NCBI GenBank assembly: GCA_022826485.1
Contig: JAJDUU010000018.1
Span: 1 to 64,000, forward strand
Reading direction: 5' to 3'
Source of the DNA: Chloroflexota bacterium
Lineage (GTDB): Bacteria; Chloroflexota; UBA11872
DNA length: 64,000 nt
Shown here: positions 1 to 64,000 of the stretch, piece after piece
How positions within the stretch are numbered: the first letter of the stretch is position 1
How the letters are laid out: the number at the start of each line of letters is the position of its first letter
Translations under genes and position numbers: made by a program
The notes under the pieces: generated by a model
The model's input: the letters and a program-made list of their open reading frames with translations, nothing else
Databases searched by the model: none
What the model was told of the DNA's origin: nothing

Positions 1-414
1 GCACCTGTCGGCCAGCGGGCCGATATCGGTAATCAGGGGCCTGGTGTGGAGCGCCACCGTCGGGCGCCCGGCCTCGGGCGCCACGTCCGCGTAGAGCGCG
101 AAGACGCCGGGCGACACGTTGTGCACGATGGTGAAGTCGACGTCAGCCGGATAGAGCGGCGCGTTGCGGCGCACCAGCTCGTCGGTGGCTTCTTCCAGCT
201 CGTCCAAGGTCATGCCGCAGTCGATGTCGCTGGCCGCCATGGACGCGTTCAGCCGCTCCAGGTGCTCGCGCAGCTTGAAGGGCCGGTGCCCGAACGAGCG
301 CGTGGTCTCGAACACCATGTCGCCCCACACCAGCGCCGAGTCGAACACCGACACGCGCGCCTCGGTCTCGGGCACGAATCGGCCGTTCATGTAGACGGTT
401 CGACCGTTGGTCAT
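1..414 (-). CDS. Class IV (branched-chain-type) aminotransferase, 3' end off the window
   Basis: This is the first 138 codons of a leftward gene that runs off the window edge. The protein opens with MTNGRTVYMNGRFVP, followed by VSVFDSALVWGDMVFETTRSF. That is the N-terminal domain of PLP-dependent fold-type IV aminotransferases (branched-chain amino acid, D-amino acid or aminodeoxychorismate-lyase group). The catalytic lysine would lie beyond the edge, so the substrate cannot be decided. The ATG at 414 has AAGGAG 8-9 bases upstream, which fixes the start. The family assignment is good; a specific ilvE call is not justified from the N-terminal third. Confidence 0.8.
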   Translation of the reverse strand, partial: MTNGRTVYMNGRFVPETEARVSVFDSALVWGDMVFETTRSFGHRPFKLREHLERLNASMAASDIDCGMTLDELEEATDELVRRNAPLYPADVDFTIVHNVSPGVFALYADVAPEAGRPTVALHTRPLITDIGPLADRC

Positions 415-499
415 GGCTATGGCTCCTTGGGCTGAGCGGCCGCGTGCGACGGTCCATTATGGACGGGCGGCGGCACGAGCGGACGTTGGGCGGCGCCCA

Positions 500-787
500 T
501 CATTCAGCCGACGCATGCAGCCGGAGACCAAGGGCCTGCATGACCTTGAGCACGGTGGCGAATTCCGGATTGCCGTTCGGCGAGAGCGCCTTGTAGAGGC
601 TTTCCCGACCCAGCCCGGAATCCGTGGCGACCTTTGTCATGCCCCGGGCCCTTGCGACGTCGCCCAGGGCGGCAGCGATGAGCGCCGGGTCGCCGTCCTC
701 GAAAGCCGCTTCGAGGTAGGCGACGATGTCTTCGTCGGTCTCCAGGTGATCCGCGGGGTCCCACGGACGCGTTGCTGTGGTTGCCAT
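500..787 (-). CDS. higA: HigA-like XRE antitoxin (addiction-module antidote family)
   Basis: The protein is 95 aa. An N-terminal helix (DEDIVAYLEAAFEDGDP) precedes a helix-turn-helix core, ARGMTKVATDSGLGRESLYK, then NPEFATVLKVMQALGLRL. This is the pattern of the chromosomal 'putative addiction module antidote' proteins that neutralise RelE/HigB-type toxins and repress their own operon. Its toxin should lie immediately upstream in the same operon, but only a stub remains there (800-904), so the gene is now an orphan antitoxin. The start ATG at 787 is preceded by AGAGG. A perfect palindrome at 908-923 is a candidate operator. Confidence 0.82.
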   Translation of the reverse strand: MATTATRPWDPADHLETDEDIVAYLEAAFEDGDPALIAAALGDVARARGMTKVATDSGLGRESLYKALSPNGNPEFATVLKVMQALGLRLHASAE

Positions 788-799
788 GCCTCTGTCCCC

Positions 800-904
800 C
801 TAAAGCCCTCGTGCCAAGCTGCGCGCCCGCGCCTGCCGATCGCGCAGCCTGCTGAACCATCGGGTGTACACATCAGTCTGACGAACCGCGATCAGCACTG
901 TCAC
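800..904 (-). pseudogene. higB: Truncated HigB/RelE-type toxin (N-terminal stub)
   Basis: A short reading frame directly upstream of the antitoxin reads from GTG (904 or 898) as VLIAVRQTDVYTRW, then FSRLRDRQARARSLARGL, then TAG. The pattern I.VR.TD.(F/Y)..W...LRD..ARAR matches the N-terminus of the HigB toxin that partners this antitoxin family (about 95-110 aa). Everything after residue 32 is missing, and the antitoxin starts 12 nt later. The simplest reading is an internal deletion of about 65-75 codons. An intact micropeptide of unknown function cannot be excluded. Confidence 0.72.
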
Positions 905-907
905 AGT

Positions 908-923
908 GTATCCCAAGGGATAC
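908..923. promoter_or_regulatory. 16-bp palindrome, candidate operator of the 500-904 TA locus
   Basis: GTATCCC-AA-GGGATAC is a perfect inverted repeat with 7-bp arms. It lies just upstream of the toxin stub start, where HigA-type antitoxins normally bind to autorepress. The role is inferred from position and symmetry. Confidence 0.5.
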
Positions 924-1046
924 GCGGCGGCAACGCCTGGAACACCGAACCCCGCCCGGAGTTCGGGTCCGACCTAGCACTATGCGCATCCCGCGTGGCG
1001 TGGGCTGAGCCATTCACCCCGGGCACGGGCGAACTCTTGCGTCGGG

Positions 1047-1349
1047 TTAGGCCCCGGAATCCACCAGCTCGATCGCGAGTCGCTTGTCGAGGGCGGCCGC
1101 GGCCTTGTGCAGCGTCCGCAGCGTCACGGAGACGTTGTCGGGATCGAGCAGGCGGTCCAGGGAAGCCCGGCTGGTGTTCATGCGCCGCGCCATCTGGGCC
1201 TTCCCGAGGCGTTCCGAAGCCATCGCCTGGTCGATCTGCCAGGCGATGACGCGCTTGACCGCCACGGCCTCAGCTTCAGCAAGCGTGGAGTCGGCATCGA
1301 GCAGGTCATCGAGAGTGGACCCAAGGTGTGGGTTGGATGTGTTCGTCAC
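1047..1349 (-). CDS. higA: XRE-family antitoxin (HigA-like)
   Basis: This 100-aa helix-turn-helix protein has the core GKAQMARRMNTSRASLDRLL, then DPDNVSVTLRTLHKAAAALDKRLAIEL. That is the usual layout of antitoxins paired with Gp49-like RelE toxins. Its ATG at 1349 overlaps the stop of the toxin gene (1346-1693) by 4 nt, so the pair is translationally coupled in toxin-antitoxin order. The antitoxin is expected to bind the toxin and repress the operon. It differs in sequence from the antitoxins at 500-787 and 12911-13201, so this is a separate system and not a recent duplicate. Confidence 0.83.
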   Translation of the reverse strand: MTNTSNPHLGSTLDDLLDADSTLAEAEAVAVKRVIAWQIDQAMASERLGKAQMARRMNTSRASLDRLLDPDNVSVTLRTLHKAAAALDKRLAIELVDSGA

Positions 1350-1693
1350 GATGCGTCCTCCCAGGCACGCTTACGGGTTCGTGCCAGGTCGAGATCGGCC
1401 CTCGGCGTCCGCTGCGTCTTCTTGATGAATCCGTGCAACAGGATCATCCTTCCGTCCCCGATGCAGAACAGGACCCGAGCAATGCGGTTGCCGAGGGTCG
1501 TGCGCACCTCAAAGAGGCCCTGTCCCAGCGGCCGGCAGGTCGGCATTCCGATCGGCCAGCCGAACTCCACCGTCTTGAGGTCCGTTCCAATCCTGAACCG
1601 ATCTTGCTTGTCAAGGGATCTCAGCCAGTCCCGAACTGGTTCCGCCCCGGTTCGCGAACGGAAGAAGACCGCCGGAACACGCTTCAGCTCCAC
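1346..1693 (-). CDS. higB: RelE/HigB-like toxin (phage-derived Gp49 family)
   Basis: The 115-aa protein contains PVRDWLRSLDKQDRFRIG, the GMPTCRPLGQGLFEVR block, then RIARVLFCIGDGRMILLHGF and the terminal IKKTQRTP. These are hallmarks of the Gp49-like RelE superfamily, ribosome-dependent mRNA interferases. The GTG at 1693 gives the usual length, but no clear ribosome-binding site precedes it and the frame stays open upstream, so the exact start is uncertain. It is followed by a coupled antitoxin and appears intact, unlike its neighbour at 800-904. Confidence 0.83.
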   Translation of the reverse strand: MELKRVPAVFFRSRTGAEPVRDWLRSLDKQDRFRIGTDLKTVEFGWPIGMPTCRPLGQGLFEVRTTLGNRIARVLFCIGDGRMILLHGFIKKTQRTPRADLDLARTRKRAWEDAS

Positions 1694-1839
1694 GCGTGCA
1701 GCCAAGCGTACCGAAATTGATACATATCGACAATACGAGACATGAGACGCCACGCAGCATCCCGTGCAGCCCACATAGGGACTCGCGCGATCCTCCGCGC
1801 GGCGACATAGGATTGACCCGCAGTTTCCCGGAGCCTGCC

Positions 1840-3018
1840 ATGCGTCGTCGAATCTCTGTGTGGGCCTATCCCTGGGACTTGGCCGACGAGGGCGTGGCGG
1901 CGGCCCTGGACTGGCTGCGGGATGCGGGATTCGACGCGATCGAGCTGTGCCCCAACTACCACGCCATCTCCACGTTCGCGCCACGCAATCTGGGGCGGTC
2001 GATTCACTACTCGGAGCAGGGCGCGGTGTACTTTCCGACCCGCGCGGCCCGGTACGGGCGCATCCGACCCCGTCTCTTCGACGAGCCGGAGGTGCTGCGC
2101 GCCTACGCGCAGGCCGCCGAGCACGCCCCGGCGCGCGGCGTCCAGCTCAATGCCTGGGTGATCGGCATGTTCCAGCCGTGGATCGCGCGCGCCTATCCGG
2201 ACACGGCGGTGGAAAACGCCCTTGGCGCGCGCAGCTATGCCACCACCTGCCCCGCGAGCCCCGACGTGCAGGAGTATCTGGCCGCGCTGGTGGCCGATCT
2301 CTGCGAGCAGTATCCGGTGCACAGCGCGCTGTTGGAACGGCCGGGGCACGCGGACTTCGCCTACGGCTGGGTGCGCGAGCGCATCCTGATCGACCTCGAT
2401 CCATGGACCCGGTTCCTGGCCGGGATGTGCTTTTGCGAGAACTGCCAGACCGCGGCGCGGACCCACGGCGTGGACGCCGTGGAGGTGCGGGAGAGCGTGG
2501 CGCGGGAGCTGCGCGATCGCCTAGCCTGCAAACCAGCATCCAACGACCTCGATGCCACGGTCGCGGCGCGCTGCGACGCGGACGAGGAGTTTCGCGGCTA
2601 CCTGGAGGCCCGCGAGCAAACGGCGACGCGCCTAGTGGAAGGCGTGCAGCGCGCCCTGCGTGGGACCGGCACGAAGCTGAGCGTCACCGACGCCTCCGCC
2701 GGCTGGAGCCCCCGCGGCCTGCGCCTGGCCGATCTGCTGGAGCGAATCGACGGCCTGATGCTGCCGGATGCCACGGACGAAGCCGACGAAACCACACGCC
2801 AGGTCGCACTGGCGCGATCTGCCCGTCGCGACATCGAGTTGCTGATCAGCCAGTGGGGAAGCGATTCGCTCGATCCCGGCAGCCCCGCATTCGCCGCGCG
2901 CCTCGAACGCATCGCGCGCTTGAACGTGAACCGCGTGGCGGTCTACAACTTCGGCCTGCTGCGGCCGGAGACGCTGCGACGGATTGGGCGGCTGGTGCGG
3001 GAGGCCGTGGCGTCCTAG
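1840..3018 (+). CDS. Uncharacterised TIM-barrel/glycoside-hydrolase-like protein
   Basis: This 392-aa cytosolic protein has no signal peptide. It begins MRRRISVWAYPWDLADEG, then DWLRDAGFDAIELCPNYHAIS, which resembles the first strand and helix of a (beta/alpha)8 barrel of the sugar-hydrolase or isomerase type. The block FLAGMCFCENCQTAAR has three cysteines (C.C..C), a cluster seen in putative glycosyl-hydrolase-like proteins that could bind metal. GGAG lies 7-8 bases before the ATG. I do not recognise a named family, and no catalytic residues can be assigned with confidence. It stands alone between a TA locus and an R-M system. Confidence 0.6.
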   Translation: MRRRISVWAYPWDLADEGVAAALDWLRDAGFDAIELCPNYHAISTFAPRNLGRSIHYSEQGAVYFPTRAARYGRIRPRLFDEPEVLRAYAQAAEHAPARGVQLNAWVIGMFQPWIARAYPDTAVENALGARSYATTCPASPDVQEYLAALVADLCEQYPVHSALLERPGHADFAYGWVRERILIDLDPWTRFLAGMCFCENCQTAARTHGVDAVEVRESVARELRDRLACKPASNDLDATVAARCDADEEFRGYLEAREQTATRLVEGVQRALRGTGTKLSVTDASAGWSPRGLRLADLLERIDGLMLPDATDEADETTRQVALARSARRDIELLISQWGSDSLDPGSPAFAARLERIARLNVNRVAVYNFGLLRPETLRRIGRLVREAVAS

Positions 3019-3099
3019 ACGCAACGGCCCTTCGATTGGCCGTATGGGTCATGCAGGCTACTGGAACCTACCCCGCAGCCGCGCTCCGTGTGCCGCGCA

Positions 3100-3105
3100 T
3101 ATAAT
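3100..3105 (+). promoter_or_regulatory. TATAAT -10 element upstream of the R-M genes
   Basis: A consensus TATAAT sits about 50 bases before the methyltransferase start. No good -35 hexamer is visible 17 bp upstream, so this is a tentative promoter call. Confidence 0.4.
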
Positions 3106-3153
3106 CCACTACCGAACGTTTGCCACACGCTTTGAGGTTCGTACTTCACCCAC

Positions 3154-4638
3154 GTGACCCAACTTTCGCCAGCGACCTACCCCTCGCAAAAGGCCCGCGG
3201 CGCGTATTACACGCCGGAACGGATCGCCTCGCAACTGGTTCGCTGGGCCGTGCGAAGCAGCACCGACCGCCTCATCGACCCGTCATGCGGCGATGGTCGC
3301 TTCGTCGCCGCCCATCGCAATAGTTGGGGTGTGGAACAGGACGCCATAGCCGCTGCCAAGGCTAAGCGACGTGCGCCGTGGACGACGATTCATCAGGGCG
3401 ACTTCTTTACCTGGGCCGAACAAACCCGGGAGCGTTTCGACTGTGCGGCCGGCAATCCGCCGTTCATTCGCTATCAGAGCTTCAAAGGCCAGGTGCGGAA
3501 GCGGGCCCTGGAGTACTGCGCCAATCTCGGCGTCAAGTTCTCAGGACTCACCGCTTCATGGGCGCCGTTTCTCGTCGCAACCACAGGCCTCTTGCGCACA
3601 GGCGGTCGGATGGCGTTCATCGTGCCTGCGGCCATCGGCCACGCGCCTTACTCCGCTCCGCTCCTCGATTACTTGGTCGAACACTTCGACACCTTAAGGA
3701 TCGTCGCGATTCGTGAAAAGCTCTTCCCGCGTCTCTCCGAGGATTGCTGGTTGTTATTCGCTGAAGGGTTCGGCGGCTCAACGGATGAGATCCGCTTCAC
3801 ACCCGTGGAGCAACTTGGCAACTCCGACGTTCCACCGCTCAATTCAATTGGGATTCCGGTTTGTGAATGGCGGGACGTGTGGAAGCGACGCCTGCGTCCC
3901 TACCTCCTGAGCGATAGCGCCCGATCACTCTATCGCGCCGTCGCAAAGCACCAGGATTCGGTGCATTTTGGTGCTGTAGCCTCCATCGGCCTCGGCTACG
4001 TAAGTGGCGCAAACGACTTTTTTCATCTCAGGCCGTCCGAGGCGACTGATTTGGGTATTCCAAACGGCCTCCTTCACCCGACCGTGCGCAACAGCCGCGT
4101 GCTGCCGAGTAACGAATTGACGTCACAGACAGTCGATGCATGGCGGCGCTCCGACGAGCCGATGATGCTGCTCCGCCTTCCCAAGAATGGGCACCTACCA
4201 ACCAGCGTGTCGAAGTACCTCAGCACGTATGCAGGTCAGCAGGCCCGCGAAGCGTACAAGTGCCGCATGCGCAATCCTTGGTACTCCGTGCCGGACGTAC
4301 GTGTGCCTGACTTTTTTCTGACGTACATGGCAGGGCGTTCGCCAAGCCTGGTAAGGAACTTGGCGTCGGCGACCTGTACAAACGCATTGCACGTCGTGCG
4401 TGTCCGCGACCGGCATCGCGCCAGCAGCCTTTTGGTCGCGTGGCAATCGCGCTTCGTTCAGCTTAGCTGTGAGCTAGAGGGCCATGCACTGGGCGGTGGA
4501 CTACTGAAACTCGAACTACGCGAAGCGGCCCAACTCGTGCTCCCATCGCCGCACGTCGTCAGTTGCCTACCTGATTCAGAGATCGAAAGCGCGATATCAA
4601 CCATGCGAAATTGGAGACATTATGCCTCGACGCAATAG
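3154..4638 (+). CDS. Type II N6-adenine DNA methyltransferase (gamma class)
   Basis: This 494-aa protein modifies adenine in a specific DNA site to protect it from the partner nuclease. The SAM-binding motif I reads LIDPSCGDGRFVAAH (about residues 41-55), and catalytic motif IV is GNPPFIRY (about 100-107). This is the gamma order (SAM motif, NPPF, then a C-terminal target-recognition domain) seen in M.TaqI and Eco57I-like enzymes. An N-terminal GAYYTPERIA block is typical of this group. The start is GTG at 3154 with only a weak GAGG upstream. The gene end overlaps the endonuclease start by 17 nt. Base composition drifts towards AT in the 3' half. The recognition sequence is unknown. Confidence 0.88.
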   Translation: MTQLSPATYPSQKARGAYYTPERIASQLVRWAVRSSTDRLIDPSCGDGRFVAAHRNSWGVEQDAIAAAKAKRRAPWTTIHQGDFFTWAEQTRERFDCAAGNPPFIRYQSFKGQVRKRALEYCANLGVKFSGLTASWAPFLVATTGLLRTGGRMAFIVPAAIGHAPYSAPLLDYLVEHFDTLRIVAIREKLFPRLSEDCWLLFAEGFGGSTDEIRFTPVEQLGNSDVPPLNSIGIPVCEWRDVWKRRLRPYLLSDSARSLYRAVAKHQDSVHFGAVASIGLGYVSGANDFFHLRPSEATDLGIPNGLLHPTVRNSRVLPSNELTSQTVDAWRRSDEPMMLLRLPKNGHLPTSVSKYLSTYAGQQAREAYKCRMRNPWYSVPDVRVPDFFLTYMAGRSPSLVRNLASATCTNALHVVRVRDRHRASSLLVAWQSRFVQLSCELEGHALGGGLLKLELREAAQLVLPSPHVVSCLPDSEIESAISTMRNWRHYASTQ

Positions 4639-5488
4639 GCCGCATCTAGAAGCAAGCTGGTCAAACAAGCTACATGCATTCAGGCATTTCGCAGAGTTTG
4701 AAGGACGCACACAAACTCAGAAGCACATTCGGCCACTTCACAAATATGTAACTTCCCGACTTGTCATCGAGGGTGGATTCCATCCCGATGATCTTGTGCC
4801 GCGACCTCCGTTCACGGTCAGGCGCAGTGGCACCGAAAGCCTACTAGGCTACGAACCAGAGAGAGCGACCGACAACGAAGCGACTGTTCTCGGGGGTTTG
4901 AAGACTAAGAGTGTCGACATCGTTGCCACAAAAGAAGGAATCGGACCCGTTCTAGCAGTTTCCTGCAAGGGCATGACCGGTGCAGTCCGCAATCTAACCA
5001 ATAGGCTCGAAGAGACCATCGGAGAATGCACCAACATTCACATCAGCTATCCAACACTTGTATTTGGGTATTTATTCGTCATTCGTGCAAATCAAGAATC
5101 TGAGGGGATAAAGCCTAACGATGTTGCAATCAGCGCCTGCGGCGAACCAGTCGAGGCAATCGTTCGCTTTCACGCCGCGTTGAGCGCAATGACAGGCAGG
5201 CTTGGAATTCGCAATGACGTGAGCCGCTACGAGGCAGTGTCGATGGCACTGATTGACATGCAGCCCGACAGTATCGGGCAGCTGATGACGAGCTTTCCAG
5301 CTAGTGGCGAACCAGCCAATTTCGAGAGTTTCTTCCCAACCATGTACCGACGCTACGATGAGCGATATGTCGTAAGCGCGCCTACATTGGCACAGACAAC
5401 CCGACGCCTGACGTGGTCGCCCAATTCGCCGGCTTTCGAGTCCGAAGAATTCTCGACGCTTGATTACAGCGTGAGAGTTGGGGCTTGA
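4622..5488 (+). CDS. Type II restriction endonuclease, PD-(D/E)XK-like
   Basis: This 288-aa protein overlaps the methyltransferase, which argues for a restriction-modification pair. The segment KTKSVDIVATKEGIGPVLAV followed by SCKG looks like a PD-(D/E)XK nuclease core in which the Asp of VDI and the Lys of SCKG are active-site residues and the usual Glu is Ser. The rest shows no family I can name. The gene is visibly more AT-rich than the surrounding chromosome and uses many A/T-ending codons, consistent with recent horizontal acquisition. Function is inferred mainly from context plus this motif. Confidence 0.72.
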   Translation: MPRRNRPHLEASWSNKLHAFRHFAEFEGRTQTQKHIRPLHKYVTSRLVIEGGFHPDDLVPRPPFTVRRSGTESLLGYEPERATDNEATVLGGLKTKSVDIVATKEGIGPVLAVSCKGMTGAVRNLTNRLEETIGECTNIHISYPTLVFGYLFVIRANQESEGIKPNDVAISACGEPVEAIVRFHAALSAMTGRLGIRNDVSRYEAVSMALIDMQPDSIGQLMTSFPASGEPANFESFFPTMYRRYDERYVVSAPTLAQTTRRLTWSPNSPAFESEEFSTLDYSVRVGA

Positions 5489-5553
5489 ATGAGTGCACTC
5501 GTCTAGGTCGCAGACAAGCTATCGAGCCTCAACACCAGCAAGTCGGCCCCCGC

Positions 5554-6696
5554 CTAGATAAACGCCAGCATGCCGTCCGGCTTGGTGGGGCGGCCTCGGC
5601 GCCAATCTCGGTAGGGATACTTCTCGAACACATCTTCGTTGAGCTCGACGCCCAGGCCCGGCGCGTCGGGCAGGACGATGTAGCCGTCCTCGAGCTTGAG
5701 CGGTTCGTGCAGGATCTCGGCGCGCAGGCCCACGTCGTCGGCGTGGTATTCGAGCACGAGAAAGTTGGGCGCCGTGGCGGCGAAGTGCACGTTGGTCGTG
5801 CTCGCGAGGGGTCCCAGCGGGTTGTGCGGCGCCACGCTGACGTAGTGCGCCTCGGCCATGGCGGCGATCTTCTTCATCTCCGTGAGGCCACCGGTGGCGG
5901 CCACGTCGGGCTGGATGATGTCGGCGGCGCCCGTCGCCAGCAGGTCACGGAACTGGAATTTGGTGAACACAGCCTCGCCGGTGGCGATGGGAATGGGGCT
6001 CTTGGCGGTGAGCTTGGCCAGAGCCTCGAAGTTCTCGGGCCGCACCGGCTCCTCGAAGAACATCGGGCGATGGGGCTTCAGCCGCTCGGCCATTTCCAGC
6101 GCACGCACCGGCTCGAAAATCTTGGCGTGGGGATCGACGCCGATATCGATGTCGGGGCCGACGGCGTCGCGCACGGCCGCCAGGCGCTCTTCCGCGCTAT
6201 CGACCTGCCGGCTCCACGGCCAGGTATCGGCGGCCGCGGCGAACGGGCCGATCTTGAGCGCGGTGAAGCCATAGCGCTCGACCAGACGGCGTGCATCGTC
6301 GGCAAGCGCGGCGGGCGTCTCGCCCTCGGGCGACTGGTAGACGCGAATGCGGTCGCGCACCTTGCCGCCGAGCAACTCGTACACGGGCACGCCGAGCGCC
6401 CGGCCCTTGATGTCCCAGAGCGCCTGGTCGATGCCGCTGATGGCCGACGTGATGATGGAGCCGGTCGGAAAGCGGCTGCCGGCGTACAACTCGTGCCAGA
6501 CGCGTTCGATGTCGAAGGGGTCCCAGCCTTCGATCCAGGATTGAAAGTAAGCCACCGTCTCGGCGATCGCGCGATCGGGTCCGATGGGAAAGGCCTCGCC
6601 GATGCCGGTGATGCCGGCGTCGGTGCTCACGCGCACGATGAGCCAGTTGCGGCTGCCGGTCCAGATGTAATCGCATTGCAGCTTGGTGATCTTCAT
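5554..6696 (-). CDS. Mandelate racemase/enolase-superfamily sugar-acid dehydratase (DgoD-like)
   Basis: This 380-aa enzyme belongs to the enolase superfamily, which abstracts the proton alpha to a carboxylate and usually dehydrates aldonic acids. Visible elements are the N-terminal capping domain, the ALKIGPF strand with the catalytic Lys region, metal ligands in IGVDPHAKI (Asp), MFFEEPV (Glu) and IATGEAVF (Glu), and the C-terminal VAPHNPLGP with the His typical of D-galactonate dehydratase-like members. It probably forms a small leftward unit with the permease gene at 6769-7668, 72 nt upstream. The exact sugar acid cannot be read from sequence. Confidence 0.87.
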   Translation of the reverse strand: MKITKLQCDYIWTGSRNWLIVRVSTDAGITGIGEAFPIGPDRAIAETVAYFQSWIEGWDPFDIERVWHELYAGSRFPTGSIITSAISGIDQALWDIKGRALGVPVYELLGGKVRDRIRVYQSPEGETPAALADDARRLVERYGFTALKIGPFAAAADTWPWSRQVDSAEERLAAVRDAVGPDIDIGVDPHAKIFEPVRALEMAERLKPHRPMFFEEPVRPENFEALAKLTAKSPIPIATGEAVFTKFQFRDLLATGAADIIQPDVAATGGLTEMKKIAAMAEAHYVSVAPHNPLGPLASTTNVHFAATAPNFLVLEYHADDVGLRAEILHEPLKLEDGYIVLPDAPGLGVELNEDVFEKYPYRDWRRGRPTKPDGMLAFI

Positions 6697-6768
6697 GCGC
6701 TGCTTCCGGGTATGCGGACGAGCGTAGGCTAGCCGCCCAACGCGCCCGGCGGCCAGACCGGGCCGGAT

Positions 6769-7668
6769 TCAGACGCTGACGAGCACCAACCCCGCTGCCG
6801 CCAGACCCGCTCCCGCCAGCGTCCCGCGGCTGTGGCGCTCGTGCCAGAGCAGGTAGCCCGCGGCGATGGTGAGCAGCGCGGAGCCGGCGCTCTGGGCGGG
6901 AAACACGATCGTGCCGGGCACGTCGCGCAGCGCCAGCAGAATCAGGACCAACTGGCCCATGTTGACGACGCCGGTCACGACTCCGAGGGCCAGCGGCTCG
7001 CGGAAGAAGCGGCGGCCAAAGCCGAATGACGCGGGCTCGTCGACGGCAACGCGGGGCGCCGGTTGGATGCGTCGCCGCATGACGTAGGTCGCCAGCGCGA
7101 TGGCGGTGGCCGCGGCGAAGGTCGCGGTGGCGTACAGCGGCAGATTCTCGATGGGGGCGACCTCGACGAAGGCCTTGGCGGCGATGAGGCCGGCGCCCGT
7201 GACCGAGAGCGTGCCGATGACCACCGGCCAGTACCACCACACGCGCAGCCGGGCATCCTCGCTGCGGCCGCTGCGCGTGAGCAGTGGCAGCGCGCCGAGC
7301 AGCAGCGCGATGCCGATCAGCGTGGGCGGGTCGGGCCGTTCGCCGAACCACACGATCGAGGCCACGGTGGGCACGATGACGGACATGCGCAACAGCACGA
7401 AGGTGATGCCGACGCCCGTGCGCACGAGCAGCAGATAGATGGCCACGACGGCCAGCGAGAAGCGCGCGCCCTGCACGATCCCCAGCAGCACGGTCGGGGC
7501 GTCCACGGTCGCGGTTCCGGCGACGACCAACCACACGACGCCGATGACCAATCCGGTGGCGTAGTTCGTCCCCGTCATGAGGAAGAAGTCGTAGCCGCGG
7601 GTCTGCGCCCGGCGCAGGGCGAGCGCAAAGCCCACCACGAATAGAATGTGCGCGACGAGATAGCCCAT
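6769..7668 (-). CDS. EamA/DMT-superfamily permease
   Basis: This 299-aa polytopic membrane protein has about ten hydrophobic segments in two repeated halves, the architecture of drug/metabolite transporter (EamA) carriers. The second half ends with FPAQSAGSALLTIAAGYLLW and HERHSRGTLAGAGLAAAGLV, the usual EamA closing pattern. The ATG at 7668 starts directly at the first membrane segment. It is divergent from the gene at 7736, leaving a 67-bp shared promoter region. Substrate unknown; the neighbouring sugar-acid dehydratase suggests a possible metabolite link but no more. Confidence 0.8.
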   Translation of the reverse strand: MGYLVAHILFVVGFALALRRAQTRGYDFFLMTGTNYATGLVIGVVWLVVAGTATVDAPTVLLGIVQGARFSLAVVAIYLLLVRTGVGITFVLLRMSVIVPTVASIVWFGERPDPPTLIGIALLLGALPLLTRSGRSEDARLRVWWYWPVVIGTLSVTGAGLIAAKAFVEVAPIENLPLYATATFAAATAIALATYVMRRRIQPAPRVAVDEPASFGFGRRFFREPLALGVVTGVVNMGQLVLILLALRDVPGTIVFPAQSAGSALLTIAAGYLLWHERHSRGTLAGAGLAAAGLVLVSV

Positions 7669-7735
7669 GGCGTTCGCGGCATGGTCGGCTGCGGCACCGT
7701 GGGTGGCAAACCCCACGCGAGACGGACGGAGCGAC

Positions 7736-8692
7736 ATGGCGAGGTATTTGACCGAAGCTGACGTGGACCGCCTGGCCAACATGGACCTGGCGCTGCGCGT
7801 CGTCGAAGGGTCCTTCGAGCGGCAGGGTCGCGGGACCTCCGCCAATGTCGGGCGCCGTCGGGCGCGGACCGCGCGCGGCGCGCTGCAGCTCATGGGGGCG
7901 GCCGATCCCGATCTGGGCGTCCTGGGCGCCAAGCTCTATCCGAGCGTTCCGGGCGGGGGCATCAGCTTCGTGGTGGTGCTGTTCGACGCGGCCAGCGGCG
8001 CCCTGAGCGCCGTCATGGAGGCGGGGCGCCTGAGCGGGCTTCGCACCGGCGCCGCGAGCGGAGTGTCGGTGAAATACCTGGCGCCGCCGGAAGTCCAAGC
8101 CATCGGGATCATCGGCACCGGCCGGCAGGCGCGGACGCAGCTCGAGGCGGTATGCGCGGTGCAGCCGTTGGCTCGGGTGCGCGTGTTCTCACGCAACCCG
8201 GCGAACGTTCAGAAGCTCATCGAGGAAGTGTCGCCCAAGCTGGCTGCCGACCTGGAGCCGGCGGCCACGGCCGAGGCAGCGGTGCGGGGCGCGCAGGTCG
8301 TCATCACGGCCACCAACGCCGCCGATCCCGTCGTCGAAGTCGATTGGATCGAGCCCGGCGCCCACGTCGTGGCGATGGGCACCAACCACCCGCAGCATCG
8401 AGAGTTGGACAGCGCCGCGATTGCCCGCGCCGACCGCGTTTTCGTGGACGACCTGGAAGGCGCGAAGATCGAATGCGGCGACCTGATCTGCGCCGTCGAG
8501 GACGGGGCCTTCCAGTGGGGCGAGGCGGTCGAGTTCGGCCAGGTGGTGGCCGGTCGCGCGCCCGGTCGAACCAGCCCGGACGAGATCACGCTGTTCGAGT
8601 CGCAGGGCATTGCGCTGTGGGACATCGCGCTCGGCCAGGTCGTGCTCGAACGCGCCCAGGCCGCGGACGTCGGAACTCTCATCGGGGACTAG
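7736..8692 (+). CDS. Ornithine cyclodeaminase/mu-crystallin family protein
   Basis: The protein is 318 aa. It has the N-terminal substrate half (MARYLTEADVDRL, then the RTGAASGVSVKYLA block around residue 105) and a Rossmann domain with IGIIGTGRQARTQL (about 124-137), then FSRNP and DAVFVDD-like DRVFVDDLEGAK. This layout is shared by ornithine cyclodeaminases, alanine dehydrogenases of the Archaeoglobus type and ketimine reductases. A GGAG precedes the ATG at 7736. It ends 19 nt before dop and may be co-transcribed with the pupylation genes. Substrate not determinable. Confidence 0.85.
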   Translation: MARYLTEADVDRLANMDLALRVVEGSFERQGRGTSANVGRRRARTARGALQLMGAADPDLGVLGAKLYPSVPGGGISFVVVLFDAASGALSAVMEAGRLSGLRTGAASGVSVKYLAPPEVQAIGIIGTGRQARTQLEAVCAVQPLARVRVFSRNPANVQKLIEEVSPKLAADLEPAATAEAAVRGAQVVITATNAADPVVEVDWIEPGAHVVAMGTNHPQHRELDSAAIARADRVFVDDLEGAKIECGDLICAVEDGAFQWGEAVEFGQVVAGRAPGRTSPDEITLFESQGIALWDIALGQVVLERAQAADVGTLIGD

Positions 8693-8711
8693 CGAGCAAC
8701 GGAGCCGCGAG

Positions 8712-10196
8712 ATGAACCGGCCGGTTGGGATCGAGACGGAGTACGGACTCAACTGCGAGGGCTTTGCGGGACCGCCGGACTTCGCATTCGAGTCGGCGAT
8801 GCTGATTCACGCGGCGCCGCTGCCGGTGGCGTTTCGCGGCTGGGACTACACCGACGAGGACCCGCGGCGCGATCTGCGCGGCACTCGGGTCGACGCCCTG
8901 AAGCACGATCCGAACGACCACCTGGGATCCACGGCCCAGAGCTCGCGCATGACGCGCGAAGAGCTGCTGGCCGACACCGTGCTGCTGAACGGCGCCCGGC
9001 TCTACAACGATCACAACCACCCCGAGTACTGCACCGACGCCTGCCGCACCGTGCTCGACTTGGTGGCGCAGGACCGCGCGGGCGAGGCGCTGATGCACGA
9101 GGCCGAGAAGGCCCACAACGAGCGGCTGGACGGGGGCCGCGTACGGCTGGTTAAGAACAACACGGACTACCACGGCCGCAGCTACGGCTGCCACGAGAAC
9201 TATCTGACGCTGCGCGAGGTGCCGCTCGACCACCTGGTTGAGGCGCTGGTGCCCTTTTTGGCGACGCGACAGGTGTTTGCCGGCGCGGGTCGCGTGGGCA
9301 TCGAGGGCGGCGATGCGGGCGCGTTGCAGCTTTCCCAGCGCGCCGACTTCTTCGAAACGGTGGTGGGCATCAACACCACGACCCGGCGGCCCATCTTCAA
9401 CACGCGCGACGAACCGCACGCCGATCGCACCCGCTACCGGCGGCTGCACGTCATTGCCGGCGACGCCAATCGCAGCGAGTGGGCCACGGGCATGAAAGCG
9501 GCCACGACGGCGCTGGTGCTCGACGCAGTCGAGGCCGGCTGGCGGGCGCCCATCCGGCTGCGCGATCCCGTGGCGGCGGTCCAGCAGGTCTCCCACGACC
9601 TCACGCTGGGCGCGGGCATCGAGCTCGACGACGGTCTCAATGTTTCGCCGCTCGACATCCAACGGTGGTGGCTGAGTGCCTGCGAGCGCTTCCGCGGCCG
9701 CGACGCCGAGACGGACTGGGTGCTCGACGAGTGGGATCAGGTGCTGACCGAATTGCGCGCCGATCCAGCGGCCGTAGCGGATCGGGTGGACTGGGCAGCC
9801 AAGCTGGTGCTCCTGCGGGATCTCGGCCCGGCGCCGGAGGCGGCGCGACGCCTCGACTTCGCGTATCACCTGCTGGACCCAAGCCTCAGCGTGCATCAAT
9901 GGCTAACCGATCGCGGGCGCATGCGCACGCTGGTGACGCCGGCACAGGTTGAGGAAGCCCGCACCACGCCGCCGTCAGGCACCAGGGCCACCGTGCGCGG
10001 CCGGCTGCTGGCCAAGTTCGGTCCGGCGATCACGGCCATGGAGTGGGACCGGGTGCACTTGCACCGCAATGGCGTTAACGTCACGGTGCGGCTGCCCGAG
10101 GTTGCGGGACCCGAGATCGACCGGCTCAGCGCCCTGGTTGAGAAATGCGCCACCATTGATGATGTAGTAGCCGCGCTTGACGCCGAAGGAGGATGA
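8712..10196 (+). CDS. dop: Dop, Pup deamidase/depupylase
   Basis: This 494-aa protein is of the glutamine-synthetase-like Pup ligase/deamidase family. The ATP site opens with GIETEYG (residues 6-12). A Dop-specific loop follows: RGWDYTDEDPRRDLRG (about 42-57) and further polar residues to about 82. This loop is absent from the second family member at 10386, which is what separates Dop from PafA. The catalytic segment LLNGARLYNDHNHPEY (91-106) carries the nucleophilic Asp region, followed by KNNTDYHGRSYGCHENY and NTRDEPHAD. Dop deamidates Pup-Gln and removes Pup from targets. AAGGAGGA at its end serves as the ribosome-binding site of pup, 3 nt downstream. GGAG precedes its own start. Confidence 0.93.
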   Translation: MNRPVGIETEYGLNCEGFAGPPDFAFESAMLIHAAPLPVAFRGWDYTDEDPRRDLRGTRVDALKHDPNDHLGSTAQSSRMTREELLADTVLLNGARLYNDHNHPEYCTDACRTVLDLVAQDRAGEALMHEAEKAHNERLDGGRVRLVKNNTDYHGRSYGCHENYLTLREVPLDHLVEALVPFLATRQVFAGAGRVGIEGGDAGALQLSQRADFFETVVGINTTTRRPIFNTRDEPHADRTRYRRLHVIAGDANRSEWATGMKAATTALVLDAVEAGWRAPIRLRDPVAAVQQVSHDLTLGAGIELDDGLNVSPLDIQRWWLSACERFRGRDAETDWVLDEWDQVLTELRADPAAVADRVDWAAKLVLLRDLGPAPEAARRLDFAYHLLDPSLSVHQWLTDRGRMRTLVTPAQVEEARTTPPSGTRATVRGRLLAKFGPAITAMEWDRVHLHRNGVNVTVRLPEVAGPEIDRLSALVEKCATIDDVVAALDAEGG

Positions 10197-10199
10197 GCA

Positions 10200-10373
10200 A
10201 TGAACATCACGTGGCGGTCGGTGCCGCTGGACGAGGTCGAGGCGCCGCCCGATCCGGCCAAGACGGTTCCCGACGAAGAGACCACGCCGGCGGAGGACGA
10301 CGACTTGGGCGAGCACGTCAGGCGCATCATTCGTGAAATTCCGGATCCGACGCCGCAGCCCGGCGGGGAGTAG
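10200..10373 (+). CDS. pup: Pup, prokaryotic ubiquitin-like protein ending in Gly-Gly-Glu
   Basis: This 57-codon gene lies between dop and pafA. It starts at ATG 10200, six bases after a strong AAGGAGGA. The peptide is acidic and proline-rich, with no aromatic core after Trp5. It contains AEDDDLGEHVRRIIREIPD (residues 31-49), a plausible ATPase- or enzyme-binding helix, and ends TPQPGGE. Pups are about 60-70 aa, intrinsically disordered and end GGQ or GGE; the C-terminal Glu side chain is joined to target lysines by PafA. Here Glu is encoded directly, so deamidation is not needed for ligation. Outside the helix and the C-terminus it resembles actinobacterial Pup little. Position and C-terminus make the call secure. 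Confidence 0.9.
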   Translation: MNITWRSVPLDEVEAPPDPAKTVPDEETTPAEDDDLGEHVRRIIREIPDPTPQPGGE

Positions 10374-10385
10374 TCCTCCCGCTCG

Positions 10386-11879
10386 ATGAAGGACGCGCTG
10401 TTCGGCACCGAGATCGAGTACGCCAGCGCCGGCGAGTTTCCGCCCTCGCGGGCCGCGACGATGGTCAAGAACGTGATCTTCGCGGAGCGCCGCTTCGGGA
10501 TCATCGACCCGGCGCCCCGGGAATGGGACGAGGCGCCGGGCAACGGCGGGTTCCTGTTCAACGGGGCCCGCCTCTACCTGGACTCGGGCCACATCGAGTA
10601 CGCGACGGCCGAGTGCCGCACGCTGGACGACATCGTGGAGCAGGAGAACGCGGCGGACGCCGTCCTGCTGGACGCCGTGGAGAGCCAGGAGCTGAATCGC
10701 CGCCTGTTCTTCATCAAGAACAACACCGACTACCTGGGAAACACCTTCGGCTACCACGAGAACTACGCCGTGCGGCGCAGCCCCCTGAGCCTGGACATGG
10801 CCGCCGGGCTGATGCCGTTCCTGACCACGCGCCAGCTCTACGCCGGCGCCGGCATGACCATCACCGACCGGGACAACGGCGGACTGCCGTTTCACATCTC
10901 GCAGCGGGCGGCGTTCGTGACCATCGACATGAGCCAGCGCGTGCGCTTCGGCGGCCGGCCCATCGTCAACTTGCGCGACGAGCCGCTGACCGAGGAGGCC
11001 GGGCTGCGGCGGCTGCACGTGATCGTGGGCGACGCCAATCGAAGTGAGTTCGCCACGGCGCTCAAGATCGGCTCGACCGCGCTGGTCGCCCAGCTGCTTG
11101 AGGGTGGCTGGAATCCCGATCTCGTGCTGCTGGCGCCGGTGCAAACGCTCAAGGAGATTTCAAGCAATCCCGCCGGTCCGTGGTCGGTCGAGTTGGCGGA
11201 TGGCCGCAACATGCCGGCGCTCGACGTCCAGCGGATGTATCACGCTGCCGCCGACCGCGCCTTCCGCGGGCGCGACAGCGACACTGATTGGACCCTGGAC
11301 GCCTGGGCCGAGTGTCTGGACGGCCTCGAGCGCGATCCGACGACGCTGGTGGGCAAGGTCGATTGGATCACCAAGCTCGAGCAGCTGCGCCGCTTCGCCG
11401 AGGACTCACCGGATGGCTGGGCGGACCCCGAGCTCGTGAAGGTGGATCTGGCCTACCACCACATCGACCCCACGGTGAGCATCTTTGCCGAGCTGCAGCG
11501 GCGGGGCGTCGCCCCGCGCCGCACGCGGGGCGACGTGAATCCGCTGGCCGTGCCCTCGGGAACGCGGGCGCGCGCCCGCGGCCGCATCGTGCGGGCGCTC
11601 GTGGAGGCGCAGGCCGACTCGCTCATCGATTGGAAGGACGTGCACCGCAACCTTGGCGCGCTGACGAACTGGAACGACCAGCTATTCCTCGTCTACCAGT
11701 ACATCGAGGACTGGCACGAGCTCGACGCCTACGGGGGCTGGGACGTCATCCCCTACCTGATCGACTGGACCGGCATCGGGGTTCGCGGGAAGCTCTGTGA
11801 GCTGCCCAATCCCTTCGAAAGCTACACCGCCGCCGCGGAGGAGTTCGCCGACAAGCTGGGCGGATACCTGCGCCCTTAG
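10386..11879 (+). CDS. pafA: PafA, Pup-protein ligase
   Basis: This 497-aa ligase couples the Pup C-terminal Glu to lysines of target proteins using ATP. It starts MKDALFGTEIEYAS and lacks the Dop loop. The active-site region is LFNGARLYLDSGHIEYATAE (57-76), with the expected NGARLY.D and EYATAEC. Further family blocks are KNNTDYLGNTFGYHENYA, PFLTTRQLYAGAG, NLRDEPL, RRLHVIVGDANRSEFAT and the C-terminal DLAYHHIDPTVSIF. It starts 12 nt after pup, so dop-pup-pafA is a tight operon. No proteasome alpha or beta gene and no Mpa/ARC ATPase gene is adjacent. The gene ends convergently, overlapping the MarR gene by 4 nt. Confidence 0.93.
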   Translation: MKDALFGTEIEYASAGEFPPSRAATMVKNVIFAERRFGIIDPAPREWDEAPGNGGFLFNGARLYLDSGHIEYATAECRTLDDIVEQENAADAVLLDAVESQELNRRLFFIKNNTDYLGNTFGYHENYAVRRSPLSLDMAAGLMPFLTTRQLYAGAGMTITDRDNGGLPFHISQRAAFVTIDMSQRVRFGGRPIVNLRDEPLTEEAGLRRLHVIVGDANRSEFATALKIGSTALVAQLLEGGWNPDLVLLAPVQTLKEISSNPAGPWSVELADGRNMPALDVQRMYHAAADRAFRGRDSDTDWTLDAWAECLDGLERDPTTLVGKVDWITKLEQLRRFAEDSPDGWADPELVKVDLAYHHIDPTVSIFAELQRRGVAPRRTRGDVNPLAVPSGTRARARGRIVRALVEAQADSLIDWKDVHRNLGALTNWNDQLFLVYQYIEDWHELDAYGGWDVIPYLIDWTGIGVRGKLCELPNPFESYTAAAEEFADKLGGYLRP

Positions 11880-12334
11880 GCTGCGGTTGCGCCGTTCAGC
11901 ACGGCGGCCAGATCTTCCATGGCGCCCGCAAGATCGGCCAGCTGGCGCTTGCCGTAGCGACGGGTGAGGGACGCTTCCGCGGCCTCGAGCTCCGCGCGCA
12001 CGCCCTGCCATCTGGATCGGCCGCGGCTGGTGAGCGCCAGCTGAAACGAGCGCCGGTCGTTGGGATCGATGTCCGCGGTGATCTGGTCACTGTTGACGAG
12101 CCGCTTCACCAGCTCGGAGGTGGCCGCCGGGCTGCGACCAAGCTCGCGTGAGAGCTCCGTGGGTGTGACCGGGCCCTCGGCCTCGGCCAGAAACTGCAGT
12201 GCACGCGCCAGCGGCAGCGACACGCCCGCCCGCTCGCAAGCCGAGTTGAGGTACTCGGAAACCTGGTGGGACCCAATCAACACCCGATGGATGACGAGAT
12301 CCGTTTGTCCGTTGCTCTGGCTTCGCGTGCTCAT
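11876..12334 (-). CDS. MarR-family transcriptional regulator
   Basis: This is a 152-aa winged-helix regulator. The DNA-binding part reads ALQFLAEAEGPVTPTELSRE, LGRSPAATSELVKRL, then NSDQITADIDPNDRRSFQLA, the recognition helix and wing with the DxRS/R signature of MarR proteins. ATG 12334 is preferred over upstream codons because AAAGGAG lies about 12 bases before it and the homologous region begins soon after. Its 3' end overlaps the pafA stop convergently by 4 nt. A promoter is visible at 12428-12456. The ligand and targets are unknown; dop-pup-pafA is a possible but unproven target. Confidence 0.85.
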   Translation of the reverse strand: MSTRSQSNGQTDLVIHRVLIGSHQVSEYLNSACERAGVSLPLARALQFLAEAEGPVTPTELSRELGRSPAATSELVKRLVNSDQITADIDPNDRRSFQLALTSRGRSRWQGVRAELEAAEASLTRRYGKRQLADLAGAMEDLAAVLNGATAA

Positions 12335-12427
12335 ATCCGAAGGTCTCTCCTTTGGTGGTTTCGGCGCGCAGCAATCGCCGGTCGCGCTCATGGATTGTGC
12401 AGACGGCCAACCGGCCGTGGCTGTTTT

Positions 12428-12456
12428 GTTATACGGCATCTGACAATTTCACACAA
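12428..12456 (-). promoter_or_regulatory. Sigma70-type promoter of the MarR gene
   Basis: On the minus strand TTGTGT (12456-12451) and TATAAC (12433-12428) are separated by exactly 17 bp, giving a good housekeeping promoter about 95 bases upstream of the MarR start. Confidence 0.55.
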
Positions 12457-12558
12457 CACGAGTGGGCGAATGGTGAGCAATGTTGGAGATCGGCGGACCG
12501 GCGCATCGGCGCGGAACTGGCTCAGCGGCCGACTAAACAAGGACTCGAGATCACTCAC

Positions 12559-12577
12559 ATAGCACATTTGCTATATT
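12559..12577 (+). promoter_or_regulatory. Operator palindrome and -10 of the HigBA module
   Basis: ATAGCA-CATT-TGCTAT (12559-12574) is a perfect inverted repeat overlapping TATATT (12572-12577), which lies only 4-10 bases before the toxin start codons. It is a likely antitoxin operator overlapping the promoter. Confidence 0.55.
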
Positions 12578-12581
12578 TCCT

Positions 12582-12914
12582 ATGGCGATGGGTTGGACAG
12601 TCGAGACTCTGAGTGCGGTCGTCGATGGTGAACTTGACGCTCTGCCGGCCGACATGCGGGCGCGGTTTGTGCGGATATGCGAGTTGATCGCGGCCGTCGG
12701 GCTGTACCGCGTTGGCGCACCGCACGTTAGGCACTTGCCGGGCGCGCTATGGGAAATGCGACTGCGTGGTAAGGACGGAATCGCGCGGGCGCTGTATGTC
12801 ACCGTCCGAGACCGGCGAGTCGTCGTGGTGCGGGCCTTCGTGAAGAAAACGCAGAAGACGCCGCGCCGGGAGATTGATCTGGCGCTGCGGCGCGCCAGGG
12901 AGGCATGGCGATGA
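12582..12914 (+). CDS. higB: RelE/HigB-like toxin (Gp49 family)
   Basis: The protein is 110 aa. It has LPADMRARFVRICELIAAVG, then HVRHLPGALWEMRLRGKDGI with ARALYVTVRDRRVVVVRAFV and the closing KKTQKTPRREIDLALRR. This is the same Gp49-like toxin fold as at 1346-1693, with the conserved W-E-(M/V)-R strand, the (V)RAF.KKT(Q)K(T)P end and a central Arg. ATG 12582 or 12588 (MGWTVETL) could be the start; neither has a clear ribosome-binding site, and the promoter -10 lies immediately upstream. Its stop overlaps the antitoxin start. First module of the TA island. Confidence 0.86.
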   Translation: MAMGWTVETLSAVVDGELDALPADMRARFVRICELIAAVGLYRVGAPHVRHLPGALWEMRLRGKDGIARALYVTVRDRRVVVVRAFVKKTQKTPRREIDLALRRAREAWR

Positions 12915-13201
12915 GCAACGTTCGCGACCTGCACAAGAAGTGGCGGCAGGACCCGGAATACCGCCAGGCCTACGACGAGCTTGGTCCAGAGTTCGAGCTT
13001 GCCCGGGTGCTGATCGAGGCTCGATCTAGCGCCGGGCTCACGCAGGCTCAACTCGCCGAGCGCATGCAGACGACGCAATCGGCCATCGCCCGGCTGGAGA
13101 GCGGACGTGTTCAACCCTCGACGCGAACGCTGGAGAAGATCGCACGTTGCACGGGCACCCGCCTCAGAATCAGCTTCGAGCCAACCGGCGCCTCGGTCTG
13201 A
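12911..13201 (+). CDS. higA: XRE antitoxin (HigA-like)
   Basis: This 96-aa helix-turn-helix protein has the core LIEARSSAGLTQAQLAERMQ, TTQSAIARLESGRVQPSTRT, LEKIARCTGTRLRISF. That is a textbook XRE fold followed by a short beta strand. ATG 12911 overlaps the toxin stop as ATGA; the earlier ATG at 12905 would add two residues. It is the antidote and autorepressor of the preceding toxin, probably through the palindrome at 12559-12574. It ends convergently, 11 nt from the end of the VapC gene. Confidence 0.87.
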   Translation: MSNVRDLHKKWRQDPEYRQAYDELGPEFELARVLIEARSSAGLTQAQLAERMQTTQSAIARLESGRVQPSTRTLEKIARCTGTRLRISFEPTGASV

Positions 13202-13211
13202 CCGCGATTCT

Positions 13212-13598
13212 TCAGGCCGCCTCGACGTCGGTTTGCGCGAAGTCCTCGCCCTTGAACAGCAGCGGCTCGCGCGCCGTCTCCGCCAGCGCATAGCTGAAAC
13301 AGTCGCCAAAGTTCAGTCCGGCCGGGTGGTTGCCCTTGCCAAATCGCCGCCAGGCCTGTCGGGCGGCCCGCGCCTGGTCCGGCGTGACCGAGACCAGCTC
13401 CATTCCGGCTCGTTTTAGAAAGACATCGAGCGCATGGCCGCCAGCTGCCCCGCCGCGGCTCTCAGCGACGATTGCCGTCTCAAGAAAACTCGCCGCCGAC
13501 ATTCGGCAGCTTGAGGCGCGCCCAATGGCCCTGGCATAGCGCGCCGCATCCGGCTCGGCGAACAGCACCGCCAGCACCGCCGAGGAATCGACGATCAC
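13212..13598 (-). CDS. vapC: VapC-type PIN-domain ribonuclease toxin
   Basis: This 128-aa PIN domain begins MIVDSSAVLAVLFAEPDA with the first acidic residue (Asp4). A Glu lies in MSAASFLETAIV (about residue 40), and the distal acidic cluster is in HPAGLNFGDCFSYALA (Asp about 98) with LLFKGEDFAQTD (Asp about 119). All the expected catalytic acids are present, so an active tRNA- or rRNA-cleaving toxin is expected. Its ATG overlaps the VapB stop by 4 nt. Confidence 0.9.
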   Translation of the reverse strand: MIVDSSAVLAVLFAEPDAARYARAIGRASSCRMSAASFLETAIVAESRGGAAGGHALDVFLKRAGMELVSVTPDQARAARQAWRRFGKGNHPAGLNFGDCFSYALAETAREPLLFKGEDFAQTDVEAA

Positions 13599-13852
13599 TT
13601 TGGCAGGCCTCGCTCGTCATAGAGCAAGTCGCCGTGGTCGACGGCGGAGGGGCCTGGGCCGAGCAGCTTGGCGCAGCGTTCGCCGATGGCTTGCAGGTCG
13701 CGAGCCACCGCATCCGCTTGACGCTCGCGTTGCTCGCGGCGCAAACGCTCCTCCAGCGCAACCGTGATCGCACCGGTCATGGTCTCGCCCGTCAGCTGCG
13801 CCAACTCGCGCGCCAGCCGGCAGGTTTCCTCGTTCTTGATGTTGAGGCTCAT
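13595..13852 (-). CDS. vapB: VapB-type antitoxin (PSK/VapB family)
   Basis: The protein is 85 aa. It begins MSLNIKNEETCRLARELAQL, then TGETMTGAITVALEERLRRE. This is the ribbon-helix-helix N-terminus of the VapB family that pairs with PIN toxins of the VapC group. The C-terminal tail (GDLLYDERGLPK) ends with the xYDxxGLPK motif commonly seen in these antitoxins, which docks into the toxin active site. GGGA precedes the ATG. The inverted repeat at 13866-13892 is the probable operator. Confidence 0.9.
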   Translation of the reverse strand: MSLNIKNEETCRLARELAQLTGETMTGAITVALEERLRREQRERQADAVARDLQAIGERCAKLLGPGPSAVDHGDLLYDERGLPK

Positions 13853-13865
13853 CGAGGTCCCTTAG

Positions 13866-13892
13866 GGTAGAAGCGCAGGGATTGTTTCTACC
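13866..13892. promoter_or_regulatory. Inverted repeat upstream of vapB, candidate VapBC operator
   Basis: GGTAGAA and TTCTACC are perfect 7-bp arms with 13 bp between them, 14 bp upstream of the vapB start. Centres of the arms are 20 bp apart, about two helical turns, fitting two ribbon-helix-helix dimers on one DNA face. Confidence 0.5.
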
Positions 13893-13936
13893 ATGCGCCG
13901 TGGGCCGTTGTCACGCGCCGTCGTGGAGGTGGAGAC

Positions 13937-14623
13937 ATGGCCCACACTGAGTCACAGACTGGACCAAACGCACAGAACGGTTCTGCCGCACACGCTATGA
14001 TAATAGAGATAGTAAAAAGAAGTAGAAGAACTCTAAGGGCGCGGATGAACTTTCAAATCGGAGGCACACGCTATGCAATCACGCGAGAAGAGGTCATAGC
14101 CGCCACGCGGGATGTCCGGCCCAATCCTGCTGACGCCCGGCACAAGTACTTCGTAACCCTGCACGGACAGCAGCACCCAATTAAACAAGTCATTGAACTG
14201 GTAACCGGTCTTGCGCCGTCCGAGTTCACAGCCGGGACACAGTACGCCTACCGAATCCTCAGCAGGCTCGGCTTCGAAATCTCGGAGCGACCGGACTTGA
14301 GGGAATACGGTGCGCCGGCGCCCGCGCGCACGGCGGACGTTCACGCCGCAGAGCCGTCTCCGGAAGCGACTTTCGCCGTGGATGTGCCCGGGGCCGGCCA
14401 GGACGTCCTGAATCTGCTGGTGGTCTTCGAGCGCGACGAGGATGGCTGGGAGGTGGCGAGCTGTCCCACGCTTCCGGGCTGCCACAGCCAAGGACGCACC
14501 AGGGACGAGGCGCTGGCCAACATTCGCGAGGCCATTCGAGGCTATCTGGCAAGCATGCGTGAGCACGGCGCCCCGTTGCCCGCTTCATCCGAGTTTCAGG
14601 TCCTCGAAGTGCCCGTTGCCTAG
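13937..14623 (+). CDS. hicB: HicB-family antitoxin with an N-terminal extra domain
   Basis: This 228-aa protein is about three times the usual HicB length. The C-terminal part from about residue 155 is a HicB fold: LNLLVVFERDEDGWEVASCP, LPGCHSQGRTRDEALANIRE, AIRGYLASM. The N-terminal part has ITREEVIAATRDVRPNP, HKYFVTLHGQQHPIKQVIEL, YRILSRLGFEI. That layout resembles the small N-terminal domains of ScoMcrA-like modification-sensing proteins; this comparison is by memory and weak. GGAGGTGGAG precedes ATG 13937. An alternative start at ATG 14045 follows an AT-rich stretch with TATGATAAT. HicB normally blocks HicA and represses the operon. The gene overlaps hicA by one base. Confidence 0.82.
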   Translation: MAHTESQTGPNAQNGSAAHAMIIEIVKRSRRTLRARMNFQIGGTRYAITREEVIAATRDVRPNPADARHKYFVTLHGQQHPIKQVIELVTGLAPSEFTAGTQYAYRILSRLGFEISERPDLREYGAPAPARTADVHAAEPSPEATFAVDVPGAGQDVLNLLVVFERDEDGWEVASCPTLPGCHSQGRTRDEALANIREAIRGYLASMREHGAPLPASSEFQVLEVPVA

Positions 14624-14844
14624 TGGCGCGCCTTCCCGTCATTTCGGGCGACGAGTTCGTGAAGGCGGTCGCCAAGATTGGGTTCGTCCGAGACCGTACC
14701 CAGGGCAGCCACATGATTCTGATCGGGCTGGCAGGCCGCCGGCTCTCGGTCCCTCGACACCGGGAACTTGGTCGAGGCTTACTGCGGGCGCTGATCCGCG
14801 ACGCCGGCCTGACACGCGATGAGTTCCTTCGGCTTCTGCGGTAA
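14623..14844 (+). CDS. hicA: HicA mRNA interferase toxin
   Basis: The protein is 73 aa with GTG start at 14623 sharing a base with the hicB stop. It has the dsRBD-like HicA fold: ISGDEFVKAVAKIGFVRDRT, then QGSHMILIG with the catalytic His in GSH, and LSVPRHRELGRGLLRALIRD. Length and motifs are typical, so the toxin appears intact. The order antitoxin-toxin is the reverse of the more common hicA-hicB order. Confidence 0.92.
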   Translation: MARLPVISGDEFVKAVAKIGFVRDRTQGSHMILIGLAGRRLSVPRHRELGRGLLRALIRDAGLTRDEFLRLLR

Positions 14845-14923
14845 GCGCGGGCGGTTGCCCGGTCTGCGGGCAGCCAAGGAGCGCACGGTGTTCCGAGGCA
14901 GATGACGACGCCTCCCCAGGTGG

Positions 14924-14940
14924 TCATACTTAAGTATGAT
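14924..14940 (+). promoter_or_regulatory. Operator palindrome with embedded -10 of mazEF
   Basis: TCATACTTAAGTATGA (14924-14939) is a perfect 16-bp palindrome. Its right arm contains TATGAT (14935-14940), a good -10 only 6 bases before the mazE ATG, implying a leaderless or nearly leaderless transcript that the antitoxin would shut off by covering the -10. Confidence 0.6.
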
Positions 14941-14946
14941 ATCGGT

Positions 14947-15183
14947 ATGAAAGTCGCTATCTCGCTTCCCGACGAGCTCTTTGAGTCCGCCGACGAGCTG
15001 GCGGAGACGCTGGGCATGTCCCGCAGCGAGTTGTATGCCAACGCCGTCGCGGAGTACTTCGCCAAGCATCGGGACCAGGACATTACGACTCGGCTCAACC
15101 GGGTCTACGGCGAGCAGCCGAGCGGTTTCGCGCCCGAGCTCAGGCAGGCGCAGGGGCGCAGCCTCACCGCCGACGAGTGGTAG
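14947..15183 (+). CDS. mazE: MazE-like ribbon-helix-helix antitoxin
   Basis: This 78-aa antitoxin starts MKVAISLPDELFESADELAE and continues TLGMSRSELYANAVAEYFAK, a ribbon-helix-helix DNA-binding domain. A disordered C-terminal tail follows (LRQAQGRSLTADEW), usual for MazF-binding. ATG 14947 is chosen over an in-frame codon at 14902 because the palindrome and -10 lie between them and the domain begins here. It overlaps mazF by 7 nt. It acts as antidote and autorepressor. Confidence 0.88.
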   Translation: MKVAISLPDELFESADELAETLGMSRSELYANAVAEYFAKHRDQDITTRLNRVYGEQPSGFAPELRQAQGRSLTADEW

Positions 15184-15521
15184 TCCAGCGAGGCGAGGTT
15201 TGGTGGGCGGATCTGGCAGAGCCCCGCGATTCGGAGCCAGGGTTCCGGCGTCCGGTTCTCGTCATGCAGGCCGACTCTTTCAACCGCAGCCGCCTGCGTA
15301 CGGTGATCGCCCTGGCGCTTACGACGAACATGCGCCTGCTCGACGCCCCTGGCAACGTCCTAGTCCCTGGTGCGGCCGTGGGCCTTCCCAGGGATTCCGT
15401 GGCCAACGTGACCCAGGTCGTGACGCTGGATCGAGACTTTCTGGTCGAAAGGGCGGGCCAAGCTCCAAGCCGGCTGCTCTCCCGGATCGCAGCGGGTCTG
15501 CGCCTGATTCTCGATCTGTAG
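15177..15521 (+). CDS. mazF: MazF/PemK-family mRNA endoribonuclease toxin
   Basis: The protein is 114 aa, starting at GTG 15177 inside the end of mazE. The fold signature is RGEVWWADL, then RRPVLVMQADSFNRSRLRTV, IALALTTN and the NVTQVVTLDRDFLVER block. The basic and Thr/Ser residues of MazF active sites are retained (R24/R25-P and T-x-N-like positions), so it is probably active. It cleaves mRNA at short specific sequences that cannot be predicted here. Confidence 0.92.
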   Translation: MVVQRGEVWWADLAEPRDSEPGFRRPVLVMQADSFNRSRLRTVIALALTTNMRLLDAPGNVLVPGAAVGLPRDSVANVTQVVTLDRDFLVERAGQAPSRLLSRIAAGLRLILDL

Positions 15522-15599
15522 GCGCGGCCGACGCCTCGGTCACTGCCGAAACTGGTCCACGACTCAAGCCCGAGGCGCCGGCGGGAAACGGTTGGTATT

Positions 15600-15622
15600 T
15601 GACTAGTCAGACTAGTTATACT
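15600..15622 (+). promoter_or_regulatory. Operator repeats and -10 of the Phd-VapC module
   Basis: TGACTAGTCA (15600-15609) is a perfect palindrome. It is followed by a second ACTAGT, so GACTAGT is repeated 9 bp apart. TATACT (15617-15622) is a -10 seven bases before the antitoxin ATG. This is a likely autoregulated, leaderless promoter. Confidence 0.55.
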
Positions 15623-15629
15623 GCCGCGC

Positions 15630-15905
15630 ATGGGCATTACCTATTCAACCTATGAGGCCAAGGCGCGCTTCGCCGAGGTCATGCGGCAGGTGCGCGAGGG
15701 GAAGACGGTCACGGTCTCGTACCGTGGCGAGCCGGTCGCCGAGATCCGACCGATTCAGCCGGAGCCGGCCACCATCGAACAGCGGCTGGAGGACCTCGAG
15801 CGGCGCGGCGTCCTGGTTCGATCGAGCCTGTCGCGCCGCCCGTTGCCAGTGGTGGCCCGGCGCGCCGGCGCTCTGGATCGATTTCTCACCGAGCGCAACC
15901 GGTGA
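15630..15905 (+). CDS. Phd/YefM-family antitoxin
   Basis: The protein is 91 aa. It starts MGITYSTYEAKARFAEVMRQ and continues VREGKTVTVSYRGEPVAEIR, the Phd/YefM DNA-binding fold with its characteristic G-x-x-V-A-x-I/L end. The C-terminal half (ALDRFLTERNR) would wrap the toxin. It is paired with a PIN toxin through a 4-nt overlap. No ribosome-binding site is seen, consistent with a leaderless start from the promoter at 15600-15622. Confidence 0.9.
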   Translation: MGITYSTYEAKARFAEVMRQVREGKTVTVSYRGEPVAEIRPIQPEPATIEQRLEDLERRGVLVRSSLSRRPLPVVARRAGALDRFLTERNR

Positions 15906-16282
15906 ACGTCGCCTACGTCGACGCGTCGGCGCTGGTCGCCGTCGCGTTCGGCGAAGCGTCAGGCTCGGCGATTGCCGGGCGTCTCGACGGGTGCTCGCGC
16001 CTGCTCGCCTCGAATCTCCTCGAGGCCGAGCTGCGGTCAGTGTTCGCGCGCGAGCGCCTTGACTTCGCGGCGAGCCTGGTGGCCGGCATCGAGTGGATCC
16101 TGCCGGATCGCCCGCTAGCGCCCGAGATGACGGCCGTACTCGAATCCGGGGACCTGCGAGGCGCCGACCTGTGGCACGTGGCCACAGCCCTCTACGCCAC
16201 GCCCGAGCCCGGCCAGGCCGCATTCATCACGGCCGACACGCGCCAACAAGCTGTAGCGGCAGCACTCGGCTTCGAGATCTGA
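15902..16282 (+). CDS. vapC: VapC-type PIN-domain toxin
   Basis: This 126-aa PIN domain starts at GTG 15902. The first acid is in MNVAYVDASALVAVAFGE (Asp7). A Glu lies in SNLLEAELRSVFA, then Asp in LRGADLWHVATAL and Asp in AFITADTRQQAVAA. All four positions expected of an active VapC are present. It is the last gene of the TA island and is followed by fabZ. Confidence 0.9.
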   Translation: MNVAYVDASALVAVAFGEASGSAIAGRLDGCSRLLASNLLEAELRSVFARERLDFAASLVAGIEWILPDRPLAPEMTAVLESGDLRGADLWHVATALYATPEPGQAAFITADTRQQAVAAALGFEI

Positions 16283-16379
16283 CGCAGGCACCGCACCTCG
16301 GCGACCTGTGGCAATCGTCCAGAATCGCCCCGCGGGCGCATGCCACAATGCCGCCGGCTGAGTGCCCGAGATGCCCTGC

Positions 16380-16844
16380 ATGAGTAAGCCGCCGCTGGAC
16401 CGTGCCGCGATCGAGGCGGTTATTCCGCATCGGGAGCCGTTTCTCTTCATTGATCGCATCGTGGAGATCGAGTATGGGCGGCGGGCGGTGGGGTATATCG
16501 ACGACATCGGGGCGCTACAGGCCAACGTGTTGCGGGGGCACTTTCCGGGGTTTCCGGTGATGCCGGGCGTGATCATCGTCGAGGCGCTGGCCCAGGTGGG
16601 CGGGGTGGCGGCGCTTGGGCTGCCCGAGAATTCCGACAAGATCGCCATGCTCACGGGACTGGACAAGTGGAAATTCCGCACGCCGGCGCGGCCGGGTGAT
16701 CGGGTGCGGCTGGAGACGGAGCTGCTGCGGGTGCGGGCCAATTTTGGGCGCGGACGCGGACGGGCGACCATCGGCGATCAGCTCGTCGCCGAGGGCGAGA
16801 TCAGCTTCGCCATCGTGGACCGACCCGCGGAGTGGGGCGGGTAG
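16380..16844 (+). CDS. fabZ: FabZ-like 3-hydroxyacyl-ACP dehydratase
   Basis: The 154-aa hot-dog protein has IPHREPFLFIDRIVEIE, GHFPGFPVMPGVIIVEALAQ and a C-terminal beta sheet ending EGEISFAIVD. The catalytic His is in GHFPG and the Glu in PGVIIVEA. FabZ dehydrates beta-hydroxyacyl-ACP in fatty-acid elongation. ATG 16380 (MSKPPLDR) is preferred to 16362 by homologous length. The gene is monocistronic here, between the TA island and the IS element, away from other fatty-acid genes. Confidence 0.9.
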   Translation: MSKPPLDRAAIEAVIPHREPFLFIDRIVEIEYGRRAVGYIDDIGALQANVLRGHFPGFPVMPGVIIVEALAQVGGVAALGLPENSDKIAMLTGLDKWKFRTPARPGDRVRLETELLRVRANFGRGRGRATIGDQLVAEGEISFAIVDRPAEWGG

Positions 16845-16889
16845 CGGCCTCGCGCTTCGGCGACGTGGGCCGGATGGATTCCCGCCTTC

Positions 16890-18081
16890 GGAGACCTTTG
16901 AATAATTGGGGCGGGAGCGCATGGAGAGGGGCATCGGCCCCTCTTGGAGGCCCCTGCGGTGGTCGGGCGGGCGGGCCGGCGCGGGATCCCCGGCCGCAGG
17001 ACCCTGCGCGCGGCGCACGGGTCCCGCGGTCAACTCGCCGCCCAGGCCAAGGTGTCCGCTTTGCGCAGGTTGTAGGCCATGAGCTTGAACCACAACTCCA
17101 CCGTGTTGCGCCCCACCCCGCGGTAGCGGACGCGGTGGTAGCCATAGCTGCGCTTGAGGGTGCCGAAGACCTTCTCCACCCACGCCCGCTGGGGGGCAAT
17201 CCAGGCGTTGCGCTGCTGCTGCCAGTCGGGCAGCTCCGGCTGATGCTTATGCGCCCGATGCATGATCCGATCCTCGATCCCCTGCTCCCGCAACCACTGC
17301 CGCCGCCGCTTGGACTCATACGCCCGGTCGCCGGACACCGCCTGCTCATCCCCGCTCACCAACGCGTCGGCCACCTCGCTCTCATAGACGTTGGCGGGGG
17401 TCAACACCGCCCGCCGCACCAGCAGCGTGTGCTCATCCACCCCCAGATGCACCTTGTAGCCGAAGTGGGAGCGGGCGCCCCGCCCGGTCTGGGTCCACGC
17501 CGCCTCGGGATCGGTGGCGCTCGGCGCGCCCCGCCCCGCCGCCAGCGGCGGGCGCCGCACCTGGGCCGCCACCAGCGTGGCGTCCAGCAGCGTGCCCTCC
17601 TTCAGCACCAGCCCCTGCGCGTCCAGTTGCGCCGCCAACTCCCGAAACAACGGCGCGCTCAGCTCCTGGACCTCCAGCGCCTGCCGAAAGCGGCTGATCG
17701 TCGAGTGGTCCGGCGTGGCGTCCTCCAAGCTCAAGCCCACGAAGCGGCGGAAGGAGAGCCGATCCCCCAGGGCCTCTTCCAGCTGCGGGTCCGAGAGGCC
17801 GTACCACTGCTGCAGCAGCAGCGCCTTCACCATCAGCAGCGGCGGATAGCTGGGCCGCCCGCGGGCGGCGGCGTGCACGCCCGCCACCACTTGCGCGAGC
17901 CGCTCCCAGTCCACCGCGTCGTCGATCCGCTCCAGCCGCTGGTTGTGGCCGAGGGACTCCGACACCATCGCTTCCGCGAACGACGGTCGGCCCATATCCC
18001 GGTGCATACGCCCGCTCCTCACTCCTCCGCCTGGCGACGCCCCATGGTCCGCCCCGCCCCTCGATTTATGCAAAGGTCTCC
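16890..18081 (-). mobile_element. IS5-family insertion sequence, complete
   Basis: The element is 1192 bp with one transposase gene. Terminal inverted repeats begin GGAGACCTTTGAATAA at the left end and GGAGACCTTTGCATAA read inward from the right end, 15 of 16 matching. A 4-bp target duplication CTTC flanks it. A member of the IS5 family with intact ends and an intact reading frame is probably still mobile. It lies between fabZ and the dehydrogenase gene without breaking a CDS. Confidence 0.88.
17030..18007 (-). CDS. IS5-family DDE transposase
   Basis: The protein is 325 aa from ATG 18007, which has GAGGAG eight bases upstream; the frame stays open further but without that signal. The N-terminal domain has GRPSYPPLLMVKALLLQQWY, GLSDPQLEEALGDRLSFRRF and DATPDHSTISRFRQAL, typical of IS5 transposases. 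Catalytic residues fall in LLDATLV (Asp), VSGDRAYES (Asp) and RAWVEKVFGTLKR (Glu). The frame is uninterrupted, so the enzyme is presumed active. Confidence 0.95.
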   Translation of the reverse strand: MHRDMGRPSFAEAMVSESLGHNQRLERIDDAVDWERLAQVVAGVHAAARGRPSYPPLLMVKALLLQQWYGLSDPQLEEALGDRLSFRRFVGLSLEDATPDHSTISRFRQALEVQELSAPLFRELAAQLDAQGLVLKEGTLLDATLVAAQVRRPPLAAGRGAPSATDPEAAWTQTGRGARSHFGYKVHLGVDEHTLLVRRAVLTPANVYESEVADALVSGDEQAVSGDRAYESKRRRQWLREQGIEDRIMHRAHKHQPELPDWQQQRNAWIAPQRAWVEKVFGTLKRSYGYHRVRYRGVGRNTVELWFKLMAYNLRKADTLAWAAS

Positions 18082-18174
18082 CTTCGCGGGAATGACGGAC
18101 CGAATCCGCAAAGGTCTTACATCGCTTTCGCCGTTAGAATGATCGCTCGCCCACCGTCTCAATAGGAGCACCTT

Positions 18175-19155
18175 GTGGCCCGCGTCCTCGTGACCTCTCG
18201 GCTCGCCGTCAAGTCCCCCGACACCACCTGGCGCGGTCTCCTGGAGCAGGCCGGCCACGAGGTGGTCATCGCCCAGGTTCCCGCCAATCAGATGTATCCC
18301 ACGGAAGAGCAGCTCAAGGACCTGCTGCAGGGCATCACCGCCACGGTGGCGAGCAGCGAGTCCTACACACGCGCGGTCTTCGAGAGCGCGCCGGAGCTGC
18401 GCGTAGTCTCGCGCGTGGGCGTGGGCTACGACGCCATCGACACCGCCGCGGCGGCCGACCACGACGTGGTGGCCATGATTGCCGCGGGCTCGAACGACAC
18501 CACCGTTGCCGAGTCGGCGGTGGCGATGATCCTGGCTCTGGCGCGTGAGCTGTACGCCTACGTCACCAACACCGCCGAGGGCGACTGGTCGCGCGGCCTG
18601 ATGCACGAGATCCGCGACAAGACCATCGGCGTCGTGGGGCTCGGGCGCATCGGCAAGAGCGTGGTGCGGCGGCTGGCCGGATTCGATCCGGTGCTCATCG
18701 CCGCCGAGCCCTATCCCGACCACGACTTCGTGGCGAAGTACGGCATCGAGCTGGTGGAGATGGACGATCTGTTTCGGCGCTCCGATTACGTGACCCTGCA
18801 CGTGAATACGACGCCGGAGACGGCTAGCCTCGTGAACGAACGGCGGCTGGGATTGATGAAGCCCTCGGCCTTTCTGGTCAATACCGCGCGCGGCGGTCTG
18901 GTGGACGAGGACGCGCTCTACGCGGCGCTCACGAACGGCGGGATTGCGGGCGCCGCGCTGGACGTGCGCGCGCAGGAGCCGCCGTCGGACCACCGGCTGG
19001 CGCAACTGCCGAACGTGATCGCGACGCCGCACGTCGCCGGCATCTCCACCGATTGCGTGGTGCGCATGGCCGACCTAGCCGCGCAGAACATCGTCGATGC
19101 CCTGCAGGGGTCGTGGCGGCGCGAGATGGTCGTGAACGGCCTGTACTCGGACTGA
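18175..19155 (+). CDS. D-isomer-specific 2-hydroxyacid dehydrogenase
   Basis: This 326-aa NAD-dependent dehydrogenase has the nucleotide site IGVVGLGRIGKSVVRRL (about 145-161). The catalytic Arg is in VNTARGGLVDEDAL, the Glu in VRAQEPPSD and the His in IATPHVAGIS. Phosphoglycerate, glyoxylate or other 2-hydroxyacids are possible substrates; at 326 aa it lacks the ACT domain of long SerA enzymes. It starts at GTG 18175 with AGGAG upstream. Its stop shares a base with the next start (TGATG), so it leads a five-gene rightward run. Confidence 0.9.
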   Translation: MARVLVTSRLAVKSPDTTWRGLLEQAGHEVVIAQVPANQMYPTEEQLKDLLQGITATVASSESYTRAVFESAPELRVVSRVGVGYDAIDTAAAADHDVVAMIAAGSNDTTVAESAVAMILALARELYAYVTNTAEGDWSRGLMHEIRDKTIGVVGLGRIGKSVVRRLAGFDPVLIAAEPYPDHDFVAKYGIELVEMDDLFRRSDYVTLHVNTTPETASLVNERRLGLMKPSAFLVNTARGGLVDEDALYAALTNGGIAGAALDVRAQEPPSDHRLAQLPNVIATPHVAGISTDCVVRMADLAAQNIVDALQGSWRREMVVNGLYSD

Positions 19156-20009
19156 TGCAATCGGCCGCGGCGCACCGGCACGACCACGGGCCGGCGCTCG
19201 TTCCGATCCGGCGGCGCGCCTTCGCCTTCGACATGGACGGCGTGGTCTACCGCGGCCCCGAGCTCATTCCGGGCGCCGCCGAAGCCGTGGCCGCGGTGCA
19301 GCACCTGGGGCTCCCGACGCTTTTCATCACCAACAACTCGCGCGAGACGCCGGTGGAGCTGGCGGCCAAGCTGCAAGGACTCGGCATCGACGCCGGTCCC
19401 GAGAGCATCGTGTCGGCGGTTGTGGCCAGCGTCTCCTATCTGCGGACGCACCATCCCACCCCGTGCCGCGTGCTCGTGCTGGGCGGCGAAAGCCTGGCAA
19501 CGCAGATTGCGGACGCCGGCTACGAGCTGGCGACCTGGGACGGCGACGACGTTCCGGAGGTCGTCGTGGTCGGCGTGGACTTTGGGCTGACCTATGACAG
19601 GCTGCGGCGCGCGACCCGCGCCATCATCCTGGACGGCGCCAAATATCTGGCCGTCAACACCGACCCGCAATACCCCACGCCCAACGGACCCATACCCGGC
19701 GCCGGAGCGATGACGGCCGCCGTAGCGGCGGTCACCGGGCAGGAGCCGGTCATCGTGGGCAAGCCGTCGGCCCACATGTTTCAGGTCATCCTGGACCGGG
19801 CGAGAGTCGAGGCCGCCGATCTGGTGGTGCTGGGCGACATGCTGACCGCGGACATCGCCGGCGCGCGCGCCATCGGCGCCGAGTCGGTGCTGGTCCTCAC
19901 CGGCACCACGTCAGCCGCCGAGGCCGCCGCCGCACCCGCCGACCAGCGGCCGGACCACGTGATCGAGTCGCTCTACGACCTGCCGCTGCCCGCGCTGGTT
20001 GGGACGTAG
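19155..20009 (+). CDS. HAD-superfamily IIA phosphatase (NagD-like)
   Basis: The 284-aa protein has HAD motif I FAFDMDGVVYRG (about residue 21), motif II FITNNSRETP, a large class IIA cap, motif III Lys in VIVGKPSAHMF and motif IV VVLGDMLTADIAGA. NagD/4-nitrophenylphosphatase-like members dephosphorylate small sugar or nucleotide phosphates. It overlaps the dehydrogenase stop by one base and is followed 6 nt later by ubiD. Confidence 0.9.
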   Translation: MQSAAAHRHDHGPALVPIRRRAFAFDMDGVVYRGPELIPGAAEAVAAVQHLGLPTLFITNNSRETPVELAAKLQGLGIDAGPESIVSAVVASVSYLRTHHPTPCRVLVLGGESLATQIADAGYELATWDGDDVPEVVVVGVDFGLTYDRLRRATRAIILDGAKYLAVNTDPQYPTPNGPIPGAGAMTAAVAAVTGQEPVIVGKPSAHMFQVILDRARVEAADLVVLGDMLTADIAGARAIGAESVLVLTGTTSAAEAAAAPADQRPDHVIESLYDLPLPALVGT

Positions 20010-20015
20010 CACCCC

Positions 20016-21467
20016 ATGGCATTTCAAGACCTGCGCGCCTTCATCGACCACATCGAGCAGCAGGGACAGTTGCGCCGGATCGAGGTTGAAGTCGACCCCC
20101 ATCTCGAGATCACCGAGATCGCCGACCGCGTGATGAAGTCGGACGGCCCGGCGCTGCTCTTCGAAAACGTGAAGGGCTCCGACGTGCCGTTGGCCATCAA
20201 CCTGCTCGGCACCCAACAGCGGATGGCCTGGGCCCTGGGCGTGGACGACTGGTCCGAGCTGGAAACCCGCATCGAGCGCCTGCTGGACCTCGCGATGAGT
20301 CCGCCGCCCGCCGGCATCTGGGGCAAGCTGCGGACCCTGGGTGAGATCGTGCACATCGGCCGCATCGGCCCGCGCACGGTGGGCGGCGGTCCGGTGCAGG
20401 ACATCGTCGAGACGGCCGCTCCCACCCTGGATGGCTTGCCCATTCCGACCTGCTGGCCGGAGGACGGCGGCCCCTACATCACCATGCCGCTCGTCTTCAC
20501 CCACGACCCGGCCAGCGGAAAACGCAACATGGGCATGTATCGCCTGCAGGTCTTCGACCCGCAGACGCTGGGCATGCACTGGCAGGTGCACAAGGGCGGG
20601 GCGGAGCACTGGCGCCGCAGCGGCGAGGCGAGCACCCGCATGGAAGTGGCCATCGCTATCGGCGCCGATCCGGTGCTGTTGTACTCCGCCACCGCACCCC
20701 TGCCGCCGGACGTGGACGAGCTGGTATTCGCCGGATTCCTGCGGGGCTCATCGGTCGAGATGGTTCCCGCGCAGACGGTGGACATCCTGGTTCCGGCGCG
20801 CGCCGAAATCGTGCTCGAGGGCTACGTCGATCCCGCCGAGAGCCGCATGGAAGGCCCGTTCGGCGACCACGTCGGCTACTACTCGCTCGCCGAGCCCTAC
20901 CCGGTGTTTCACCTCACGGCGGTGACGCGCCGGCGCGACCCGATATTCGTCTCCACCATCGTCGGGCGGCCGCCCATGGAGGATGGATGGATCGGCAAGG
21001 CCACCGAGCGACTCTTCCTGCCGCTGGTGCGGCTCGTCATTCCCGAGATTGTGGACATGAACCTGCCCGTTCACGGCGTGTTTCACAACTTCGCCATCGT
21101 TTCGATTCGCAAGCGCTATCCGGGACAGGCGCGCAAGGTCATGCACGCCATCTGGGGCACGGGCCAGCTCATGTTCACCAAGTACGTGATCGTGGTGGAC
21201 GCCGACGTGGATGTGCACGACCTGAGCGAGGTGCTCTGGCGCGTCGGGGCGAACACGGAACCGGGCAGGGACACGGAGCACGCCCAGGGCGTCATGGATG
21301 CGCTGGAGTTCGCCACGACCCAGCCGAACGTGGGCGGCAAGCTCGGCATCGACGCCACGCGAAAGCTGCCCGAGGAAGGGTTTCCGCGCGAGTGGCCCCC
21401 GGATATCGTGATGGACGAGAACGTCGTGCGGCGGGTCGACGAACGGTGGACCAGCTATGGCATCTAG
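20016..21467 (+). CDS. UbiD-family decarboxylase, probable menaquinone (futalosine) pathway
   Basis: This 483-aa prenyl-FMN-dependent decarboxylase starts MAFQDLRAFIDHIEQQGQLR. It has the UbiD blocks PALLFENVKGSDVPLAINLL, HIGRIGPRTVGGGPVQDIVE, EGPFGDHVGYYSLAEPYPVF and VDADVDVHDLSEVLWR. The order UbiD-UbiA-UbiX and the small size of all three mirror the Streptomyces cluster for MqnL, MqnP and MqnM of the futalosine route, which decarboxylates and prenylates dihydroxynaphthoate. This pathway assignment rests on synteny; other aromatic-acid decarboxylases share the fold. Confidence 0.85.
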   Translation: MAFQDLRAFIDHIEQQGQLRRIEVEVDPHLEITEIADRVMKSDGPALLFENVKGSDVPLAINLLGTQQRMAWALGVDDWSELETRIERLLDLAMSPPPAGIWGKLRTLGEIVHIGRIGPRTVGGGPVQDIVETAAPTLDGLPIPTCWPEDGGPYITMPLVFTHDPASGKRNMGMYRLQVFDPQTLGMHWQVHKGGAEHWRRSGEASTRMEVAIAIGADPVLLYSATAPLPPDVDELVFAGFLRGSSVEMVPAQTVDILVPARAEIVLEGYVDPAESRMEGPFGDHVGYYSLAEPYPVFHLTAVTRRRDPIFVSTIVGRPPMEDGWIGKATERLFLPLVRLVIPEIVDMNLPVHGVFHNFAIVSIRKRYPGQARKVMHAIWGTGQLMFTKYVIVVDADVDVHDLSEVLWRVGANTEPGRDTEHAQGVMDALEFATTQPNVGGKLGIDATRKLPEEGFPREWPPDIVMDENVVRRVDERWTSYGI

Positions 21468-21542
21468 GAAGAAAAACGGGATGTGCGCGGCCGCACGACG
21501 CGCTAGGCTCTGGGTAGCTCCACCCGACCGCACGAGCCGCGA

Positions 21543-22409
21543 ATGAACCCGGTTGCCGCCGCGATGCGTCTGCGCTTGTATCTCGACGCGATCAAGTTCG
21601 AGCACACGATCTTCGCGCTGCCGTTTGCCTTCCTGGGGATGGTGCTGGCGCAGGACGGTTGGCCCGGGTGGCGCACTTTCCTGTGGATCACGGTCGCCAT
21701 GGCCGGCGCGCGCACGGGCGCCATGGCGGCCAACCGGCTGATCGACGCGCAAATCGACGCGGCCAATCCGCGCACCGCCGAGCGCGCCCTGCCGGCCGGC
21801 CGGATGTCGCGCGTCGAGATGCTGGGGCTGGCGTCGGCGGGCTTCGCCCTGCTGCACATCGCCGCCTGGCAGCTCAACCTCCTGGCCCTGGCGCTGGCGC
21901 CGGTGGCCATGGTCACCGTCACGCTCTACTCGTACACCAAGCGCTTCACGTGGCTGAGCCACTGGATATTGGGACTCGCCGACGGCATCGCGCCGGTGGG
22001 CGGGTGGATCGCCGTACGCGGGGAAATCGGCGCCGAAGCCATCGTGCTGGCGCTGGTGGTGATGTTCTGGATCGCGGGCTTCGACGTCCTCTACTCCCTG
22101 CAGGACCTGGGCTTCGACCGCAAGCGGGGGCTGCATTCCGTGCCGGCGCGCTTCGGCACGCGGCGCGCGCTGCAGGTCGCGCGGGCGTCGCACGCGCTCA
22201 CGGTGGTGACTCTGATCGTATTGGGGCTGCTGGCGCCGCTGTCGTGGCCCTATTGGGTGGGGGTCGGGCTCATCGGCGCGCTGCTCATCTACGAGCACGC
22301 CCTGCTGCGCAACGACCTGTCGCGGCTCAACATTGCCTTTTTCAACATGAACGGCTACGTGGCGATCACCGCGCTGGTGTTCACCATTGCCGGCGTGTGG
22401 GTTGCCTGA
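21543..22409 (+). CDS. UbiA-family prenyltransferase, probable MqnP
   Basis: This 288-aa integral membrane protein has about eight or nine hydrophobic segments. The first aspartate-rich motif is AMAANRLIDAQIDAANPRTA (about residues 60-79) and the second is VLYSLQDLGFDRKRGLHSVP. The N-terminus LYLDAIKFEHTIFALPFAFL is typical of 4-hydroxybenzoate- and dihydroxynaphthoate-type prenyltransferases. It attaches an isoprenoid tail to the quinone ring. It lies between UbiD and UbiX homologues and overlaps the latter. Confidence 0.88.
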   Translation: MNPVAAAMRLRLYLDAIKFEHTIFALPFAFLGMVLAQDGWPGWRTFLWITVAMAGARTGAMAANRLIDAQIDAANPRTAERALPAGRMSRVEMLGLASAGFALLHIAAWQLNLLALALAPVAMVTVTLYSYTKRFTWLSHWILGLADGIAPVGGWIAVRGEIGAEAIVLALVVMFWIAGFDVLYSLQDLGFDRKRGLHSVPARFGTRRALQVARASHALTVVTLIVLGLLAPLSWPYWVGVGLIGALLIYEHALLRNDLSRLNIAFFNMNGYVAITALVFTIAGVWVA

Positions 22410-22998
22410 CCGCGGAGGCCCGCGCCCCAGTCTGATCCTGGGCATTTCGGGGGCGACGGGCGCGGTGTTGGCCGACGCGGCGGCCAAGGCGCTCCTGCAA
22501 CGCGGCGAACGGCTCGACGTCGTATGCAGCGACTACGGCGAGCTGATGTGGCACCACGAGATGCAGGAGCGCTTTCGCGACGCAACGGCCCGCTGGTCGT
22601 CGGATGGCGAGGTGACCGTCCACCGGCCGCAAGACGTCGCGGCGCCGATCTCGAGCGGCAGCTACCCGGTGCGCGGCATGCTGATCGTGCCATGCAGCAT
22701 GGCGACCCTTGGGGCGCTGGCCAGCGGCGCGGGCACCAACCTTCTCCATCGCGCCGCCGACGTGACGCTCAAGGAGAAACGCCGCCTGGTCGTCGTGCCG
22801 CGGGAGACGCCGTTGTCCATCATCCATTTGCGAAACCTGCTCACGCTGGCCGAGGCCGGCGCGACGGTGCTGCCGCCGGAGCCGGCCTTCTACCTGCGGC
22901 CCTCGAGCGTCAGCGACATCGTGGACGCGCTGGTGGATCGCATGTTGCAGGCGCTGGGCGTGATCGAGGCGCCGTCCGAGGAGCATCGCTGGGCGTAG
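22402..22998 (+). CDS. UbiX-family flavin prenyltransferase
   Basis: This 198-aa enzyme makes prenylated FMN, the cofactor UbiD needs, so the two are a functional pair. It has PSLILGISGATGAVLADAAA, the GMLIVPCSMATLGALASGAG block, KEKRRLVVVPRETPLS and a C-terminal FYLRPSSVSDIVDALVDRML. No ATG or GTG precedes the conserved start; TTG 22402, inside the end of the UbiA gene, gives the best length, and TTG 22387 is the alternative. Confidence 0.9.
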   Translation: MPDRGGPRPSLILGISGATGAVLADAAAKALLQRGERLDVVCSDYGELMWHHEMQERFRDATARWSSDGEVTVHRPQDVAAPISSGSYPVRGMLIVPCSMATLGALASGAGTNLLHRAADVTLKEKRRLVVVPRETPLSIIHLRNLLTLAEAGATVLPPEPAFYLRPSSVSDIVDALVDRMLQALGVIEAPSEEHRWA

Positions 22999-23041
22999 GC
23001 GTGGAAGTGGGGCATTGCCTCTACACGCGAGTGGGGAATAG

Positions 23042-23065
23042 ATTCCCGCCTCCGCGGGAATGACG
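23042..23065. repeat. REP-like palindrome, intact copy
   Basis: ATTCCCGC (23042-23049), loop CTCC, GCGGGAAT (23054-23061), then GACG. It lies 43 bp after the UbiX gene. This is the same element as the one interrupted by the IS at 16878-18093. No other feature is seen in 22999-23162. Confidence 0.75.
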
Positions 23066-23162
23066 TCTACGGGGAAATCCGGCAACGCAGGTGCTCACGG
23101 CATTGACAGGGAGCGACTCGGCGGGTACGCCGTAGGCGCACCAACGCAGAGGTCAGCGCCCG

Positions 23163-23990
23163 ATGTATAGCCGGATCAAGCGCCGCGCCTACGAGATCGT
23201 CGAGCCGACGCCCGAAGGCGACCGCCCCAGCCACCTTTTCGACATTGCCCTCATCACGCTCATTTCGCTCAACCTGCTGGCGATCGCCCTCGAGACGGTT
23301 GCGCCCTTGGGCGAGCGGGCCAGCCGCGCCTTTCTGGTGTTCGAGATCGTGTCGGTGGCGATCTTCACGGCGGAATACCTCGTGCGCATCTGGGCCTGCA
23401 CGGAGAACCCGGCCTATGCCCACCCGGTGATGGGACGGCTGCGGTTCGCCGTGCAGCCGTTGGTGCTCATGGACCTCGTCGCCATCGTGCCGTTCTACAT
23501 CCCGCTGCTGCTGACGTTCGACCTGCGGTTTGTGCGCTCGCTGCGGCTGCTGCGGGTGTTCCGGCTGGTCAAGATCACGCGCTACTCGGAGTCGGTGGAG
23601 ATCATCGGCACGGTGCTGCGCAGCCGGAGCAACGCCCTGCTCTCCACGCTGTTCGTCACCTTCATCCTCCTGTTCATGGCGTCGGTGCTGATGTATCTGG
23701 CGGAGCGCGACGCCCAGCCCGACGGCTTTTCGAGCATCCCGGCCGCCATGTGGTGGGGTATGGTGACGCTGACCACGGTGGGGTACGGCGACCTGGCGCC
23801 GGCGACGGCGCTGGGTCGAATCCTCGGCGCCGTGGTGGCGCTCTTCGGCATCGGGCTCTTCGCCCTGCCCGCGGGCATCCTGGGGTCCGCGTTCGTCGAC
23901 GAACTCGAGGCCCGGCGGAGCGCGAGGCAGACGCCGACATGCCCGCATTGCGGCAAGCCGATCGGCGACCATGCAGCCTCGGAGACTTGA
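23163..23990 (+). CDS. Voltage-gated-type potassium channel subunit
   Basis: This 275-aa six-segment ion channel has an S4-like helix, LRFVRSLRLLRVFRLVKITR (about residues 120-139) with Arg/Lys at three-residue spacing. The pore has the selectivity filter TTVGYGD (about 198-204) after AAMWWGMVT. The C-terminal tail ends CPHCGKPIGDH, a half zinc-ribbon-like CxxC that is unusual for this family. It would form a tetrameric K+ channel in the cytoplasmic membrane. The gene lies next to the parS site. Confidence 0.9.
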   Translation: MYSRIKRRAYEIVEPTPEGDRPSHLFDIALITLISLNLLAIALETVAPLGERASRAFLVFEIVSVAIFTAEYLVRIWACTENPAYAHPVMGRLRFAVQPLVLMDLVAIVPFYIPLLLTFDLRFVRSLRLLRVFRLVKITRYSESVEIIGTVLRSRSNALLSTLFVTFILLFMASVLMYLAERDAQPDGFSSIPAAMWWGMVTLTTVGYGDLAPATALGRILGAVVALFGIGLFALPAGILGSAFVDELEARRSARQTPTCPHCGKPIGDHAASET

Positions 23991-24024
23991 CCGTGAGTGC
24001 GGTGTTCCACGCCTGTACACAAAA

Positions 24025-24040
24025 TGTTTCACGTGAAACA
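24025..24040. promoter_or_regulatory. parS: parS centromere site (ParB binding)
   Basis: TGTTTCACGTGAAACA is a perfect 16-bp palindrome identical to the universal bacterial parS consensus recognised by ParB/Spo0J. It sits in the 121-bp gap between the channel gene and the amidohydrolase gene. ParB loads here and spreads for chromosome segregation. parS sites normally cluster near oriC, so this implies an origin-proximal location. parA and parB are not in the window. Confidence 0.92.
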
Positions 24041-24111
24041 CTGGCAACTCAGAGACCTGATCGTGAGCGCATTGGTACCCTCGGCCATCCCGCGCGTGTG
24101 AGAGTTCAGCC

Positions 24112-24960
24112 ATGCCGCCTGACGCGCCGCCTGTCGTCGACGCCCACAACCACTATTGGGTGATTGGGCAGTCCCATTTGCCCTGGATGGACGACACGAT
24201 GCCGGACACCCTGCGCCAGACATACACCCCATCCACCCTCAAGCCGCACATGGACGCCGTCGGCGTCCATCGCTCGGTGATCGTCGAGGCGAGCACGGCC
24301 TGGGCCGAGCAGCCGTGGTATCTGGATCTCTGCGACGAGTACGACTTCGTCGTCGGCGTGATCGCCAACCTGGATCTCACGGCCTCCAATCTCGAAGCGA
24401 GGCTGGACGAGCTGGCGCGCAGCCCCTGGTTCAAGGGTCTTCGCGCCGGGGCCGAGAACATGTCCGACACCGCCTGGCTGGCCCGCGACGACGTGCGCCG
24501 CGGCATCCGCACGGTGGTCTCGCGGGGGTACATCGTGGAGCTGCTGGTGAAGACGCCGCACCTCCCGCACATCCCGGCGATCGCGCGCGAAAACGACGGT
24601 GGGAAGCTGATCGTGGACCACATGGCCAAGCCGCCATTCGAATCGGGCGACCTGTCCTCCTGGCACGAGGGCATGCGCGCGCTGGCGCCCTATGAGCACC
24701 TGCGGGTAAAGGTCTCGGGACTGCTCACCGAGTGCCCGTCCGCCCCGACGACCGAGACGATCCAGCCGGCGGTCGACACGGTGCTCGATGCGTTCGACAT
24801 CGACCGGCTGATCTGGGGCAGCGACTGGCCGGTGGCCCTGATGGCCGCGCCCTACGAGGACACGTTCGAGCGGGTCACGGGCGCGTTGGGCGGGCTCAGC
24901 CCCAGCGAACGGGCGGCCCTGCTGGGCGGAAACGCCATCGACTTCTACGAGCTTGGCTGA
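24112..24960 (+). CDS. Amidohydrolase-2 family metal-dependent hydrolase
   Basis: This 282-aa TIM-barrel hydrolase begins VVDAHNHYWVIGQSHLPWMD, with the H-x-H metal motif, and ends LIWGSDWPVALMAAPY with the conserved Asp. The middle has KLIVDHMAKPP with a metal-ligand His. These features match amidohydrolase-2 (COG3618) lactonases such as L-fucono-lactonase and related sugar lactonases. The substrate is unknown. Confidence 0.86.
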   Translation: MPPDAPPVVDAHNHYWVIGQSHLPWMDDTMPDTLRQTYTPSTLKPHMDAVGVHRSVIVEASTAWAEQPWYLDLCDEYDFVVGVIANLDLTASNLEARLDELARSPWFKGLRAGAENMSDTAWLARDDVRRGIRTVVSRGYIVELLVKTPHLPHIPAIARENDGGKLIVDHMAKPPFESGDLSSWHEGMRALAPYEHLRVKVSGLLTECPSAPTTETIQPAVDTVLDAFDIDRLIWGSDWPVALMAAPYEDTFERVTGALGGLSPSERAALLGGNAIDFYELG

Positions 24961-25040
24961 GTGGTTCCGGCCGAAAATGAGCAGGTAGGAATCGACACCG
25001 CGCGCCGGGCGATTTTGGCGCGCACACGGGAGATTCATCC

Positions 25041-26621
25041 ATGTCAACGACGACGATGCGACTGACGAAGCGGCAGTTTCTGCGACTGGTCGGCTCGGCG
25101 GCCGGAGTGGCCGCGACCTACCACACCATGAACACGCTGGGCCTGCTGGGTCCGGAGAGCGCGCAGGCGGCCACGCCGGAACTGCCGGACGGATCGGGCC
25201 ATGGCAAGCGCGTGGTGATCCTGGGCGCCGGCATTTCCGGCATGACGGCGGCCTACGAGCTATCCAAGGCCGGCTATCACTGCACCATCCTCGAAGCCAC
25301 GGGCCGCGCCGGCGGCCGCAACCTCACCGCCCGCGCGGGCGACGTGATCCACGAGGTCGACAGCCGGCAGTGGGTCGACTTCGACCACGAGGACCATCTC
25401 TACGCCAATCTCGGACCGGCGCGCATTCCCTATCACCACCGCATCATCCTGGGCTATTGCAAGGAGTTCGGCGTCGAGCTGGAGATGTTCACCAACGACA
25501 ACCGCGGCGCCTTCTTCCACAACGCCGAGCGATTTGGCGGCCAGCCGGTGGTGGGACGGCGGGTGATGACCGATCAGCGCGGCTACGTCGCCGAGCTGCT
25601 GGCCAAGGCCATCAACCGCAACGCACTGGACGACGAGTTGACCGCCGACGACAAGGAGCGGCTGCTCCCCATGCTGGTCGAGTTCGGCGGCCTGGACCCC
25701 GACTATCTCTACGCCGGCTCGAGCCGCGGCGGGTACCAGGGTGAGCAGGTCCACGCCGGTCTCCTCGGTGGCGGCGACGTCAATGATCCGCTGGACTTCA
25801 GCGAGCTGCTGCGCTCGGAGTTCTGGGAGTACAAGCTCCACTTCAGCCAGTTCCTCAACCAGAATCCGACGCTCTTCCAGCCCGTGGGCGGCATGGACGC
25901 CATCGCCAAGGCGTTCGAGGCCCGCCTGCGGCGGATCATCCGCTACAACAGCCCCGTCGAGGTCATTCGCAACACGGCCGACGGCGTCCGCGTCGTCTAC
26001 CGGAACCAACGCGGCTTCTTGGAAGGCCTCGACGCTGACTACGTGATCTGCACCATCCCCGCACCCGTGCTCAAGGACGTCAGCAACAACTTCTCCGCCG
26101 AGACCCAGGCCGCCATCGAGTCCGTCGCCTTCGTGCCGGCGGTCAAGATCGGATTTCAGGCGCGGCGCCGGTTCTGGGAAGAGGATCACGCGATTTATGC
26201 CGGCATCTCGTGGACCGACCAGGACATCACGCAAATCTGGTATCCGGCGAACGGCTATCACCGCGAGAAGGGCGTCGTCATGGGCGCCTATATCTGGGAC
26301 GATTTCCCAGGCCAGGGCGAGCGCTGGGCGAACATGACCCTGCCGGAGCGTCTGCGGACCGCCATCGCCGAGGGCGAGCACCTGCACCCCGGCTACGCGC
26401 AAGAGATCGAGTCCGGCGTCAGCCGCGCCTGGCTCAAGGCGCCCTATCAGCTTGGCGCCTGGCCCGAGAGCTATCAGCCTCCCGCCGAGCTACTGGCCCC
26501 CGACGGCGCGGTCTATTTCGCCGGCGACCAGATCACCGCGCTGCCGGGCTGGCAGGAAGGCGCCGCCCTGGCGGCGCACGAGGTCGTGAACGCCATCCAC
26601 GCGCGGGCGACGGCGGGATAG
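25041..26621 (+). CDS. Flavin monoamine oxidase-like protein with a Tat-like leader
   Basis: The protein is 526 aa. The N-terminus MSTTTMRLTKRQFLRLVGSA resembles a Tat signal with Lys-Arg in place of Arg-Arg, followed by a hydrophobic stretch and AQAA. The FAD site is RVVILGAGISGMTAAYELSK (about 56-75) with the downstream EATGRAGGRNLT. The C-terminal FAD motif is AVYFAGDQITALPGWQEGAA. The family oxidises amines or amino acids; the closest-looking type is bacterial L-amino-acid or tryptophan 2-monooxygenase-like oxidases. GGAGA precedes the ATG. Export is inferred, not certain. Confidence 0.86.
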   Translation: MSTTTMRLTKRQFLRLVGSAAGVAATYHTMNTLGLLGPESAQAATPELPDGSGHGKRVVILGAGISGMTAAYELSKAGYHCTILEATGRAGGRNLTARAGDVIHEVDSRQWVDFDHEDHLYANLGPARIPYHHRIILGYCKEFGVELEMFTNDNRGAFFHNAERFGGQPVVGRRVMTDQRGYVAELLAKAINRNALDDELTADDKERLLPMLVEFGGLDPDYLYAGSSRGGYQGEQVHAGLLGGGDVNDPLDFSELLRSEFWEYKLHFSQFLNQNPTLFQPVGGMDAIAKAFEARLRRIIRYNSPVEVIRNTADGVRVVYRNQRGFLEGLDADYVICTIPAPVLKDVSNNFSAETQAAIESVAFVPAVKIGFQARRRFWEEDHAIYAGISWTDQDITQIWYPANGYHREKGVVMGAYIWDDFPGQGERWANMTLPERLRTAIAEGEHLHPGYAQEIESGVSRAWLKAPYQLGAWPESYQPPAELLAPDGAVYFAGDQITALPGWQEGAALAAHEVVNAIHARATAG

Positions 26622-26637
26622 GGCGCGCCCGAGGTTG

Positions 26638-27249
26638 ATGGACCGCCAGGCGGTCTGGATCGGGGCCGATCCGGGCGGAACGAATAACTTTGGCATCGCG
26701 GAACTTTCGGCGGATGGGACTACCCGCACTGCCCGCGTCTCTTCCGCACGCCAGGCTGTCGACTGGATCCAAGGCGCGCCCCGAGGTGCAGGCATTGACG
26801 CTCCCATGTGGTTGTCGTCGGCCAAGCGAGGTGACCGCAATGCCGACCTGTGGCTTCGCTGCAGGTACGGCAATGCATCGCCTGGCAAGATCTTGGCGAT
26901 CAACTCCTTGTATGGGGCCGTCCTCGCCCAGGGCGCCATGTTTGCCGTGGAGTTGCGCCGGCAGTTCCCGAATCTGCCGATCACGGAAGCTCATCCCGGC
27001 TTGCTCCTGAGAGCGCGGTTCCCAAGCGTCGACGAGCGACTGCGATTCGACGAGTTGAAACGGCACTTCGGAATCCACGCCGACCCGGGAATCAGCGATC
27101 ACGAGCGGGATGCCGTAATCGCGGCGCTCGCCGCCCGGGAGGGATTCACCGGCAATTGGCCGCGTGACCTGGCGTCCAGGCGCCTTCCCGACGAGCAGGA
27201 CCCCGCCACGTACTGGCTGGCGCCGATGCACTACTGGTGGTTCGAGTAG
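26638..27249 (+). CDS. DUF429-like predicted nuclease-fold protein
   Basis: This 203-aa protein has an RNase H-like layout: an N-terminal strand with Asp (WIGADPGGTNNFGIAEL), AGIDAPMWLS, then ITEAHPGLLLRARF and DHERDAVIAALAAREG. These match the DUF429 pattern GxDxxxxxxG / GIDxP / E.(H/Y)P / D..DA..AA..A. The role of DUF429 is unknown; a nuclease-like fold is assumed from the acidic residues. ATG 26638 is used; a TTG lies just before it. Confidence 0.65.
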   Translation: MDRQAVWIGADPGGTNNFGIAELSADGTTRTARVSSARQAVDWIQGAPRGAGIDAPMWLSSAKRGDRNADLWLRCRYGNASPGKILAINSLYGAVLAQGAMFAVELRRQFPNLPITEAHPGLLLRARFPSVDERLRFDELKRHFGIHADPGISDHERDAVIAALAAREGFTGNWPRDLASRRLPDEQDPATYWLAPMHYWWFE

Positions 27250-27344
27250 CCGTAGAGCGCGCAGGCGCTTCGGTCCGACCCTGGCCAGTTCGACTGGCCT
27301 AAGATGCAACCACCGACACCCGAATCAATCCCCGGAGACGCTTG

Positions 27345-28244
27345 ATGGAGTTATGGAACACCGTGTGGGACGCGTTCAACGCGCCCATGTTCAGCCTGGG
27401 GGAAGAGCCCATCACGCCCCTCAGCGTGGTCGTGCTGCTGGTCATCCTGGCGGTCACCTGGATCGTGGCCGGTCGCGTGCGCTGGCTGCTCGAGCGCCGC
27501 ATCGGCCAGGTCGCCGGCATGCAGGAGGGCACGCTGCACGTCATCGGCGCCCTCGGCCGATACCTGATCATCTTCGTCGGCTTTTTTGTCGGCCTCCAAT
27601 CCGTCGGCCTTCAACTGGATTCCGTCCTGATCTTGTTCGGCGCCCTCGGCGTCGGCATCGGCTTCGGCTTGCAGAACATCGCCAACAACTTCGTCTCCGG
27701 CGTCATCCTCCTGTTTGAGCGCCCCGTCGAAGTCGGCGATGTCATTGAGGTGGGCGGCGAGCTGGGGACCGTTGAGCGCATCAGCATCCGCGCCACCACC
27801 CTGCGCAAGTTCGACCAGACCCAGGCCATCGTCCCCAACGGCGATCTCATCTCCGGCGTCGTCACCAACTGGACCCATGACGATCGCCGCGTGCGCGTGG
27901 ACTTCATGGTCGGCGTCGCCTACGGCTCGGACATCGCCCTGGTCGAGCGCATCTTGAAGGAGCTCGTGGATGGCCATGAGAAGGTATTGGACGAACCGGC
28001 GCCGCGCATCCTCTTCATGGAGTTCGGCGACTCATCGCTCAATTTCCGCGTGCTGGCCTATGTGCCCGACCTCATGGATCGCCTGACCACGCAGAGCGAC
28101 CTGCACTTCCAGATCGATGAGGCGTTTCGGGCCAACGACGTCGAAATCCCGTTCCCGCAGCGCGACCTGCACGTGCGCTCGATCGACTCCGACGCGGTGC
28201 TGCAACACGCGCCAACCGGCACGAACGGCTCGTCGAAGGCGTAG
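27345..28244 (+). CDS. mscS: MscS-family mechanosensitive channel
   Basis: The protein is 299 aa. Three membrane segments are visible: about 25-45, 68-90 and a pore-lining helix LILFGALGVGIGFGLQNIAN (Gly/Ala-rich, then N-F-V-S-G). The beta domain follows with LLFERPVEVGDVIEVGGELG, TVERISIRATTLRKFDQTQA and IVPNGDLISGVVTNWTHDD, classic MscS signatures. It opens under membrane tension to release osmolytes. GGAG precedes ATG 27345. Confidence 0.94.
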   Translation: MELWNTVWDAFNAPMFSLGEEPITPLSVVVLLVILAVTWIVAGRVRWLLERRIGQVAGMQEGTLHVIGALGRYLIIFVGFFVGLQSVGLQLDSVLILFGALGVGIGFGLQNIANNFVSGVILLFERPVEVGDVIEVGGELGTVERISIRATTLRKFDQTQAIVPNGDLISGVVTNWTHDDRRVRVDFMVGVAYGSDIALVERILKELVDGHEKVLDEPAPRILFMEFGDSSLNFRVLAYVPDLMDRLTTQSDLHFQIDEAFRANDVEIPFPQRDLHVRSIDSDAVLQHAPTGTNGSSKA

Positions 28245-28310
28245 TAGCCCGGACGGGCATGCCCCGGCGTCAATGGCTCGGGCGACTCGCTGCGCCGCGC
28301 GCGATCGGCC

Positions 28311-28347
28311 TATAATATGCCCGGTTATTTTGACCGGTTGATATCAA
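28311..28347 (+). promoter_or_regulatory. Promoter and two palindromes upstream of Phd-VapC
   Basis: TATAAT (28311-28316) is a consensus -10. It is followed by CCGGTTA-TTT-TGACCGG (28321-28337, arms with one mismatch) and TTGATATCAA (28338-28347, perfect). Both palindromes lie between the promoter and the antitoxin ATG at 28352 and are likely antitoxin operators. Confidence 0.6.
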
Positions 28348-28351
28348 GCTT

Positions 28352-28603
28352 ATGCGCGTAGTGACGGCAACCGAAGCCAAGGCCCGCCTGGCCGAGTTGC
28401 TGCGCGCGGTGGAAGGCGGCGAGACCATCGCCATCACGCGTCACAACAAGGCCATCGGGCATCTGGTGCCGGCGCAGGCGCAGGACCACGCCGCCCGCGC
28501 CGCGGCCGTGCAGCGATTCCGACAACAGCGCGCCGGCTGGAAGCGCATCGACATGTCCACCGAAGAGATTCTCGCGGCGCGCCACGAGGGCCACCGCTGG
28601 TAA
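28352..28603 (+). CDS. Phd/YefM-family antitoxin
   Basis: The protein is 83 aa. It starts MRVVTATEAKARLAELLRAV and continues EGGETIAITRHNKAIGHLVP, the Phd fold (A-x-x-x-L-x-x-L/V-x-x-G-E-x-I-x-I-T-x-x-N/G-K). The C-terminal tail includes MSTEEILAARHEGHRW, a motif seen in antitoxins that bind PIN toxins. It is paired with a VapC-type gene whose coding frame begins inside its last codons. Confidence 0.9.
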   Translation: MRVVTATEAKARLAELLRAVEGGETIAITRHNKAIGHLVPAQAQDHAARAAAVQRFRQQRAGWKRIDMSTEEILAARHEGHRW

Positions 28604-29001
28604 CCCGGTTCGTCCTCGATGCGTCGATAGCCGCCGCATGGCTCTTCGACGACGAGGCGGAATCGCGTGCCGACGCGGCGCTGGCGCAGCTGGAATCAGC
28701 CGAGGCGCTGGTCCCGCGTCACTGGCATCTGGAGGTGTGCAACGCCTTGCTCGTCGCCGAGCGGCGAGGCCGCCTCTCGACCGACGACGTCAGTCAGCGC
28801 CTGGGTGCTCTCGCAGCCCTCCCCGTCCATACGGACGACGAGCCCCGGCTCGACGTCGCCCTGGCGCTGGCCAGGTCGCACGGTCTGTCCATCTATGACG
28901 CCCTCTATCTCGAGCTCGCGCGACGCCACGCATCGGCGCTGGCCACGCTGAATGCGGCACTGGCGCGAGCGGCCGAGGCCGAAGGGATGGCGCTGATCTA
29001 G
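28597..29001 (+). CDS. vapC: VapC-type PIN-domain toxin with a non-canonical start
   Basis: The frame encodes LVTRFVLDASIAAAWLFDDE with the first PIN Asp, then HLEVCNALLVAE (Glu), then SIYDALYLELARRH (Asp). No ATG, GTG or TTG lies before the first Asp. The first usable codon is CTG at 28597, overlapping the antitoxin stop by 7 nt, giving 134 aa, the normal VapC size. The first conventional start (GTG 28735) would remove the catalytic Asp. Translation probably depends on coupling to the antitoxin. A start-codon mutation that inactivates the toxin is the alternative. Confidence 0.75.
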   Translation: MVTRFVLDASIAAAWLFDDEAESRADAALAQLESAEALVPRHWHLEVCNALLVAERRGRLSTDDVSQRLGALAALPVHTDDEPRLDVALALARSHGLSIYDALYLELARRHASALATLNAALARAAEAEGMALI

Positions 29002-29008
29002 CCAAAAG

Positions 29009-29033
29009 AGGGGCGACCCTGGTAGTCGCCCCT
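29009..29033. terminator. Perfect hairpin after vapC, possible bidirectional terminator
   Basis: AGGGGCGAC and GTCGCCCCT are perfect 9-bp arms with a 7-nt loop. On the minus strand the stem is followed by CTTTT, so it could end transcription from the leftward CehA gene. It also belongs to the GGGGCG-type dispersed hairpins of this genome. Confidence 0.5.
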
Positions 29034-29070
29034 AAGCGGACCTGGGTGCGGCGTTAAAGCCGCCCGCGTC

Positions 29071-29139
29071 CGGTGGCCCGCGCTGCGTGCAGCGTGGGTC
29101 CGGCCGTGGATGGATCTCCCAGGCTGCACGCAGCCTGGG
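29071..29139. repeat. Hairpin-forming repeats downstream of the CehA gene
   Basis: 29071-29106 is a 36-bp unit containing CGCTGC-GT-GCAGCG; it recurs at 31845-31880 with two mismatches. 29118-29139 is a perfect hairpin with arms CCCAGGCTGC and GCAGCCTGGG and a 2-nt loop. Both lie just past the stop of the leftward gene at 29169. Confidence 0.7.
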
Positions 29140-29168
29140 CCACCGGGCGGTCTGGGCCACCGGACGAC

Positions 29169-31679
29169 TTAGTGCGGGATGCCGAGCGCGTGCATGCGCC
29201 GGTGGATGGCCTCGCGGGCCTCGCGGAAGGGGCGCTCGAGAAACGCCTGGTGGTCGGCCTCGCCGTGATGGTGGCTGGCGTGGCCCGCCGGGTATTGGGT
29301 GCTGCGGTGGCGGATGTAATCCATGCTGCCGTCGATCAGGGTGAGCATGTACTGCGCCGTGGCGTCGCTCCACATGGACCACTCGGCGGCGCCCTCCGCC
29401 ACGTACACCGGCGAGGTGTGGGCGAACCGTTGGCGGTGCCAGACGTCGTGGTGCTCGGGGGCGTCGAAGTAGGACGGTCCGCCGCAACGCGCCGCCAGCC
29501 AAGTGGGCGCGGCGACCTCCAGGGTTTCCGACAGCCGCAATTGACGCGCGCCTTCCGAGGCCTGCGCTTCGGCCACGACCTGTCCTTCCCGCACGATCTG
29601 CAGGCTGTGGACCGGCAGGATCGACTCGACCGACGCCTCCACCGTGACACTCCCACCGTTCCCGTCCATGTGCAGCGTGTCGCCCGGCTCGTGGCCGTCG
29701 ACGCGCAAGCTGATGAGCGGCCCGCCGCTGAGGAACGTGCGCCCCGCCGACATGCCGGCGCACCACGAGTCGTAGGTGAACGGCTCGTCCGCCGGAAGTC
29801 GCACGTAGGTGCGATAGAGCCCGACCGGAACCTCGGACGACATCTTGTCCGTGCCCCCGACCAGCGGCAGCCGGTAGCCGCCGTTGAGATAGCGGTAGTA
29901 CTCCGTATGCGCAAAGGGACCCTGGGTCAGCATCTCGACGGCATCGGCGCGACCGGTCGCGATCAGGGCGGCCGGCTCGCCGTTGGGAAACGGCAGATGC
30001 GGGATGACCACCGTGCCGCCCTGCGCGTGGCAGGCGTCGGCCCAGTGGGAGAGCGTGGTCTCCATCGATCCGCCGGGCTCCGCCTCGGTCGGCCCATCGG
30101 AGCACCAGGGCATCACCAGGTCCTTGAGCCCCAGCAGCGTCAGGTGCCCCAGGAAGTGCTGCCGGTTCTCCTGCGAGACGTAGACGATGGTGCGGCCGTC
30201 ATCGGACACGCGCGGACGGCCGATGAAGTCCTCGGAATTCGTGAAGAGCGAGCCCCACTGCGACTGCAAGACGTTGACCACGTTCAGGTCTTCGCCGGCG
30301 GCCTCGACGTTTGCGCCGTCGCCCGAGAGGAAGTGCACGTGGGTGTCGCCGCTGTACCAGCCCTGGGCGTTCATGTCGGTCCAGCGGTCGAGGCGCAGCT
30401 CCAGCTCGCGCTGACCGGGCTCGATCTCGATCTCGGTGCGCAGCGGCTCGTACTCGAAGCCGCGGGCCACGTCCACCAGCACGCGCCCCGTGGGCAGCCA
30501 CCCCTGACAGCGACCGTCGATGTAGGCGTAGGTGGCCTGGTCCAGCCGCAGGTCACCGCCCACGTCGACGTGCCAGGTGTCGTGCTCGGCGTTGAGGTGG
30601 GAGTGGTGCCCGTGGGGCTGATAGGGCACGCCTTCGGGCGAGCGGAAGTGAATGCGGCAGGGCATGGGGCGCCGGGTGGCCGCGTCCACGACGCGTGTGT
30701 GCACCCAGGCGCGGCCTGTCTCCGCCGCGCGCACGGTGAGCCGCTCGGATGGCTTGAGCTCGCCCTTGGCCGTCAGCTCGCCGAAGCGAACCTGGCCAAG
30801 CTCCTCGCCCTCCAGCTCCACGCGCACGGTCGCCGACGGCGTGGCGGCAATCTCACTGTAGGCCGGGCTGCTGCCCGGGTTCTTGGGCTCTCCCCAGCCG
30901 GCCGTATCCGAGGTCAAGAACGCGTCCGGGTCACGGGGCAGGGGGTGGGCGTGCGTGGCGGTGCCGCGGTCCACCGCCACCTCCACCGCGAAGGGCCGGT
31001 CGGCGTCCGCCGGTTGCGGCAGCTCCACCACGACCGCCCGGCGCGCATCGGCACGCAGCGGATCCTCGTCGACCGTGCCCAGGCAAATGCCGCAGAGGAC
31101 GACGGCGCGGTCCATGGGGCGCACTTCGACCGCCGCGATTTCGACGTCGGGGCGCGGGTTGCGCCAGGGGAACAGCGAGAACGCGGGCAGCGGTGGCGTG
31201 CCGACATCCGTCAGCGCACGTCCCATGCCGCCGCGCTCGACGATGTCGCGCGGGGCGGCGGGCGGGTCGGCTTGGGGGAGCGCGAGGAACGGGGCGCCGA
31301 CGCGGAACATATCGTTCGTGTGCGCGGTCACGCCGATCTCGAAGCGCTCGCGAATCGGGATGTCGTGCGTCTCGCCGTCGGCGAAGTGCACGCGGTAGAC
31401 GGCAACCGTGTCGCCGGGCAGGTCGCCGTCGGGTAGCCGCGATGACGCCAGCGAGTGCGCGAAGGTGACGGTGCGGGCCGTGCACCCAATCTCGATGCGT
31501 TGTGGCTCGGCGTGCCCGTCAGGACCGAACAGCGCCACCCGCGAGGCTTCCGCGTCGCCGATGTCGAATGGCAAGCCCCGCACGTCCCGCCGTCCGAGCC
31601 AGCCGCGCCCCTCGTCGCCGAGCAGGCTCACGTCGGCATTGCACAGGGAAGCAATCGTCAGCGCCTCGTAGTCGGACAT
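29169..31679 (-). CDS. CehA/McbA-family PHP metallohydrolase
   Basis: This large protein has 836 aa from ATG 31679. The N-terminal half is beta-rich without a clear family. From about residue 440 comes a PHP-type domain: WYSGDTHVHFLSGDG with H-x-H, then GTVVIPHLPFPNG, VEMLTQGPFAHTEYYRYLNG, LPLVGGTDKMSSEVPVGLYR and SAGRTFLSGGPLI. This order is that of CehA/McbA proteins, which include carbaryl ester hydrolases. No signal peptide is apparent. It lies upstream of hairpin repeats and downstream of a PhyH gene on the same strand. The natural substrate is unknown. Confidence 0.8.
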   Translation of the reverse strand: MSDYEALTIASLCNADVSLLGDEGRGWLGRRDVRGLPFDIGDAEASRVALFGPDGHAEPQRIEIGCTARTVTFAHSLASSRLPDGDLPGDTVAVYRVHFADGETHDIPIRERFEIGVTAHTNDMFRVGAPFLALPQADPPAAPRDIVERGGMGRALTDVGTPPLPAFSLFPWRNPRPDVEIAAVEVRPMDRAVVLCGICLGTVDEDPLRADARRAVVVELPQPADADRPFAVEVAVDRGTATHAHPLPRDPDAFLTSDTAGWGEPKNPGSSPAYSEIAATPSATVRVELEGEELGQVRFGELTAKGELKPSERLTVRAAETGRAWVHTRVVDAATRRPMPCRIHFRSPEGVPYQPHGHHSHLNAEHDTWHVDVGGDLRLDQATYAYIDGRCQGWLPTGRVLVDVARGFEYEPLRTEIEIEPGQRELELRLDRWTDMNAQGWYSGDTHVHFLSGDGANVEAAGEDLNVVNVLQSQWGSLFTNSEDFIGRPRVSDDGRTIVYVSQENRQHFLGHLTLLGLKDLVMPWCSDGPTEAEPGGSMETTLSHWADACHAQGGTVVIPHLPFPNGEPAALIATGRADAVEMLTQGPFAHTEYYRYLNGGYRLPLVGGTDKMSSEVPVGLYRTYVRLPADEPFTYDSWCAGMSAGRTFLSGGPLISLRVDGHEPGDTLHMDGNGGSVTVEASVESILPVHSLQIVREGQVVAEAQASEGARQLRLSETLEVAAPTWLAARCGGPSYFDAPEHHDVWHRQRFAHTSPVYVAEGAAEWSMWSDATAQYMLTLIDGSMDYIRHRSTQYPAGHASHHHGEADHQAFLERPFREAREAIHRRMHALGIPH

Positions 31680-31774
31680 TAGGAACCTCACGCGGCCGGC
31701 CAGCGTGCCGCGATGGTGGCGGCCCGGCGCGCGGGCGTCAACGCCTCCGGCACCGAGGGGCCTGCGGCACGTTC

Positions 31775-31840
31775 GGGCGGCCACAAGGGCCGCCCCTACA
31801 AGAACGTCCCTCCGCGTAGGGGCAGCCCTTGTGGCTGCCC
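31775..31840. repeat. Head-to-head pair of GGGC-GCC hairpin repeats
   Basis: Two copies of the consensus GGGCNGCCACAAGGGCNGCC plus CCTAC occur in opposite orientation (31775-31800 and 31816-31840). Each folds into an 8-bp stem with a 5-nt loop. The copy at 31816-31840 is identical over 25 bp to 52170-52194. Confidence 0.75.
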
Positions 31841-31844
31841 GCCC

Positions 31845-31880
31845 CGGTGGCCCGCGCTGCGTGCAGCGTGGGATCGGCCG
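31845..31880. repeat. 36-bp repeat copy downstream of the PhyH gene
   Basis: This is the second copy of the unit at 29071-29106 (34 of 36 identical), ending one base before the stop codon of the leftward PhyH gene. It forms a 9-bp stem with one G-T pair and a 2-nt loop and may act as a terminator or mRNA 3' end. Confidence 0.7.
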
Positions 31881-32621
31881 TCAGCGCTTGAGCGGGTGGT
31901 CGTCGCCCAGCCTGGCCTGAATGGGCTCCTCGTACAGGTGACTGGCGTCCGTCCGGATGTAGTGGCAGGCGTAGGCCCGCCGCCAGGCGTCGCTGGTGTT
32001 TGGCGCGGACATGTGGAAGGTCTGCAGGTGATGGAAGATCACGCCGCCGGCGCGCACCGGCGCGTGCAGAGGCGCGGGCAGATCCAGCCGCTCCGGTATC
32101 AGGTGCGTAGTGCCACCCTCCCATACGTGCGGCACGGCGCCCTGCAAATGCGAACCGGCGAAATACTGCATGCAGCCGTTCGCCACGGTGGCGTCGTCCA
32201 GCGCGCACCACACGGTCACGCCCCAGTCGGCCGGCTCCACGCCGAAGTGGGCATTGTCCTGGTGCGGGGGCTTGGCGCTCCCCTGCCGCGGCGGCTTGAG
32301 GAACGCCTGATCGGTATACAGGCGCAGCGGTTCGCCGATGAGCTGGCCCACCATCTCCAGCAGCTCCGGCGCCTCCGCGTGCCGGCGGAACACGGCGTCA
32401 TGCGGCGCCAGTTCGTTCAGCTTGCGGGGCAAGGCGCCGTCGGTGGGAGCATCCGGCTCGAGCTGCACGCCCATGCGCTGCGCCACCTCGCCACCGGTGT
32501 CGGAGGCAATGGCGTCAATCTTGCTGCGCATCTCCGCCACCCGCTCCGCGGGCACCACGTCCTCCACCACCAGGTAGCCATCGGCGCGGAATTGAGCGAC
32601 TTGGGCGTCAGTTAGCGGCAT
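31881..32621 (-). CDS. Phytanoyl-CoA dioxygenase (PhyH) family oxygenase
   Basis: The protein is 246 aa. It starts [20 protein letters not shown], the PhyH opening. The 2-oxoglutarate/Fe(II) site is [11 protein letters not shown] (His-x-Asp) and [15 protein letters not shown] (distal His), with [11 protein letters not shown] supplying the Arg for 2-oxoglutarate. Members hydroxylate varied lipids and small molecules. It is 201 nt upstream of the CehA gene on the same strand, suggesting a shared catabolic context. Substrate unknown. Confidence 0.87.
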
Positions 32622-32652
32622 CGGCGCATCGTCCAGGGAGGACAGTTCGTCC

Positions 32653-33150
32653 TTACTCTAGCGTTTCCTCGAGGATTTCCGCCGCCTGCGACGCCCGCCG
32701 CTCGCGGAGCGTCTCACGCAGCGCCGGATCGGCCGTGGCGAGAATCTGCGCGGCCAGGAGCGCGGCGTTGACCGCGCCGGCCTTGCCGATGGCGACGGTG
32801 GCGACGGGAATGCCGCGCGGCATCTGCACCGTCGACAGCAGCGAATCGAGGCCGTCCAGCGACCACGCCTGCATGGGAACGCCGATCACCGGCAGCAACG
32901 TGTGCGCCGCCACCACGCCGGCCAGGTGCGCCGCGCCACCGGCGGCAGCGACGACTACACCCAGTCCGCGCGACTCCGCCGAGCTGGCGTACTCCATCGT
33001 TTCGGCCGGCGTGCGATGGGCCGAGAGCACCCGCGCCTCGTGCGCGATGCCCAACTCTGCCAGCGTGTCGGCGGTGGACTTCATGGTGCCCCAGTCGGAG
33101 GCGCTGCCCATCAAGATGCCGACCTGGGGGTTCGATTGCTGCTCGCTCAT
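32653..33150 (-). CDS. purE: PurE, N5-carboxyaminoimidazole ribonucleotide mutase
   Basis: The 165-aa protein has [20 protein letters not shown] (substrate phosphate loop), [17 protein letters not shown] with the catalytic His, and [20 protein letters not shown]. It converts N5-CAIR to CAIR in de novo purine synthesis. ATG 33150 (MSEQQSNPQ) is chosen by family length. It is placed immediately after icd on the same strand with 7 nt between, without purK nearby. Confidence 0.93.
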
Positions 33151-33157
33151 GGATCGA

Positions 33158-34609
33158 TCACTCGCCTTGTGCCAGGGAATACGCGCGCTCGCCGTCAAAC
33201 GTACACAAGTGCTCGGTTTTGGTGAAGTCCAGCCCCGTCGCAGCGATGCACCCCAGAAGGGCGACGATTTGCGCGTGGTCCACGGCGGCGCCGTCGTCGC
33301 CCGTGAACCGGGCGCGCCACTGGTCGACCAATAGGCCGTCGGCCACGTTCTCGGGCCAGACCTGGGCGCCGCGGTTGCTGATCATTCTGAGGGTCAGGCC
33401 ATCGCCGTTCGTCTCCTGCAGCCGCCGCGCAAGGTCCGCAGGCTCCTCGCCGCCCCAATCGAAGAAGACATCAACGCCCACGGTCTGCTTGGCCGGCGTA
33501 GTGCTGGGAATCGAGGCGGCGTGCACCGGCGTCCGGCCGCCGACCCCGTAGACGGCGACCGGCAGCGTTTGGGGTAGTTCACCGATGCGGTCGGCCACGG
33601 CCTGGCCGAACTCACGCGTGCCGACCTTGGCTTTGCTGTGCTCGGGCGTGTGGATGTCGTAGGTGTGGATGCCGTCCTCCAGGGTCCGTAGCCAGGCGTT
33701 CTGCACCCGACCGGCCACCTCGGCCTGGCCGATGTGGTCCAGCATCAGCACGGCGGCGTTGAGCAGGCCCGACGGGTTGGCCAGGTTCTGGCCCGCGCGG
33801 CGCGGCGCGGACCCATGGATGGCCTCGAACATCGCGGCGCTCTCGCCGATGTTGGCGGCGCCGGCGAGGCCGACCGAGCCGGCGATCTGCGCCGCCACGT
33901 CGGACAGGATGTCGCCGTAGAGGTTCGGCAGCACCACCACGTCGAACATCTCCGGCGTGTCGGCCAGCTTGGCCGCGCCGATGTCGACGATCCAGTACTC
34001 GGCCTCGATGTCGGGATACTCCGCCGCCAACTCGTCGAAGACCTCGTGGAAGAGGCCGTCCGACAGCTTCATGATGTTGTCTTTGGCGAAGGCGGTGACC
34101 TTGGATCGACCGTGGTGGCGCGCGTACTCGAAGGCGTAGCGAATGATGCGCTCGCTGCCCGGGCGGGAGATGAGCTTGAGGGACTGCATGACCTCGGCGG
34201 ACTGGCGGTATTCGATTCCGGCGTAGAGGTCTTCTTCGTTCTCGCGGATCAGCACCACGTTCATGTCGGGGTGGTGCTTGGTCTGGATGTAGGGATGGAA
34301 GGTGGCGGCGGGGCGCACGTTGGCGAACAGGCCCAGCGCGACGCGCGTGGTGACATTGAGGCTCTTGAAGCCGCCGCCCTGCGGCGTGGTGATGGGCGCC
34401 TTGAGAAAGACTCGGGTGCGTCGGATGGACTCCCACGCGGCGTCGTCGATGCCGGTGGTGATGCCGCGCCGGTAGACCTTCTCACCGATCTCGATGACTT
34501 CAGGCTCGATGCGCGCCCCGGCAGTCTCGAGCACGTGCATGACTGCCGGCATGATCTCGGGGCCAATGCCGTCGCCATAGGCCACGGTGATCGGGGTCTT
34601 ATCGGTCAT
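33158..34609 (-). CDS. icd: NADP-type isocitrate dehydrogenase (long form)
   Basis: The protein is 483 aa. It has [20 protein letters not shown], substrate residues in [50 protein letters not shown], metal Asp residues in [20 protein letters not shown] and coenzyme loop [20 protein letters not shown]. The extra 130 residues after the catalytic core ([17 protein letters not shown] onward) match the long isocitrate dehydrogenases of the alphaproteobacterial/Rickettsia type. It catalyses the oxidative decarboxylation step of the TCA cycle. Confidence 0.9.
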
Positions 34610-34686
34610 TCAGGACTCCTGCGCGAGGCAACGGCGCCTAGCATATCGCCGCCGTCACCGGGCGTCTCCGGCTTGGGTCGCCGCGC

Positions 34687-35262
34687 TCACGCCCAACGCA
34701 GCGTGGGGTCGCCGGGCGCGTAGCGAACGAACTCGCCAAACGCCGCCATGAGCTGGCGGACCCGCTCGCGCAGGCGTTCGTCGGCGAGCCGGCCCTGGTC
34801 GTCGAACGCGCGCCAGGCCCCGGCGACGAACACCTCGGGGTCGATCAACACGCGCATGCTGTTGTGCAGCGCGATCTCGCGCAGGTGCATCTGCGCCCGC
34901 ACCGTGCCGAAGCGCCCGCCCGCGCCCATGATGGCCATGGGCTTCCCATCCAGCGGCGAGTCGGGCGGACGCGAGGCCCAGTCGATGGCGTTCTTGAGCA
35001 CGCCGGGAATCGAGTAGTTGTACTCCGGCGTCGCGACCACCAGGCCGTCGGCGGCGGCGAGGGACTGGCGAAACTCCTCGACCGGCGCGGGGATGCCGTC
35101 GTCCTCGAGGTCGCGGTTGTAGAGGGGGATTTCAGCGAGGTCCACGATGTCGAGGCGCACGTCGGCCGGCGCGAGGGCCTGCGATTCCCGCAACAGCGCC
35201 GCGTTGAAGGAGCCACGGCGCAGGCTGCCGGCTATTCCCGCCAGCACCACCTCATCGGCCAT
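34687..35262 (-). CDS. NADPH-dependent FMN reductase family protein
   Basis: The 191-aa flavodoxin-like protein has AGIAGSLRRGSFNAALLRES (FMN phosphate loop), VVATPEYNYSIPGVLKNAID and KPMAIMGAGGRFGTVRAQMH. The PEYN-x-S-x-P-G-x-L-K-N motif is diagnostic of NADPH:FMN or azo/chromate reductases. It may supply reduced flavin to oxygenases or act as a quinone reductase. Stands alone; ATG 35262. Confidence 0.9.
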   Translation of the reverse strand: MADEVVLAGIAGSLRRGSFNAALLRESQALAPADVRLDIVDLAEIPLYNRDLEDDGIPAPVEEFRQSLAAADGLVVATPEYNYSIPGVLKNAIDWASRPPDSPLDGKPMAIMGAGGRFGTVRAQMHLREIALHNSMRVLIDPEVFVAGAWRAFDDQGRLADERLRERVRQLMAAFGEFVRYAPGDPTLRWA

Positions 35263-35711
35263 TGTGCAACCCGTCTATTCGCGCCATGGACCCGGCGATT
35301 GGTGTCCCTTCACCATGATCGGGGCGGGGCGCCCGGCAACCAAGAGTTTTCCAGTGGTTCGGCCGGAACAGCCCTCGGTATCGCCGTAGCAACCGAGGCC
35401 GGCGGACCGGCCGCAGATTTCTCGCTGCGCTTGGGAGTGACACTAGGGCTCAGGTTGACCCGGCGATTTCTCAGACCATCAGCCTCTGCCTCTGCCTGTC
35501 CGTCATTCCGGCGGAAGCCGGAATCCAGAGAGTCTGAGAAATGTCGAGCGGGGCTGGACCCCGGCTTTCGCCGGGGTGACGGAGAGTGCCGGTGCGACGG
35601 CGGAGTCAACTGGGTCGAGCAGCCTGTCGCGGCAGCTAGACCACCGTTGAATTCCGACACACATACTCCAGACGGATGCTCGGACCGGCCTAAACCTCGC
35701 GGCCCGTGGAT
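35263..35711. other. 449-bp intergenic region with no gene
   Basis: No coding frame with recognisable protein features is seen on either strand. The region contains the paired REP-like hairpins at 35501-35581. The rest is unremarkable, and no clear promoter or terminator was found. Confidence 0.6.
35501..35581. repeat. Pair of REP-like hairpins in inverted orientation
   Basis: Hairpin 1 is ATTCCGGC-GGAA-GCCGGAAT (35505-35524), preceded by CGTC and followed by CCAG. Hairpin 2 is CCCCGGC-TTTC-GCCGGGG (35559-35576), preceded by CTGGA and followed by TGACG. The flanking tags are mirror images, as in BIME units. Same family as 23042-23065. Confidence 0.75.
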
Positions 35712-36602
35712 CTATACCGGCATGACGCGCTTGGTGTAGCGGCGTCCGAAGGCGGCGTGGGCCTCGCCGCCGCCGATGATCCGGGCGCCGACCTCGTCGA
35801 TCAGGTGTCGCACCTGCTCCTCCATGGTCATGGCCGGGTCCGCCCAGCTGCACAGGAACGGGAGCCCCGCCGCGGCGCAGGCGGAGCGAACGGCCTCGTG
35901 GGCGGCCATCATCTCCGGCGGATAGGGCGGATCGTGGCGCGAGGCATGGCCGAACGACATCCCCATGTCGCCCGGTCCCCACTCGGCGAAGCCGATGCCC
36001 GGCACGGTCGCAGTCTCGCGGGCGCGCTGCACGGCGTGGCGGTCCTCGATCTTGAGACCGAGCATGAGCTCTCCGTTGGGATTGAGCGGCCAGGCATCGG
36101 CGGCGCGCAGGTAATCCTCGGCGTCGAGTCCCCAAATCGCGGCCGCGGCGGACTGCCCGCCCGCGCCGCGAGTGCCCTCACCCAGGCCCGCCCCGACGCC
36201 GATGGTCTGAAACGGATAGCGGCAGGCCTCCACGAAGGCGCGCACGGCCGCGGGATCGCGTGCGTGGCAGAGCAAGAGACCGTGCGCGCCCGCGGTCAGA
36301 ATCTGTCGCATCTGCCAGGAGTTCGCCTGAATCTCCGCCGCGGATGCGCCGTGGGCCGGGAGCGTGCAGATGACCGTGGGCGTGGGGTGGCCGCTGCGCG
36401 TCGGACCCGCATCGCGCAGGCCGCGCATGAAGGCGGTCAGCCCGACCACGTCGAGCGGAAAGTGCTCGAATTCGACGGTGAGGTAGTCCGCCCAGGTGCC
36501 GGACTGCTCGAGTCCGGCGTCGTAGCTCAACTCGGGCACGCCGTCCATGTAGATGGGTTGGCCGGATTCGAGCAACTCGATGCAACGGTTGACGCGAGCC
36601 AT
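35712..36602 (-). CDS. HpcH/HpaI-family aldolase/citrate lyase-like protein
   Basis: The protein is 296 aa. It has the (beta/alpha)8 signatures YLTVEFEHFPLDVVGLTAFM, GAHGLLLCHARDPAAVRAFV and LMLGLKIEDRHAVQRARE (metal-binding Glu), then GIGFAEWGPGDMGMSFG (Asp ligand). This is the class II HpcH/HpaI aldolase group that cleaves 2-keto-3-deoxy acids. An N-terminal extension compared with HpaI and altered loops leave the substrate open. It may work with sugar-acid dehydratases such as 5554-6696, which is conjecture. Confidence 0.78.
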   Translation of the reverse strand: MARVNRCIELLESGQPIYMDGVPELSYDAGLEQSGTWADYLTVEFEHFPLDVVGLTAFMRGLRDAGPTRSGHPTPTVICTLPAHGASAAEIQANSWQMRQILTAGAHGLLLCHARDPAAVRAFVEACRYPFQTIGVGAGLGEGTRGAGGQSAAAAIWGLDAEDYLRAADAWPLNPNGELMLGLKIEDRHAVQRARETATVPGIGFAEWGPGDMGMSFGHASRHDPPYPPEMMAAHEAVRSACAAAGLPFLCSWADPAMTMEEQVRHLIDEVGARIIGGGEAHAAFGRRYTKRVMPV

Positions 36603-36639
36603 GCGTTCTCCTCAATGCCGAGCGGCTATCGGCGCCATC

Positions 36640-37437
36640 CTACGCCTCGGCGGCGATGAGCCGGCGGGCTGCCGCGAGCATGACCTGCGCCATGTCAACG
36701 CAATTCGCCGCGTATTCGTCCGTGCCGAAGATGTTGCCCCAACCGGGATCGAACACGTGGTCGCTGACGGTGAGGATTAGCCCCACGTCCACGCCGCGTA
36801 CGGCGGCCACGGTCATCAGCGCGGAGGTCTCCATCTCGACACCCAGGTCGCCCTCGACGGCATAGCGCGCGACCTTGCCGCGAAACTCGCGGTAGGGCGC
36901 ATCGGTGCTCCACACGCGGCCCTCGTGAACCGGACGCGCGTCTTCGCGCGCGGCCTCCAGCAGCGCGTGCGTGGCAGGACCGGATGCGGCAGCTTCGTGC
37001 TCCGGCCCGGCGTAGTGGTAGGAGGTGCCCTCTTCGCGTCGCGCGCTCGTGGGCACGACGTTGTCACCGATGCGGATGTGCGGCTGCAAGCTGCCGACGG
37101 CGCCGCCGATGAGGAGGGTGCGCGCGCCGTCGGCGATTAGCTCCTCAAACGTCATGATGGTGCGCGGGGCACCGGCCACGAGCTTGGCCACGGCCACGGG
37201 CGATCCATCGAGCGCGCCGACTTGCACACTGTTCCGCCACGTCGGCTGCGCGTCGATGGCCTCGGCAATTGCGTCGACCGTCGTCTGCATGAACGAGGCC
37301 AAGACCAACGGGGCGCTCGCGCTGTCCTCGGCAGCGCCCGCCCGTTCCGCCAGCTCACGCATGTGACGGCCGGGATCGATGACCGGCTCGTCATCACCGG
37401 CAGCATCGATCCAGTCGAAGGGCGAGGTGGACGGCAT
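36640..37437 (-). CDS. Nucleoside phosphorylase-I family protein
   Basis: This 265-aa protein is of the PNP/uridine phosphorylase fold. It has PRTIMTFEELIADGARTLLI, GGAVGSLQPHIRIGDNVVPT, then VEMETSALMTVAAVRGVDVG, the nucleoside-binding M-E motif, and LTVSDHVFDPGWG, where Asp contacts the base. It resembles uridine phosphorylase-like enzymes of nucleoside salvage. ATG 37437. Monocistronic. Confidence 0.87.
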   Translation of the reverse strand: MPSTSPFDWIDAAGDDEPVIDPGRHMRELAERAGAAEDSASAPLVLASFMQTTVDAIAEAIDAQPTWRNSVQVGALDGSPVAVAKLVAGAPRTIMTFEELIADGARTLLIGGAVGSLQPHIRIGDNVVPTSARREEGTSYHYAGPEHEAAASGPATHALLEAAREDARPVHEGRVWSTDAPYREFRGKVARYAVEGDLGVEMETSALMTVAAVRGVDVGLILTVSDHVFDPGWGNIFGTDEYAANCVDMAQVMLAAARRLIAAEA

Positions 37438-37556
37438 CGCGGTGCCTAGGGAGAGCGCGCGGGAAGGGAGAGCCTAGCAGCCGGCGGCGACCCGAGCATG
37501 AAGTAGAGAGCCGGTGCGCGTCACGCGACTGCCGGTTGCCGCCGTTAGAATTCCGT

Positions 37557-38582
37557 ATGCGAGACGGTCCAATCCTGGTCATTGCCGGGGGCGCGGGATT
37601 CATCGGCGCGAATTTCGCGCGCTATATCGCCGCCGCCCGCCCGCAGTGGCGGCTGCGCGTCCTGGACAAGCTCACCTACGCGGGCGACCGCTCCCGGCTG
37701 GAGGGCGTGCCGGTCGAGTTCATCGAGGGCGACATCGCAGACTCGGAGGCTGCGGCGTCGGTCCTGGCGGGGGCGCGCTGGCTGGTGAACTTCGCGGCCG
37801 AGACCCACGTGGATCGGTCGCTGCAGGACGCGCAGGCCTTTCTGCGCACGAACGTGACCGGAACCTTCGTCCTCATGAGCGCGGCCGGCGATGCCGGCGT
37901 CGAGCGCATCGTGCACGTGAGCACGGACGAGGTCTACGGCGAGAGCCACGGCCAGGCGTTTCGCGAGGACGATTTGCTGCGGCCGCGGAGTCCCTATTCC
38001 GCCAGCAAGGCCGGCGGCGACCTGCAGGTGCTGGCGCTGCACGCCACCTATGGCCTCCCGGTGTGCATCACGCGCGGGGCCAACACCATCGGCGGCTGGC
38101 AGCACCCCGAGAAAGCCGTGCCCCTGTTCACCATCAACGCCCTGCTCGACAAGCCGCTGCCCGTCTACGGCCGGGGTGAGCAGCGGCGGGACCGGCTGCA
38201 CGTGGACGACCACTCGCGCGCCGTCCTCACCGTTCTTGAACGGGGCGAGCCTGGCGGCGTCTACAACGTCGCGGCCGGCAACAACCGGGACAACCTCACC
38301 GTGGCGCGGGCGATATTGGAGCGGCTGGACCGACCCGAGTCGCTGATCCGCTTCGTGGAGGACCGCCCCGGCCACGACTGGGACTACATCATGGACGCCT
38401 CGCGGCTGGCCGACCTTGGCTGGCAGCCCGAGTACGACTTCCAGGCGGCGCTCGACCACACGGTGGATTGGTATGTCGGGCGCCGCGACTGGTGGGAGCC
38501 GATCGTGCTCGGCGAGTTTCAGGACTACTACGACCGCCAGTACGGCCGGCGTCTGTCCACTTCCGAGGCGTATCGGCCCTAA
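37557..38582 (+). CDS. rfbB: RfbB-like dTDP-glucose 4,6-dehydratase
   Basis: The 341-aa SDR-extended enzyme has ILVIAGGAGFIGANFARYIA (NAD site), FAAETHVDRSLQDAQAFLRT, VSTDEVYGESHG (Thr-Asp-Glu triad), PYSASKAGGDLQVLA (Tyr-x-x-x-Lys) and RDRLHVDDHSRAVLTVLER. These motifs, especially TDEVYG and AETHVDRS, are specific for dTDP-glucose 4,6-dehydratase, an early step of deoxysugar synthesis. The usual rfbA/C/D partners are not adjacent; a sugar nucleotidyltransferase lies at 52283-52990. Confidence 0.88.
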   Translation: MRDGPILVIAGGAGFIGANFARYIAAARPQWRLRVLDKLTYAGDRSRLEGVPVEFIEGDIADSEAAASVLAGARWLVNFAAETHVDRSLQDAQAFLRTNVTGTFVLMSAAGDAGVERIVHVSTDEVYGESHGQAFREDDLLRPRSPYSASKAGGDLQVLALHATYGLPVCITRGANTIGGWQHPEKAVPLFTINALLDKPLPVYGRGEQRRDRLHVDDHSRAVLTVLERGEPGGVYNVAAGNNRDNLTVARAILERLDRPESLIRFVEDRPGHDWDYIMDASRLADLGWQPEYDFQAALDHTVDWYVGRRDWWEPIVLGEFQDYYDRQYGRRLSTSEAYRP

Positions 38583-38626
38583 GAATCCGGCGCGCAGGAC
38601 CGGCGCGGCGACCCGGAACTCATGCC

Positions 38627-39352
38627 ATGCGCCGCTGGCAAGATGTACCGGTTGTAATCCAGGAGCGCCGCGATGGCGTTGAACGGCCAATGACTTCGGC
38701 GTCCGCCGGTCCGCACATTGCGCAGCGCGGCTGGCGTGACGCGTGGGCTTGGATGCGCTGGGACGTGCCGACGCGCATCGTGCTGCTGATCGCCGCGCCG
38801 CTGATCTGGATCGCCGTGGCGGGCATCGATCCGTCGAGGATCGGGCTGGAGCTAGACCTGAGCCTGCGCGATTGGCTGCTGACCGTCCTGCTCGCCAGCG
38901 GCGCCGGACTCGCGTCGCTCGCCTACCGCCGCTGGCTGTGGCGGCCCCGAGCCGCTCCCGACCGGTCGGCCCTGGCGCTGGAGTTGCCGTTCTTCGCGGT
39001 GCTGAACCCCGTCGCGGAGGAGCTGTTCTTCCGCGGCGCCGCGCTGTTCGGGCTGGCGAACCTGGTGGGGATGCCCTGGGCGATTGCGATCACCTCCGTC
39101 GTCTTCGGCGTGCATCACGCGATCGCACGGTTTCCGGTCTCGTTTCTGGTCCTCGGGACCCTGGGCGGGGCGATGTTCGGAATCGTGACGGCGCATTTCG
39201 ACTCAATCATTCCGGCCATCGTCATGCACGCGGCCGCCGACCTGGCCATATTCGTGGTGGCGGGGCTGATGGCTCAGCGGATGTGGGCCAACCACGATTC
39301 GCCAGGGGTCGAGCACCCCCCTGTTGATAGACTTGCCGCGCCGACCCCGTAG
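38627..39352 (+). CDS. CPBP-family intramembrane metalloprotease
   Basis: The protein is about 241 aa with several membrane segments. CPBP (Rce1-like) motifs are NPVAEELFFRGAALFGLANL with the catalytic E-E-x-x-x-R, VVFGVHHAIARFP with a metal His, and PAIVMHAAADLAIFV. These proteases process membrane or prenylated substrates; in bacteria many are linked to self-immunity. Start ATG 38627 or 38690 (MTSASAG); neither has a strong ribosome-binding site. The stop codon lies inside the 5' end of the tRNA gene. Confidence 0.85.
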   Translation: MRRWQDVPVVIQERRDGVERPMTSASAGPHIAQRGWRDAWAWMRWDVPTRIVLLIAAPLIWIAVAGIDPSRIGLELDLSLRDWLLTVLLASGAGLASLAYRRWLWRPRAAPDRSALALELPFFAVLNPVAEELFFRGAALFGLANLVGMPWAIAITSVVFGVHHAIARFPVSFLVLGTLGGAMFGIVTAHFDSIIPAIVMHAAADLAIFVVAGLMAQRMWANHDSPGVEHPPVDRLAAPTP

Positions 39353-39419
39353 CTCAGTTGGATAGAGCGTGTGGTTGCGGACCACAAGGTCGGAGGTTCG
39401 AGTCCTCTCGGGGTCGCCA
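39343..39419 (+). tRNA. tRNA-Arg, anticodon GCG, CCA encoded
   Basis: A complete cloverleaf: acceptor stem GACCCCG pairs with CGGGGTC (39409-39415), D-arm GCTC...GAGC, anticodon stem TGTGG/CCACA with loop TTGCGGA (anticodon GCG at 39377-39379), T-arm GGAGG-TTCGAGT-CCTCT, discriminator G and encoded CCA (39417-39419). Anticodon GCG reads Arg CGC, a codon common in this genome. Most bacteria use A34/inosine (ACG) instead. Confidence 0.95.
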
Positions 39420-39421
39420 AT

Positions 39422-40426
39422 ATGTCCTCCACTCCATCATCCGCCGGGGCGCGCGTGAGTGACACGTGCCGCCTCGGGGCCACGGGCATCACGGTGGGGC
39501 GGGTTGGCGTCGGCACGTGGCAATGGGGCGACACGAGGTACTGGAAATATGGCCGCGTGCACGGGCGGGACGACGTGGAGGCGGCCTTCGCCGCCGCGCG
39601 CGACGCGGGGTGCACGCTGTTCGACACGGCGGAACTCTACGGACGCGGCGAGTCGGAGCGTATCCTCGGCCCCCTGGCCCGCGCGTCGCGGGGAACGGTC
39701 GTGGCCACCAAGTACTCGCCGTCGCCGCGGCGGTTGCGGGCCACGTCGGTCGACGAGGCGATCGATCGCAGCCTGGCGCGCCTCGGCGTCGACACGATCG
39801 ATCTCTACCAGATCCATTGGCCGATGAGCCTGATTTCGCACCGGCGCCTGGCCGAGGCGCTGGCGCGCGCCGTCCGCGACCGCCGCGTCCGCGCGGTGGG
39901 CGTGAGCAACTTCACCGCCGGGGCCATGCGCCGGATGCACGCGCGCCTGGCCGATCTCGGCGTGCCGCTGGCGTCGAACCAGGTCGAGTACAGCTTGCTG
40001 CGGCGCGCGCCCGAGACCAACGGCGTGCTCAAGGCGTGCGAGGAATTGAACGTGACCCTGCTGGCCTACAGCCCGCTGGCCCAGGGCATGCTGGCGGGCA
40101 ACTACCACTTCAACAGCCGACCCGGCGACGGCCGGCGCTGGTCGCCGCGGTTTCGCGACAAGGGCTATGAGTCTGCGAGCCCTGTCGTCGACACGCTGAT
40201 CAAGGTGGCCGAACGGCACGACTGCTACCCGGCGCAGGTGGCGCTGGCCTGGCTGCTGCGCCACCCGAGCGTCGTGGTCATTCCCGGCGCCAAGTACGAC
40301 GAGCAGGCCCGCACCAACGCCGGCGCCCTCGAGGTCACGCTCACGTCCGAGGACGAGCGCGAGCTCGACATCAAGACCGAGAAGTTCAGGTACGGCTCCC
40401 TGCTCGCCCGACCCTTTATGGGGTAA
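39422..40426 (+). CDS. Aldo/keto reductase
   Basis: This 334-aa NADPH-dependent reductase has CRLGATGITVGRVGVGTWQW, the catalytic tetrad Asp and Tyr in LFDTAELYGRGE, Lys in VVATKYSPSP and His in YQIHWPMS. It also has VGVSNFTAGAMRRM, SNQVEYSLLRR, YSPLAQGMLAGNY and C-terminal VIPGAKYDEQARTNAGAL. ATG 39422 is only two bases after the tRNA CCA. GTG 39455 gives the canonical N-terminus MSDTCRLGATG and may be the real start. Substrate unknown. Confidence 0.9.
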   Translation: MSSTPSSAGARVSDTCRLGATGITVGRVGVGTWQWGDTRYWKYGRVHGRDDVEAAFAAARDAGCTLFDTAELYGRGESERILGPLARASRGTVVATKYSPSPRRLRATSVDEAIDRSLARLGVDTIDLYQIHWPMSLISHRRLAEALARAVRDRRVRAVGVSNFTAGAMRRMHARLADLGVPLASNQVEYSLLRRAPETNGVLKACEELNVTLLAYSPLAQGMLAGNYHFNSRPGDGRRWSPRFRDKGYESASPVVDTLIKVAERHDCYPAQVALAWLLRHPSVVVIPGAKYDEQARTNAGALEVTLTSEDERELDIKTEKFRYGSLLARPFMG

Positions 40427-40444
40427 ACGCCGTTCCGGCGGCGG

Positions 40445-41212
40445 CTACTCCTCCGCCACGACCGGATTGGACAGGACGCCGCAGCCGTCCACGTGCACCT
40501 CGACCACGTCGCCCGGCTTGAGCGCGACCGTGGTCTGCGGGGTGCCGGAGAAGATGACGTCGCCCGGCTCCAGCGTCATGTGCTGCGAGATGAAGCTCAA
40601 GGTCGTGTCGATGTCGTGGACCATGTCGTCCTTGGTGTTGGTCTCCTGCACCACCTCGCCGTTGACCAGGGTCTTGAGGCCGATGTCGCGATAGTTCAAT
40701 CCGGTGGTGATCCACGGCCCGAAGGGCGAGAACGTGTCGCCGCCCTTGGCGCGCCACCACTGGACGTCCTTGTCATCGCCGTTTTGCCAATCGCGCTCGC
40801 TGACGTCGTTGGCGGGGCAGATGCCCAGGATGTAGCTGGGAGCGTCGTCCACCGAGACCTTGCGCGCTCGCTTGCCGATGATGACGGCGATTTCGCCCTC
40901 GTAGTCGACGTTGACGCTGCCCGCCGGAATGACGATGTTCGCGCCGGGGTCGATCACCGACGACGGCGGGGCCAGGAACGGCTGGGGCCGGGTGAACGGC
41001 GGCGAGTCACCCAGATGGCTGTAGTAATTGCCGGCGATGTTGAGAATCTTGCTCGGCATCGTCGGCGACTTGAGCGTGACGTCGCTGAGCGCCGCGATGG
41101 CGCCGGTGCGCTGCATGTCGCCGAAGAAATCGCCCTCGATCTCGGCGACGTTGTCGCCCTCGCGGATGCCGTGACGAACTTCACCCTGGTATTCGTAGCG
41201 AACGAGGTCCAT
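40445..41212 (-). CDS. Fumarylacetoacetate hydrolase (FAH) family protein
   Basis: This 255-aa enzyme cleaves or tautomerises beta-diketone/2-oxo acids. It has the N-terminal capping part (SKILNIAGNYYSHL), metal ligands in VDYEGEIAVIIGKRARKVSV (Glu-x-Glu) and ICPANDVSERDWQ (Asp), FGPWITTG and MTLEPGDVIFSGTPQTTVAL. AAAGG precedes ATG 41212. It forms a leftward pair with the dehydrogenase at 41285-42238, fitting aromatic or acyl-chain degradation. Confidence 0.88.
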   Translation of the reverse strand: MDLVRYEYQGEVRHGIREGDNVAEIEGDFFGDMQRTGAIAALSDVTLKSPTMPSKILNIAGNYYSHLGDSPPFTRPQPFLAPPSSVIDPGANIVIPAGSVNVDYEGEIAVIIGKRARKVSVDDAPSYILGICPANDVSERDWQNGDDKDVQWWRAKGGDTFSPFGPWITTGLNYRDIGLKTLVNGEVVQETNTKDDMVHDIDTTLSFISQHMTLEPGDVIFSGTPQTTVALKPGDVVEVHVDGCGVLSNPVVAEE

Positions 41213-41284
41213 GAGTCGAGCCTTTCGCACATTGCGCTGCGTCCCGCGCAGGATACGCGCTCGCCGCCCAGCCTTGTCGGCGGG

Positions 41285-42238
41285 TCAGTCGCGCGGCAGG
41301 GCGTCCGCGCGGCGCAGGGCGCCGAAGACTTCGAGCTGCTGGCGTTCCAGCTTGGTCCAATAGGCCGCAAAGTCGACATCCGACCAGTCGCAGAAGCCGC
41401 GGCCGGTCTTGAGCCCCAGGTGCCCGTCAGCCGCCAGATCGCGGAGCGAGGCGTGCGGTTCCGCGGCATTCGAAAGGTCGGGCCAGACGCGCTCCGCACC
41501 TCGCGTTGTTATGTCAAGCCCAACGAGGTCGCGGTCGCGGATCACGCCCATCAGCGGCATGCGCGGACCGAAGGAGAAGCCGGCGAGCTCGTCGATGTCT
41601 TCCGCCGAGATCACGCCGCGCTCCACCAGGTCCAACGCTTCGCGGAACAGCGCCTGCCGCAGACGGTTCGCCACCTGTCCCGGCAGGTCCACGTTGATGC
41701 GGACGGGACGCAGACCGGCGCCGCGGAGGAGGGCGAGCACCCGGGTAACGGTGGCCTCGGAGGTGTGCTCGCCCTTGGTGACCTCGACCATCGGAATGAT
41801 GTAGGCGGGGCGGAAGAAGTGGGTGGTGGTGAAGCGGTCGGGGCGTCCCGTGGCGTCGGCGAGGACGCGGATCGGGATGCTGGAGGTGTTGGTCGCCAGG
41901 ATCGTGTCGGGTCGCAGGTGCGGCGCCAGGTTGCCGTAGACCTCGCGCTTGATCTCGGGGTCCTCGGCGACGGCTTCGATGATGAGAACGGACGGCGCCA
42001 GGGCGGCGAAGTCGGTCGAAGTGGCGATGCGCGGCAGGACGGCGTCGGCCGCGGCGGCGTCCAGCCACTCATACTCCACGAGCAGATCGAGGTTTTGACG
42101 GATCTTGACGCGGGCGCGGTCGAAGGCGGTGGGGTCGGCGTCGACCATGACGACCGGGTGGCCGGCCGCGGCAAACACCTGGGCGATGCCGTGGCCCATG
42201 AGGCCGGCACCGAGGACGCCAATCGTTTCCGCGCTTAT
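41285..42238 (-). CDS. 3-hydroxyacyl-CoA dehydrogenase, apparent ATA start
   Basis: The protein is 317 aa. The Rossmann start reads SAETIGVLGAGLMGHGIAQV with G-x-G-x-x-G, then VVMVDAD, ATNTSSIPIRVLADATG, THFFRPAYIIPMVEVTKGEH (catalytic His) and VDLPGQVANRLRQALFREAL. It oxidises 3-hydroxyacyl-CoA or related hydroxy acids with NAD. Before the GxGxxG motif no ATG, GTG or TTG is available. ATA at 42238 gives MSAETIGV, with GGAG 7 bases upstream, and is taken as the start. The first ATG (42199) falls inside the NAD site and would break the enzyme. Confidence 0.85.
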   Translation of the reverse strand: MSAETIGVLGAGLMGHGIAQVFAAAGHPVVMVDADPTAFDRARVKIRQNLDLLVEYEWLDAAAADAVLPRIATSTDFAALAPSVLIIEAVAEDPEIKREVYGNLAPHLRPDTILATNTSSIPIRVLADATGRPDRFTTTHFFRPAYIIPMVEVTKGEHTSEATVTRVLALLRGAGLRPVRINVDLPGQVANRLRQALFREALDLVERGVISAEDIDELAGFSFGPRMPLMGVIRDRDLVGLDITTRGAERVWPDLSNAAEPHASLRDLAADGHLGLKTGRGFCDWSDVDFAAYWTKLERQQLEVFGALRRADALPRD

Positions 42239-42283
42239 GCTGGGACTCCGCTCGAAGAGACGATGCGCAGCATACTACCAGCC

Positions 42284-44242
42284 CTACGGCCAGCGGATTG
42301 TAGTTATGCGCACATCATGGTAGAACATATCTGGGTAACCTTCGGAAGTGAGACAATTCAAATTCAGCCATATATTATCGCCATATGTCAACCCAGACTC
42401 CGCATGCGCAATCGCACCGTTAACATAGAAAGCTACAGAGCCGGAATCATAGATGAATCTGATATGGAATGGTCTTCCACTCTCGATATCCGCGTAATCG
42501 CCGCTTCGCAGAGTTGAGTAGAATCCCATGTTATGTCTCAACCATGTAAGATAGGAAAAACCGCGGCCAGATACAAGGCTGCCATAATACACTATATCAA
42601 ATTTAGAATATCCACTCTCGCTTCTGGCGTTTGGGTCGCCGAAGCGAAACAGGCCAGTTGGGGCCTGGTAAGGACTCAACTCGACAGTCGCAGTAAGTTC
42701 GATCTTGCCGCCGGTGACCCAGACGCTCCCGGGAACGTCAGGAGACCCGGGACAGGCCAACCGGTCGTGCTCGGCCAGTACGACCCGATCGAAGCGTGCT
42801 CGGTAAGGCAGCGTGGGCATCCCTCCGCGGCTGAGTTCATCGAGCCAAGATGCGACGAGCGGCTGAGCCGCTGTCGCGGGAATCATGTCATCAACCTCGT
42901 TATCTCCGGGATATCTGGTAGTCGCGACACCCACGACATGGCCGATGCGCGACGCAACCGGACCTCCGTTGTGCCCCACATTGATCCGCGGCTGGATCCC
43001 TAGCCAGCGGCGAAAGTTAGTGTCCGACAACGATATCGTTGTTTGGGTCGGCTCCGACTGGCAGTCGATGCCCCCCACGTTCCCCGCCCGCTCGGCGTCA
43101 TATCCCAGCCCCACAAGCTCGAGTTGTGCATCCAGCTCGTTTGAGTCGCCCCATATCACCGGGATGTAGTCGTCGCCCGGGACCTTGAGCAGCGCAACAT
43201 TGAGCTCGGCGTCGCCGGCGATGAGCTGCGCCCCTTCCTCATATCCCCTTGGACTTGAGACATAGACGGCCTGGGCGTTCGCGACGAGGTTCCAGGTCGT
43301 CACCAAGTAGCCGCTCTCGGTCACGAAGAAGCCCGACCCGCATCCAACATCGGTGTCCACTCGCAACAGCGAAGGCCCGAGGAACGCCGCCACGTCGTCC
43401 ACGGTTGAGCCGTGAGGCCCCATACGATTCGGCAGCCTCATCTCGATGCCATCTCCGACGGCAAACGGTTCCTCGGGGCCAAACGCCACATACCGCTGCC
43501 AGGCGGCGCCCGGATATCGACTGTTGCGCAGGGTGTCGCCCAGCAGGCGCAGCTTCACAGGCGCATGCGGCGACTCCGGGTGGTACTCAAGCACGGCGGC
43601 TTGAAAGTACTGACGGATTCGGCTGTCCACGGAACGTGTGGGATCGTGCAGGACCGCCTGGGGATGGTCGTCGCGACGGGCATCGGTCTTGGGAAAGCCG
43701 AACGAGGCCACGCCGCCAAGCCGGTGGAAGAAGTCCGCGAAGCCGATCTCCACACCTTCCACCGACACGTTTGCGACCTTGTGACCCCAGGGACCGAGCT
43801 CGTCGCCGGTGTTGGAGTTCGTAAGGCCCGGCTCGACCCCCTGATCCTCGGACCCGCCCAGGCCGCCGCCGAGGTAATCCCACGCCAAACGGCGCAGGAA
43901 CGTGTGTGCGCCGCCGCTGGGTGGCGGCCGCCAGTCGATGACGCCCCGCTGGTAGTACTGCGTGAGGGTTCCCGGCGTCTCTTCGAATATCGCGGACGTG
44001 GGATAGCCCCAGCGTTCCACGCCGCCGGTCTGCTCGAAATTCTGGAGGAAGTTTGCCGCAAACGACGTGCCGTCGGTCAGCGTGCCCAAGACATCGGCCA
44101 CGTTGTGCTCGAGTTGCGGAAAGTAGGCATTGGCGGCCACTTCCGCGGTTGCAAACGTGGATTCGACCGCGCGGGCGGGTGACGGCGCCACAACGACCAC
44201 AGCCACCAGGAGCAGCGCGATCCCACGACTGATCCGCTTCAC
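42284..44242 (-). CDS. Secreted trypsin-fold protein with degenerate catalytic triad
   Basis: The protein is 652 aa from GTG 44242. Domains: signal peptide (1-25, ending SPARA); two extracellular repeat units of the type F...GGVERWGYP / QYYQRG (about 60-105) and FHRLGGVASFGFP / QYFQAAVLEYHPE (about 171-223); a trypsin/HtrA-like domain (about 295-470); and a C-terminal lectin-like sandwich (about 500-652). Aligned by eye with HtrA, the His position in GYLVTTWNLV is Asn318, the Asp position in AELNVALLKV is Asn348, and the Ser position in VGHNGGP is Asn425. It should be proteolytically inactive, perhaps a binding protein. The 3' third is AT-rich. A broken paralogue lies at 45378-47059. Confidence 0.75.
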   Translation of the reverse strand: MKRISRGIALLLVAVVVVAPSPARAVESTFATAEVAANAYFPQLEHNVADVLGTLTDGTSFAANFLQNFEQTGGVERWGYPTSAIFEETPGTLTQYYQRGVIDWRPPPSGGAHTFLRRLAWDYLGGGLGGSEDQGVEPGLTNSNTGDELGPWGHKVANVSVEGVEIGFADFFHRLGGVASFGFPKTDARRDDHPQAVLHDPTRSVDSRIRQYFQAAVLEYHPESPHAPVKLRLLGDTLRNSRYPGAAWQRYVAFGPEEPFAVGDGIEMRLPNRMGPHGSTVDDVAAFLGPSLLRVDTDVGCGSGFFVTESGYLVTTWNLVANAQAVYVSSPRGYEEGAQLIAGDAELNVALLKVPGDDYIPVIWGDSNELDAQLELVGLGYDAERAGNVGGIDCQSEPTQTTISLSDTNFRRWLGIQPRINVGHNGGPVASRIGHVVGVATTRYPGDNEVDDMIPATAAQPLVASWLDELSRGGMPTLPYRARFDRVVLAEHDRLACPGSPDVPGSVWVTGGKIELTATVELSPYQAPTGLFRFGDPNARSESGYSKFDIVYYGSLVSGRGFSYLTWLRHNMGFYSTLRSGDYADIESGRPFHIRFIYDSGSVAFYVNGAIAHAESGLTYGDNIWLNLNCLTSEGYPDMFYHDVRITTIRWP

Positions 44243-44459
44243 TGCACTGATGAACGGTGAGACGTCCGGATGCCGCGGCACGATATTGCTCCGCCCACAG
44301 GAGAGCCTGGAATGAGCATTGCCCGGTCCGTGACATCTGTCCAGCCGCCACACGGACCGACCGACCGCCGCGTGAGGCCATCGCGAACCTTGGAAAGCCG
44401 TGCTGGGCCACCACGACCGTCGGCGCGGCGGCACCGACGGCGGGTGGTCCGGGAACGGC

Positions 44460-45308
44460 TCAGGCGAGTGCCGAGGCGGGCGTCGAGTATTCGGCGATGA
44501 ACCGCCGCAGCATGGGAATGGCGGCGGCGATGTCGGCCTGCTCGTCGCCCTGGCCCTCGTAGACCAGGCTCACCCAGCCGTTGTAGGCCACCGCCCGCAG
44601 CGCGCGGAAGATTCGCTCGTAGTCCAGGCTGGTTTCGCGACCGTCCCGCATCTCATAGATCTTGGCGCGCACGTGGGTGGCGAAGGGGGCGGTGTGCTCG
44701 ATGCTGGCGAGATAGTCGTAGTCGCCGCGATCAGGGTCGTCGGCATAGCCGCTGGCGCCGGGAGATCCGGCGTATTGTCCGCAGTCCAGCACGTGTCCGA
44801 TATTTCTATGGGCAACGTCTCGCAGCATGCGCTCGACGTCTTCCCCCGTGCGCGCGATCTGCAGGTGATTGTGGTTCTGCAGGCTCACCCGCACGCCCAG
44901 CTCGGCGCCAAACGCGGCCGACTGCCGCAACGCGGCGACACAGCGCGTCCACGCGGCAGCCTCGTCGCCCGGCTCGGGCGTGCCGGCGAAGACTCGAACC
45001 TGGGGCGCCTTCAGGCGAGCCGCCGCGCGGATCCAGCGGTGGGTCATGGCGATCTGCTCGTGGAGTTGGCTTGCCGGTCCGGCGTAGGTGTTGCCGATCG
45101 AGACACAGGGGATCGAAAGACCGCGGTCGAGGCACGCGCGCGCCACGTCGTCGAGCACGCGTTGGTCGTCCGAGGGAAGTCCCAGCGCGTGCAGATCGAC
45201 GCCGTCGAAGCCGAGATCTCGCGCCACGTCGAGGAACGACCAGACGTCCATCGCGCCCGCGGCGAAGGCGCGCTTGAACGACAGCGACAGCAGGCAGAGT
45301 TTCATCAT
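44460..45308 (-). CDS. Sugar phosphate isomerase/epimerase family protein (AP endonuclease-2 fold)
   Basis: The 282-aa TIM barrel has LGFDGVDLHALGLPSDDQRV, SIPCVSIGNTYAGP, KAPQVRVFAGTPEPGD, GVRVSLQNHNHLQIART (metal His), IGHVLDCGQYAGSPGASGYA and YNGWVSLVYEGQGDE (metal Glu). It belongs to the xylose-isomerase-like barrel of IolE/IolI/hydroxypyruvate isomerase proteins. Start ATG 45308 or 45305. It separates two secreted protease-like genes. Substrate unknown. Confidence 0.83.
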   Translation of the reverse strand: MMKLCLLSLSFKRAFAAGAMDVWSFLDVARDLGFDGVDLHALGLPSDDQRVLDDVARACLDRGLSIPCVSIGNTYAGPASQLHEQIAMTHRWIRAAARLKAPQVRVFAGTPEPGDEAAAWTRCVAALRQSAAFGAELGVRVSLQNHNHLQIARTGEDVERMLRDVAHRNIGHVLDCGQYAGSPGASGYADDPDRGDYDYLASIEHTAPFATHVRAKIYEMRDGRETSLDYERIFRALRAVAYNGWVSLVYEGQGDEQADIAAAIPMLRRFIAEYSTPASALA

Positions 45309-45377
45309 CGGATCATCGCCTCCCTTGTTCGAGCGTTGTGCGCACCACGCCATCCGTTGGGCGCCGGAGCCGTCGGC

Positions 45378-46199
45378 TCATGCCGGAAGCGGCACGCCGA
45401 CGATTCGGACATCTGAGAACACGACGTAGTCGCGACCCGGATCGACCAATCCCGTGCACCCGAGCGACAGCTTCGGATACTCGTACTCCAAGCGGCCTTC
45501 GACGTGGCGTTCCTCGTCGTCGATCAGCAGCTGAACCGTTCCGGCGTCATACACGAGAACCACCATATACGCCGTGGCGTCCGCCGGAATAGCTACGCGT
45601 TCGTCCGTCACCACGACCTCGAGCTGGCCGTCGGTCACGCGGACCCACGTGAACAGCGACCGTTCGCCGTTCCAGATGTGGGGCCCAAGGTACAGCGTGT
45701 CTCGGTTGCGAAATCCTTCGTCGAAGTCATCGTTGAAGGTGATCACGGCCACGGCGTCGCCAAACTTCTCGATCGTCGCGCGCAGGGCGAAGTTGTAGCT
45801 CTCGGCCTCGAGATTGGAGCCGCCGAATCCGTCGCAGCGGACCTGCCGGCTCCTGAACAGCAGCTCGGGTTGACCCGGCGGCGGAATCTCCGGCGGCGCT
45901 TCGCCAACGCGAATCTCTTCGAGCCATGCATCGACCAAGACGCGCACCTCCGAACCGGGAATGACGAAGTTCGTGTTCTGAAGGTCAGGAATTCCAGCGA
46001 CGGTTACGCCGATGACGCTTGCCAATGTCGTCGCGACGGGACCGCCACTGCTTCCCGGGTTGAGGGCGGCGTCGGTCTGGAGGTAGCTGATCCCTTCGTT
46101 GATCACGCGGTTGGACAGGACGCCGGTCGTGACGGTTGGCACGGGTGGACAGTTGGCGCCGCGGTTGACCAGGGGCGCCGTCAAGCGAACCTCAACAGA
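45378..46199 (-). pseudogene. 3' fragment of a secreted trypsin-like protease paralogue
   Basis: The frame contains only the second half of an HtrA-like domain: TVTTGVLSNRVINEGISYLQ, TDAALNPGSSGGPVATTLAS (catalytic Ser intact), then a C-terminal lectin-like domain similar in layout to that of 42284-44242 (VYDAGTVQLLIDDEERH; YVVFSDVRIVG). In-frame stops occur just upstream at about 46200, and the His/Asp half plus signal peptide are absent. A TTG at 46184 could begin translation, but the product could not fold as a protease. The matching signal peptide survives at 46928-47059. Confidence 0.72.
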
Positions 46200-46230
46200 T
46201 CAGCGCACCGTCAATAGCTGAAGGATTTGA

Positions 46231-46779
46231 CTATTCACGCCTCCATTCATGCTCCGCCCCACGCCATTGAATAGTCCCATTGTTGCAGTGGGAGATGCCA
46301 CGACTGTATCTATATTCAGTAATGAGTTGACCGTCTACCATAACCTCTCTTTGTGAATTCGGTCCCCACCAATCATCGTACCATTCCTGATCGTGCGCGT
46401 ATGTTTTCCCATCCCGCGTGCAAGAATTGCTAGATTCCGTCTCGAGTTCACCTTGGTTACCCGCTGGCGGAGTTTCACCGTCGTTTCCCTGTTCTGACCC
46501 GGCTGGCGAGTCTTCACTCCCTGCTGATTGTTGCTGCCGAAGACTCAAATGCGCTTCTAGTTGCGCAACCCGTTTTTCTAAAGCACTGATCTTTGCTGCG
46601 TTGTCTCCGGTCCAATTCCAGTTTTCTATAAGAGTCTCATGTACTTCAACTGAAAAGGTCTGCGCCCACTTTTCGATATCGCCATCCTTGAATTCAGTTA
46701 CTTCACCTTTGCCTCCGATTGTTGCAGCAGATACTGCAATAACAAGAAGTACAATCAGGGCTATAGGAATCGCACGCAT
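46231..46779 (-). CDS. Unrecognised AT-rich secreted or membrane-anchored protein
   Basis: The protein is 182 aa, with ATG 46779 preceded by AAAGG. It has an N-terminal hydrophobic helix (AIPIALIVLLVIAVSAATI, about residues 3-21), a short coiled coil (KISALEKRVAQLEAHLSLRQ, about 64-83), a Ser/Glu/Gly-rich linker and a C-terminal region with Trp/Tyr clusters and two cysteines (SNSCTRDGKTYAHDQEWYDD; YSRGISHCNNGTIQWRG). Its composition is far more AT-rich than the neighbourhood. It sits between the two parts of a broken protease gene, so it was probably inserted. I do not recognise the family. Confidence 0.6.
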   Translation of the reverse strand: MRAIPIALIVLLVIAVSAATIGGKGEVTEFKDGDIEKWAQTFSVEVHETLIENWNWTGDNAAKISALEKRVAQLEAHLSLRQQQSAGSEDSPAGSEQGNDGETPPAGNQGELETESSNSCTRDGKTYAHDQEWYDDWWGPNSQREVMVDGQLITEYRYSRGISHCNNGTIQWRGAEHEWRRE

Positions 46780-46927
46780 CCGTCAGCCTTTCTATACGTG
46801 TGAAATGCGCCACCATCGGCTTCGTCTGCAAACCGACGGAATCACGCCCTTGCCACAGGGGCTTCCCGACGATCACATAGAACCGCCAGGACGTGAACGG
46901 TGCACGGACAACGCCCCCGCCAGGGCG

Positions 46928-47059
46928 CTACAAGGTTAACAGCCCGCTAGCGGAGACTCGGGCGGTCGCAAATCCAGACTCAGCCGCAAACGCCGGCGAC
47001 GGCGCGGCCCAGACTGCGACGAGGACGACCAACACGAGGATCCGCGCCAGGGGCTTCAC
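46928..47059 (-). pseudogene. Signal-peptide remnant of the broken protease paralogue
   Basis: From GTG 47059 the frame reads MKPLARILVLVVLVAVWAAP, then SPAFAAESGFATARVSASG, then stops after 43 codons. It matches the start of the 652-aa protein at 42284-44242 (VKRISRGIALLLVAVVVVAP, SPARAVESTFATAEVAANA), including the S-P-A-x-A cleavage site and ES.FATA. The N-terminal domains that should follow are missing. Confidence 0.68.
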
Positions 47060-47271
47060 CGCGACCGCCCGCGAGGCATCGACCGGACTCGGGATAGCGC
47101 AGTTTCTCGGGGGCGGCGACGTCACCGATTAGCATGGCGCGGCGGTTCGTCGATGTCGAGCAGCCCACCGTCGCGTGGAAATGCGCGCCCTGGCGAGAAT
47201 TCGGTGAGAATGCGTCGCCACGGCAGTTGCCGGAACCGCCCGGCAGGGACAGCCACCATGCGCGACCGAGT

Positions 47272-49017
47272 ATGACGAACAAAGACGCGGCGGACCTGCT
47301 GGAGGCGTTCGCGGACGTGCTGGAGCTCCGCGGCGCCAATCAGTTTCGCGTGCGGGCGTTTCGCACCGCGTCGCGCCGGGTGGACGGGCTGACGGTCGAC
47401 GTGGGCGAGCTGGTCGCCAGCGACTCACTGGAGTCGGTGCCCGGTATCGGCAAGGGCATCGCGGGCTTTCTGCGCGAACTGGTCACCACGGGACGCGTCG
47501 CGGAGTACGAGGAAATGCGCGCGGAGATTCCGCCCGGCGTGTTCGACATGCTGCGTGTGCCCGGCCTCGGCCCGAAGACGGCGGCGACGCTCTACGCCAA
47601 GCTGGAGATCACGAGCATCGACGAATTGGAAGCGGCGGCGCAAGCGAACGAGCTGGCGAAGGTGCGCAGCATCGGCGCCAAGCGCCAGGCACGTCTCCTG
47701 CGCGAGCTGCAGCGGTTCCGCGAGCGAACCGCGCGTCACCTGCTGGGAGACGTGTTGCCGCTGGCGGAGCACCTGGCCGCCCACGTGCGCCGGGCGCCCG
47801 GAGTCGTCGAGGCGACGTACGCCGGCAGCCTGCGCCGGATGCGCGAGACCATCGGCGACCTGGACATCCTGGCCGCCGCCGACGACCCGGACCCGGTGAT
47901 GCGGCACTTCCTCGACCACGAGGCGATCATCGAAGTGCTGGCAGCGGGATCGACGAAATCACGCGTGCTGGTGGCGAACAATCTCCAGGTCGATCTGCTG
48001 GTGGTGCCACCCGCCAGCTACGGCGCGGCGCTGGTGTATTTCACCGGCTCCAAGGAGCACAACATCGAGCTGCGGCATCGGGCGCTCGCGATGGGCCTGT
48101 CGCTCAACGAGTGGGGGCTGGACGAGGTCGAGACGCAGGTTCGCCGGCCCGCGCCCGGTGAAGCCGACGTCTATGCGGCCCTCGGGCTGCCCGTGATCCC
48201 ACCCGAGCTGCGCGAGAGCCGCGGCGAGATCGCCGCCGCCGCCGACGGCGCGCTGCCCGATCTGATCGATCTGTCCGACATCCGCGGCGAATTCCACGGG
48301 CATTCGCTCTGGAGCGACGGCGCTGCGTCCGTCGCCGACATGGTCCGGACGGCCCAAGCCGCGGGCTACGAATACATGGGCATCACGGACCACTCGGGCA
48401 GCCTGCAAGTCGCGAACGGGTTGTCGCCGGAGCGGGTCAGGGCGCAGCGAGCCGAGATTGGGCAGGCGAGAGCCGAGTTTCCAAACATGTCGGTGCTGCA
48501 CGGGAGCGAGGTCGACATTCTGAGCGACGGCAGCCTCGACTTCGACGACGCGCTGTTGGCGGAGCTGGACGTGGTGGTGGCGTCGATTCACAGCAACTTC
48601 AATCAGCCGCGCGAGACCATGACGGCGCGGCTGATCGCGGCAATTCGCAACCCGCACGTGGATGCGATCGGCCACCCCACCGGACGCATGCTCGGCTACC
48701 GCGACGGCTACGAATTCGACCTCGACGCGGTGCTCACGGCGGCCGCGGAAACCGGGACGGCCATGGAGATCAACGCCTCGCCGGAGCGTCTCGACCTCGA
48801 CGACGTGATGGCGCGACGCGCCAAGGAGCTGGGGGCGCCGATCACCATCAACTCCGACGCCCACCGTCCCGAGAGCCTGTCCTTCATGCGCTACGGCGTC
48901 GCCACCGCCCGCCGCGCCTGGCTCACCGCCGGCGACGTGCTCAACACCATGACGCCGGAGGCGTTGACGGCCTGGCTGGGGCAGTCGAAGCCGCGGCGCT
49001 GGTCGCCGCATCGCTAG
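47272..49017 (+). CDS. polX: Family X DNA polymerase with PHP domain
   Basis: The protein is 581 aa. The N-terminal 8-kDa-type region has helix-hairpin-helix motifs (SVPGIGKGIAGFLRE; VPGLGPKTAATLY). The nucleotidyltransferase site is YAGSLRRMRETIGDLDILAA (G-S ... D-x-D), with a third Asp in LQVDLLVV. The C-terminal PHP domain has EFHGHSLWSDG, GITDHSGSLQVANG, LHGSEVDIL, VASIHSNF, AIGHPTG and INSDAH, all metal ligands expected of an active 3'-5' exonuclease/phosphoesterase. PolX acts in base-excision and gap repair. ATG 47272. Confidence 0.95.
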   Translation: MTNKDAADLLEAFADVLELRGANQFRVRAFRTASRRVDGLTVDVGELVASDSLESVPGIGKGIAGFLRELVTTGRVAEYEEMRAEIPPGVFDMLRVPGLGPKTAATLYAKLEITSIDELEAAAQANELAKVRSIGAKRQARLLRELQRFRERTARHLLGDVLPLAEHLAAHVRRAPGVVEATYAGSLRRMRETIGDLDILAAADDPDPVMRHFLDHEAIIEVLAAGSTKSRVLVANNLQVDLLVVPPASYGAALVYFTGSKEHNIELRHRALAMGLSLNEWGLDEVETQVRRPAPGEADVYAALGLPVIPPELRESRGEIAAAADGALPDLIDLSDIRGEFHGHSLWSDGAASVADMVRTAQAAGYEYMGITDHSGSLQVANGLSPERVRAQRAEIGQARAEFPNMSVLHGSEVDILSDGSLDFDDALLAELDVVVASIHSNFNQPRETMTARLIAAIRNPHVDAIGHPTGRMLGYRDGYEFDLDAVLTAAAETGTAMEINASPERLDLDDVMARRAKELGAPITINSDAHRPESLSFMRYGVATARRAWLTAGDVLNTMTPEALTAWLGQSKPRRWSPHR

Positions 49018-49032
49018 GCCGGACGGCGACAG

Positions 49033-50136
49033 CTAGCCGGCGCGGAACCGATCGGGGCTGAACGGCTCGATCGGGTAGCCGGGGTCCTTGCCGGTGAGCA
49101 ACCGGGCGACGATCTGTCCCGTCAGCCAGCTCATGGTGACGCCGTGGGTGTGGTGGCCGGTGGCCAGCATCACGCCGGACCGCGAATCGCGTCCGATCAA
49201 GGGCAGCCCATCCTCCGAATCCGGGCGAAATCCCGTCAGGATGCCCGTCAGCGATCCGTCCGCCAGCCCTGGGACTCCCGCCGCGGCGGCTCGGAGCAGC
49301 GACTCGATGGCGCCGGCCCGCACCCGCCGGTCGAAGCCCACGCGCTCCTTGGTGGCGCCGAAGATGAGGCGCCCGTCGGATCGCTGGCTCAGCGTACCGG
49401 CGGGCCTGTGGATGACGTGGCGCGTGCGGAGATTGGGCGCTTCGAAGGTGATGATGTGCCCTTTGGACGGGACGACCGGAACCCAGGGGAGCAGCTCGCG
49501 CGCCCACGGACCCGTGGCCAGCACGACGTGGTCCGCGCTCAAGGCGCCGCGCACCGTCCGCACGCCCGCATTGGCGCCGCCCGAAAGGGCGACGACCTCC
49601 GCGCCCTGGTGCACGGCCACGCCCGCGGCCAGGACGGCGCGATGCACGATGGGCGCCCACCGATGGGTGTCGACCTGGCCGTCGGGGTAGAGGGCGGCGC
49701 CGGTGACTTCGGGCGCCAGCACGGGTTCGCGACGGCGAGCTTCGTCCGGTTCGAGGAACTCGACGTCGAAGCCGGCCTCCCGCTGCGCGGCGACGCGCGC
49801 CAGGAGTCGTTCGCGCTCGTCGTCAGTGAGGGCGACGCCCATCGTAGGGCCGGGGAGATAGCCGACCGGAGCGCCGCCGAGCGACTCCAAGAGCTCCGCG
49901 AATTCAGGGAATCCGTCGCGTCCCGCCAAACGCAGCCAGACCAGCGGCGAGCCATCGTCGGCGTCGTATTGCCCGCAGATGAGCCCCGCCGCGACGGACG
50001 ACGCCTCGCCGCAGACGCGTCCTCGCTCGAGGATGGCCGCCGTGAGCCCGGCCCGGCGCGCGGCCAGCGCCACGGCGCAGCCCACGATGCCGCCGCCGAC
50101 GATGGCGACGTCCACGTTCCGCAAGTCGTTGCTCAT
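49033..50136 (-). CDS. FAD-dependent oxidoreductase, glycine oxidase/ThiO-like
   Basis: This 367-aa DAO-family protein has VDVAIVGGGIVGCAVALAAR with the dinucleotide motif, LERGRVCGEASSVAAGLICG (the A-S-x-x-A-G-G/L block), ALYPDGQVDTHRWAPIVHRA, VVLATGPWARELLPWVPVVP, SKGHIITFE and GVMLATGHHTHGVTMSWLTG. The pattern fits ThiO (imine for thiamine thiazole) or other amino-acid oxidases. No thiamine genes are nearby, so ThiO is not secure. ATG 50136. Confidence 0.87.
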   Translation of the reverse strand: MSNDLRNVDVAIVGGGIVGCAVALAARRAGLTAAILERGRVCGEASSVAAGLICGQYDADDGSPLVWLRLAGRDGFPEFAELLESLGGAPVGYLPGPTMGVALTDDERERLLARVAAQREAGFDVEFLEPDEARRREPVLAPEVTGAALYPDGQVDTHRWAPIVHRAVLAAGVAVHQGAEVVALSGGANAGVRTVRGALSADHVVLATGPWARELLPWVPVVPSKGHIITFEAPNLRTRHVIHRPAGTLSQRSDGRLIFGATKERVGFDRRVRAGAIESLLRAAAAGVPGLADGSLTGILTGFRPDSEDGLPLIGRDSRSGVMLATGHHTHGVTMSWLTGQIVARLLTGKDPGYPIEPFSPDRFRAG

Positions 50137-50243
50137 GCCGCGCAGCCTCCGAGCGGGACCGTCGGACGGGATCCCATCGACCACGTCACAGGGACAAACG
50201 GTAGGGCCTTTGCGTCAAGTAGGCCAGCCGCGCGCCGTGCCGA

Positions 50244-51398
50244 CTAGAGTCCGTGCAGCGCGGCGAAGGTGAACCCGAACAGGCTCAGCATGCCGGGCGC
50301 GAAGGTGCCCAGCAGGAAGTCCGGCGAGAGTTGCACCTCATCCAGGAGGGCGTGCTCCAGCACGTCGGTCTGCGTGAGCTGCGCCTGCTGCGGCCCCAGC
50401 CGGCGCAGCAAGCGTTCGGACTCGCTGCTCGGAATGTAGGTGTCGCCCAGGTCGTGGAGCATGCAGACCTGTGTCTGGATACGGTCGGCGGCTCCAATCG
50501 GTGAAAGCGCGTCCAAACTGAGCGGCAGATGGGCTTCCATCCGCCGGATGCGATAGGTCGCCAGCCGAGGATCGCGGTTGACGAAGAGATCGAATACGGC
50601 CCGACCGGACGCGCTGAGATCGTCGAGGTCGATGCGGGCCAGCGCTTCGGGGTCCGGCTCGGGCGAGGTGCCGGGAAAGAGGTCGTAGAGCAGCCGCTGA
50701 TCGTTGGGGTCGGGCAGATGGCTCACCAACGTGTTGCGCGCCACGCCCCACACGTAGCGATGCGGGCTGAACGGCCGAAGGCCGCCGTCTTCAAGGATGG
50801 TCCCGGTCGTGGCGGCCTGCAGCAGGGTCGCCAGGCTGTAGTAGGAGCCGATGGTGGCGACGAACGCGACATCGTCGGCGATGCGGGGGTCGGCGGCCGC
50901 GACCAGCGACAGCGACCCTCCGGTCGACACCCCCACGAAGGCGATGCGCTGGGGATCGACCTCCGGCTGTCGGGCCAAGAACTCGAAGCCCGCCACAAGG
51001 GCGTCCGGGTCGCGATCGACCAGCCGGTAGGCCGCGTTGCCAAGCTGCTCGGGCGCGAGCACGACGAATCCAGCGCGAGCCAGCGACTCCGCGAACGCCA
51101 CCAGCACCGGATGGCGCCGTCCGGTGACCTCGACGCCGTTGACCAGGATCAACGCCGGGCCGGGGCCGCTCTCGTCCGGCACATAGAGATCGGCGGGGAT
51201 CTCGTCACCCGCGCTGCTCGCGTAGCCGACGCCGCGCGCGTTCGGTTCGGCGGTCTCCGATTGGTCCTCGCTGGGAATCAGCGATGCCAGCGCGGCGCCC
51301 ACGTCCACGGCCAGTCGCAGCTCGTGGCGCAGCCCGACGACGAGGCCGATCAGCGCCAGCGCGATGCCAAGCGCCACGAACCCACCGACGGGAAGCAC
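50244..51398 (-). CDS. Membrane-anchored alpha/beta hydrolase
   Basis: The protein is 384 aa from GTG 51398. One N-terminal membrane helix (PVGGFVALGIALALIGLVVG, residues 3-22) anchors it. The hydrolase part has ALILVNGVEVTGRRHPVLVA, the nucleophile elbow IAFVGVSTGGSLSLV (Ser in G-x-S-x-G), acidic residue candidates in MLHDLGDTYIPSSESE and a His in DVLEHALLDEV. Its fold suggests an esterase or dipeptidyl-peptidase-like enzyme acting outside the cell. It starts 27 nt after nrdR on the same strand. Confidence 0.78.
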   Translation of the reverse strand: MLPVGGFVALGIALALIGLVVGLRHELRLAVDVGAALASLIPSEDQSETAEPNARGVGYASSAGDEIPADLYVPDESGPGPALILVNGVEVTGRRHPVLVAFAESLARAGFVVLAPEQLGNAAYRLVDRDPDALVAGFEFLARQPEVDPQRIAFVGVSTGGSLSLVAAADPRIADDVAFVATIGSYYSLATLLQAATTGTILEDGGLRPFSPHRYVWGVARNTLVSHLPDPNDQRLLYDLFPGTSPEPDPEALARIDLDDLSASGRAVFDLFVNRDPRLATYRIRRMEAHLPLSLDALSPIGAADRIQTQVCMLHDLGDTYIPSSESERLLRRLGPQQAQLTQTDVLEHALLDEVQLSPDFLLGTFAPGMLSLFGFTFAALHGL

Positions 51399-51424
51399 CG
51401 ACCGCGCCGCCGAAGGCGCTGAAG

Positions 51425-52066
51425 TCAGGCGGACGACTCCGTCTCATCCGCCACGAGCGGCAGGTTCGTGTCGCGAATCGATTGCAGCTCGCGCCGATCC
51501 AGCGTCTGGCGGATGACCGAGAGCATCTCTTCGACCCCACCGGGCTCGACGTAGCTGGAGGCATAGCGCACGGAGGCCACCTCGTCGAGCGGTTGGAGCC
51601 GCTCGAGCACCATTTCCGCCAGCACGGCCGACCGCACCTCGGTCTGACTCGTGTCTCGCAGCTCGGTCTCAATGCCGTCGGCCAGCGTCAACAACTCTTC
51701 GGTCGTCACGGGCCGCTTGGAGCAGGCCGCGCGCACCGCGCCGAAGAGCTTGCCGCCGCTGAACGGCTCGCGCCGCCCGTCAGTCTTGATCACGGAGATG
51801 TCGGGGCGAACCAATCCTTCGATAGTGCCGAAGATCAGGCCGCAGCGACCGCAGCGGCGCGTGCGCGCCACGCCGCGCGCACCGACGTCCGTGCCCTCGA
51901 CCCGCGTTTCCGTGGAGGAGCAGCGTGGACAGCTGAAGACCTCGCATCGTTCGTAGGTCGTGAAGCGATGGCCCTGGCTGCACTCGCGGCGCCGGCGCAC
52001 CGCATCGGGCGCTTCGCGCGAGTCGACCACCTGCAGGCGATCCGTTCCACATTCCGGGCAGCGCAG
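51425..52066 (-). CDS. nrdR: NrdR-like regulator with two zinc ribbons
   Basis: This is a 213-aa protein; usual NrdR is about 150-165. NrdR represses ribonucleotide reductase operons by binding NrdR boxes and senses dATP/ATP. First ribbon: RCPECGTDRLQVVDSREAPD, then RRRRECSQGHRFTTYER, where the fourth Cys is replaced by His or lost. An inserted second ribbon follows (CPRC at 46-49, RRCGRCGLIF at 71-80), with four Cys. Then a normal ATP-cone: SVIKTDGRREPFSGGKLFGA to VRYASSYVEP. The conserved Met position is CTG (52066) with GGGAG 7 bases upstream; GTG 52120 is an alternative start. Confidence 0.82.
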   Translation of the reverse strand: MRCPECGTDRLQVVDSREAPDAVRRRRECSQGHRFTTYERCEVFSCPRCSSTETRVEGTDVGARGVARTRRCGRCGLIFGTIEGLVRPDISVIKTDGRREPFSGGKLFGAVRAACSKRPVTTEELLTLADGIETELRDTSQTEVRSAVLAEMVLERLQPLDEVASVRYASSYVEPGGVEEMLSVIRQTLDRRELQSIRDTNLPLVADETESSA

Positions 52067-52169
52067 CGTGTCTCTCCCAGCGCCCCGATGGCGCCCGAAC
52101 CTAGCAAAGAAGCCGGTCACGCGGCTCACCGGCGACCTAGAATGCGGCGGTGAGGAAGCGTCAACCTCC

Positions 52170-52235
52170 GTAGGGGCAGCCCTTGTGGCTGCCCTGGTCA
52201 CCGGCGGAACGGGCGCCCACAAGGGACGCCCCTAC
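52170..52235. repeat. Second head-to-head pair of GGGC-GCC hairpin repeats
   Basis: GTAGGGGCAGCCCTTGTGGC plus TGCCC (52170-52194) is identical to 31816-31840. A diverged inverted copy, GGGCGCCCACAAGGGACGCC plus CCTAC, occupies 52211-52235. The pair lies between nrdR and the nucleotidyltransferase gene (52067-52282), where nothing else is seen. Confidence 0.75.
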
Positions 52236-52282
52236 AGATGCCGGTCGAGGTCGGGCCAAGGGAGTAGCAGCAAAGGCCAGCC

Positions 52283-52990
52283 ATGTACGCGGTGCTGATT
52301 GCCGGAGGCAAGGGAGAGCGACTGCGCCCGCTGACGGCGGATCGGCCGAAGCCCATGGTCGAGGTGGCGGGACGCCCCATCATGGCGCGCCAAATCGACT
52401 GGCTGATCGGCCAGGGCGTCGATCGGTTTGTGGTGTCCTGCGGCGCCATGCACGAGGTCATCCAGGACTACTTCGGCGACGGCGATTCCCTCGGCGTTGA
52501 GATCGTCTACGAGGTGGAAGACACGCCCATGGGACGCGGCGGCGGCCTGCGGCTCGGCTGCGGCCGCATTCCCGCGACCGAGGAGCTGTTCATCGCCACG
52601 AACGCCGACATCCTCTCGGCGCAGGCGCTGGCGCCCATGATCGCCCAGCACCGCGAGGATGGAAACACGGCCACGATTCTGCTCACGCCTTATGTGAGCC
52701 AGTTCGGCATCGTTGAGGTGGAGGGCCGGCGCGTACGGCAATTTGCCACCAATCCGGTGCTGCCGCACTGGGTCAACGGCGGCGTCTACGTGATGAGCCG
52801 TGAGATCGAGCACCACCTGCCCGTCGTCGGCGATCACGAGGATTCGACGTTTCCCGAGCTCGCCGCCCAGGGGAAGCTGGGCGCGTTCACGACCCGCACC
52901 TGGTGGCGCGCCATGGATAGCCTCAAAGACCACACGCGCCTGGAGCAGGAGCTTGGCGAGCAGCAGCCGGGGTCGACGGGCGCGGGCTAG
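52283..52990 (+). CDS. Sugar nucleotidyltransferase (NDP-sugar pyrophosphorylase family)
   Basis: The protein is 235 aa. It has the nucleotide loop YAVLIAGGKGERLRPLTADR, then PKPMVEVAGRPIMARQIDWL (the Lys of RPKPM), TPMGRGGGLRLGCG, IATNADILSAQ (metal Asp) and HWVNGGVYVMSREI. This is the NTP_transferase fold making NDP-sugars such as GDP-mannose or glucose-1-phosphate-derived nucleotides. It may supply substrate for the RfbB-like dehydratase at 37557. Its 3' end overlaps the nfi frame. Confidence 0.87.
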   Translation: MYAVLIAGGKGERLRPLTADRPKPMVEVAGRPIMARQIDWLIGQGVDRFVVSCGAMHEVIQDYFGDGDSLGVEIVYEVEDTPMGRGGGLRLGCGRIPATEELFIATNADILSAQALAPMIAQHREDGNTATILLTPYVSQFGIVEVEGRRVRQFATNPVLPHWVNGGVYVMSREIEHHLPVVGDHEDSTFPELAAQGKLGAFTTRTWWRAMDSLKDHTRLEQELGEQQPGSTGAG

Positions 52991-53660
52991 GCGCACACTG
53001 CCGCTTCAGAATCTCGACTGGCCGTCGGACCCCGCCGGCGCCCGCGCGTTGCAGGCGCGGCTGGCGCCCCGCGTCGTCACGGCGGGATCGGCGCGACACG
53101 CCAACCTCGTGGCCGGCGTGGACGTGCACGTGCGAGACGAGACGGCCATTGCCGTGGCGGCGCTGGTCCACGTGCCGACGCTGGCGTTGCGCGAGACCGC
53201 CACGGCGGAGGAGCCGGTGAGCTTTCCCTACCTCACCGGCCTCCTGGCGTTTCGCGAGCTGCCGGCGGCGCTTGCCGCCCTGGAGCGCCTGCCCACGACG
53301 CCGCAGGCCGTGCTGGTGGACGGGCACGGGTTAGCGCACCCGCGGCGCTTTGGTCTGGCTTGCCATCTGGGCCTGGCGCTCGACCTGCCCACGGCCGGTT
53401 GCGGCAAGACGCGCCTCGTGGGCGACTACTCGATGCCCGAGAGTCCGCGCGGATCGCAGGCCGCGCTGACGCTGCGAGGCGAGGTGGTGGGCGCTGTGCT
53501 GCGCACGCGGGCCGACGTGTCGCCGGTGTTCGTGTCGGTGGGCCACCGCCTTGCGCTGCGGGCGGCGACGGCCCTGGTGCTGCGGTGCACGGGACGCTAC
53601 CGCCAGCCGGAGCCGCTGCGACAGGCGCACCTGGCGGCGCGCGCGTTAGCCCGCGCATGA
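52953..53660 (+). CDS. nfi: Endonuclease V (deoxyinosine 3'-endonuclease)
   Basis: The protein is about 235 aa. Active-site blocks are NLVAGVDVHV (Asp), PVSFPYLTGLLAFRELP (Tyr wedge region) and VLVDGHGLAHPRRFGLACHL (Asp), plus GCGKTRLVGDY. These align with E. coli Nfi (AGADVGF, MPYIPGFLSFRE, VDGHGISHPRRLG). It nicks DNA 3' to deaminated adenine. Start: TTG 52953 (overlapping the upstream gene by 38 nt) or CTG 52998; no ATG or GTG fits. It overlaps the next gene by 4 nt (ATGA). Confidence 0.88.
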   Translation: MASSSRGRRARARRTLPLQNLDWPSDPAGARALQARLAPRVVTAGSARHANLVAGVDVHVRDETAIAVAALVHVPTLALRETATAEEPVSFPYLTGLLAFRELPAALAALERLPTTPQAVLVDGHGLAHPRRFGLACHLGLALDLPTAGCGKTRLVGDYSMPESPRGSQAALTLRGEVVGAVLRTRADVSPVFVSVGHRLALRAATALVLRCTGRYRQPEPLRQAHLAARALARA

Positions 53661-54454
53661 CCACCCAGCCGCAGTTCGTCGACACCGGCTACGACCAGGC
53701 CGCGCGCGTCTACGACCTCGAGTACCCCGACTGCGCCGGCGATGAGCTGGCGTTTCTGGCGGCCTGCGCCGGACCCGAGCCGGCGCACATTCTCGAGTTG
53801 GCCACGGGCACGGGCCGGGTGGCGCTGGCGCTCGTGGGGCTGGGGCACAACGTCACGGGCCTGGACATTTCGGAGGGCATGCTGGCTCGGGCGCAAGCCA
53901 AGCGCGCGCGGCTCGACCCGGAGACGGCGTCCCGTCTGACCTTCACGCACGACGACATGACGCGGTTTCGACTCGACGCGTCGTTCGACGTGGTCGTCGC
54001 CGCGTTCAACGCCCTCCTGCTGCTGCCGGACGCCGAGGCGCGCGCGTCGTGCCTGGCCGCGGCGTTCGAGCACCTGCGACCGGGTGGGACGCTGGTGGTC
54101 GACGTGTTCGCGGCCAATGCCATCGATCGCACGCCGGACCACGAGACGGTGCAGTTTCTCGAGCGCGACCCGGAATCGGATCGGCTCATCACGCGCGAGC
54201 GGTTCTATACCTACGACCCGCGGACGGATCGAGGCCAGAGCCTGCTCATCTACCGGCTCCACGCGAACGCCGGCGAACCGCCCGAGGAGCTGCGGCTGGG
54301 CTACAGCCTGGCCCTGATGAGCCGCGACCAGCTGGTGGATGAAGTGCGCGCCGCGGGATTCGTCGACCTGGCGACCTACGGCGACTACCGGCGCGGGCCC
54401 TGGACGCCGGACTCGCCGAACCTCATCGTCTGCGCGCGACGGCGCGCTCGTTGA
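53657..54454 (+). CDS. Class I SAM-dependent methyltransferase
   Basis: The 265-aa methyltransferase has ILELATGTGRVALALVGLGH (SAM motif I), VTGLDISEGMLARAQAKRA (motif II acidic end of beta 2), LTFTHDDMTRFRLDASFDVV (motif III/IV) and FEHLRPGGTLVVDVF (post-motif). The N-terminal VDTGYDQAARVYDLEYPD is typical of small-molecule methyltransferases. Target unknown. Start ATG 53657 is coupled to nfi by ATGA. Confidence 0.88.
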   Translation: MTTQPQFVDTGYDQAARVYDLEYPDCAGDELAFLAACAGPEPAHILELATGTGRVALALVGLGHNVTGLDISEGMLARAQAKRARLDPETASRLTFTHDDMTRFRLDASFDVVVAAFNALLLLPDAEARASCLAAAFEHLRPGGTLVVDVFAANAIDRTPDHETVQFLERDPESDRLITRERFYTYDPRTDRGQSLLIYRLHANAGEPPEELRLGYSLALMSRDQLVDEVRAAGFVDLATYGDYRRGPWTPDSPNLIVCARRRAR

Positions 54455-54519
54455 CAGACGCGTGCACGGGTCAACAGAATTGCCACTGGCCGCGAGGGTC
54501 CCCGTGAGAACTACCGCCC

Positions 54520-54822
54520 ATGTCTGACTCTGCCCGTCACCACATCCGTGTCTCCGAGTTGCGGCTGCGCGTGCCGCGGCGCGAGAGCGACGGGTACTTC
54601 GAGTTCCCCAAGCACATGCTGCATTGGTCGCAGGAGCTGCGCGATCCGGCCACCGGCGAGGTGTTCGATCGCGCCTACGTGCTGGCCGAATTGGAAAAGC
54701 AGGGTTGGGATCCGCACGAGCTGACGAAGGGCGAAGGCACCTTCCGGCAGCGCGTGCAGCGGCTACCGTTGCCCGAGGGCGGACAGTTCGCGCCGGGCGG
54801 TCCCCTACACCGGGAAGCGTAG
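54520..54822 (+). CDS. Conserved-looking hypothetical protein, 100 aa
   Basis: This small polar protein starts MSDSARHHIRVSELRLRVPR and ends PEGGQFAPGGPLHREA. It has no signal peptide, membrane segment or metal motif. Trp/His-rich HMLHWSQELRDPATGEVFDR and YVLAELEKQGWDPHELTKGE suggest a folded helical domain. I do not recognise it. The start is ATG 54520 with only weak Shine-Dalgarno support. Its 3' end overlaps the convergent glycosidase gene by 18 nt. Confidence 0.55.
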   Translation: MSDSARHHIRVSELRLRVPRRESDGYFEFPKHMLHWSQELRDPATGEVFDRAYVLAELEKQGWDPHELTKGEGTFRQRVQRLPLPEGGQFAPGGPLHREA

Positions 54823-57099
54823 GCCGGCGGCGGATCCGAGCTCGCCGACCGCCTGGATCCCGGGCCTGAAGTCCTTGAACGCCGAGGTTGTGCCGTCAGG
54901 GGCCACGGCGATAAACGCCCAATGGCGCTCATTCGCGGGCGGGTTCACCGCGCCGATGCGGGTCTGGAAGAGGCCGTAGGGATGCCCGTCCACCTCGTGC
55001 AGGCGCACCGCGCGGCCGCTCGCACGGTGGATCGCCCATACCTGGAGGTCTTCGCCGGCCGACGCCACGCCCACCGTCCAGACGCCGGCGGGAACGTCCG
55101 GGCCCGTGTGGGGCACGACATGGGCGCTGGCGAGCAGTGGACGTCCGTCTTCTGACGCGCTCGCCGTCAATTCGAATTCGACATCCGTCTGGCTCAGCGA
55201 CGTGGCCGTTCGTGACGTCGGATGAGCAGCCGTGTGAAAGTCCGGGTGAATCGCGACGAGCCGTGGCACGACGGCAAACGGCCCGGCGTCGCCTCGTGCC
55301 GCGGACAGGTGAAATCGCCCGTTCGCATCGGTGAACGTCACCTGCCCGTGGGCGCCAAAGTCCGCCAGGACCATCGCGTCTTCGATCGGCTGTCCGTCTT
55401 CGTCCCTCACCTCGCCGGCGAAGGCATGGGTGGCAGCGGCAAGTCCGGCGAGAAACGGGGCGACCGGGCCGGCGCCTGCCGCGTCGGCCGCGTGGGATGC
55501 GGCGAATGTCACGCGATCGACGCCGCGAATGGCGGGCGCGGGTCCGCCGGCGCCGTCCACGCCGTGACACGCGGCGCAACCGGGCACTCGGGCCGTCCCG
55601 GCATATGCCGCCGCTCCGGCGGCCACCGGCGGCAGGGTGGCGAGCGTGGAGGCCGCGGGCCTGACGACGGCGACGGCATGCGGCTCGAGGGTTAGCGAGT
55701 CCCCGTCAAACCATGCCGTGCGCCACTGCGCCACGTCGTCGACGTGTACCGACGGCCCGGCGGGAAGACCGGAAACCCGGACCAGCCGCTGCTGGTCGGA
55801 CAAGTTCACCAGGACTAGGGCGGCGTCCTCACCGCGCACCAGCGCGAGGGCATCTAGGTCCGCCGGACGCACCTCGACCTGCGCCAACGTGCCGCCGTCC
55901 ACCATCACGCGCCGCAGGAGTTGCAGCGCGCGGTAGGCCGGCGTGGTGGGAACCTCCGGGTCGATTTCCCAGAGTCCGAAGTCGGGCTCGCCGCGCGGCG
56001 TGAGGCCGCCGGGTCCGCGCGTGCCCTTGTAGACCATGATCCCGCTCGCGCCCTGCCGCACGGCCCGCAGGGTCGCCGAGGCGAGAAAGGCCGCGTTGAC
56101 CTGGGTGTCGATGAGCGGATCAGCGGCGAGATCGCCGTTGTAGTTGATCTCCTCGACGATGTGGGGGCGGCCGTCGGCGATCTCGGTGATCAGTCCAACA
56201 CGGCGCTCGAACCACCCCAGGCGGTTGACCAAGGCGTCGTGAGTACTGGCCTGACCGATCTCGAACATCCCGTACCAGTGCCAGGTGATGAAGTCGAACG
56301 GCGCCCGGGCAGCGACATTCGTCAGATAGCTCTGCCAATCGAGGTCGGGTCGGTCGCCGCAGACCGGCTGGCCGTCGGGGCCGGGCGTGGCGCCGGAGTC
56401 GATGGCGTCGAGCGACGGCCCACCGAGGGCGATCCGCCCTGGGCCGAAGCGACCGTCCGTCGCCGCGCGCGCCTGGTTGAATACGGCCGCATACGCCTCG
56501 CCGGACCCGCAGGCGTAGGTTTGCCCGGCGTTCTGATGATTGTTGGGCTCGTTCCAGATGACGTAGCGCCAGTCGAGCGCCCGATCGCCGAAGCGCGCGT
56601 GAAACCTGTCGATGGCTTCCGCCACGTATTCGCCGTAGGCCCTCGCGCCCTCGGCCCCCAGGGTCTCGCTCTCGTGCTGCGAGCTGGGGCGGCCGCCGGC
56701 GGCGGGTATCCACGCCGGCGGCGCCACGAAGCTGACCATGGGCTCCGCGCCGGACGCCAGCACGCGCGCGACGTAGTCGAGGAGGAACTCCCAGTCCATA
56801 TCGGACTCGCTGAGTCCGCGCACGGCGGTGGACAGGAAACGGTGGCCGAGCCACACCCGCACGCTGTCCAGACCGAGCTCGCGGGCGCGGTCAATGCCGC
56901 CGTCGACGAAGAGGTCGTGCAACTCGTTGGTGCCGAACTCGAAATCGACCTCCGAGACCGGGCCGGCGGGCGCTCCTTCGAGGTCCACCAACACGTCGGG
57001 GGGATGCGTGGCGTCCGCCGCCGCTAGCAGCAGGCCAACCACGAGACCCGCCGCAATCTTGCCCGGACGCATGAGGCGCCGGACCAAAGGCCGTGGCAT
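54805..57099 (-). CDS. Secreted glycosidase-like protein with a haem-type CxxCH and carboxypeptidase-regulatory-like domain
   Basis: The protein is 764 aa. The N-terminal hydrophobic segment KIAAGLVVGLLLAAADA (14-30) is a signal or anchor. Residues about 50-400 form a GH39/GH5-like (clan A) barrel: YVIWNEPNNHQNAG with acid/base Glu184, FDFITWHWYG, and HIVEEINYNGD with nucleophile Glu316 or 317. A beta-sandwich follows (about 405-480). At 508-512 CAACH is a c-type haem motif in the sequence VPGCAACHGVDGAGGPAPAI, as in cytochrome c, then an Ala-rich stretch. About 560-660 is a carboxypeptidase-regulatory-like fold (AGEVRDEDGQPIEDAMVLAD). I know no named protein with this combination. Start ATG 57099 or 57072. 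Confidence 0.75.
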   Translation of the reverse strand: MPRPLVRRLMRPGKIAAGLVVGLLLAAADATHPPDVLVDLEGAPAGPVSEVDFEFGTNELHDLFVDGGIDRARELGLDSVRVWLGHRFLSTAVRGLSESDMDWEFLLDYVARVLASGAEPMVSFVAPPAWIPAAGGRPSSQHESETLGAEGARAYGEYVAEAIDRFHARFGDRALDWRYVIWNEPNNHQNAGQTYACGSGEAYAAVFNQARAATDGRFGPGRIALGGPSLDAIDSGATPGPDGQPVCGDRPDLDWQSYLTNVAARAPFDFITWHWYGMFEIGQASTHDALVNRLGWFERRVGLITEIADGRPHIVEEINYNGDLAADPLIDTQVNAAFLASATLRAVRQGASGIMVYKGTRGPGGLTPRGEPDFGLWEIDPEVPTTPAYRALQLLRRVMVDGGTLAQVEVRPADLDALALVRGEDAALVLVNLSDQQRLVRVSGLPAGPSVHVDDVAQWRTAWFDGDSLTLEPHAVAVVRPAASTLATLPPVAAGAAAYAGTARVPGCAACHGVDGAGGPAPAIRGVDRVTFAASHAADAAGAGPVAPFLAGLAAATHAFAGEVRDEDGQPIEDAMVLADFGAHGQVTFTDANGRFHLSAARGDAGPFAVVPRLVAIHPDFHTAAHPTSRTATSLSQTDVEFELTASASEDGRPLLASAHVVPHTGPDVPAGVWTVGVASAGEDLQVWAIHRASGRAVRLHEVDGHPYGLFQTRIGAVNPPANERHWAFIAVAPDGTTSAFKDFRPGIQAVGELGSAAGLRFPV

Positions 57100-57161
57100 G
57101 CGAGCGAAAGCGTTAATCGCGCTCGGCGGCGCGCCGACCCGCCGCTAGCTTGCCGCGGCGG

Positions 57162-57680
57162 CTATGACCGGCCGAAGTCGTCGAGGTCGAGCTGGTCGAT
57201 GAATTTGCGGAAGACCTCAAGCTTCTCCTCCGACACCGGCTCCGCGTCGCCGTCCGAGGGCTCGGCGTCTTCCTGCTCCTGGTCGGGCTCGAACCCAGCC
57301 TGCCCAAGAACTTCCTCGTCCACGAGGATCGGCACGCTGACGCGCACCGCAAGCGCAATGGCATCGCTGGGCCGGCAGTCAACCTCGAGCTGGCGGCCGT
57401 TGAACGTCATGGCAATGTTGGCGTAGTAGATCTGGTCGACCATCTTGGTGATGGACACGTGCTGCACGCCGGCACCGACGGTGTCGACGACGGAGCGCAG
57501 CAGATCATGCGTGAGCGGCCGCTGGACCTTGCGGTCTTGCAGCTTGACGGCGATGGCATCGGCCTCGGCGGTGCCGATCATGATGGCCAGATACCGCGCC
57601 CCGTCGCACTCCTTGAGGACCACCACCCGGCTCGGGCTGACCAGGTTGACGCGCACGCTGTCAACCGTCATTTCAATCAT
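57162..57680 (-). CDS. Bifunctional nuclease family protein (DUF151)
   Basis: The protein is 172 aa. It has MTVDSVRVNLVSPSRVVVLK, YLAIMIGTAEADAIAVKLQD and RPLTHDLLRSVVDTVGAGVQ, then LEVDCRPSDAIALAVRVSVP and ILVDEEVLGQAG. These blocks (MIG..EA.AI, RP.THDL, D(S/C)RPSDAIALAVR) define the bifunctional nuclease family, linked to stress response and widespread in Chloroflexi, Actinobacteria and Cyanobacteria. An acidic tail (EPDQEQEDAEPSDGDAEP) follows. It is downstream of lysC in the same direction. Confidence 0.92.
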   Translation of the reverse strand: MIEMTVDSVRVNLVSPSRVVVLKECDGARYLAIMIGTAEADAIAVKLQDRKVQRPLTHDLLRSVVDTVGAGVQHVSITKMVDQIYYANIAMTFNGRQLEVDCRPSDAIALAVRVSVPILVDEEVLGQAGFEPDQEQEDAEPSDGDAEPVSEEKLEVFRKFIDQLDLDDFGRS

Positions 57681-57772
57681 ATCGAGCCTGTCCCGTGAGC
57701 GTCCGCGCCGTGTCCGGTGCGGGTCGGCCTGAGTTTACCAACGACCCCTTGAGCGGCTGTGTAAACCACGCC

Positions 57773-59005
57773 TCACTGCGCCGAGTCCGTGTCCAGCCCA
57801 AACGCCGTGTGGAGCGTGCGCGCGGCGTTCTCGACTTCGGCTTCGTCGACGAGGCAGGTGATGCGGATCTCGCTGGTCGTGATGCCCAGGATGTTGATGC
57901 CGGCATCGGCCAGCGCGCCAAACGCGCGGGCGGCGATGCCCGGCGTGCTCTGAATTCCCACGCCGACAATGCCGACCTTCCCGAGGCCGCCGTCGGCGGA
58001 TACCTCGCCCGCCCCAATCTCCGCCGCGATCGGCCGCACCAGGTCGACGGCGGTGGCCATGTCCGCCTTGCTCACCGTGAATGAGATGTCGGTCGATCCG
58101 GCCTTGGAGACGTTCTGGACGATGACGTCAATGTTGATGCCTTGATCGGCCAGGGGCTGGAAGATGCCGTGCGCCAGGCCGGGTCGGTCGCGCACCTCTC
58201 GAACCGTGATACGCGCCACGTCGGAGTCGTGGGCCACGCCGCGCACAAGCGCCACGCTCTCAATCTCAACCGCGTCGGCCGACATCATGGATGTCCCCGG
58301 TGTGTCCGTGAAACTGGAACGTACCACGACCGGGAGGCGAAAGCGCTGGGCGATGCCGACCGAGCGATGCTGCATGACCTTGGCGCCGAGCTGCGCCATC
58401 TCGAGCATTTCGCCATATCCGATGGCCTCCAGCTTGTGCGCGAGCGGCACGCACCGCGGGTCGGCGGTGTAGACGCCCTCGACGTCGGTGTATATCTCGC
58501 AGCGGTCGGCGCGCAGGGCCGCGGCCAGCGCGACGGCGGTGGTGTCGGAAGCGCCGCGCCCCAGGGTGACCATGTGTCCGTCCGGCCCGAGCCCCTGAAA
58601 TCCGGCGACGATGGGAATCCGGCCCGCGTCCAACTCTTGCCGCACCCGCGTGGGATCCAATCGCTCGATGCGGCCGCGGCCATAGACGCCGTCGGTGGCG
58701 ACTCCCGCCTGGATCCCACTGAGCGCCACGGCCTCGGGACCGTGGGCGCTGACCGCCATGGCGACCAGGGCGGCCGAGGCCGTTTCGCCGGTGGACATCA
58801 GCATGTCCAGCTCGCGGGCGTTCGGCCGCGACGTGGTGTGCTCGGCCTCCTCGATGAGCCGGTCGGTGGCGTCACCCCGCGCGGAAACGACCACGGCCAG
58901 GCGATCGCCGCCCGCCGCCGCGTCGGCGACGCGTTCGGCCACGGCGGCGATGCGCTCACGCGTCGCCACGGAGGTGCCGCCGAACTTATAGACCAGAGTT
59001 GCCAC
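57773..59005 (-). CDS. lysC: Aspartate kinase
   Basis: The 410-aa kinase has LVYKFGGTSVATRERIAAVA, VVVSARGDATDRLIEEA, MSTGETASAALVAMA, VTLGRGASDTTAVALAAALR and EIYTDVEGVYTADPR. Two C-terminal ACT domains follow (ITVREVRDRPGLAHGIF; VGIQSTPGIAARAFGALADA) for feedback by lysine or threonine. It phosphorylates aspartate at the head of the Lys/Thr/Met family pathway. The start is GTG 59005 with GGGAG upstream. It lies 63 nt after argH. Confidence 0.95.
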   Translation of the reverse strand: MATLVYKFGGTSVATRERIAAVAERVADAAAGGDRLAVVVSARGDATDRLIEEAEHTTSRPNARELDMLMSTGETASAALVAMAVSAHGPEAVALSGIQAGVATDGVYGRGRIERLDPTRVRQELDAGRIPIVAGFQGLGPDGHMVTLGRGASDTTAVALAAALRADRCEIYTDVEGVYTADPRCVPLAHKLEAIGYGEMLEMAQLGAKVMQHRSVGIAQRFRLPVVVRSSFTDTPGTSMMSADAVEIESVALVRGVAHDSDVARITVREVRDRPGLAHGIFQPLADQGINIDVIVQNVSKAGSTDISFTVSKADMATAVDLVRPIAAEIGAGEVSADGGLGKVGIVGVGIQSTPGIAARAFGALADAGINILGITTSEIRITCLVDEAEVENAARTLHTAFGLDTDSAQ

Positions 59006-59068
59006 TAGCCGACTCCCGCGTGCGATAGGCAGGCAAGGGTAGCAGCGAGACGCGCGCCGCTCCCCCGC

Positions 59069-60496
59069 CTATCCCCAGGGGCCCAAGGCGGCGGGAAGCC
59101 CGGCGGCGGCCAACTCGCGCAAGCGGCCGCGTTCGAGATCGACTCGTCCCCGCGCGTCGGCGATTGCCAGCCTGACTTGCCGCGGCGCCGTGCCGCCCGG
59201 CACGTCGCGTCGCGCGACGGCGCTCGCCGCCGTCAGGCGCTCGCGGAGGTCGGAGCCCAGTCGCTGATCAATGGCCCGCAGCCGGTCGTCGGTGAGCGCG
59301 GTCAGCTCGACGCCCGCTCCAATGGCCTCCGAGACCACGCGCCCGGCGATTTCGTGCGCCTCGCGAAACGGCGCGCCGTGCTGCTCCACAAGGAAGTCGG
59401 CGATTTCGGTCGCCGTGGCGTAGCCGGACTCGGCCAATTGCGCCATCCGCTCGCGATCGAAGTTCAACGTGGCGAAGGCGTCGCGCATGATCCCGAGGGT
59501 GGGGAGCACCAGGTCTTCCATCCGAAACAGCGCCTGCTTGTCTTCCTGCAAATCGAGGCCGTAGGTGAGCGGAACGCCCTTGACGGTGGCGGCCATACCC
59601 GACGCGATCCCCAGGGCCGTTCCCGCGCGTCCGCGGACCAGCTCGGCGATATCCGGGTTTTTCTTCTGCGGCATGATGCTGCTGCCAGTGGCGTAGGCGT
59701 CGGCGAACTCGACCATCGCGAACCCGGGCGCGGCCCAAATCACCAGGTCCTCGGCCCAGCGCGACAGGTGCAGCAGGATGCCCACGCCGAGATTGAGCAG
59801 CGCCAGCAGGTAGTCCCGGTCGGCCACCGCATCCATGCTGTTGCGCGTGATCTGGCTGAAATGCAGGGCGTGCGCGACCTGCTCGCGGTCGATGTCGTAG
59901 GGCACGCCGGCCAGCGCCCCGCTCCCGAGCGGGCAGGCGTCGGCCAGGGTGAAGACCTGGTAGCAGCCGTCGAGGTCGCGGCTGAGCATTTCGTGAATCG
60001 CGAGCAGGTAGTGCCCCAGGGTGACCGGTTGCCCCGACTGAAGATGGGTGAATCCAGGCGCGACCGTTTCCGGCTCAGCCCGATCGACGAGCGCATCCAT
60101 CAGGTCCACCAGCGCGCGCCCGATTCGCAGCGTCAGACCTTTGACGTAGAGCCGCATGTCGGTGGCGACCTGGTCGTTGCGACTGCGGGCGGTGTGCAGG
60201 CGGCGACCGGGATCGCCGAGCCGCTCGATGAGCAGGCGCTCCACGTAGCTGTGAATGTCCTCGTCGCCGGCGTCGGCGGGACCGCCGGCCGCATCGAGCT
60301 CCTGGAGCAGCCGGTCCAGCCCGGCGGTCAGCGCGTCGGCGTCGGACGCGGCGATGATATCCCGCGCACCGAGCATGGCGGCATGCGCGCGGCTGGCGAC
60401 GATGTCTTCCCGGTACAGCCGCCGGTCCCAGGGAAACGAGCGAGTGAACGCCCGCGCTGCGTCGGCGGGCTCCGACTCGAAGCGCCCGCCCCACAT
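59069..60496 (-). CDS. argH: Argininosuccinate lyase
   Basis: The 475-aa lyase has MWGGRFESEPADAARAF, LHTARSRNDQVATDMRLYVK, GFTHLQSGQPVTLGHYLLAI and the signature GSSIMPQKKNPDIAELVRGR (catalytic Ser loop). It cleaves argininosuccinate to arginine and fumarate. The pathway runs argC-J-B-D-H here; argF and argG are not in the window. No strong ribosome-binding site is seen before ATG 60496; the gap to argD is 44 nt. Confidence 0.96.
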   Translation of the reverse strand: MWGGRFESEPADAARAFTRSFPWDRRLYREDIVASRAHAAMLGARDIIAASDADALTAGLDRLLQELDAAGGPADAGDEDIHSYVERLLIERLGDPGRRLHTARSRNDQVATDMRLYVKGLTLRIGRALVDLMDALVDRAEPETVAPGFTHLQSGQPVTLGHYLLAIHEMLSRDLDGCYQVFTLADACPLGSGALAGVPYDIDREQVAHALHFSQITRNSMDAVADRDYLLALLNLGVGILLHLSRWAEDLVIWAAPGFAMVEFADAYATGSSIMPQKKNPDIAELVRGRAGTALGIASGMAATVKGVPLTYGLDLQEDKQALFRMEDLVLPTLGIMRDAFATLNFDRERMAQLAESGYATATEIADFLVEQHGAPFREAHEIAGRVVSEAIGAGVELTALTDDRLRAIDQRLGSDLRERLTAASAVARRDVPGGTAPRQVRLAIADARGRVDLERGRLRELAAAGLPAALGPWG

Positions 60497-60540
60497 GGCC
60501 GTTGGCTCAGCCCGCGCGCGGGGGCCGTCGGCGCCCGCGG

Positions 60541-61734
60541 CTAGGCGCGCAGGGCCGCGCCAATGACCTCAAGGCCCGTTTCCAACTCGGCGTCGCTGAT
60601 AGTCAAGGCCGGCACCAGGCGAATCGTCGCCGCGGCAGCCTTGATCAGCAGCACGCCGTGATCGCGCGCGTAGGCAATCACGTGATCGGCGCGCTCGGGG
60701 CTCGTGAGATCGAATCCCACCAGCAGCCCGAGTCCTCGCACGTCCGTGATCCCGCCGGTCTCGCGCCCCAAGCGCCGAAGCTCGGCGGCGGCGTGATCGC
60801 CCTTGCGCGCCACGTCCTCGAGGAATCCCGGCGCGGTGACGTGGTCGAATACCACGCGGGCGCCGGCGCAGACGAGGGGATTGCCGCTGAAGGTCGAGCC
60901 GTGGTCGCCGGGCCGCAGCACGCTGCAACGCTCGGTGCTGAGCGCCGCGCCGATGGGCAGCCCTCCGCCCAACCCCTTGGCCAGCGCCATCAGGTCGGGC
61001 GTGACGCCGAAGTGCTCGTACGCGAACAGCTTGCCGGTGCGTCCGATGCCGGTCTGCACCTCGTCGAGAATCAGCAACAGGCCGTGCTCATCGCAGAGCT
61101 CGCGGAGTCCCGTGACATAGTCCGCGTCCGCCACCCAGACGCCGCCTTCGGCCTGGATGAGCTCCAGCATGACGGCTGCCGTGGAGTCGTCGATGGCGTC
61201 GCGCACAGCGTCCAGATCGTTATAGGGGACGTGCGTAAATCCGGCCGGCATGGGCTCGAACGGCTCGTGATAGGCCGGCGTGCCCGTGGCGGCCGTCATG
61301 GCCAGCGAGCGGCCGTGGAAGCCGCGCAGCGTGGTGATGACGCCCGTCGCGCCGTCGCGATTGAGCCGGCCCCACTTGCGCGCGATCTTGACGCAGGTCT
61401 CGGTGGCTTCGCCGCCGCTGTTGACGAAGAACACGCGGTCCAGCGCCGAGCGGCCGACCAGCCGCTCACCCAACTCGACCTGCGGCGTGGTGTAGAAGAG
61501 GTTCGACACCTGAACCAGGGTTCGCGCCTGCTCCGACACCGCGTCGGCGATATCGGCGTTGGCGTGGCCGAGGGCGTTCACCGCGATGCCCGCGGCAAAA
61601 TCCAGATACTCCCGGCCCGCGTCGTCCCACACCCGCATGCCGCTGCCCCGAACCAGGGTGACCGGGGCGCGGGAAAACGTCTGGTGATAGACCTGGGCCT
61701 CGCGCGCTTGCCAGTCCGTCGCTGCTTGCGTCAT
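60541..61734 (-). CDS. argD: Acetylornithine aminotransferase
   Basis: The 397-aa PLP enzyme of class III has YLDFAAGIAVNALGHANADI, FFVNSGGEATETCVKIARKW, LLILDEVQTGIGRTGKLFAY, then MALAKGLGGGLPIGAALS with the PLP Lys and HGSTFSGNPLVCAGARVVF. Context between argB and argH fixes acetylornithine as the likely substrate; class III enzymes otherwise overlap with GABA and ornithine transaminases. ATG 61734. Confidence 0.94.
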   Translation of the reverse strand: MTQAATDWQAREAQVYHQTFSRAPVTLVRGSGMRVWDDAGREYLDFAAGIAVNALGHANADIADAVSEQARTLVQVSNLFYTTPQVELGERLVGRSALDRVFFVNSGGEATETCVKIARKWGRLNRDGATGVITTLRGFHGRSLAMTAATGTPAYHEPFEPMPAGFTHVPYNDLDAVRDAIDDSTAAVMLELIQAEGGVWVADADYVTGLRELCDEHGLLLILDEVQTGIGRTGKLFAYEHFGVTPDLMALAKGLGGGLPIGAALSTERCSVLRPGDHGSTFSGNPLVCAGARVVFDHVTAPGFLEDVARKGDHAAAELRRLGRETGGITDVRGLGLLVGFDLTSPERADHVIAYARDHGVLLIKAAAATIRLVPALTISDAELETGLEVIGAALRA

Positions 61735-61792
61735 GGATGAACTCTAGCCGTGCCGGTTGGCTGGGATTATATGGCGATCCGAACCGCGCGCG

Positions 61793-62593
61793 TCAGGCAA
61801 CGATGCGCGTGCCCGCGGCACCCTCGACCAGGGTCTGCCGGATAGCGTGGGGTTGCCGGCCGTCGGTGATCCAGACGGCGTCGACGGCATCCAGCAGATC
61901 GAGCGCCGCGCGCACCTTGGGCACCATGCCGTCGCGGATCACGCCGTCGGCGATGAGATCGTTTGCCCGTCCCGCCGGAAGATCGCGGATCGACTCCCCG
62001 TCGGCATCGAGAACCGCGGGCACATCGGTGAGAAAGAGCAAGGCCTCTGCCCGGACCGCCCGAGCCACGGCCCCGGCGATCTCATCGCCGTTCACGTTGT
62101 AGATCTGGCCGTCCGGCCCCAAGCCCAGCGGGGCGATGGTCGGCACGTGCCCGCGCTCGGTGAGATGGTCGAGCAATCCGCGCCGCACCTCGCGCACGCG
62201 GCCGACGAAGCCGAGCTCGGGCGACTGCTGCTCGACGCGGACGACGCCACCATCGTTGCCGGCGATACCGACCGCCGAAACGCCGTTGGCGACAAGCTCG
62301 CCGATCAGCGCCGGGGCGACGACGCCGCGAAAGACCATCACCGCGGCGTCGCGGGTGTCCGCCGACGTCACGCGCAGCCCGTCGATCCAGGTGGGCGTCT
62401 CGCCCCGCTCCGCCAGATAGTCGCTGAGCGCATCGCCGCCGCCGTGAGCGATGGCGACGCGGGCGCCGGCCGCAACCAGATCCCGCACGTCGGCGCCGAT
62501 CCGCCCGCGCTCGACGTCCGCCGTCCCGCCGACCTTGAGCACGACGTAGCGACCCCGGAAGCCGTCGAAATCTGTGTCCGGCGGTGCGGCCAC
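61793..62593 (-). CDS. argB: Acetylglutamate kinase-like protein
   Basis: The 266-aa amino-acid kinase has YVVLKVGGTADVERGRIGAD, VAIAHGGGDALSDYLAERGE, GIAGNDGGVVRVEQQSPELG, IYNVNGDEIAGAVARAVRAE and GVIRDGMVPKVRAALDLLDA. All core kinase motifs are present. It differs somewhat from standard ArgB (the second Gly block HGGG-D replaces HGGG-x-x-I/V), resembling LysZ/ArgB of the LysW-type branch. The surrounding argJ and argD favour acetylglutamate. The start is GTG 62593, 3 nt after argJ. Confidence 0.88.
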   Translation of the reverse strand: MAAPPDTDFDGFRGRYVVLKVGGTADVERGRIGADVRDLVAAGARVAIAHGGGDALSDYLAERGETPTWIDGLRVTSADTRDAAVMVFRGVVAPALIGELVANGVSAVGIAGNDGGVVRVEQQSPELGFVGRVREVRRGLLDHLTERGHVPTIAPLGLGPDGQIYNVNGDEIAGAVARAVRAEALLFLTDVPAVLDADGESIRDLPAGRANDLIADGVIRDGMVPKVRAALDLLDAVDAVWITDGRQPHAIRQTLVEGAAGTRIVA

Positions 62594-62596
62594 GAG

Positions 62597-63820
62597 CTAG
62601 GTCATGTACTCCGCGTTGATGGTGACGTAGTCGTGGGAGAGGTCGCCGGTCCAGGCCGTGGCCGCGGCGGGTCCGGCATGCAGATCCACCGCGATGCGGC
62701 ACTCGGTCCGGCGCAGGTGCGCGGCGACGTCCGGCTCGTGGTAGTCCTGGATGCGCCCGCCGGCGACGGTGCAGGTGTCGCCGATCCAGATGTCCAACGC
62801 CTCGGGATCGAATTGGGCGCCGCTGTTGCCGAGCGCGCACACGACGCGACCCCAGTTCGGGTCGCCGCCGAACACCGCCGTCTTGACCAGCAGCGAGGTG
62901 GAAATGCCGCGCCCGGCGCGCCGGGCGTCGGCGGCGTCCACCGCACCGCAAACCTCGATCGTGACCAGCTTGGTGACGCCTTCGCCGTTCCGCACGATCT
63001 CCCGCGCGAGATGCTGGCAAACGGCCTTCAGCGCGCGGCCGAACTGCTCGGCGTCAGCGCCGGCGAGCGCGGGCGTTTCGCTCGCGCCGTTGGCGAACAG
63101 CAGCACCGTGTCGCTGGTGGACTGATCGCCGTCGATGGAAATCACGTTGAAGGAATCGTTAACGGCCGCGCGGAGGGCGCTGAGGGCGAACGCCGCATCC
63201 ACAGCCGCGTCGGTGGTGACGAACGAGTGCATGGTGGCCATGTTGGGGTGGATCATGCCCGCCCCTTTGGCCGCGCCGCCGATCCGCACCGTTCCCGTCG
63301 AGAGCGGCACTTCGACCGCAATGGTCTTGGGGTAGGCGTCGGTGGTCATCATGGCGGCGGCGACATCGATGCCGTCGACCGAGTCGAGCTCGAGCCGCCG
63401 GATGCCGTCGGCCACGCGGTCCATGGGCAGCCGAAACCCGATGACGCCGGTGGACGCCATCAGGATTTCCTCCGGCTGCACGCCTCGCCGCTCGGCAAAC
63501 AGCTCGGCCATCCGCATCGCGTCGGCGCGACCCTCGGCTCCCGTGTACGTGTTCGCGTTGCCGCTGTTGAAGACCACGCCACGGGCCCGGCCGCCGGCCA
63601 CTCGGGCGCGGTTGATCTCGACGTTGGCGGCCTTGACGCGGTTGGTGGTGAAGGTCGCGGCGACCGTGCAAGGGTCGACGGTGCTGAAGATGCCGCCGAG
63701 GTCCAGATCGCCGCTGGCTTTGATTCCGGCCGCAATCGACCCGGCGTTGAATCCGCGCGGCGCCACCACGCCGCCGGAGATCACCGCGAATCCGTCAAGC
63801 GTTTCAGGAGTGGCGCGCAT
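62597..63820 (-). CDS. argJ: Bifunctional ornithine acetyltransferase/N-acetylglutamate synthase
   Basis: The 407-aa ArgJ has GVVAPRGFNAGSIAAGIKAS, FNSGNANTYTGAEGRADAMR and the self-cleavage site KGAGMIHPNMATMHSFVTTD, where the nucleophilic Thr of MAT becomes the beta-subunit N-terminus. It also has DGDQSTSDTVLLFANG and the C-terminal FGGDPNWGRVVCALGNSG. It recycles the acetyl group between acetylornithine and glutamate. Its ATG follows the argC stop with no gap. Confidence 0.96.
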   Translation of the reverse strand: MRATPETLDGFAVISGGVVAPRGFNAGSIAAGIKASGDLDLGGIFSTVDPCTVAATFTTNRVKAANVEINRARVAGGRARGVVFNSGNANTYTGAEGRADAMRMAELFAERRGVQPEEILMASTGVIGFRLPMDRVADGIRRLELDSVDGIDVAAAMMTTDAYPKTIAVEVPLSTGTVRIGGAAKGAGMIHPNMATMHSFVTTDAAVDAAFALSALRAAVNDSFNVISIDGDQSTSDTVLLFANGASETPALAGADAEQFGRALKAVCQHLAREIVRNGEGVTKLVTIEVCGAVDAADARRAGRGISTSLLVKTAVFGGDPNWGRVVCALGNSGAQFDPEALDIWIGDTCTVAGGRIQDYHEPDVAAHLRRTECRIAVDLHAGPAAATAWTGDLSHDYVTINAEYMT

Positions 63821-64000
63821 TTATGGATATCCCGCCGGGACGCCGAGTCCGGCTTGCTCGTCCAGACCGAGCATCAGATTGGCATTCTGCAGGGCGGCGC
63901 CGGCCGCGCCCTTGCCCAGGTTGTCGATAGCGCTCATGGCAATCAGGGTACCGGCGGCCTCGTCGGTTACCGCCTGAACGAAGCAGTGGTTGGCGCCGGT
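63821..64000 (-). CDS. argC: N-acetyl-gamma-glutamyl-phosphate reductase, C-terminal part
   Basis: The last 59 codons read TGANHCFVQAVTDEAAGTLI, AMSAIDNLGKGAAGAALQNA, NLMLGLDEQAGLGVPAGYP, then TAA at 63823-63821. This is the ArgC C-terminus (N-(L/M)-x-K-G-A-(A/S)-G-x-A-(V/L)-Q-N-x-N). The gene enters from the right edge. It is the first gene of the arginine run seen here. Confidence 0.93.
   Translation of the reverse strand, partial: TGANHCFVQAVTDEAAGTLIAMSAIDNLGKGAAGAALQNANLMLGLDEQAGLGVPAGYP

Follow-up and report, generated by a model that had tools for sequence, protein, structure and literature searches.

A Pup tag is normally read by the proteasome together with an unfolding motor (Mpa/ARC), and nearly all that is understood of pupylation concerns delivery to the proteasome or, where the 20S particle is lacking, to ARC. 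Pupylation without 20S but with ARC occurs in Corynebacterium and others, and for the Corynebacterium-type system a non-degradative role has been demonstrated with ferritin (PMC3511204, PMC8223512, PMC12288473). For Plesiocystis and Rhodopirellula, Pup and a ligase were predicted, unlinked to proteasome genes, and a regulatory role was proposed (PMC2588565). A survey of the phyla that carry Dop/PafA does not name Chloroflexi (PMC7947786). In the open-access papers searched we found no report of pupylation in Chloroflexota, nor of a full dop-pup-pafA set in the absence of both 20S and ARC.

The locus considered here lies in a window of 64,000 nt, the whole stretch of DNA that was analysed. The host is a member of the Chloroflexota, as a preliminary description of the DNA had supposed, and its assembly of 3.17 Mb is 96.4% complete. 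It belongs to the GTDB class holding the MAG UBA2235, hereafter the class, of which 41 genomes were searched. Sponges are one of the habitats from which the host lineage has been reported (PMC10608941, PMC8163846).

Organization of the locus

The three genes occupy exactly the positions given in the preliminary description (Table 1) and the gaps between them, 3 nt from dop to pup and 12 nt from pup to pafA, were also given correctly. Across the class loci there is no conserved neighbour gene besides dop, pup and pafA. A MarR-family regulator (window 11876-12439, minus strand) is convergent with pafA, the two genes sharing 4 nt at the end of pafA; other genera do not keep it at this position. 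An ornithine cyclodeaminase/mu-crystallin family gene on the same strand as dop (window 7667-8692, plus strand) stops 19 nt upstream of it and is possibly a genus-level operon partner, and is not kept beside dop in other genera. A 516-aa ORF upstream of dop, conserved in family f4, was discarded, since on visual inspection it lies antisense to a divergent mandelate racemase/enolase-like gene.

Table 1. Features of the dop-pup-pafA locus, in window coordinates
Feature	Position	Strand	Basis or remark
dop, depupylase/deamidase, 494 aa	8712..10196	+	PF03136, NCBIfam, PDB, AF2
Dop-loop segment	8859..8966	+	alignment: in Dop, not in PafA
Dop catalytic Asp100, LYNDHNHPEY	9009..9011	+	class-invariant
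pup Shine-Dalgarno AAGGAGG, perfect	10186..10192	+	within dop 3' end, 7 nt upstream of ATG
pup, 57-aa modifier, end PQPGGE	10200..10373	+	38/38 class genomes with assembled gap
Pup predicted helix LGEHVRRIIRE	10305..10337	+	in register with Armatimonadota (UBact-type) Pup helix
Pup class-defining C-terminus RIIREIPDPTPQPGGE	10323..10370	+	final residue E or Q only
pafA, Pup ligase, 497 aa	10386..11879	+	PF03136, PDB, AF2
PafA catalytic Asp66, RLYLDSGH	10581..10583	+	class-invariant

The enzymes Dop and PafA

Both enzymes match PF03136 over the family cut-off (1.9e-142 for Dop and 3.2e-104 for PafA) and keep the catalytic Asp and Glu. The best solved relatives are themselves a Dop (PDB code 5lrt, 2.9e-102) and a PafA (PDB code 4b0t, 4.8e-63). 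Against the NCBIfam equivalogs TIGR03686 and TIGR03688 the scores fall below the curated cut-off, 404 as opposed to 492 bits for Dop and 279 as opposed to 551 bits for PafA, and the two are homologues outside the NCBIfam curated set. The top matches of the AF2 model of Dop are Dop structures, with TM values of 0.84-0.90 on target, and the top match of the PafA model is the PafA-Pup complex 4bjr. Foldseek searches with these models also return glutamate-cysteine ligases.

Asp100 of Dop and Asp66 of PafA, to which established knowledge of the two families assigns a catalytic role, are invariant through the class, as is an N-terminal pair of glutamates (E8 and E10 in Dop, E9 and E11 in PafA). The Dop-specific loop noted at the outset is present in Dop and not in PafA when the sequences are aligned.

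In phylogenetic trees the Dops cluster and the PafAs are separate, the split having moderate support (81/71 and 85/80). Within the class Dop and PafA are each monophyletic, which indicates that the reduced dop-pup-pafA set is old and has been retained, and both trees group by genus and family. Genome G029 has a third PF03136 protein (464 aa; L066:7656-9047, minus strand; G029:C77), whose branch in the tree is very long; no small ORF ending [G/S/A]G[E/Q] was found at that locus.

The small modifier

The preliminary description identified the 57-codon ORF as Pup. It is a real, co-conserved gene, but by sequence it is not canonical Pup and is better described as a divergent modifier specific to the class. 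Searches of Pfam, NCBIfam and the PDB give no match to the 57-aa ORF, the canonical Pup model PF05639 has no match at the locus in any class genome, and hhalign comparison with actinobacterial Pup gives a probability of 0.6%. The search of related genomes suggested in that description finds dop-pup-pafA, with a small ORF between dop and pafA, in 38/38 class genomes in which that gap is assembled. We consider the ORF a genuine gene because it is conserved in all 38 with a near-invariant C-terminus and varying synonymous codons. The apparent lack of pup in G008 was traced to an assembly gap (N) between dop and pafA.

The tail shared within the class is R-I-[I/V]-R-E-[I/V/M]-P-[D/G]-P-T-P-Q-P-G-G-[E/Q], so that a small protein ending GG[E/Q] stands beside pafA/dop in 38/38 genomes. 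Of the 38 tails, 24 end in E and 14 in Q, and no other final residue occurs; Q-ending Pup is distributed over four genera (g2, g6, g8 and g11). Alternation of E and Q at the end of Pup is a known hallmark (PMC3511204). The motif pattern was drawn up only once the gap had been searched more loosely in 36 of the 38 genomes and, since the looser search came first, the count of 38/38 is not a product of the pattern. The motif occurs once per genome in the 38 class genomes and is absent from G006 and G019, both of which are without dop/pafA. Among 84,980 species scanned it adjoins dop/pafA in this class only. Chance identity of the pup ORF was rejected in view of the codon pattern and because the six out-of-class matches in that scan have no adjacent Dop/PafA; one chance match is in a Fimbriimonadaceae genome (Armatimonadota) with PF03136 elsewhere.

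The 30 residues upstream of the Pup helix are approximately 19% proline and are disordered in the AF2 model. Proline makes up 17% of the last 24 residues in the class, as opposed to 4% and 0% in the two groups compared with it. In actinobacterial Pup a segment forms a coiled coil with Mpa (PMC3511204); this segment is not recognisable in class Pup. Inputs for AF2 modelling were the natural in-frame read-throughs, dop TGA-GCA-ATG pup, and pup TAG plus 12 nt pafA. In the dop-pup read-through the pLDDT is approximately 50-57 over the helix and 28 over the GGE tail, which is not confidently docked; in the pup-pafA read-through it is approximately 30 over all of Pup.

Absence of 20S and Mpa/ARC

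The absence of proteasome genes beside dop-pup-pafA, remarked on in the preliminary description, extends to the whole host assembly, where HMM searches for prcA, prcB and Mpa/ARC detect none: there is no PF00227 protein and no Mpa/ARC gene anywhere. The accompanying suggestion of proteasome genes at another place in the genome is refuted, for the host by this search of the whole assembly and for the class by a search of 41 genomes, with the Armatimonadota as a sensitivity control. The host was also searched for a further pup locus accompanied by prcBA and mpa, and none was found: PF05639 is absent and the pup motif is single-copy.

The PF00227 model covers 20S and HslV, and by searches with it a 20S pair is present in 0/41 class genomes; the Mpa/ARC model cut-off is reached in 0/41. 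Incomplete assembly was rejected as an explanation, as the result is the same in the 24 genomes with completeness of 90% or more and contamination of 5% or less, and also in G018, a single contig of 3.0 Mb that carries dop-pup-pafA and neither the 20S pair nor Mpa/ARC. The absence of 20S and Mpa/ARC is real and class-wide.

PF00227 gives three sporadic weak matches in the class (G011, G013 and G026), none adjoining dop/pafA. They were rejected as 20S: that of G011 is a stand-alone 247-aa Ntn-like protein, that of G013 a near-equal match and that of G026 short and partial, and neither G011 nor G013 has a second PF00227 match. The stand-alone proteasome-like Ntn hydrolase is encoded by a 247-aa frame at L032:1489-2229 (plus strand; G011:C7) and also on G013:C10; weak PF00227 matches similar in size to this protein occur in some Armatimonadota as well. 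Strong AAA matches were likewise rejected as ARC, the host's two best belonging to the FtsH family and that of G029 to the CDC48 family. The latter, a CDC48-family tandem AAA ATPase at L034 (G029:C396), has 719 aa and scores 934 bits, over cut-off; further tandem-AAA ORFs are present in G020 and G021. A second, degenerate FtsH-like protein (L118:982-3261, plus strand; G000:C17) is under the FtsH cut-off, and partial FtsH-like matches resembling it are found across the class, including genomes without dop/pafA.

Distribution and nearest relatives

PF03136 is present as Dop and PafA in 39/41 class genomes and in 0/359 other Chloroflexota genomes sampled. Outside the phylum, 46 of the 81 Armatimonadota genomes carry PF03136. 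All 46 of these pafA/dop genomes have PF00227, in 41 cases on a contig that carries dop or pafA; some of the remaining PF00227 matches will be HslV. An ARC match below 1e-60 is found in 44 of the 46, with 42 at approximately 400 bits or more over near-full model length and none at the curated cut-off. In view of these matches, the same HMMs detect 20S and ARC outside Actinobacteria. In one Armatimonadota genome (G424) a single contig has the order arc-dop-pup-prcB-prcA-pafA.

The phylogeny that the preliminary description had called for places class PafA as sister to Armatimonadota PafA (97/98) and class Dop as sister to Armatimonadota Dop (89/88), the comparison groups being only Actinobacteria and Armatimonadota, so that other groups may hold closer relatives. 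The Pup helices of the class and of the Armatimonadota, whose Pup we take to be the 'UBact' protein, resemble each other most at shift 0 (p 3e-4 when columns are shuffled, with the comparison window picked after inspection). An hhalign comparison of the two Pups leaves the register unchanged with a probability of 1.9%. The simplest history, judged from sequence, would be that an ancestral Armatimonadota (UBact)-type locus lost arc and prcBA, had its Pup tail recoded and has been kept since. A phage or plasmid origin was rejected; there are no related viral contigs, and the only records that resembled PafA were two from actinobacteria and an unverified contig from the gut.

Some Armatimonadota have a second compact locus with arc-like, dop and pafA genes and no prcBA between dop and pafA, at L138 (G409:C18:1-6500), L139 (G407:C39) and L140 (G455:C507). 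The L138 and L139 loci have a small ORF between dop and pafA with a C-terminus like that of actinobacterial Pup (hhalign 87.6%) and not like UBact. PF00227 has no match at the L139 (G407) and L140 (G455) loci.

Proposed function and alternatives

The genomic data establish that both enzymes are present with their active sites conserved, that the modifier is co-conserved with them, and that 20S and ARC are lacking. It is very probable that the class possesses a complete pupylation-type modification independent of the proteasome and Mpa/ARC. To judge from the enzyme families PafA would join the Glu of Pup to lysine, while Dop would deamidate the GGQ forms of Pup and would also take Pup off again, making the modification reversible. 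Dop is kept where Pup already ends GGE and so removal, not deamidation alone, seems to be under selection. In this reading, proteins of the class would carry Pup tags.

How might the tag be read? The preliminary description offered regulation and another protease, and as far as sequence goes either may apply. That the modification is both independent of proteasome and ARC and coupled to a non-degradative fate of the tagged proteins we put at an even chance. The mark, mainly non-degradative, may then serve in control of activity, assembly or interaction, which we favour over hand-over to a housekeeping AAA+ protease. Our tentative proposal in full, held at somewhat less than even confidence, is that Pup-like conjugation serves the class as a protein signal in its own right, reversible and non-degradative, with no proteasome or dedicated unfoldase, following loss of arc/prcBA and recoding of the tag.

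A real though rather doubtful possibility is that Pup is still a degradation tag, with a general AAA+ protease (ClpP with ClpX/ClpC, FtsH or Lon) starting on disordered, proline-rich Pup. The disordered stretch with about 19% proline before the helix might plausibly act as an initiation region, and possible readers exist, ClpP being encoded in 38/41 class genomes and FtsH in that of the host. However, no conserved neighbour ties dop-pup-pafA to any protease, and G019 has ClpP as well despite being without dop/pafA, so that there is no co-occurrence signal. It is unlikely that the tag is read by a divergent unfoldase or proteasome-like peptidase beyond the reach of the models used. PF05639 misses class Pup, so a partner could have diverged likewise, and a few genomes do have a stand-alone PF00227 protein or a tandem-AAA, Cdc48-like ATPase; but each of these is confined to approximately 3/41 genomes, the host's best AAA matches are FtsH family members, and the same models that draw a blank here do succeed with the Armatimonadota relatives, giving ARC matches of 400 bits or more in 42 genomes and PF00227 matches in 46/46. 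Very improbable is a redirected PafA/Dop pair, for example ligating the peptide to a small molecule, with Pup not put on proteins at all. The wider superfamily makes glutathione-like peptides, in keeping with the Foldseek matches, and the tail has been recoded in comparison with known Pups. Yet the ligase still has a depupylase with its Dop loop next to it, conservation of the Pup-like GG[E/Q] ending is strict, and the neighbourhood of dop-pup-pafA contains no conserved biosynthetic gene.

A class-wide, long-kept unit without either reader would imply that Pup attachment and removal are useful by themselves or via another reader. The role of pupylation without degradation becomes directly testable with three short genes, and the range of pupylation is extended to the Chloroflexota. 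The system also offers a modifier in which the docking end appears to have been rewritten while the enzymes stay recognisable.

Comparison with known systems

The Corynebacterium-type system resembles that of the class in having dop, pup and pafA without prcBA and pup immediately 5' of pafA. It keeps a working ARC, whereas ARC is found in 0/41 class genomes, and beyond GG[E/Q] there is no recognisable sequence kinship between the two Pups. With the mycobacterial Pup-proteasome system the class shares the Dop and PafA families, the GG[E/Q] tag and the order dop-pup-...-pafA; the differences are that it is without 20S and without Mpa, and that canonical Pup is undetected. Plesiocystis and Rhodopirellula similarly have Pup and a ligase, with proteasome genes absent from the locus. 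Their ligases carry a four-TM insertion and a linked membrane protein gene (PMC2588565), in contrast to the full Dop and PafA pair of the class, which has no insertion. The Armatimonadota UBact-type system has the same gene order as the class once arc and prcBA are removed. In its genomes 20S is always present and ARC nearly always, while the class is without both, and the Pup tails, YRQRSG[E/Q] in Armatimonadota and REIPDPTPQPGG[E/Q] in the class, are wholly different.

Follow-up and report, generated by a model that had tools for sequence, protein, structure and literature searches.

A Pup-type modifier very probably encoded between dop and pafA in a class of Chloroflexota

The short open reading frame at positions 10200-10373 of the window (the whole 64,000-nucleotide stretch of Chloroflexota DNA that was analysed) is a real gene, and it very probably codes for a Pup-type modifier, i.e., the tag of a pupylation system in which PafA would ligate the tag and Dop would remove it. 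We read it as a substrate of Dop and PafA because it is encoded between the genes for both enzymes and its C-terminal residue is only ever Glu or Gln. A conserved three-gene cassette, selection at the protein level, a terminus restricted to these two residues and the catalytic residues of both enzymes are directly seen in the genomes of the class. No partner ATPase or 20S proteasome pair was recognised in addition to the enzymes and the tag in these genomes, a stronger point than the encoded GGE end and one that the original prediction had not raised.

The frame between dop and pafA and its conservation

The frame runs from ATG to TAG over 57 codons (peptide MNITWRSVPLDEVEAPPDPAKTVPDEETTPAEDDDLGEHVRRIIREIPDPTPQPGGE). 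It is exactly as originally described, including the encoded C-terminal Glu of its last residues, PTPQPGGE. It starts 3 bp past the dop stop codon and ends 12 bp ahead of the pafA start codon. A Shine-Dalgarno sequence is found 7 nt upstream of the start; as it overlaps the end of dop, translation of dop and pup is likely to be coupled. The features of the locus are the following.

8712-10196, + strand: dop, depupylase/deamidase homologue of 494 aa with the Dop loop (RGWDYTDEDPRRDLRG...); PF03136, 475.8 bits
10186-10192, + strand: Shine-Dalgarno sequence AAGGAGG of pup, overlapping the end of dop, from the sequence; kept within the genus
10200-10373, + strand: pup, very probable Pup-type modifier of 57 aa, C-terminus ...RIIREIPDPTPQPGGE; from sequence and conservation
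10305-10337, + strand: pup codons 36-46, LGEHVRRIIRE, predicted to be helical when joined to Dop and disordered alone
10338-10370, + strand: pup codons 47-57, IPDPTPQPGGE, proline-rich tail that is almost invariant and ends in Glu, or in Gln in some genera
10386-11879, + strand: pafA, Pup ligase homologue of 497 aa without the Dop loop; PF03136, 349.8 bits

Dop and PafA are present in 39 of the 41 genomes of the little-known host class, a set that includes record UBA2235 and consists mostly of draft MAGs. The gap between the two genes holds the tag frame with its GG[E/Q] end in all 38 Dop/PafA genomes in which it could be assessed. An apparent lack of pup in genome G008 (L021/L045) was traced to an assembly N gap and was rejected as a loss. 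The original prediction had staked its case on conservation of the frame and of the GGE end in close relatives; the frame persists there, and GGE is kept in six of six genomes of the genus. Throughout the class the tag shares the ending RI[IV]RE.P.PTPQPGG[E/Q], with a terminal Glu in 24 genomes, Gln in 14 and no other residue. Genomes of the sister genus encode GGQ, as do those of three further genera, and at least three switches between Glu and Gln are required on the Dop+PafA tree. The start, the N-terminal length and the size of the gap vary, giving tags of about 47-75 aa, and there is one copy of the family per genome.

Pairwise dN/dS values of pup within the genus range from 0.07 to 0.26. 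When the last 16 codons of the 38 genomes were compared with those of the window, 272 codon differences were synonymous and 25 non-synonymous (23/2/291 differences at the first, second and third codon positions), the synonymous share expected for random single changes being 26%. The last column alone, where 14 of the 38 genomes have Gln, accounts for over half of these 25 differences. The tag is under strong purifying selection at the protein level. A chance open reading frame might be expected in an intergenic gap that is GC-rich and short and that holds open frames on both strands, but the conservation of this one across the class, with change almost only synonymous, led us to reject that origin, the probability of which we regard as negligible.

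No neighbour besides dop-pup-pafA itself is conserved across the five families. A gene of the ornithine cyclodeaminase/mu-crystallin family (7667-8692), which ends about 20 bp before dop in the window, adjoins dop in both genera of the host family, and none was seen in the other families. Judging from isolate naming and from a report that the related UBA11872 is known only from corals and sponges (PMC10608941), many members of the class appear to be sponge-associated MAGs. One record, L054, is titled Thermoflexus hugenholtzii JAD2 and has the dop-pup-pafA of the class, with a Pup identical to that of G033; it is probably mislabelled.

Dop and PafA homologues

Both enzymes match the Pup_ligase family model PF03136 at the scores given above and have the invariant catalytic residues. 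In Dop, the catalytic Asp100 and Glu8/Glu10 are invariant; PafA also keeps the N-terminal Glu pair, and its catalytic Asp66 aligns with Asp64 of Corynebacterium glutamicum PafA. The functions of the catalytic Asp and of the Glu pair are presumably those known for the family. With the NCBIfam models, the top-ranked model was the expected one for each gene, yet neither reached its equivalog cut-off: Dop scored 404.5 bits with TIGR03688 (cut-off, 492.3), and PafA scored 279 bits with TIGR03686 (cut-off, 551.3). Among solved structures, Dop (PDB 5lrt/4b0r) matched the window Dop at about 346 bits and PafA (4b0t) matched the window PafA at 216.7 bits. The predicted structure of the window Dop superimposes on solved Dop with a Z score of 51.7 and an rmsd of 1.9 over 440 residues. 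In a tree with actinobacterial references, C. glutamicum PafA could not be placed because of long branches. A third PF03136 protein (486-aa frame, 210.6 bits) is found in G029 (L128:5653-7113), apart from the dop-pup-pafA cassette, and no GG[E/Q] frame was seen beside it.

In known pupylation systems, a tag that ends in Glu is activated at this residue and ligated by PafA, and Dop both converts a terminal Gln to Glu by deamidation and takes the tag off again (PMC7947786, PMC3511204). That PafA could use a GGE tag without deamidation, as had been proposed, follows from this established mechanism. The accompanying proposal that Dop, which has its loop, serves mainly for depupylation is a reasonable one and fits the retention of Dop in all GGE genomes; the same had been argued before for C. 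glutamicum (PMC3511204). A reading of Dop as a depupylase only is limited by the sister genus and the three other GGQ genera, in which deamidation by Dop is needed because Gln is encoded. The original prediction also expected the gene to be missing from most annotations of related genomes; the collections searched here carry no annotation, and the gene has no match among the family models.

The chemistry of pupylation, the docking and the read-out of the tag, which we infer from sequences, would be as follows. The tag would be a small, mostly disordered modifier. The glutamate encoded at its C-terminus would be phosphorylated on the side chain by PafA and joined to lysines of target proteins, and Dop would cleave the tag-lysine bond again, after having deamidated the tag beforehand in the GGQ relatives. 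Docking on both enzymes would probably be through a short amphipathic helix formed by residues 36-46, and the stiff tail PDPTPQPGG would thread the glutamate into the active site.

Likeness of the tag to known modifiers

The original prediction saw little similarity to actinobacterial Pup, and the searches bear this out: the Pup models of Pfam and NCBIfam matched none of 24 tag members at E<=10, and PF05639 matched nothing in the host genome. A search of the tag profile against solved structures returned only chance matches, and plasmid records searched with mycobacterial Pup gave no match. As a family-model match is lacking, we call the protein Pup-type by its locus and terminus and not as a shown member of PF05639. 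It has in common with Pup that it is a short protein ending in Gly-Gly-Glu/Gln (38 of 38 genomes) and that it is encoded beside pafA and dop.

Like the Pup of Mycobacterium and Corynebacterium (PF05639), the tag is small and predicted to be disordered, its gene adjoins pafA, Glu and Gln alternate between species at its GG[E/Q] end, and it is accompanied by a Dop and a PafA with their catalytic residues. The differences lie in the sequence before the terminus and in the locus. The C-terminus of mycobacterial Pup is EDFVRAYVQKGGQ / LLDEIDDVLEENAEDFVRAYVQKGGQ, whereas the tag of the window, which lacks the second helical stretch, has one short helix segment followed by IPDPTPQPGGE, so that the proline-rich PDPTPQPGG occupies the place of EDFVRAYVQK. 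The genes dop, pup and pafA are contiguous here, without prcBA and without a recognised ATPase. A close parallel in other respects is pupylation in C. glutamicum, where GGE is also encoded, Dop is also retained for depupylation and a 20S proteasome, of which no pair was recognised here, is absent (PMC3511204). An encoded terminal Glu, being the same in that species, is ordinary and not new in itself.

Another group of divergent Pup-type modifiers outside Actinobacteria that are easily missed in annotation is UBact of Nitrospirae and other phyla, which has the C-terminus R[T/S]G[E/Q] and whose gene is accompanied by those of a proteasome and an ATPase. From this general description of UBact, as opposed to an alignment of sequences, the tag differs by ending in QPGG[E/Q] in 38 of 38 genomes and by having neither a proteasome nor an ATPase recognised with it.

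AlphaFold2 predicted the tag alone to be disordered (mean pLDDT, 60.9; pTM, 0.14). For a joint model with Dop, the stop codon of dop was translated as Trp, the dop and pup frames being in register. In this model residues 36-46 of the tag are helical, with a mean pLDDT of 79 for the block, compared with 34-37 for the linker and less than 50 for the last four residues. Alignments of the joint model with the PafA-Pup and Dop-Pup structures end at Dop, and no docking pose could be read from them. The helix in the joint model, which came without coordinates or an error estimate between the parts, is consistent with folding upon binding and does not prove it.

The short protein could instead be a small regulator or inhibitor that sits in the groove by which Dop and PafA bind Pup, with the real Pup encoded elsewhere. 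It lies in the operon, binding to the same enzymes would be expected of it, and homology to known Pup is lacking. However, that the last residue is either Glu or Gln, and switches between these two only, is understandable in a substrate of PafA and Dop but not in an inhibitor, PF05639 has no match elsewhere in the genome, and the tag family is single-copy in each genome. We therefore hold a regulator or inhibitor to be very improbable and retain the Pup-type modifier.

Probable tagging without a recognised ATPase or proteasome pair

The Mpa/ARC model TIGR03689 exceeded its cut-off in none of the 41 genomes of the class, and no 20S proteasome pair was recognised in them; in the host genome, none of the Mpa/ARC and 20S models exceeded its cut-off, so the Mpa/ARC ATPase and 20S alpha/beta that make up a Pup-proteasome system were not found there. 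These absences rest on HMMs at the stated cut-offs, by which diverged partners could be missed, and mostly on MAGs. The proteasomal ATPase OB domain PF16450 had no match in the host genome and matched in C. glutamicum and archaea as controls; a borderline match lies in a 447-aa frame in two genomes of another family. The host genome has 18 AAA matches, some of which were identified individually; the large AAA proteins scanned were FtsH-type, Lon and ClpB/ClpC-type, none being CDC48 or PAN. Neither partner was recognised in the single-contig 3.0-Mb genome G018 (L044) either.

PF00227 exceeded its cut-off in three of the 41 genomes, with one protein each. In G013 and G011 (L081, L082) this is a single 247-aa protein (41 and 38 bits), which had no NCBIfam match in G013 and is possibly an orphan proteasome-fold peptidase. 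G029 (L077:1297-3459) has a CDC48-family ATPase (TIGR01243, 933.8 bits); no TIGR03689 match comparable to the one of G029 (over 200 bits) was found in the other 40 genomes.

The system might nevertheless feed the normal degradation route, with an Mpa/ARC and a 20S proteasome whose sequences have diverged beyond the reach of the models or that fall in assembly gaps. This would oppose an uncoupling of tagging from the proteasome and leave the Pup-type identity of the tag untouched. The partners could have diverged as Dop and PafA have, both of which fall short of their NCBIfam equivalog cut-offs, and most of the genomes are draft MAGs. Yet PF00227 matched proteins of the proteasome fold in 10 of the 14 genomes used as controls and only the three single proteins in the class, the best TIGR03689 matches outside G029 reach at most about 153 bits and those examined are FtsH-type, PF16450 is absent from the host genome although ARC-bearing C. 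glutamicum matches, and the single-contig G018 also lacks the ATPase and the 20S proteasome. Hidden partners of this kind seem unlikely to us. We lean instead towards class-wide pupylation that lacks both an Mpa/ARC unfoldase and a 20S proteasome and uses a diverged tag of its own, in a free-standing reversible tagging cycle or with another protease. With neither Mpa/ARC nor paired 20S subunits recognisable in these genomes, the tag would then act as a reversible signal or be read by a housekeeping protease. This would go a step beyond C. glutamicum, in which ARC is kept although the proteasome is missing, as it is, according to a 2012 review, in proteasome-free pupylation genomes generally (PMC3511204); no ATPase of this type was recognised here in 41 genomes.

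If so, protein tagging in bacteria would be separable from proteasomal degradation, and the minimal dop-pup-pafA cassette would offer a natural system in which to study a signalling role of Pup alone. As current models miss this Pup-type family, surveys based on HMMs would undercount pupylation. Of 400 Chloroflexota genomes, 39 have Dop/PafA and 38 have the tag, with all convincing matches of the tag profile inside the host class and no Dop/PafA in the 359 genomes outside it. The scans covered Chloroflexota, and the tag may also occur in other phyla. Literature searches on pupylation or Dop/PafA in Chloroflexi returned nothing relevant, and Chloroflexi are not named in a 2020 survey of Dop and PafA (PMC7947786).

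Past pafA and a MarR-type gene, several type II toxin-antitoxin pairs lie in a row in the window (12582-15521), namely, RelE-like Gp49/XRE, PSK_trans_fac/PIN, HicB/HicA and RHH/PemK-MazF, and likely a further PIN-like pair at 15630-16282. Beyond these pairs, a 347-aa frame on the minus strand (17030-18073), judged by eye, is likely an IS-type transposase.
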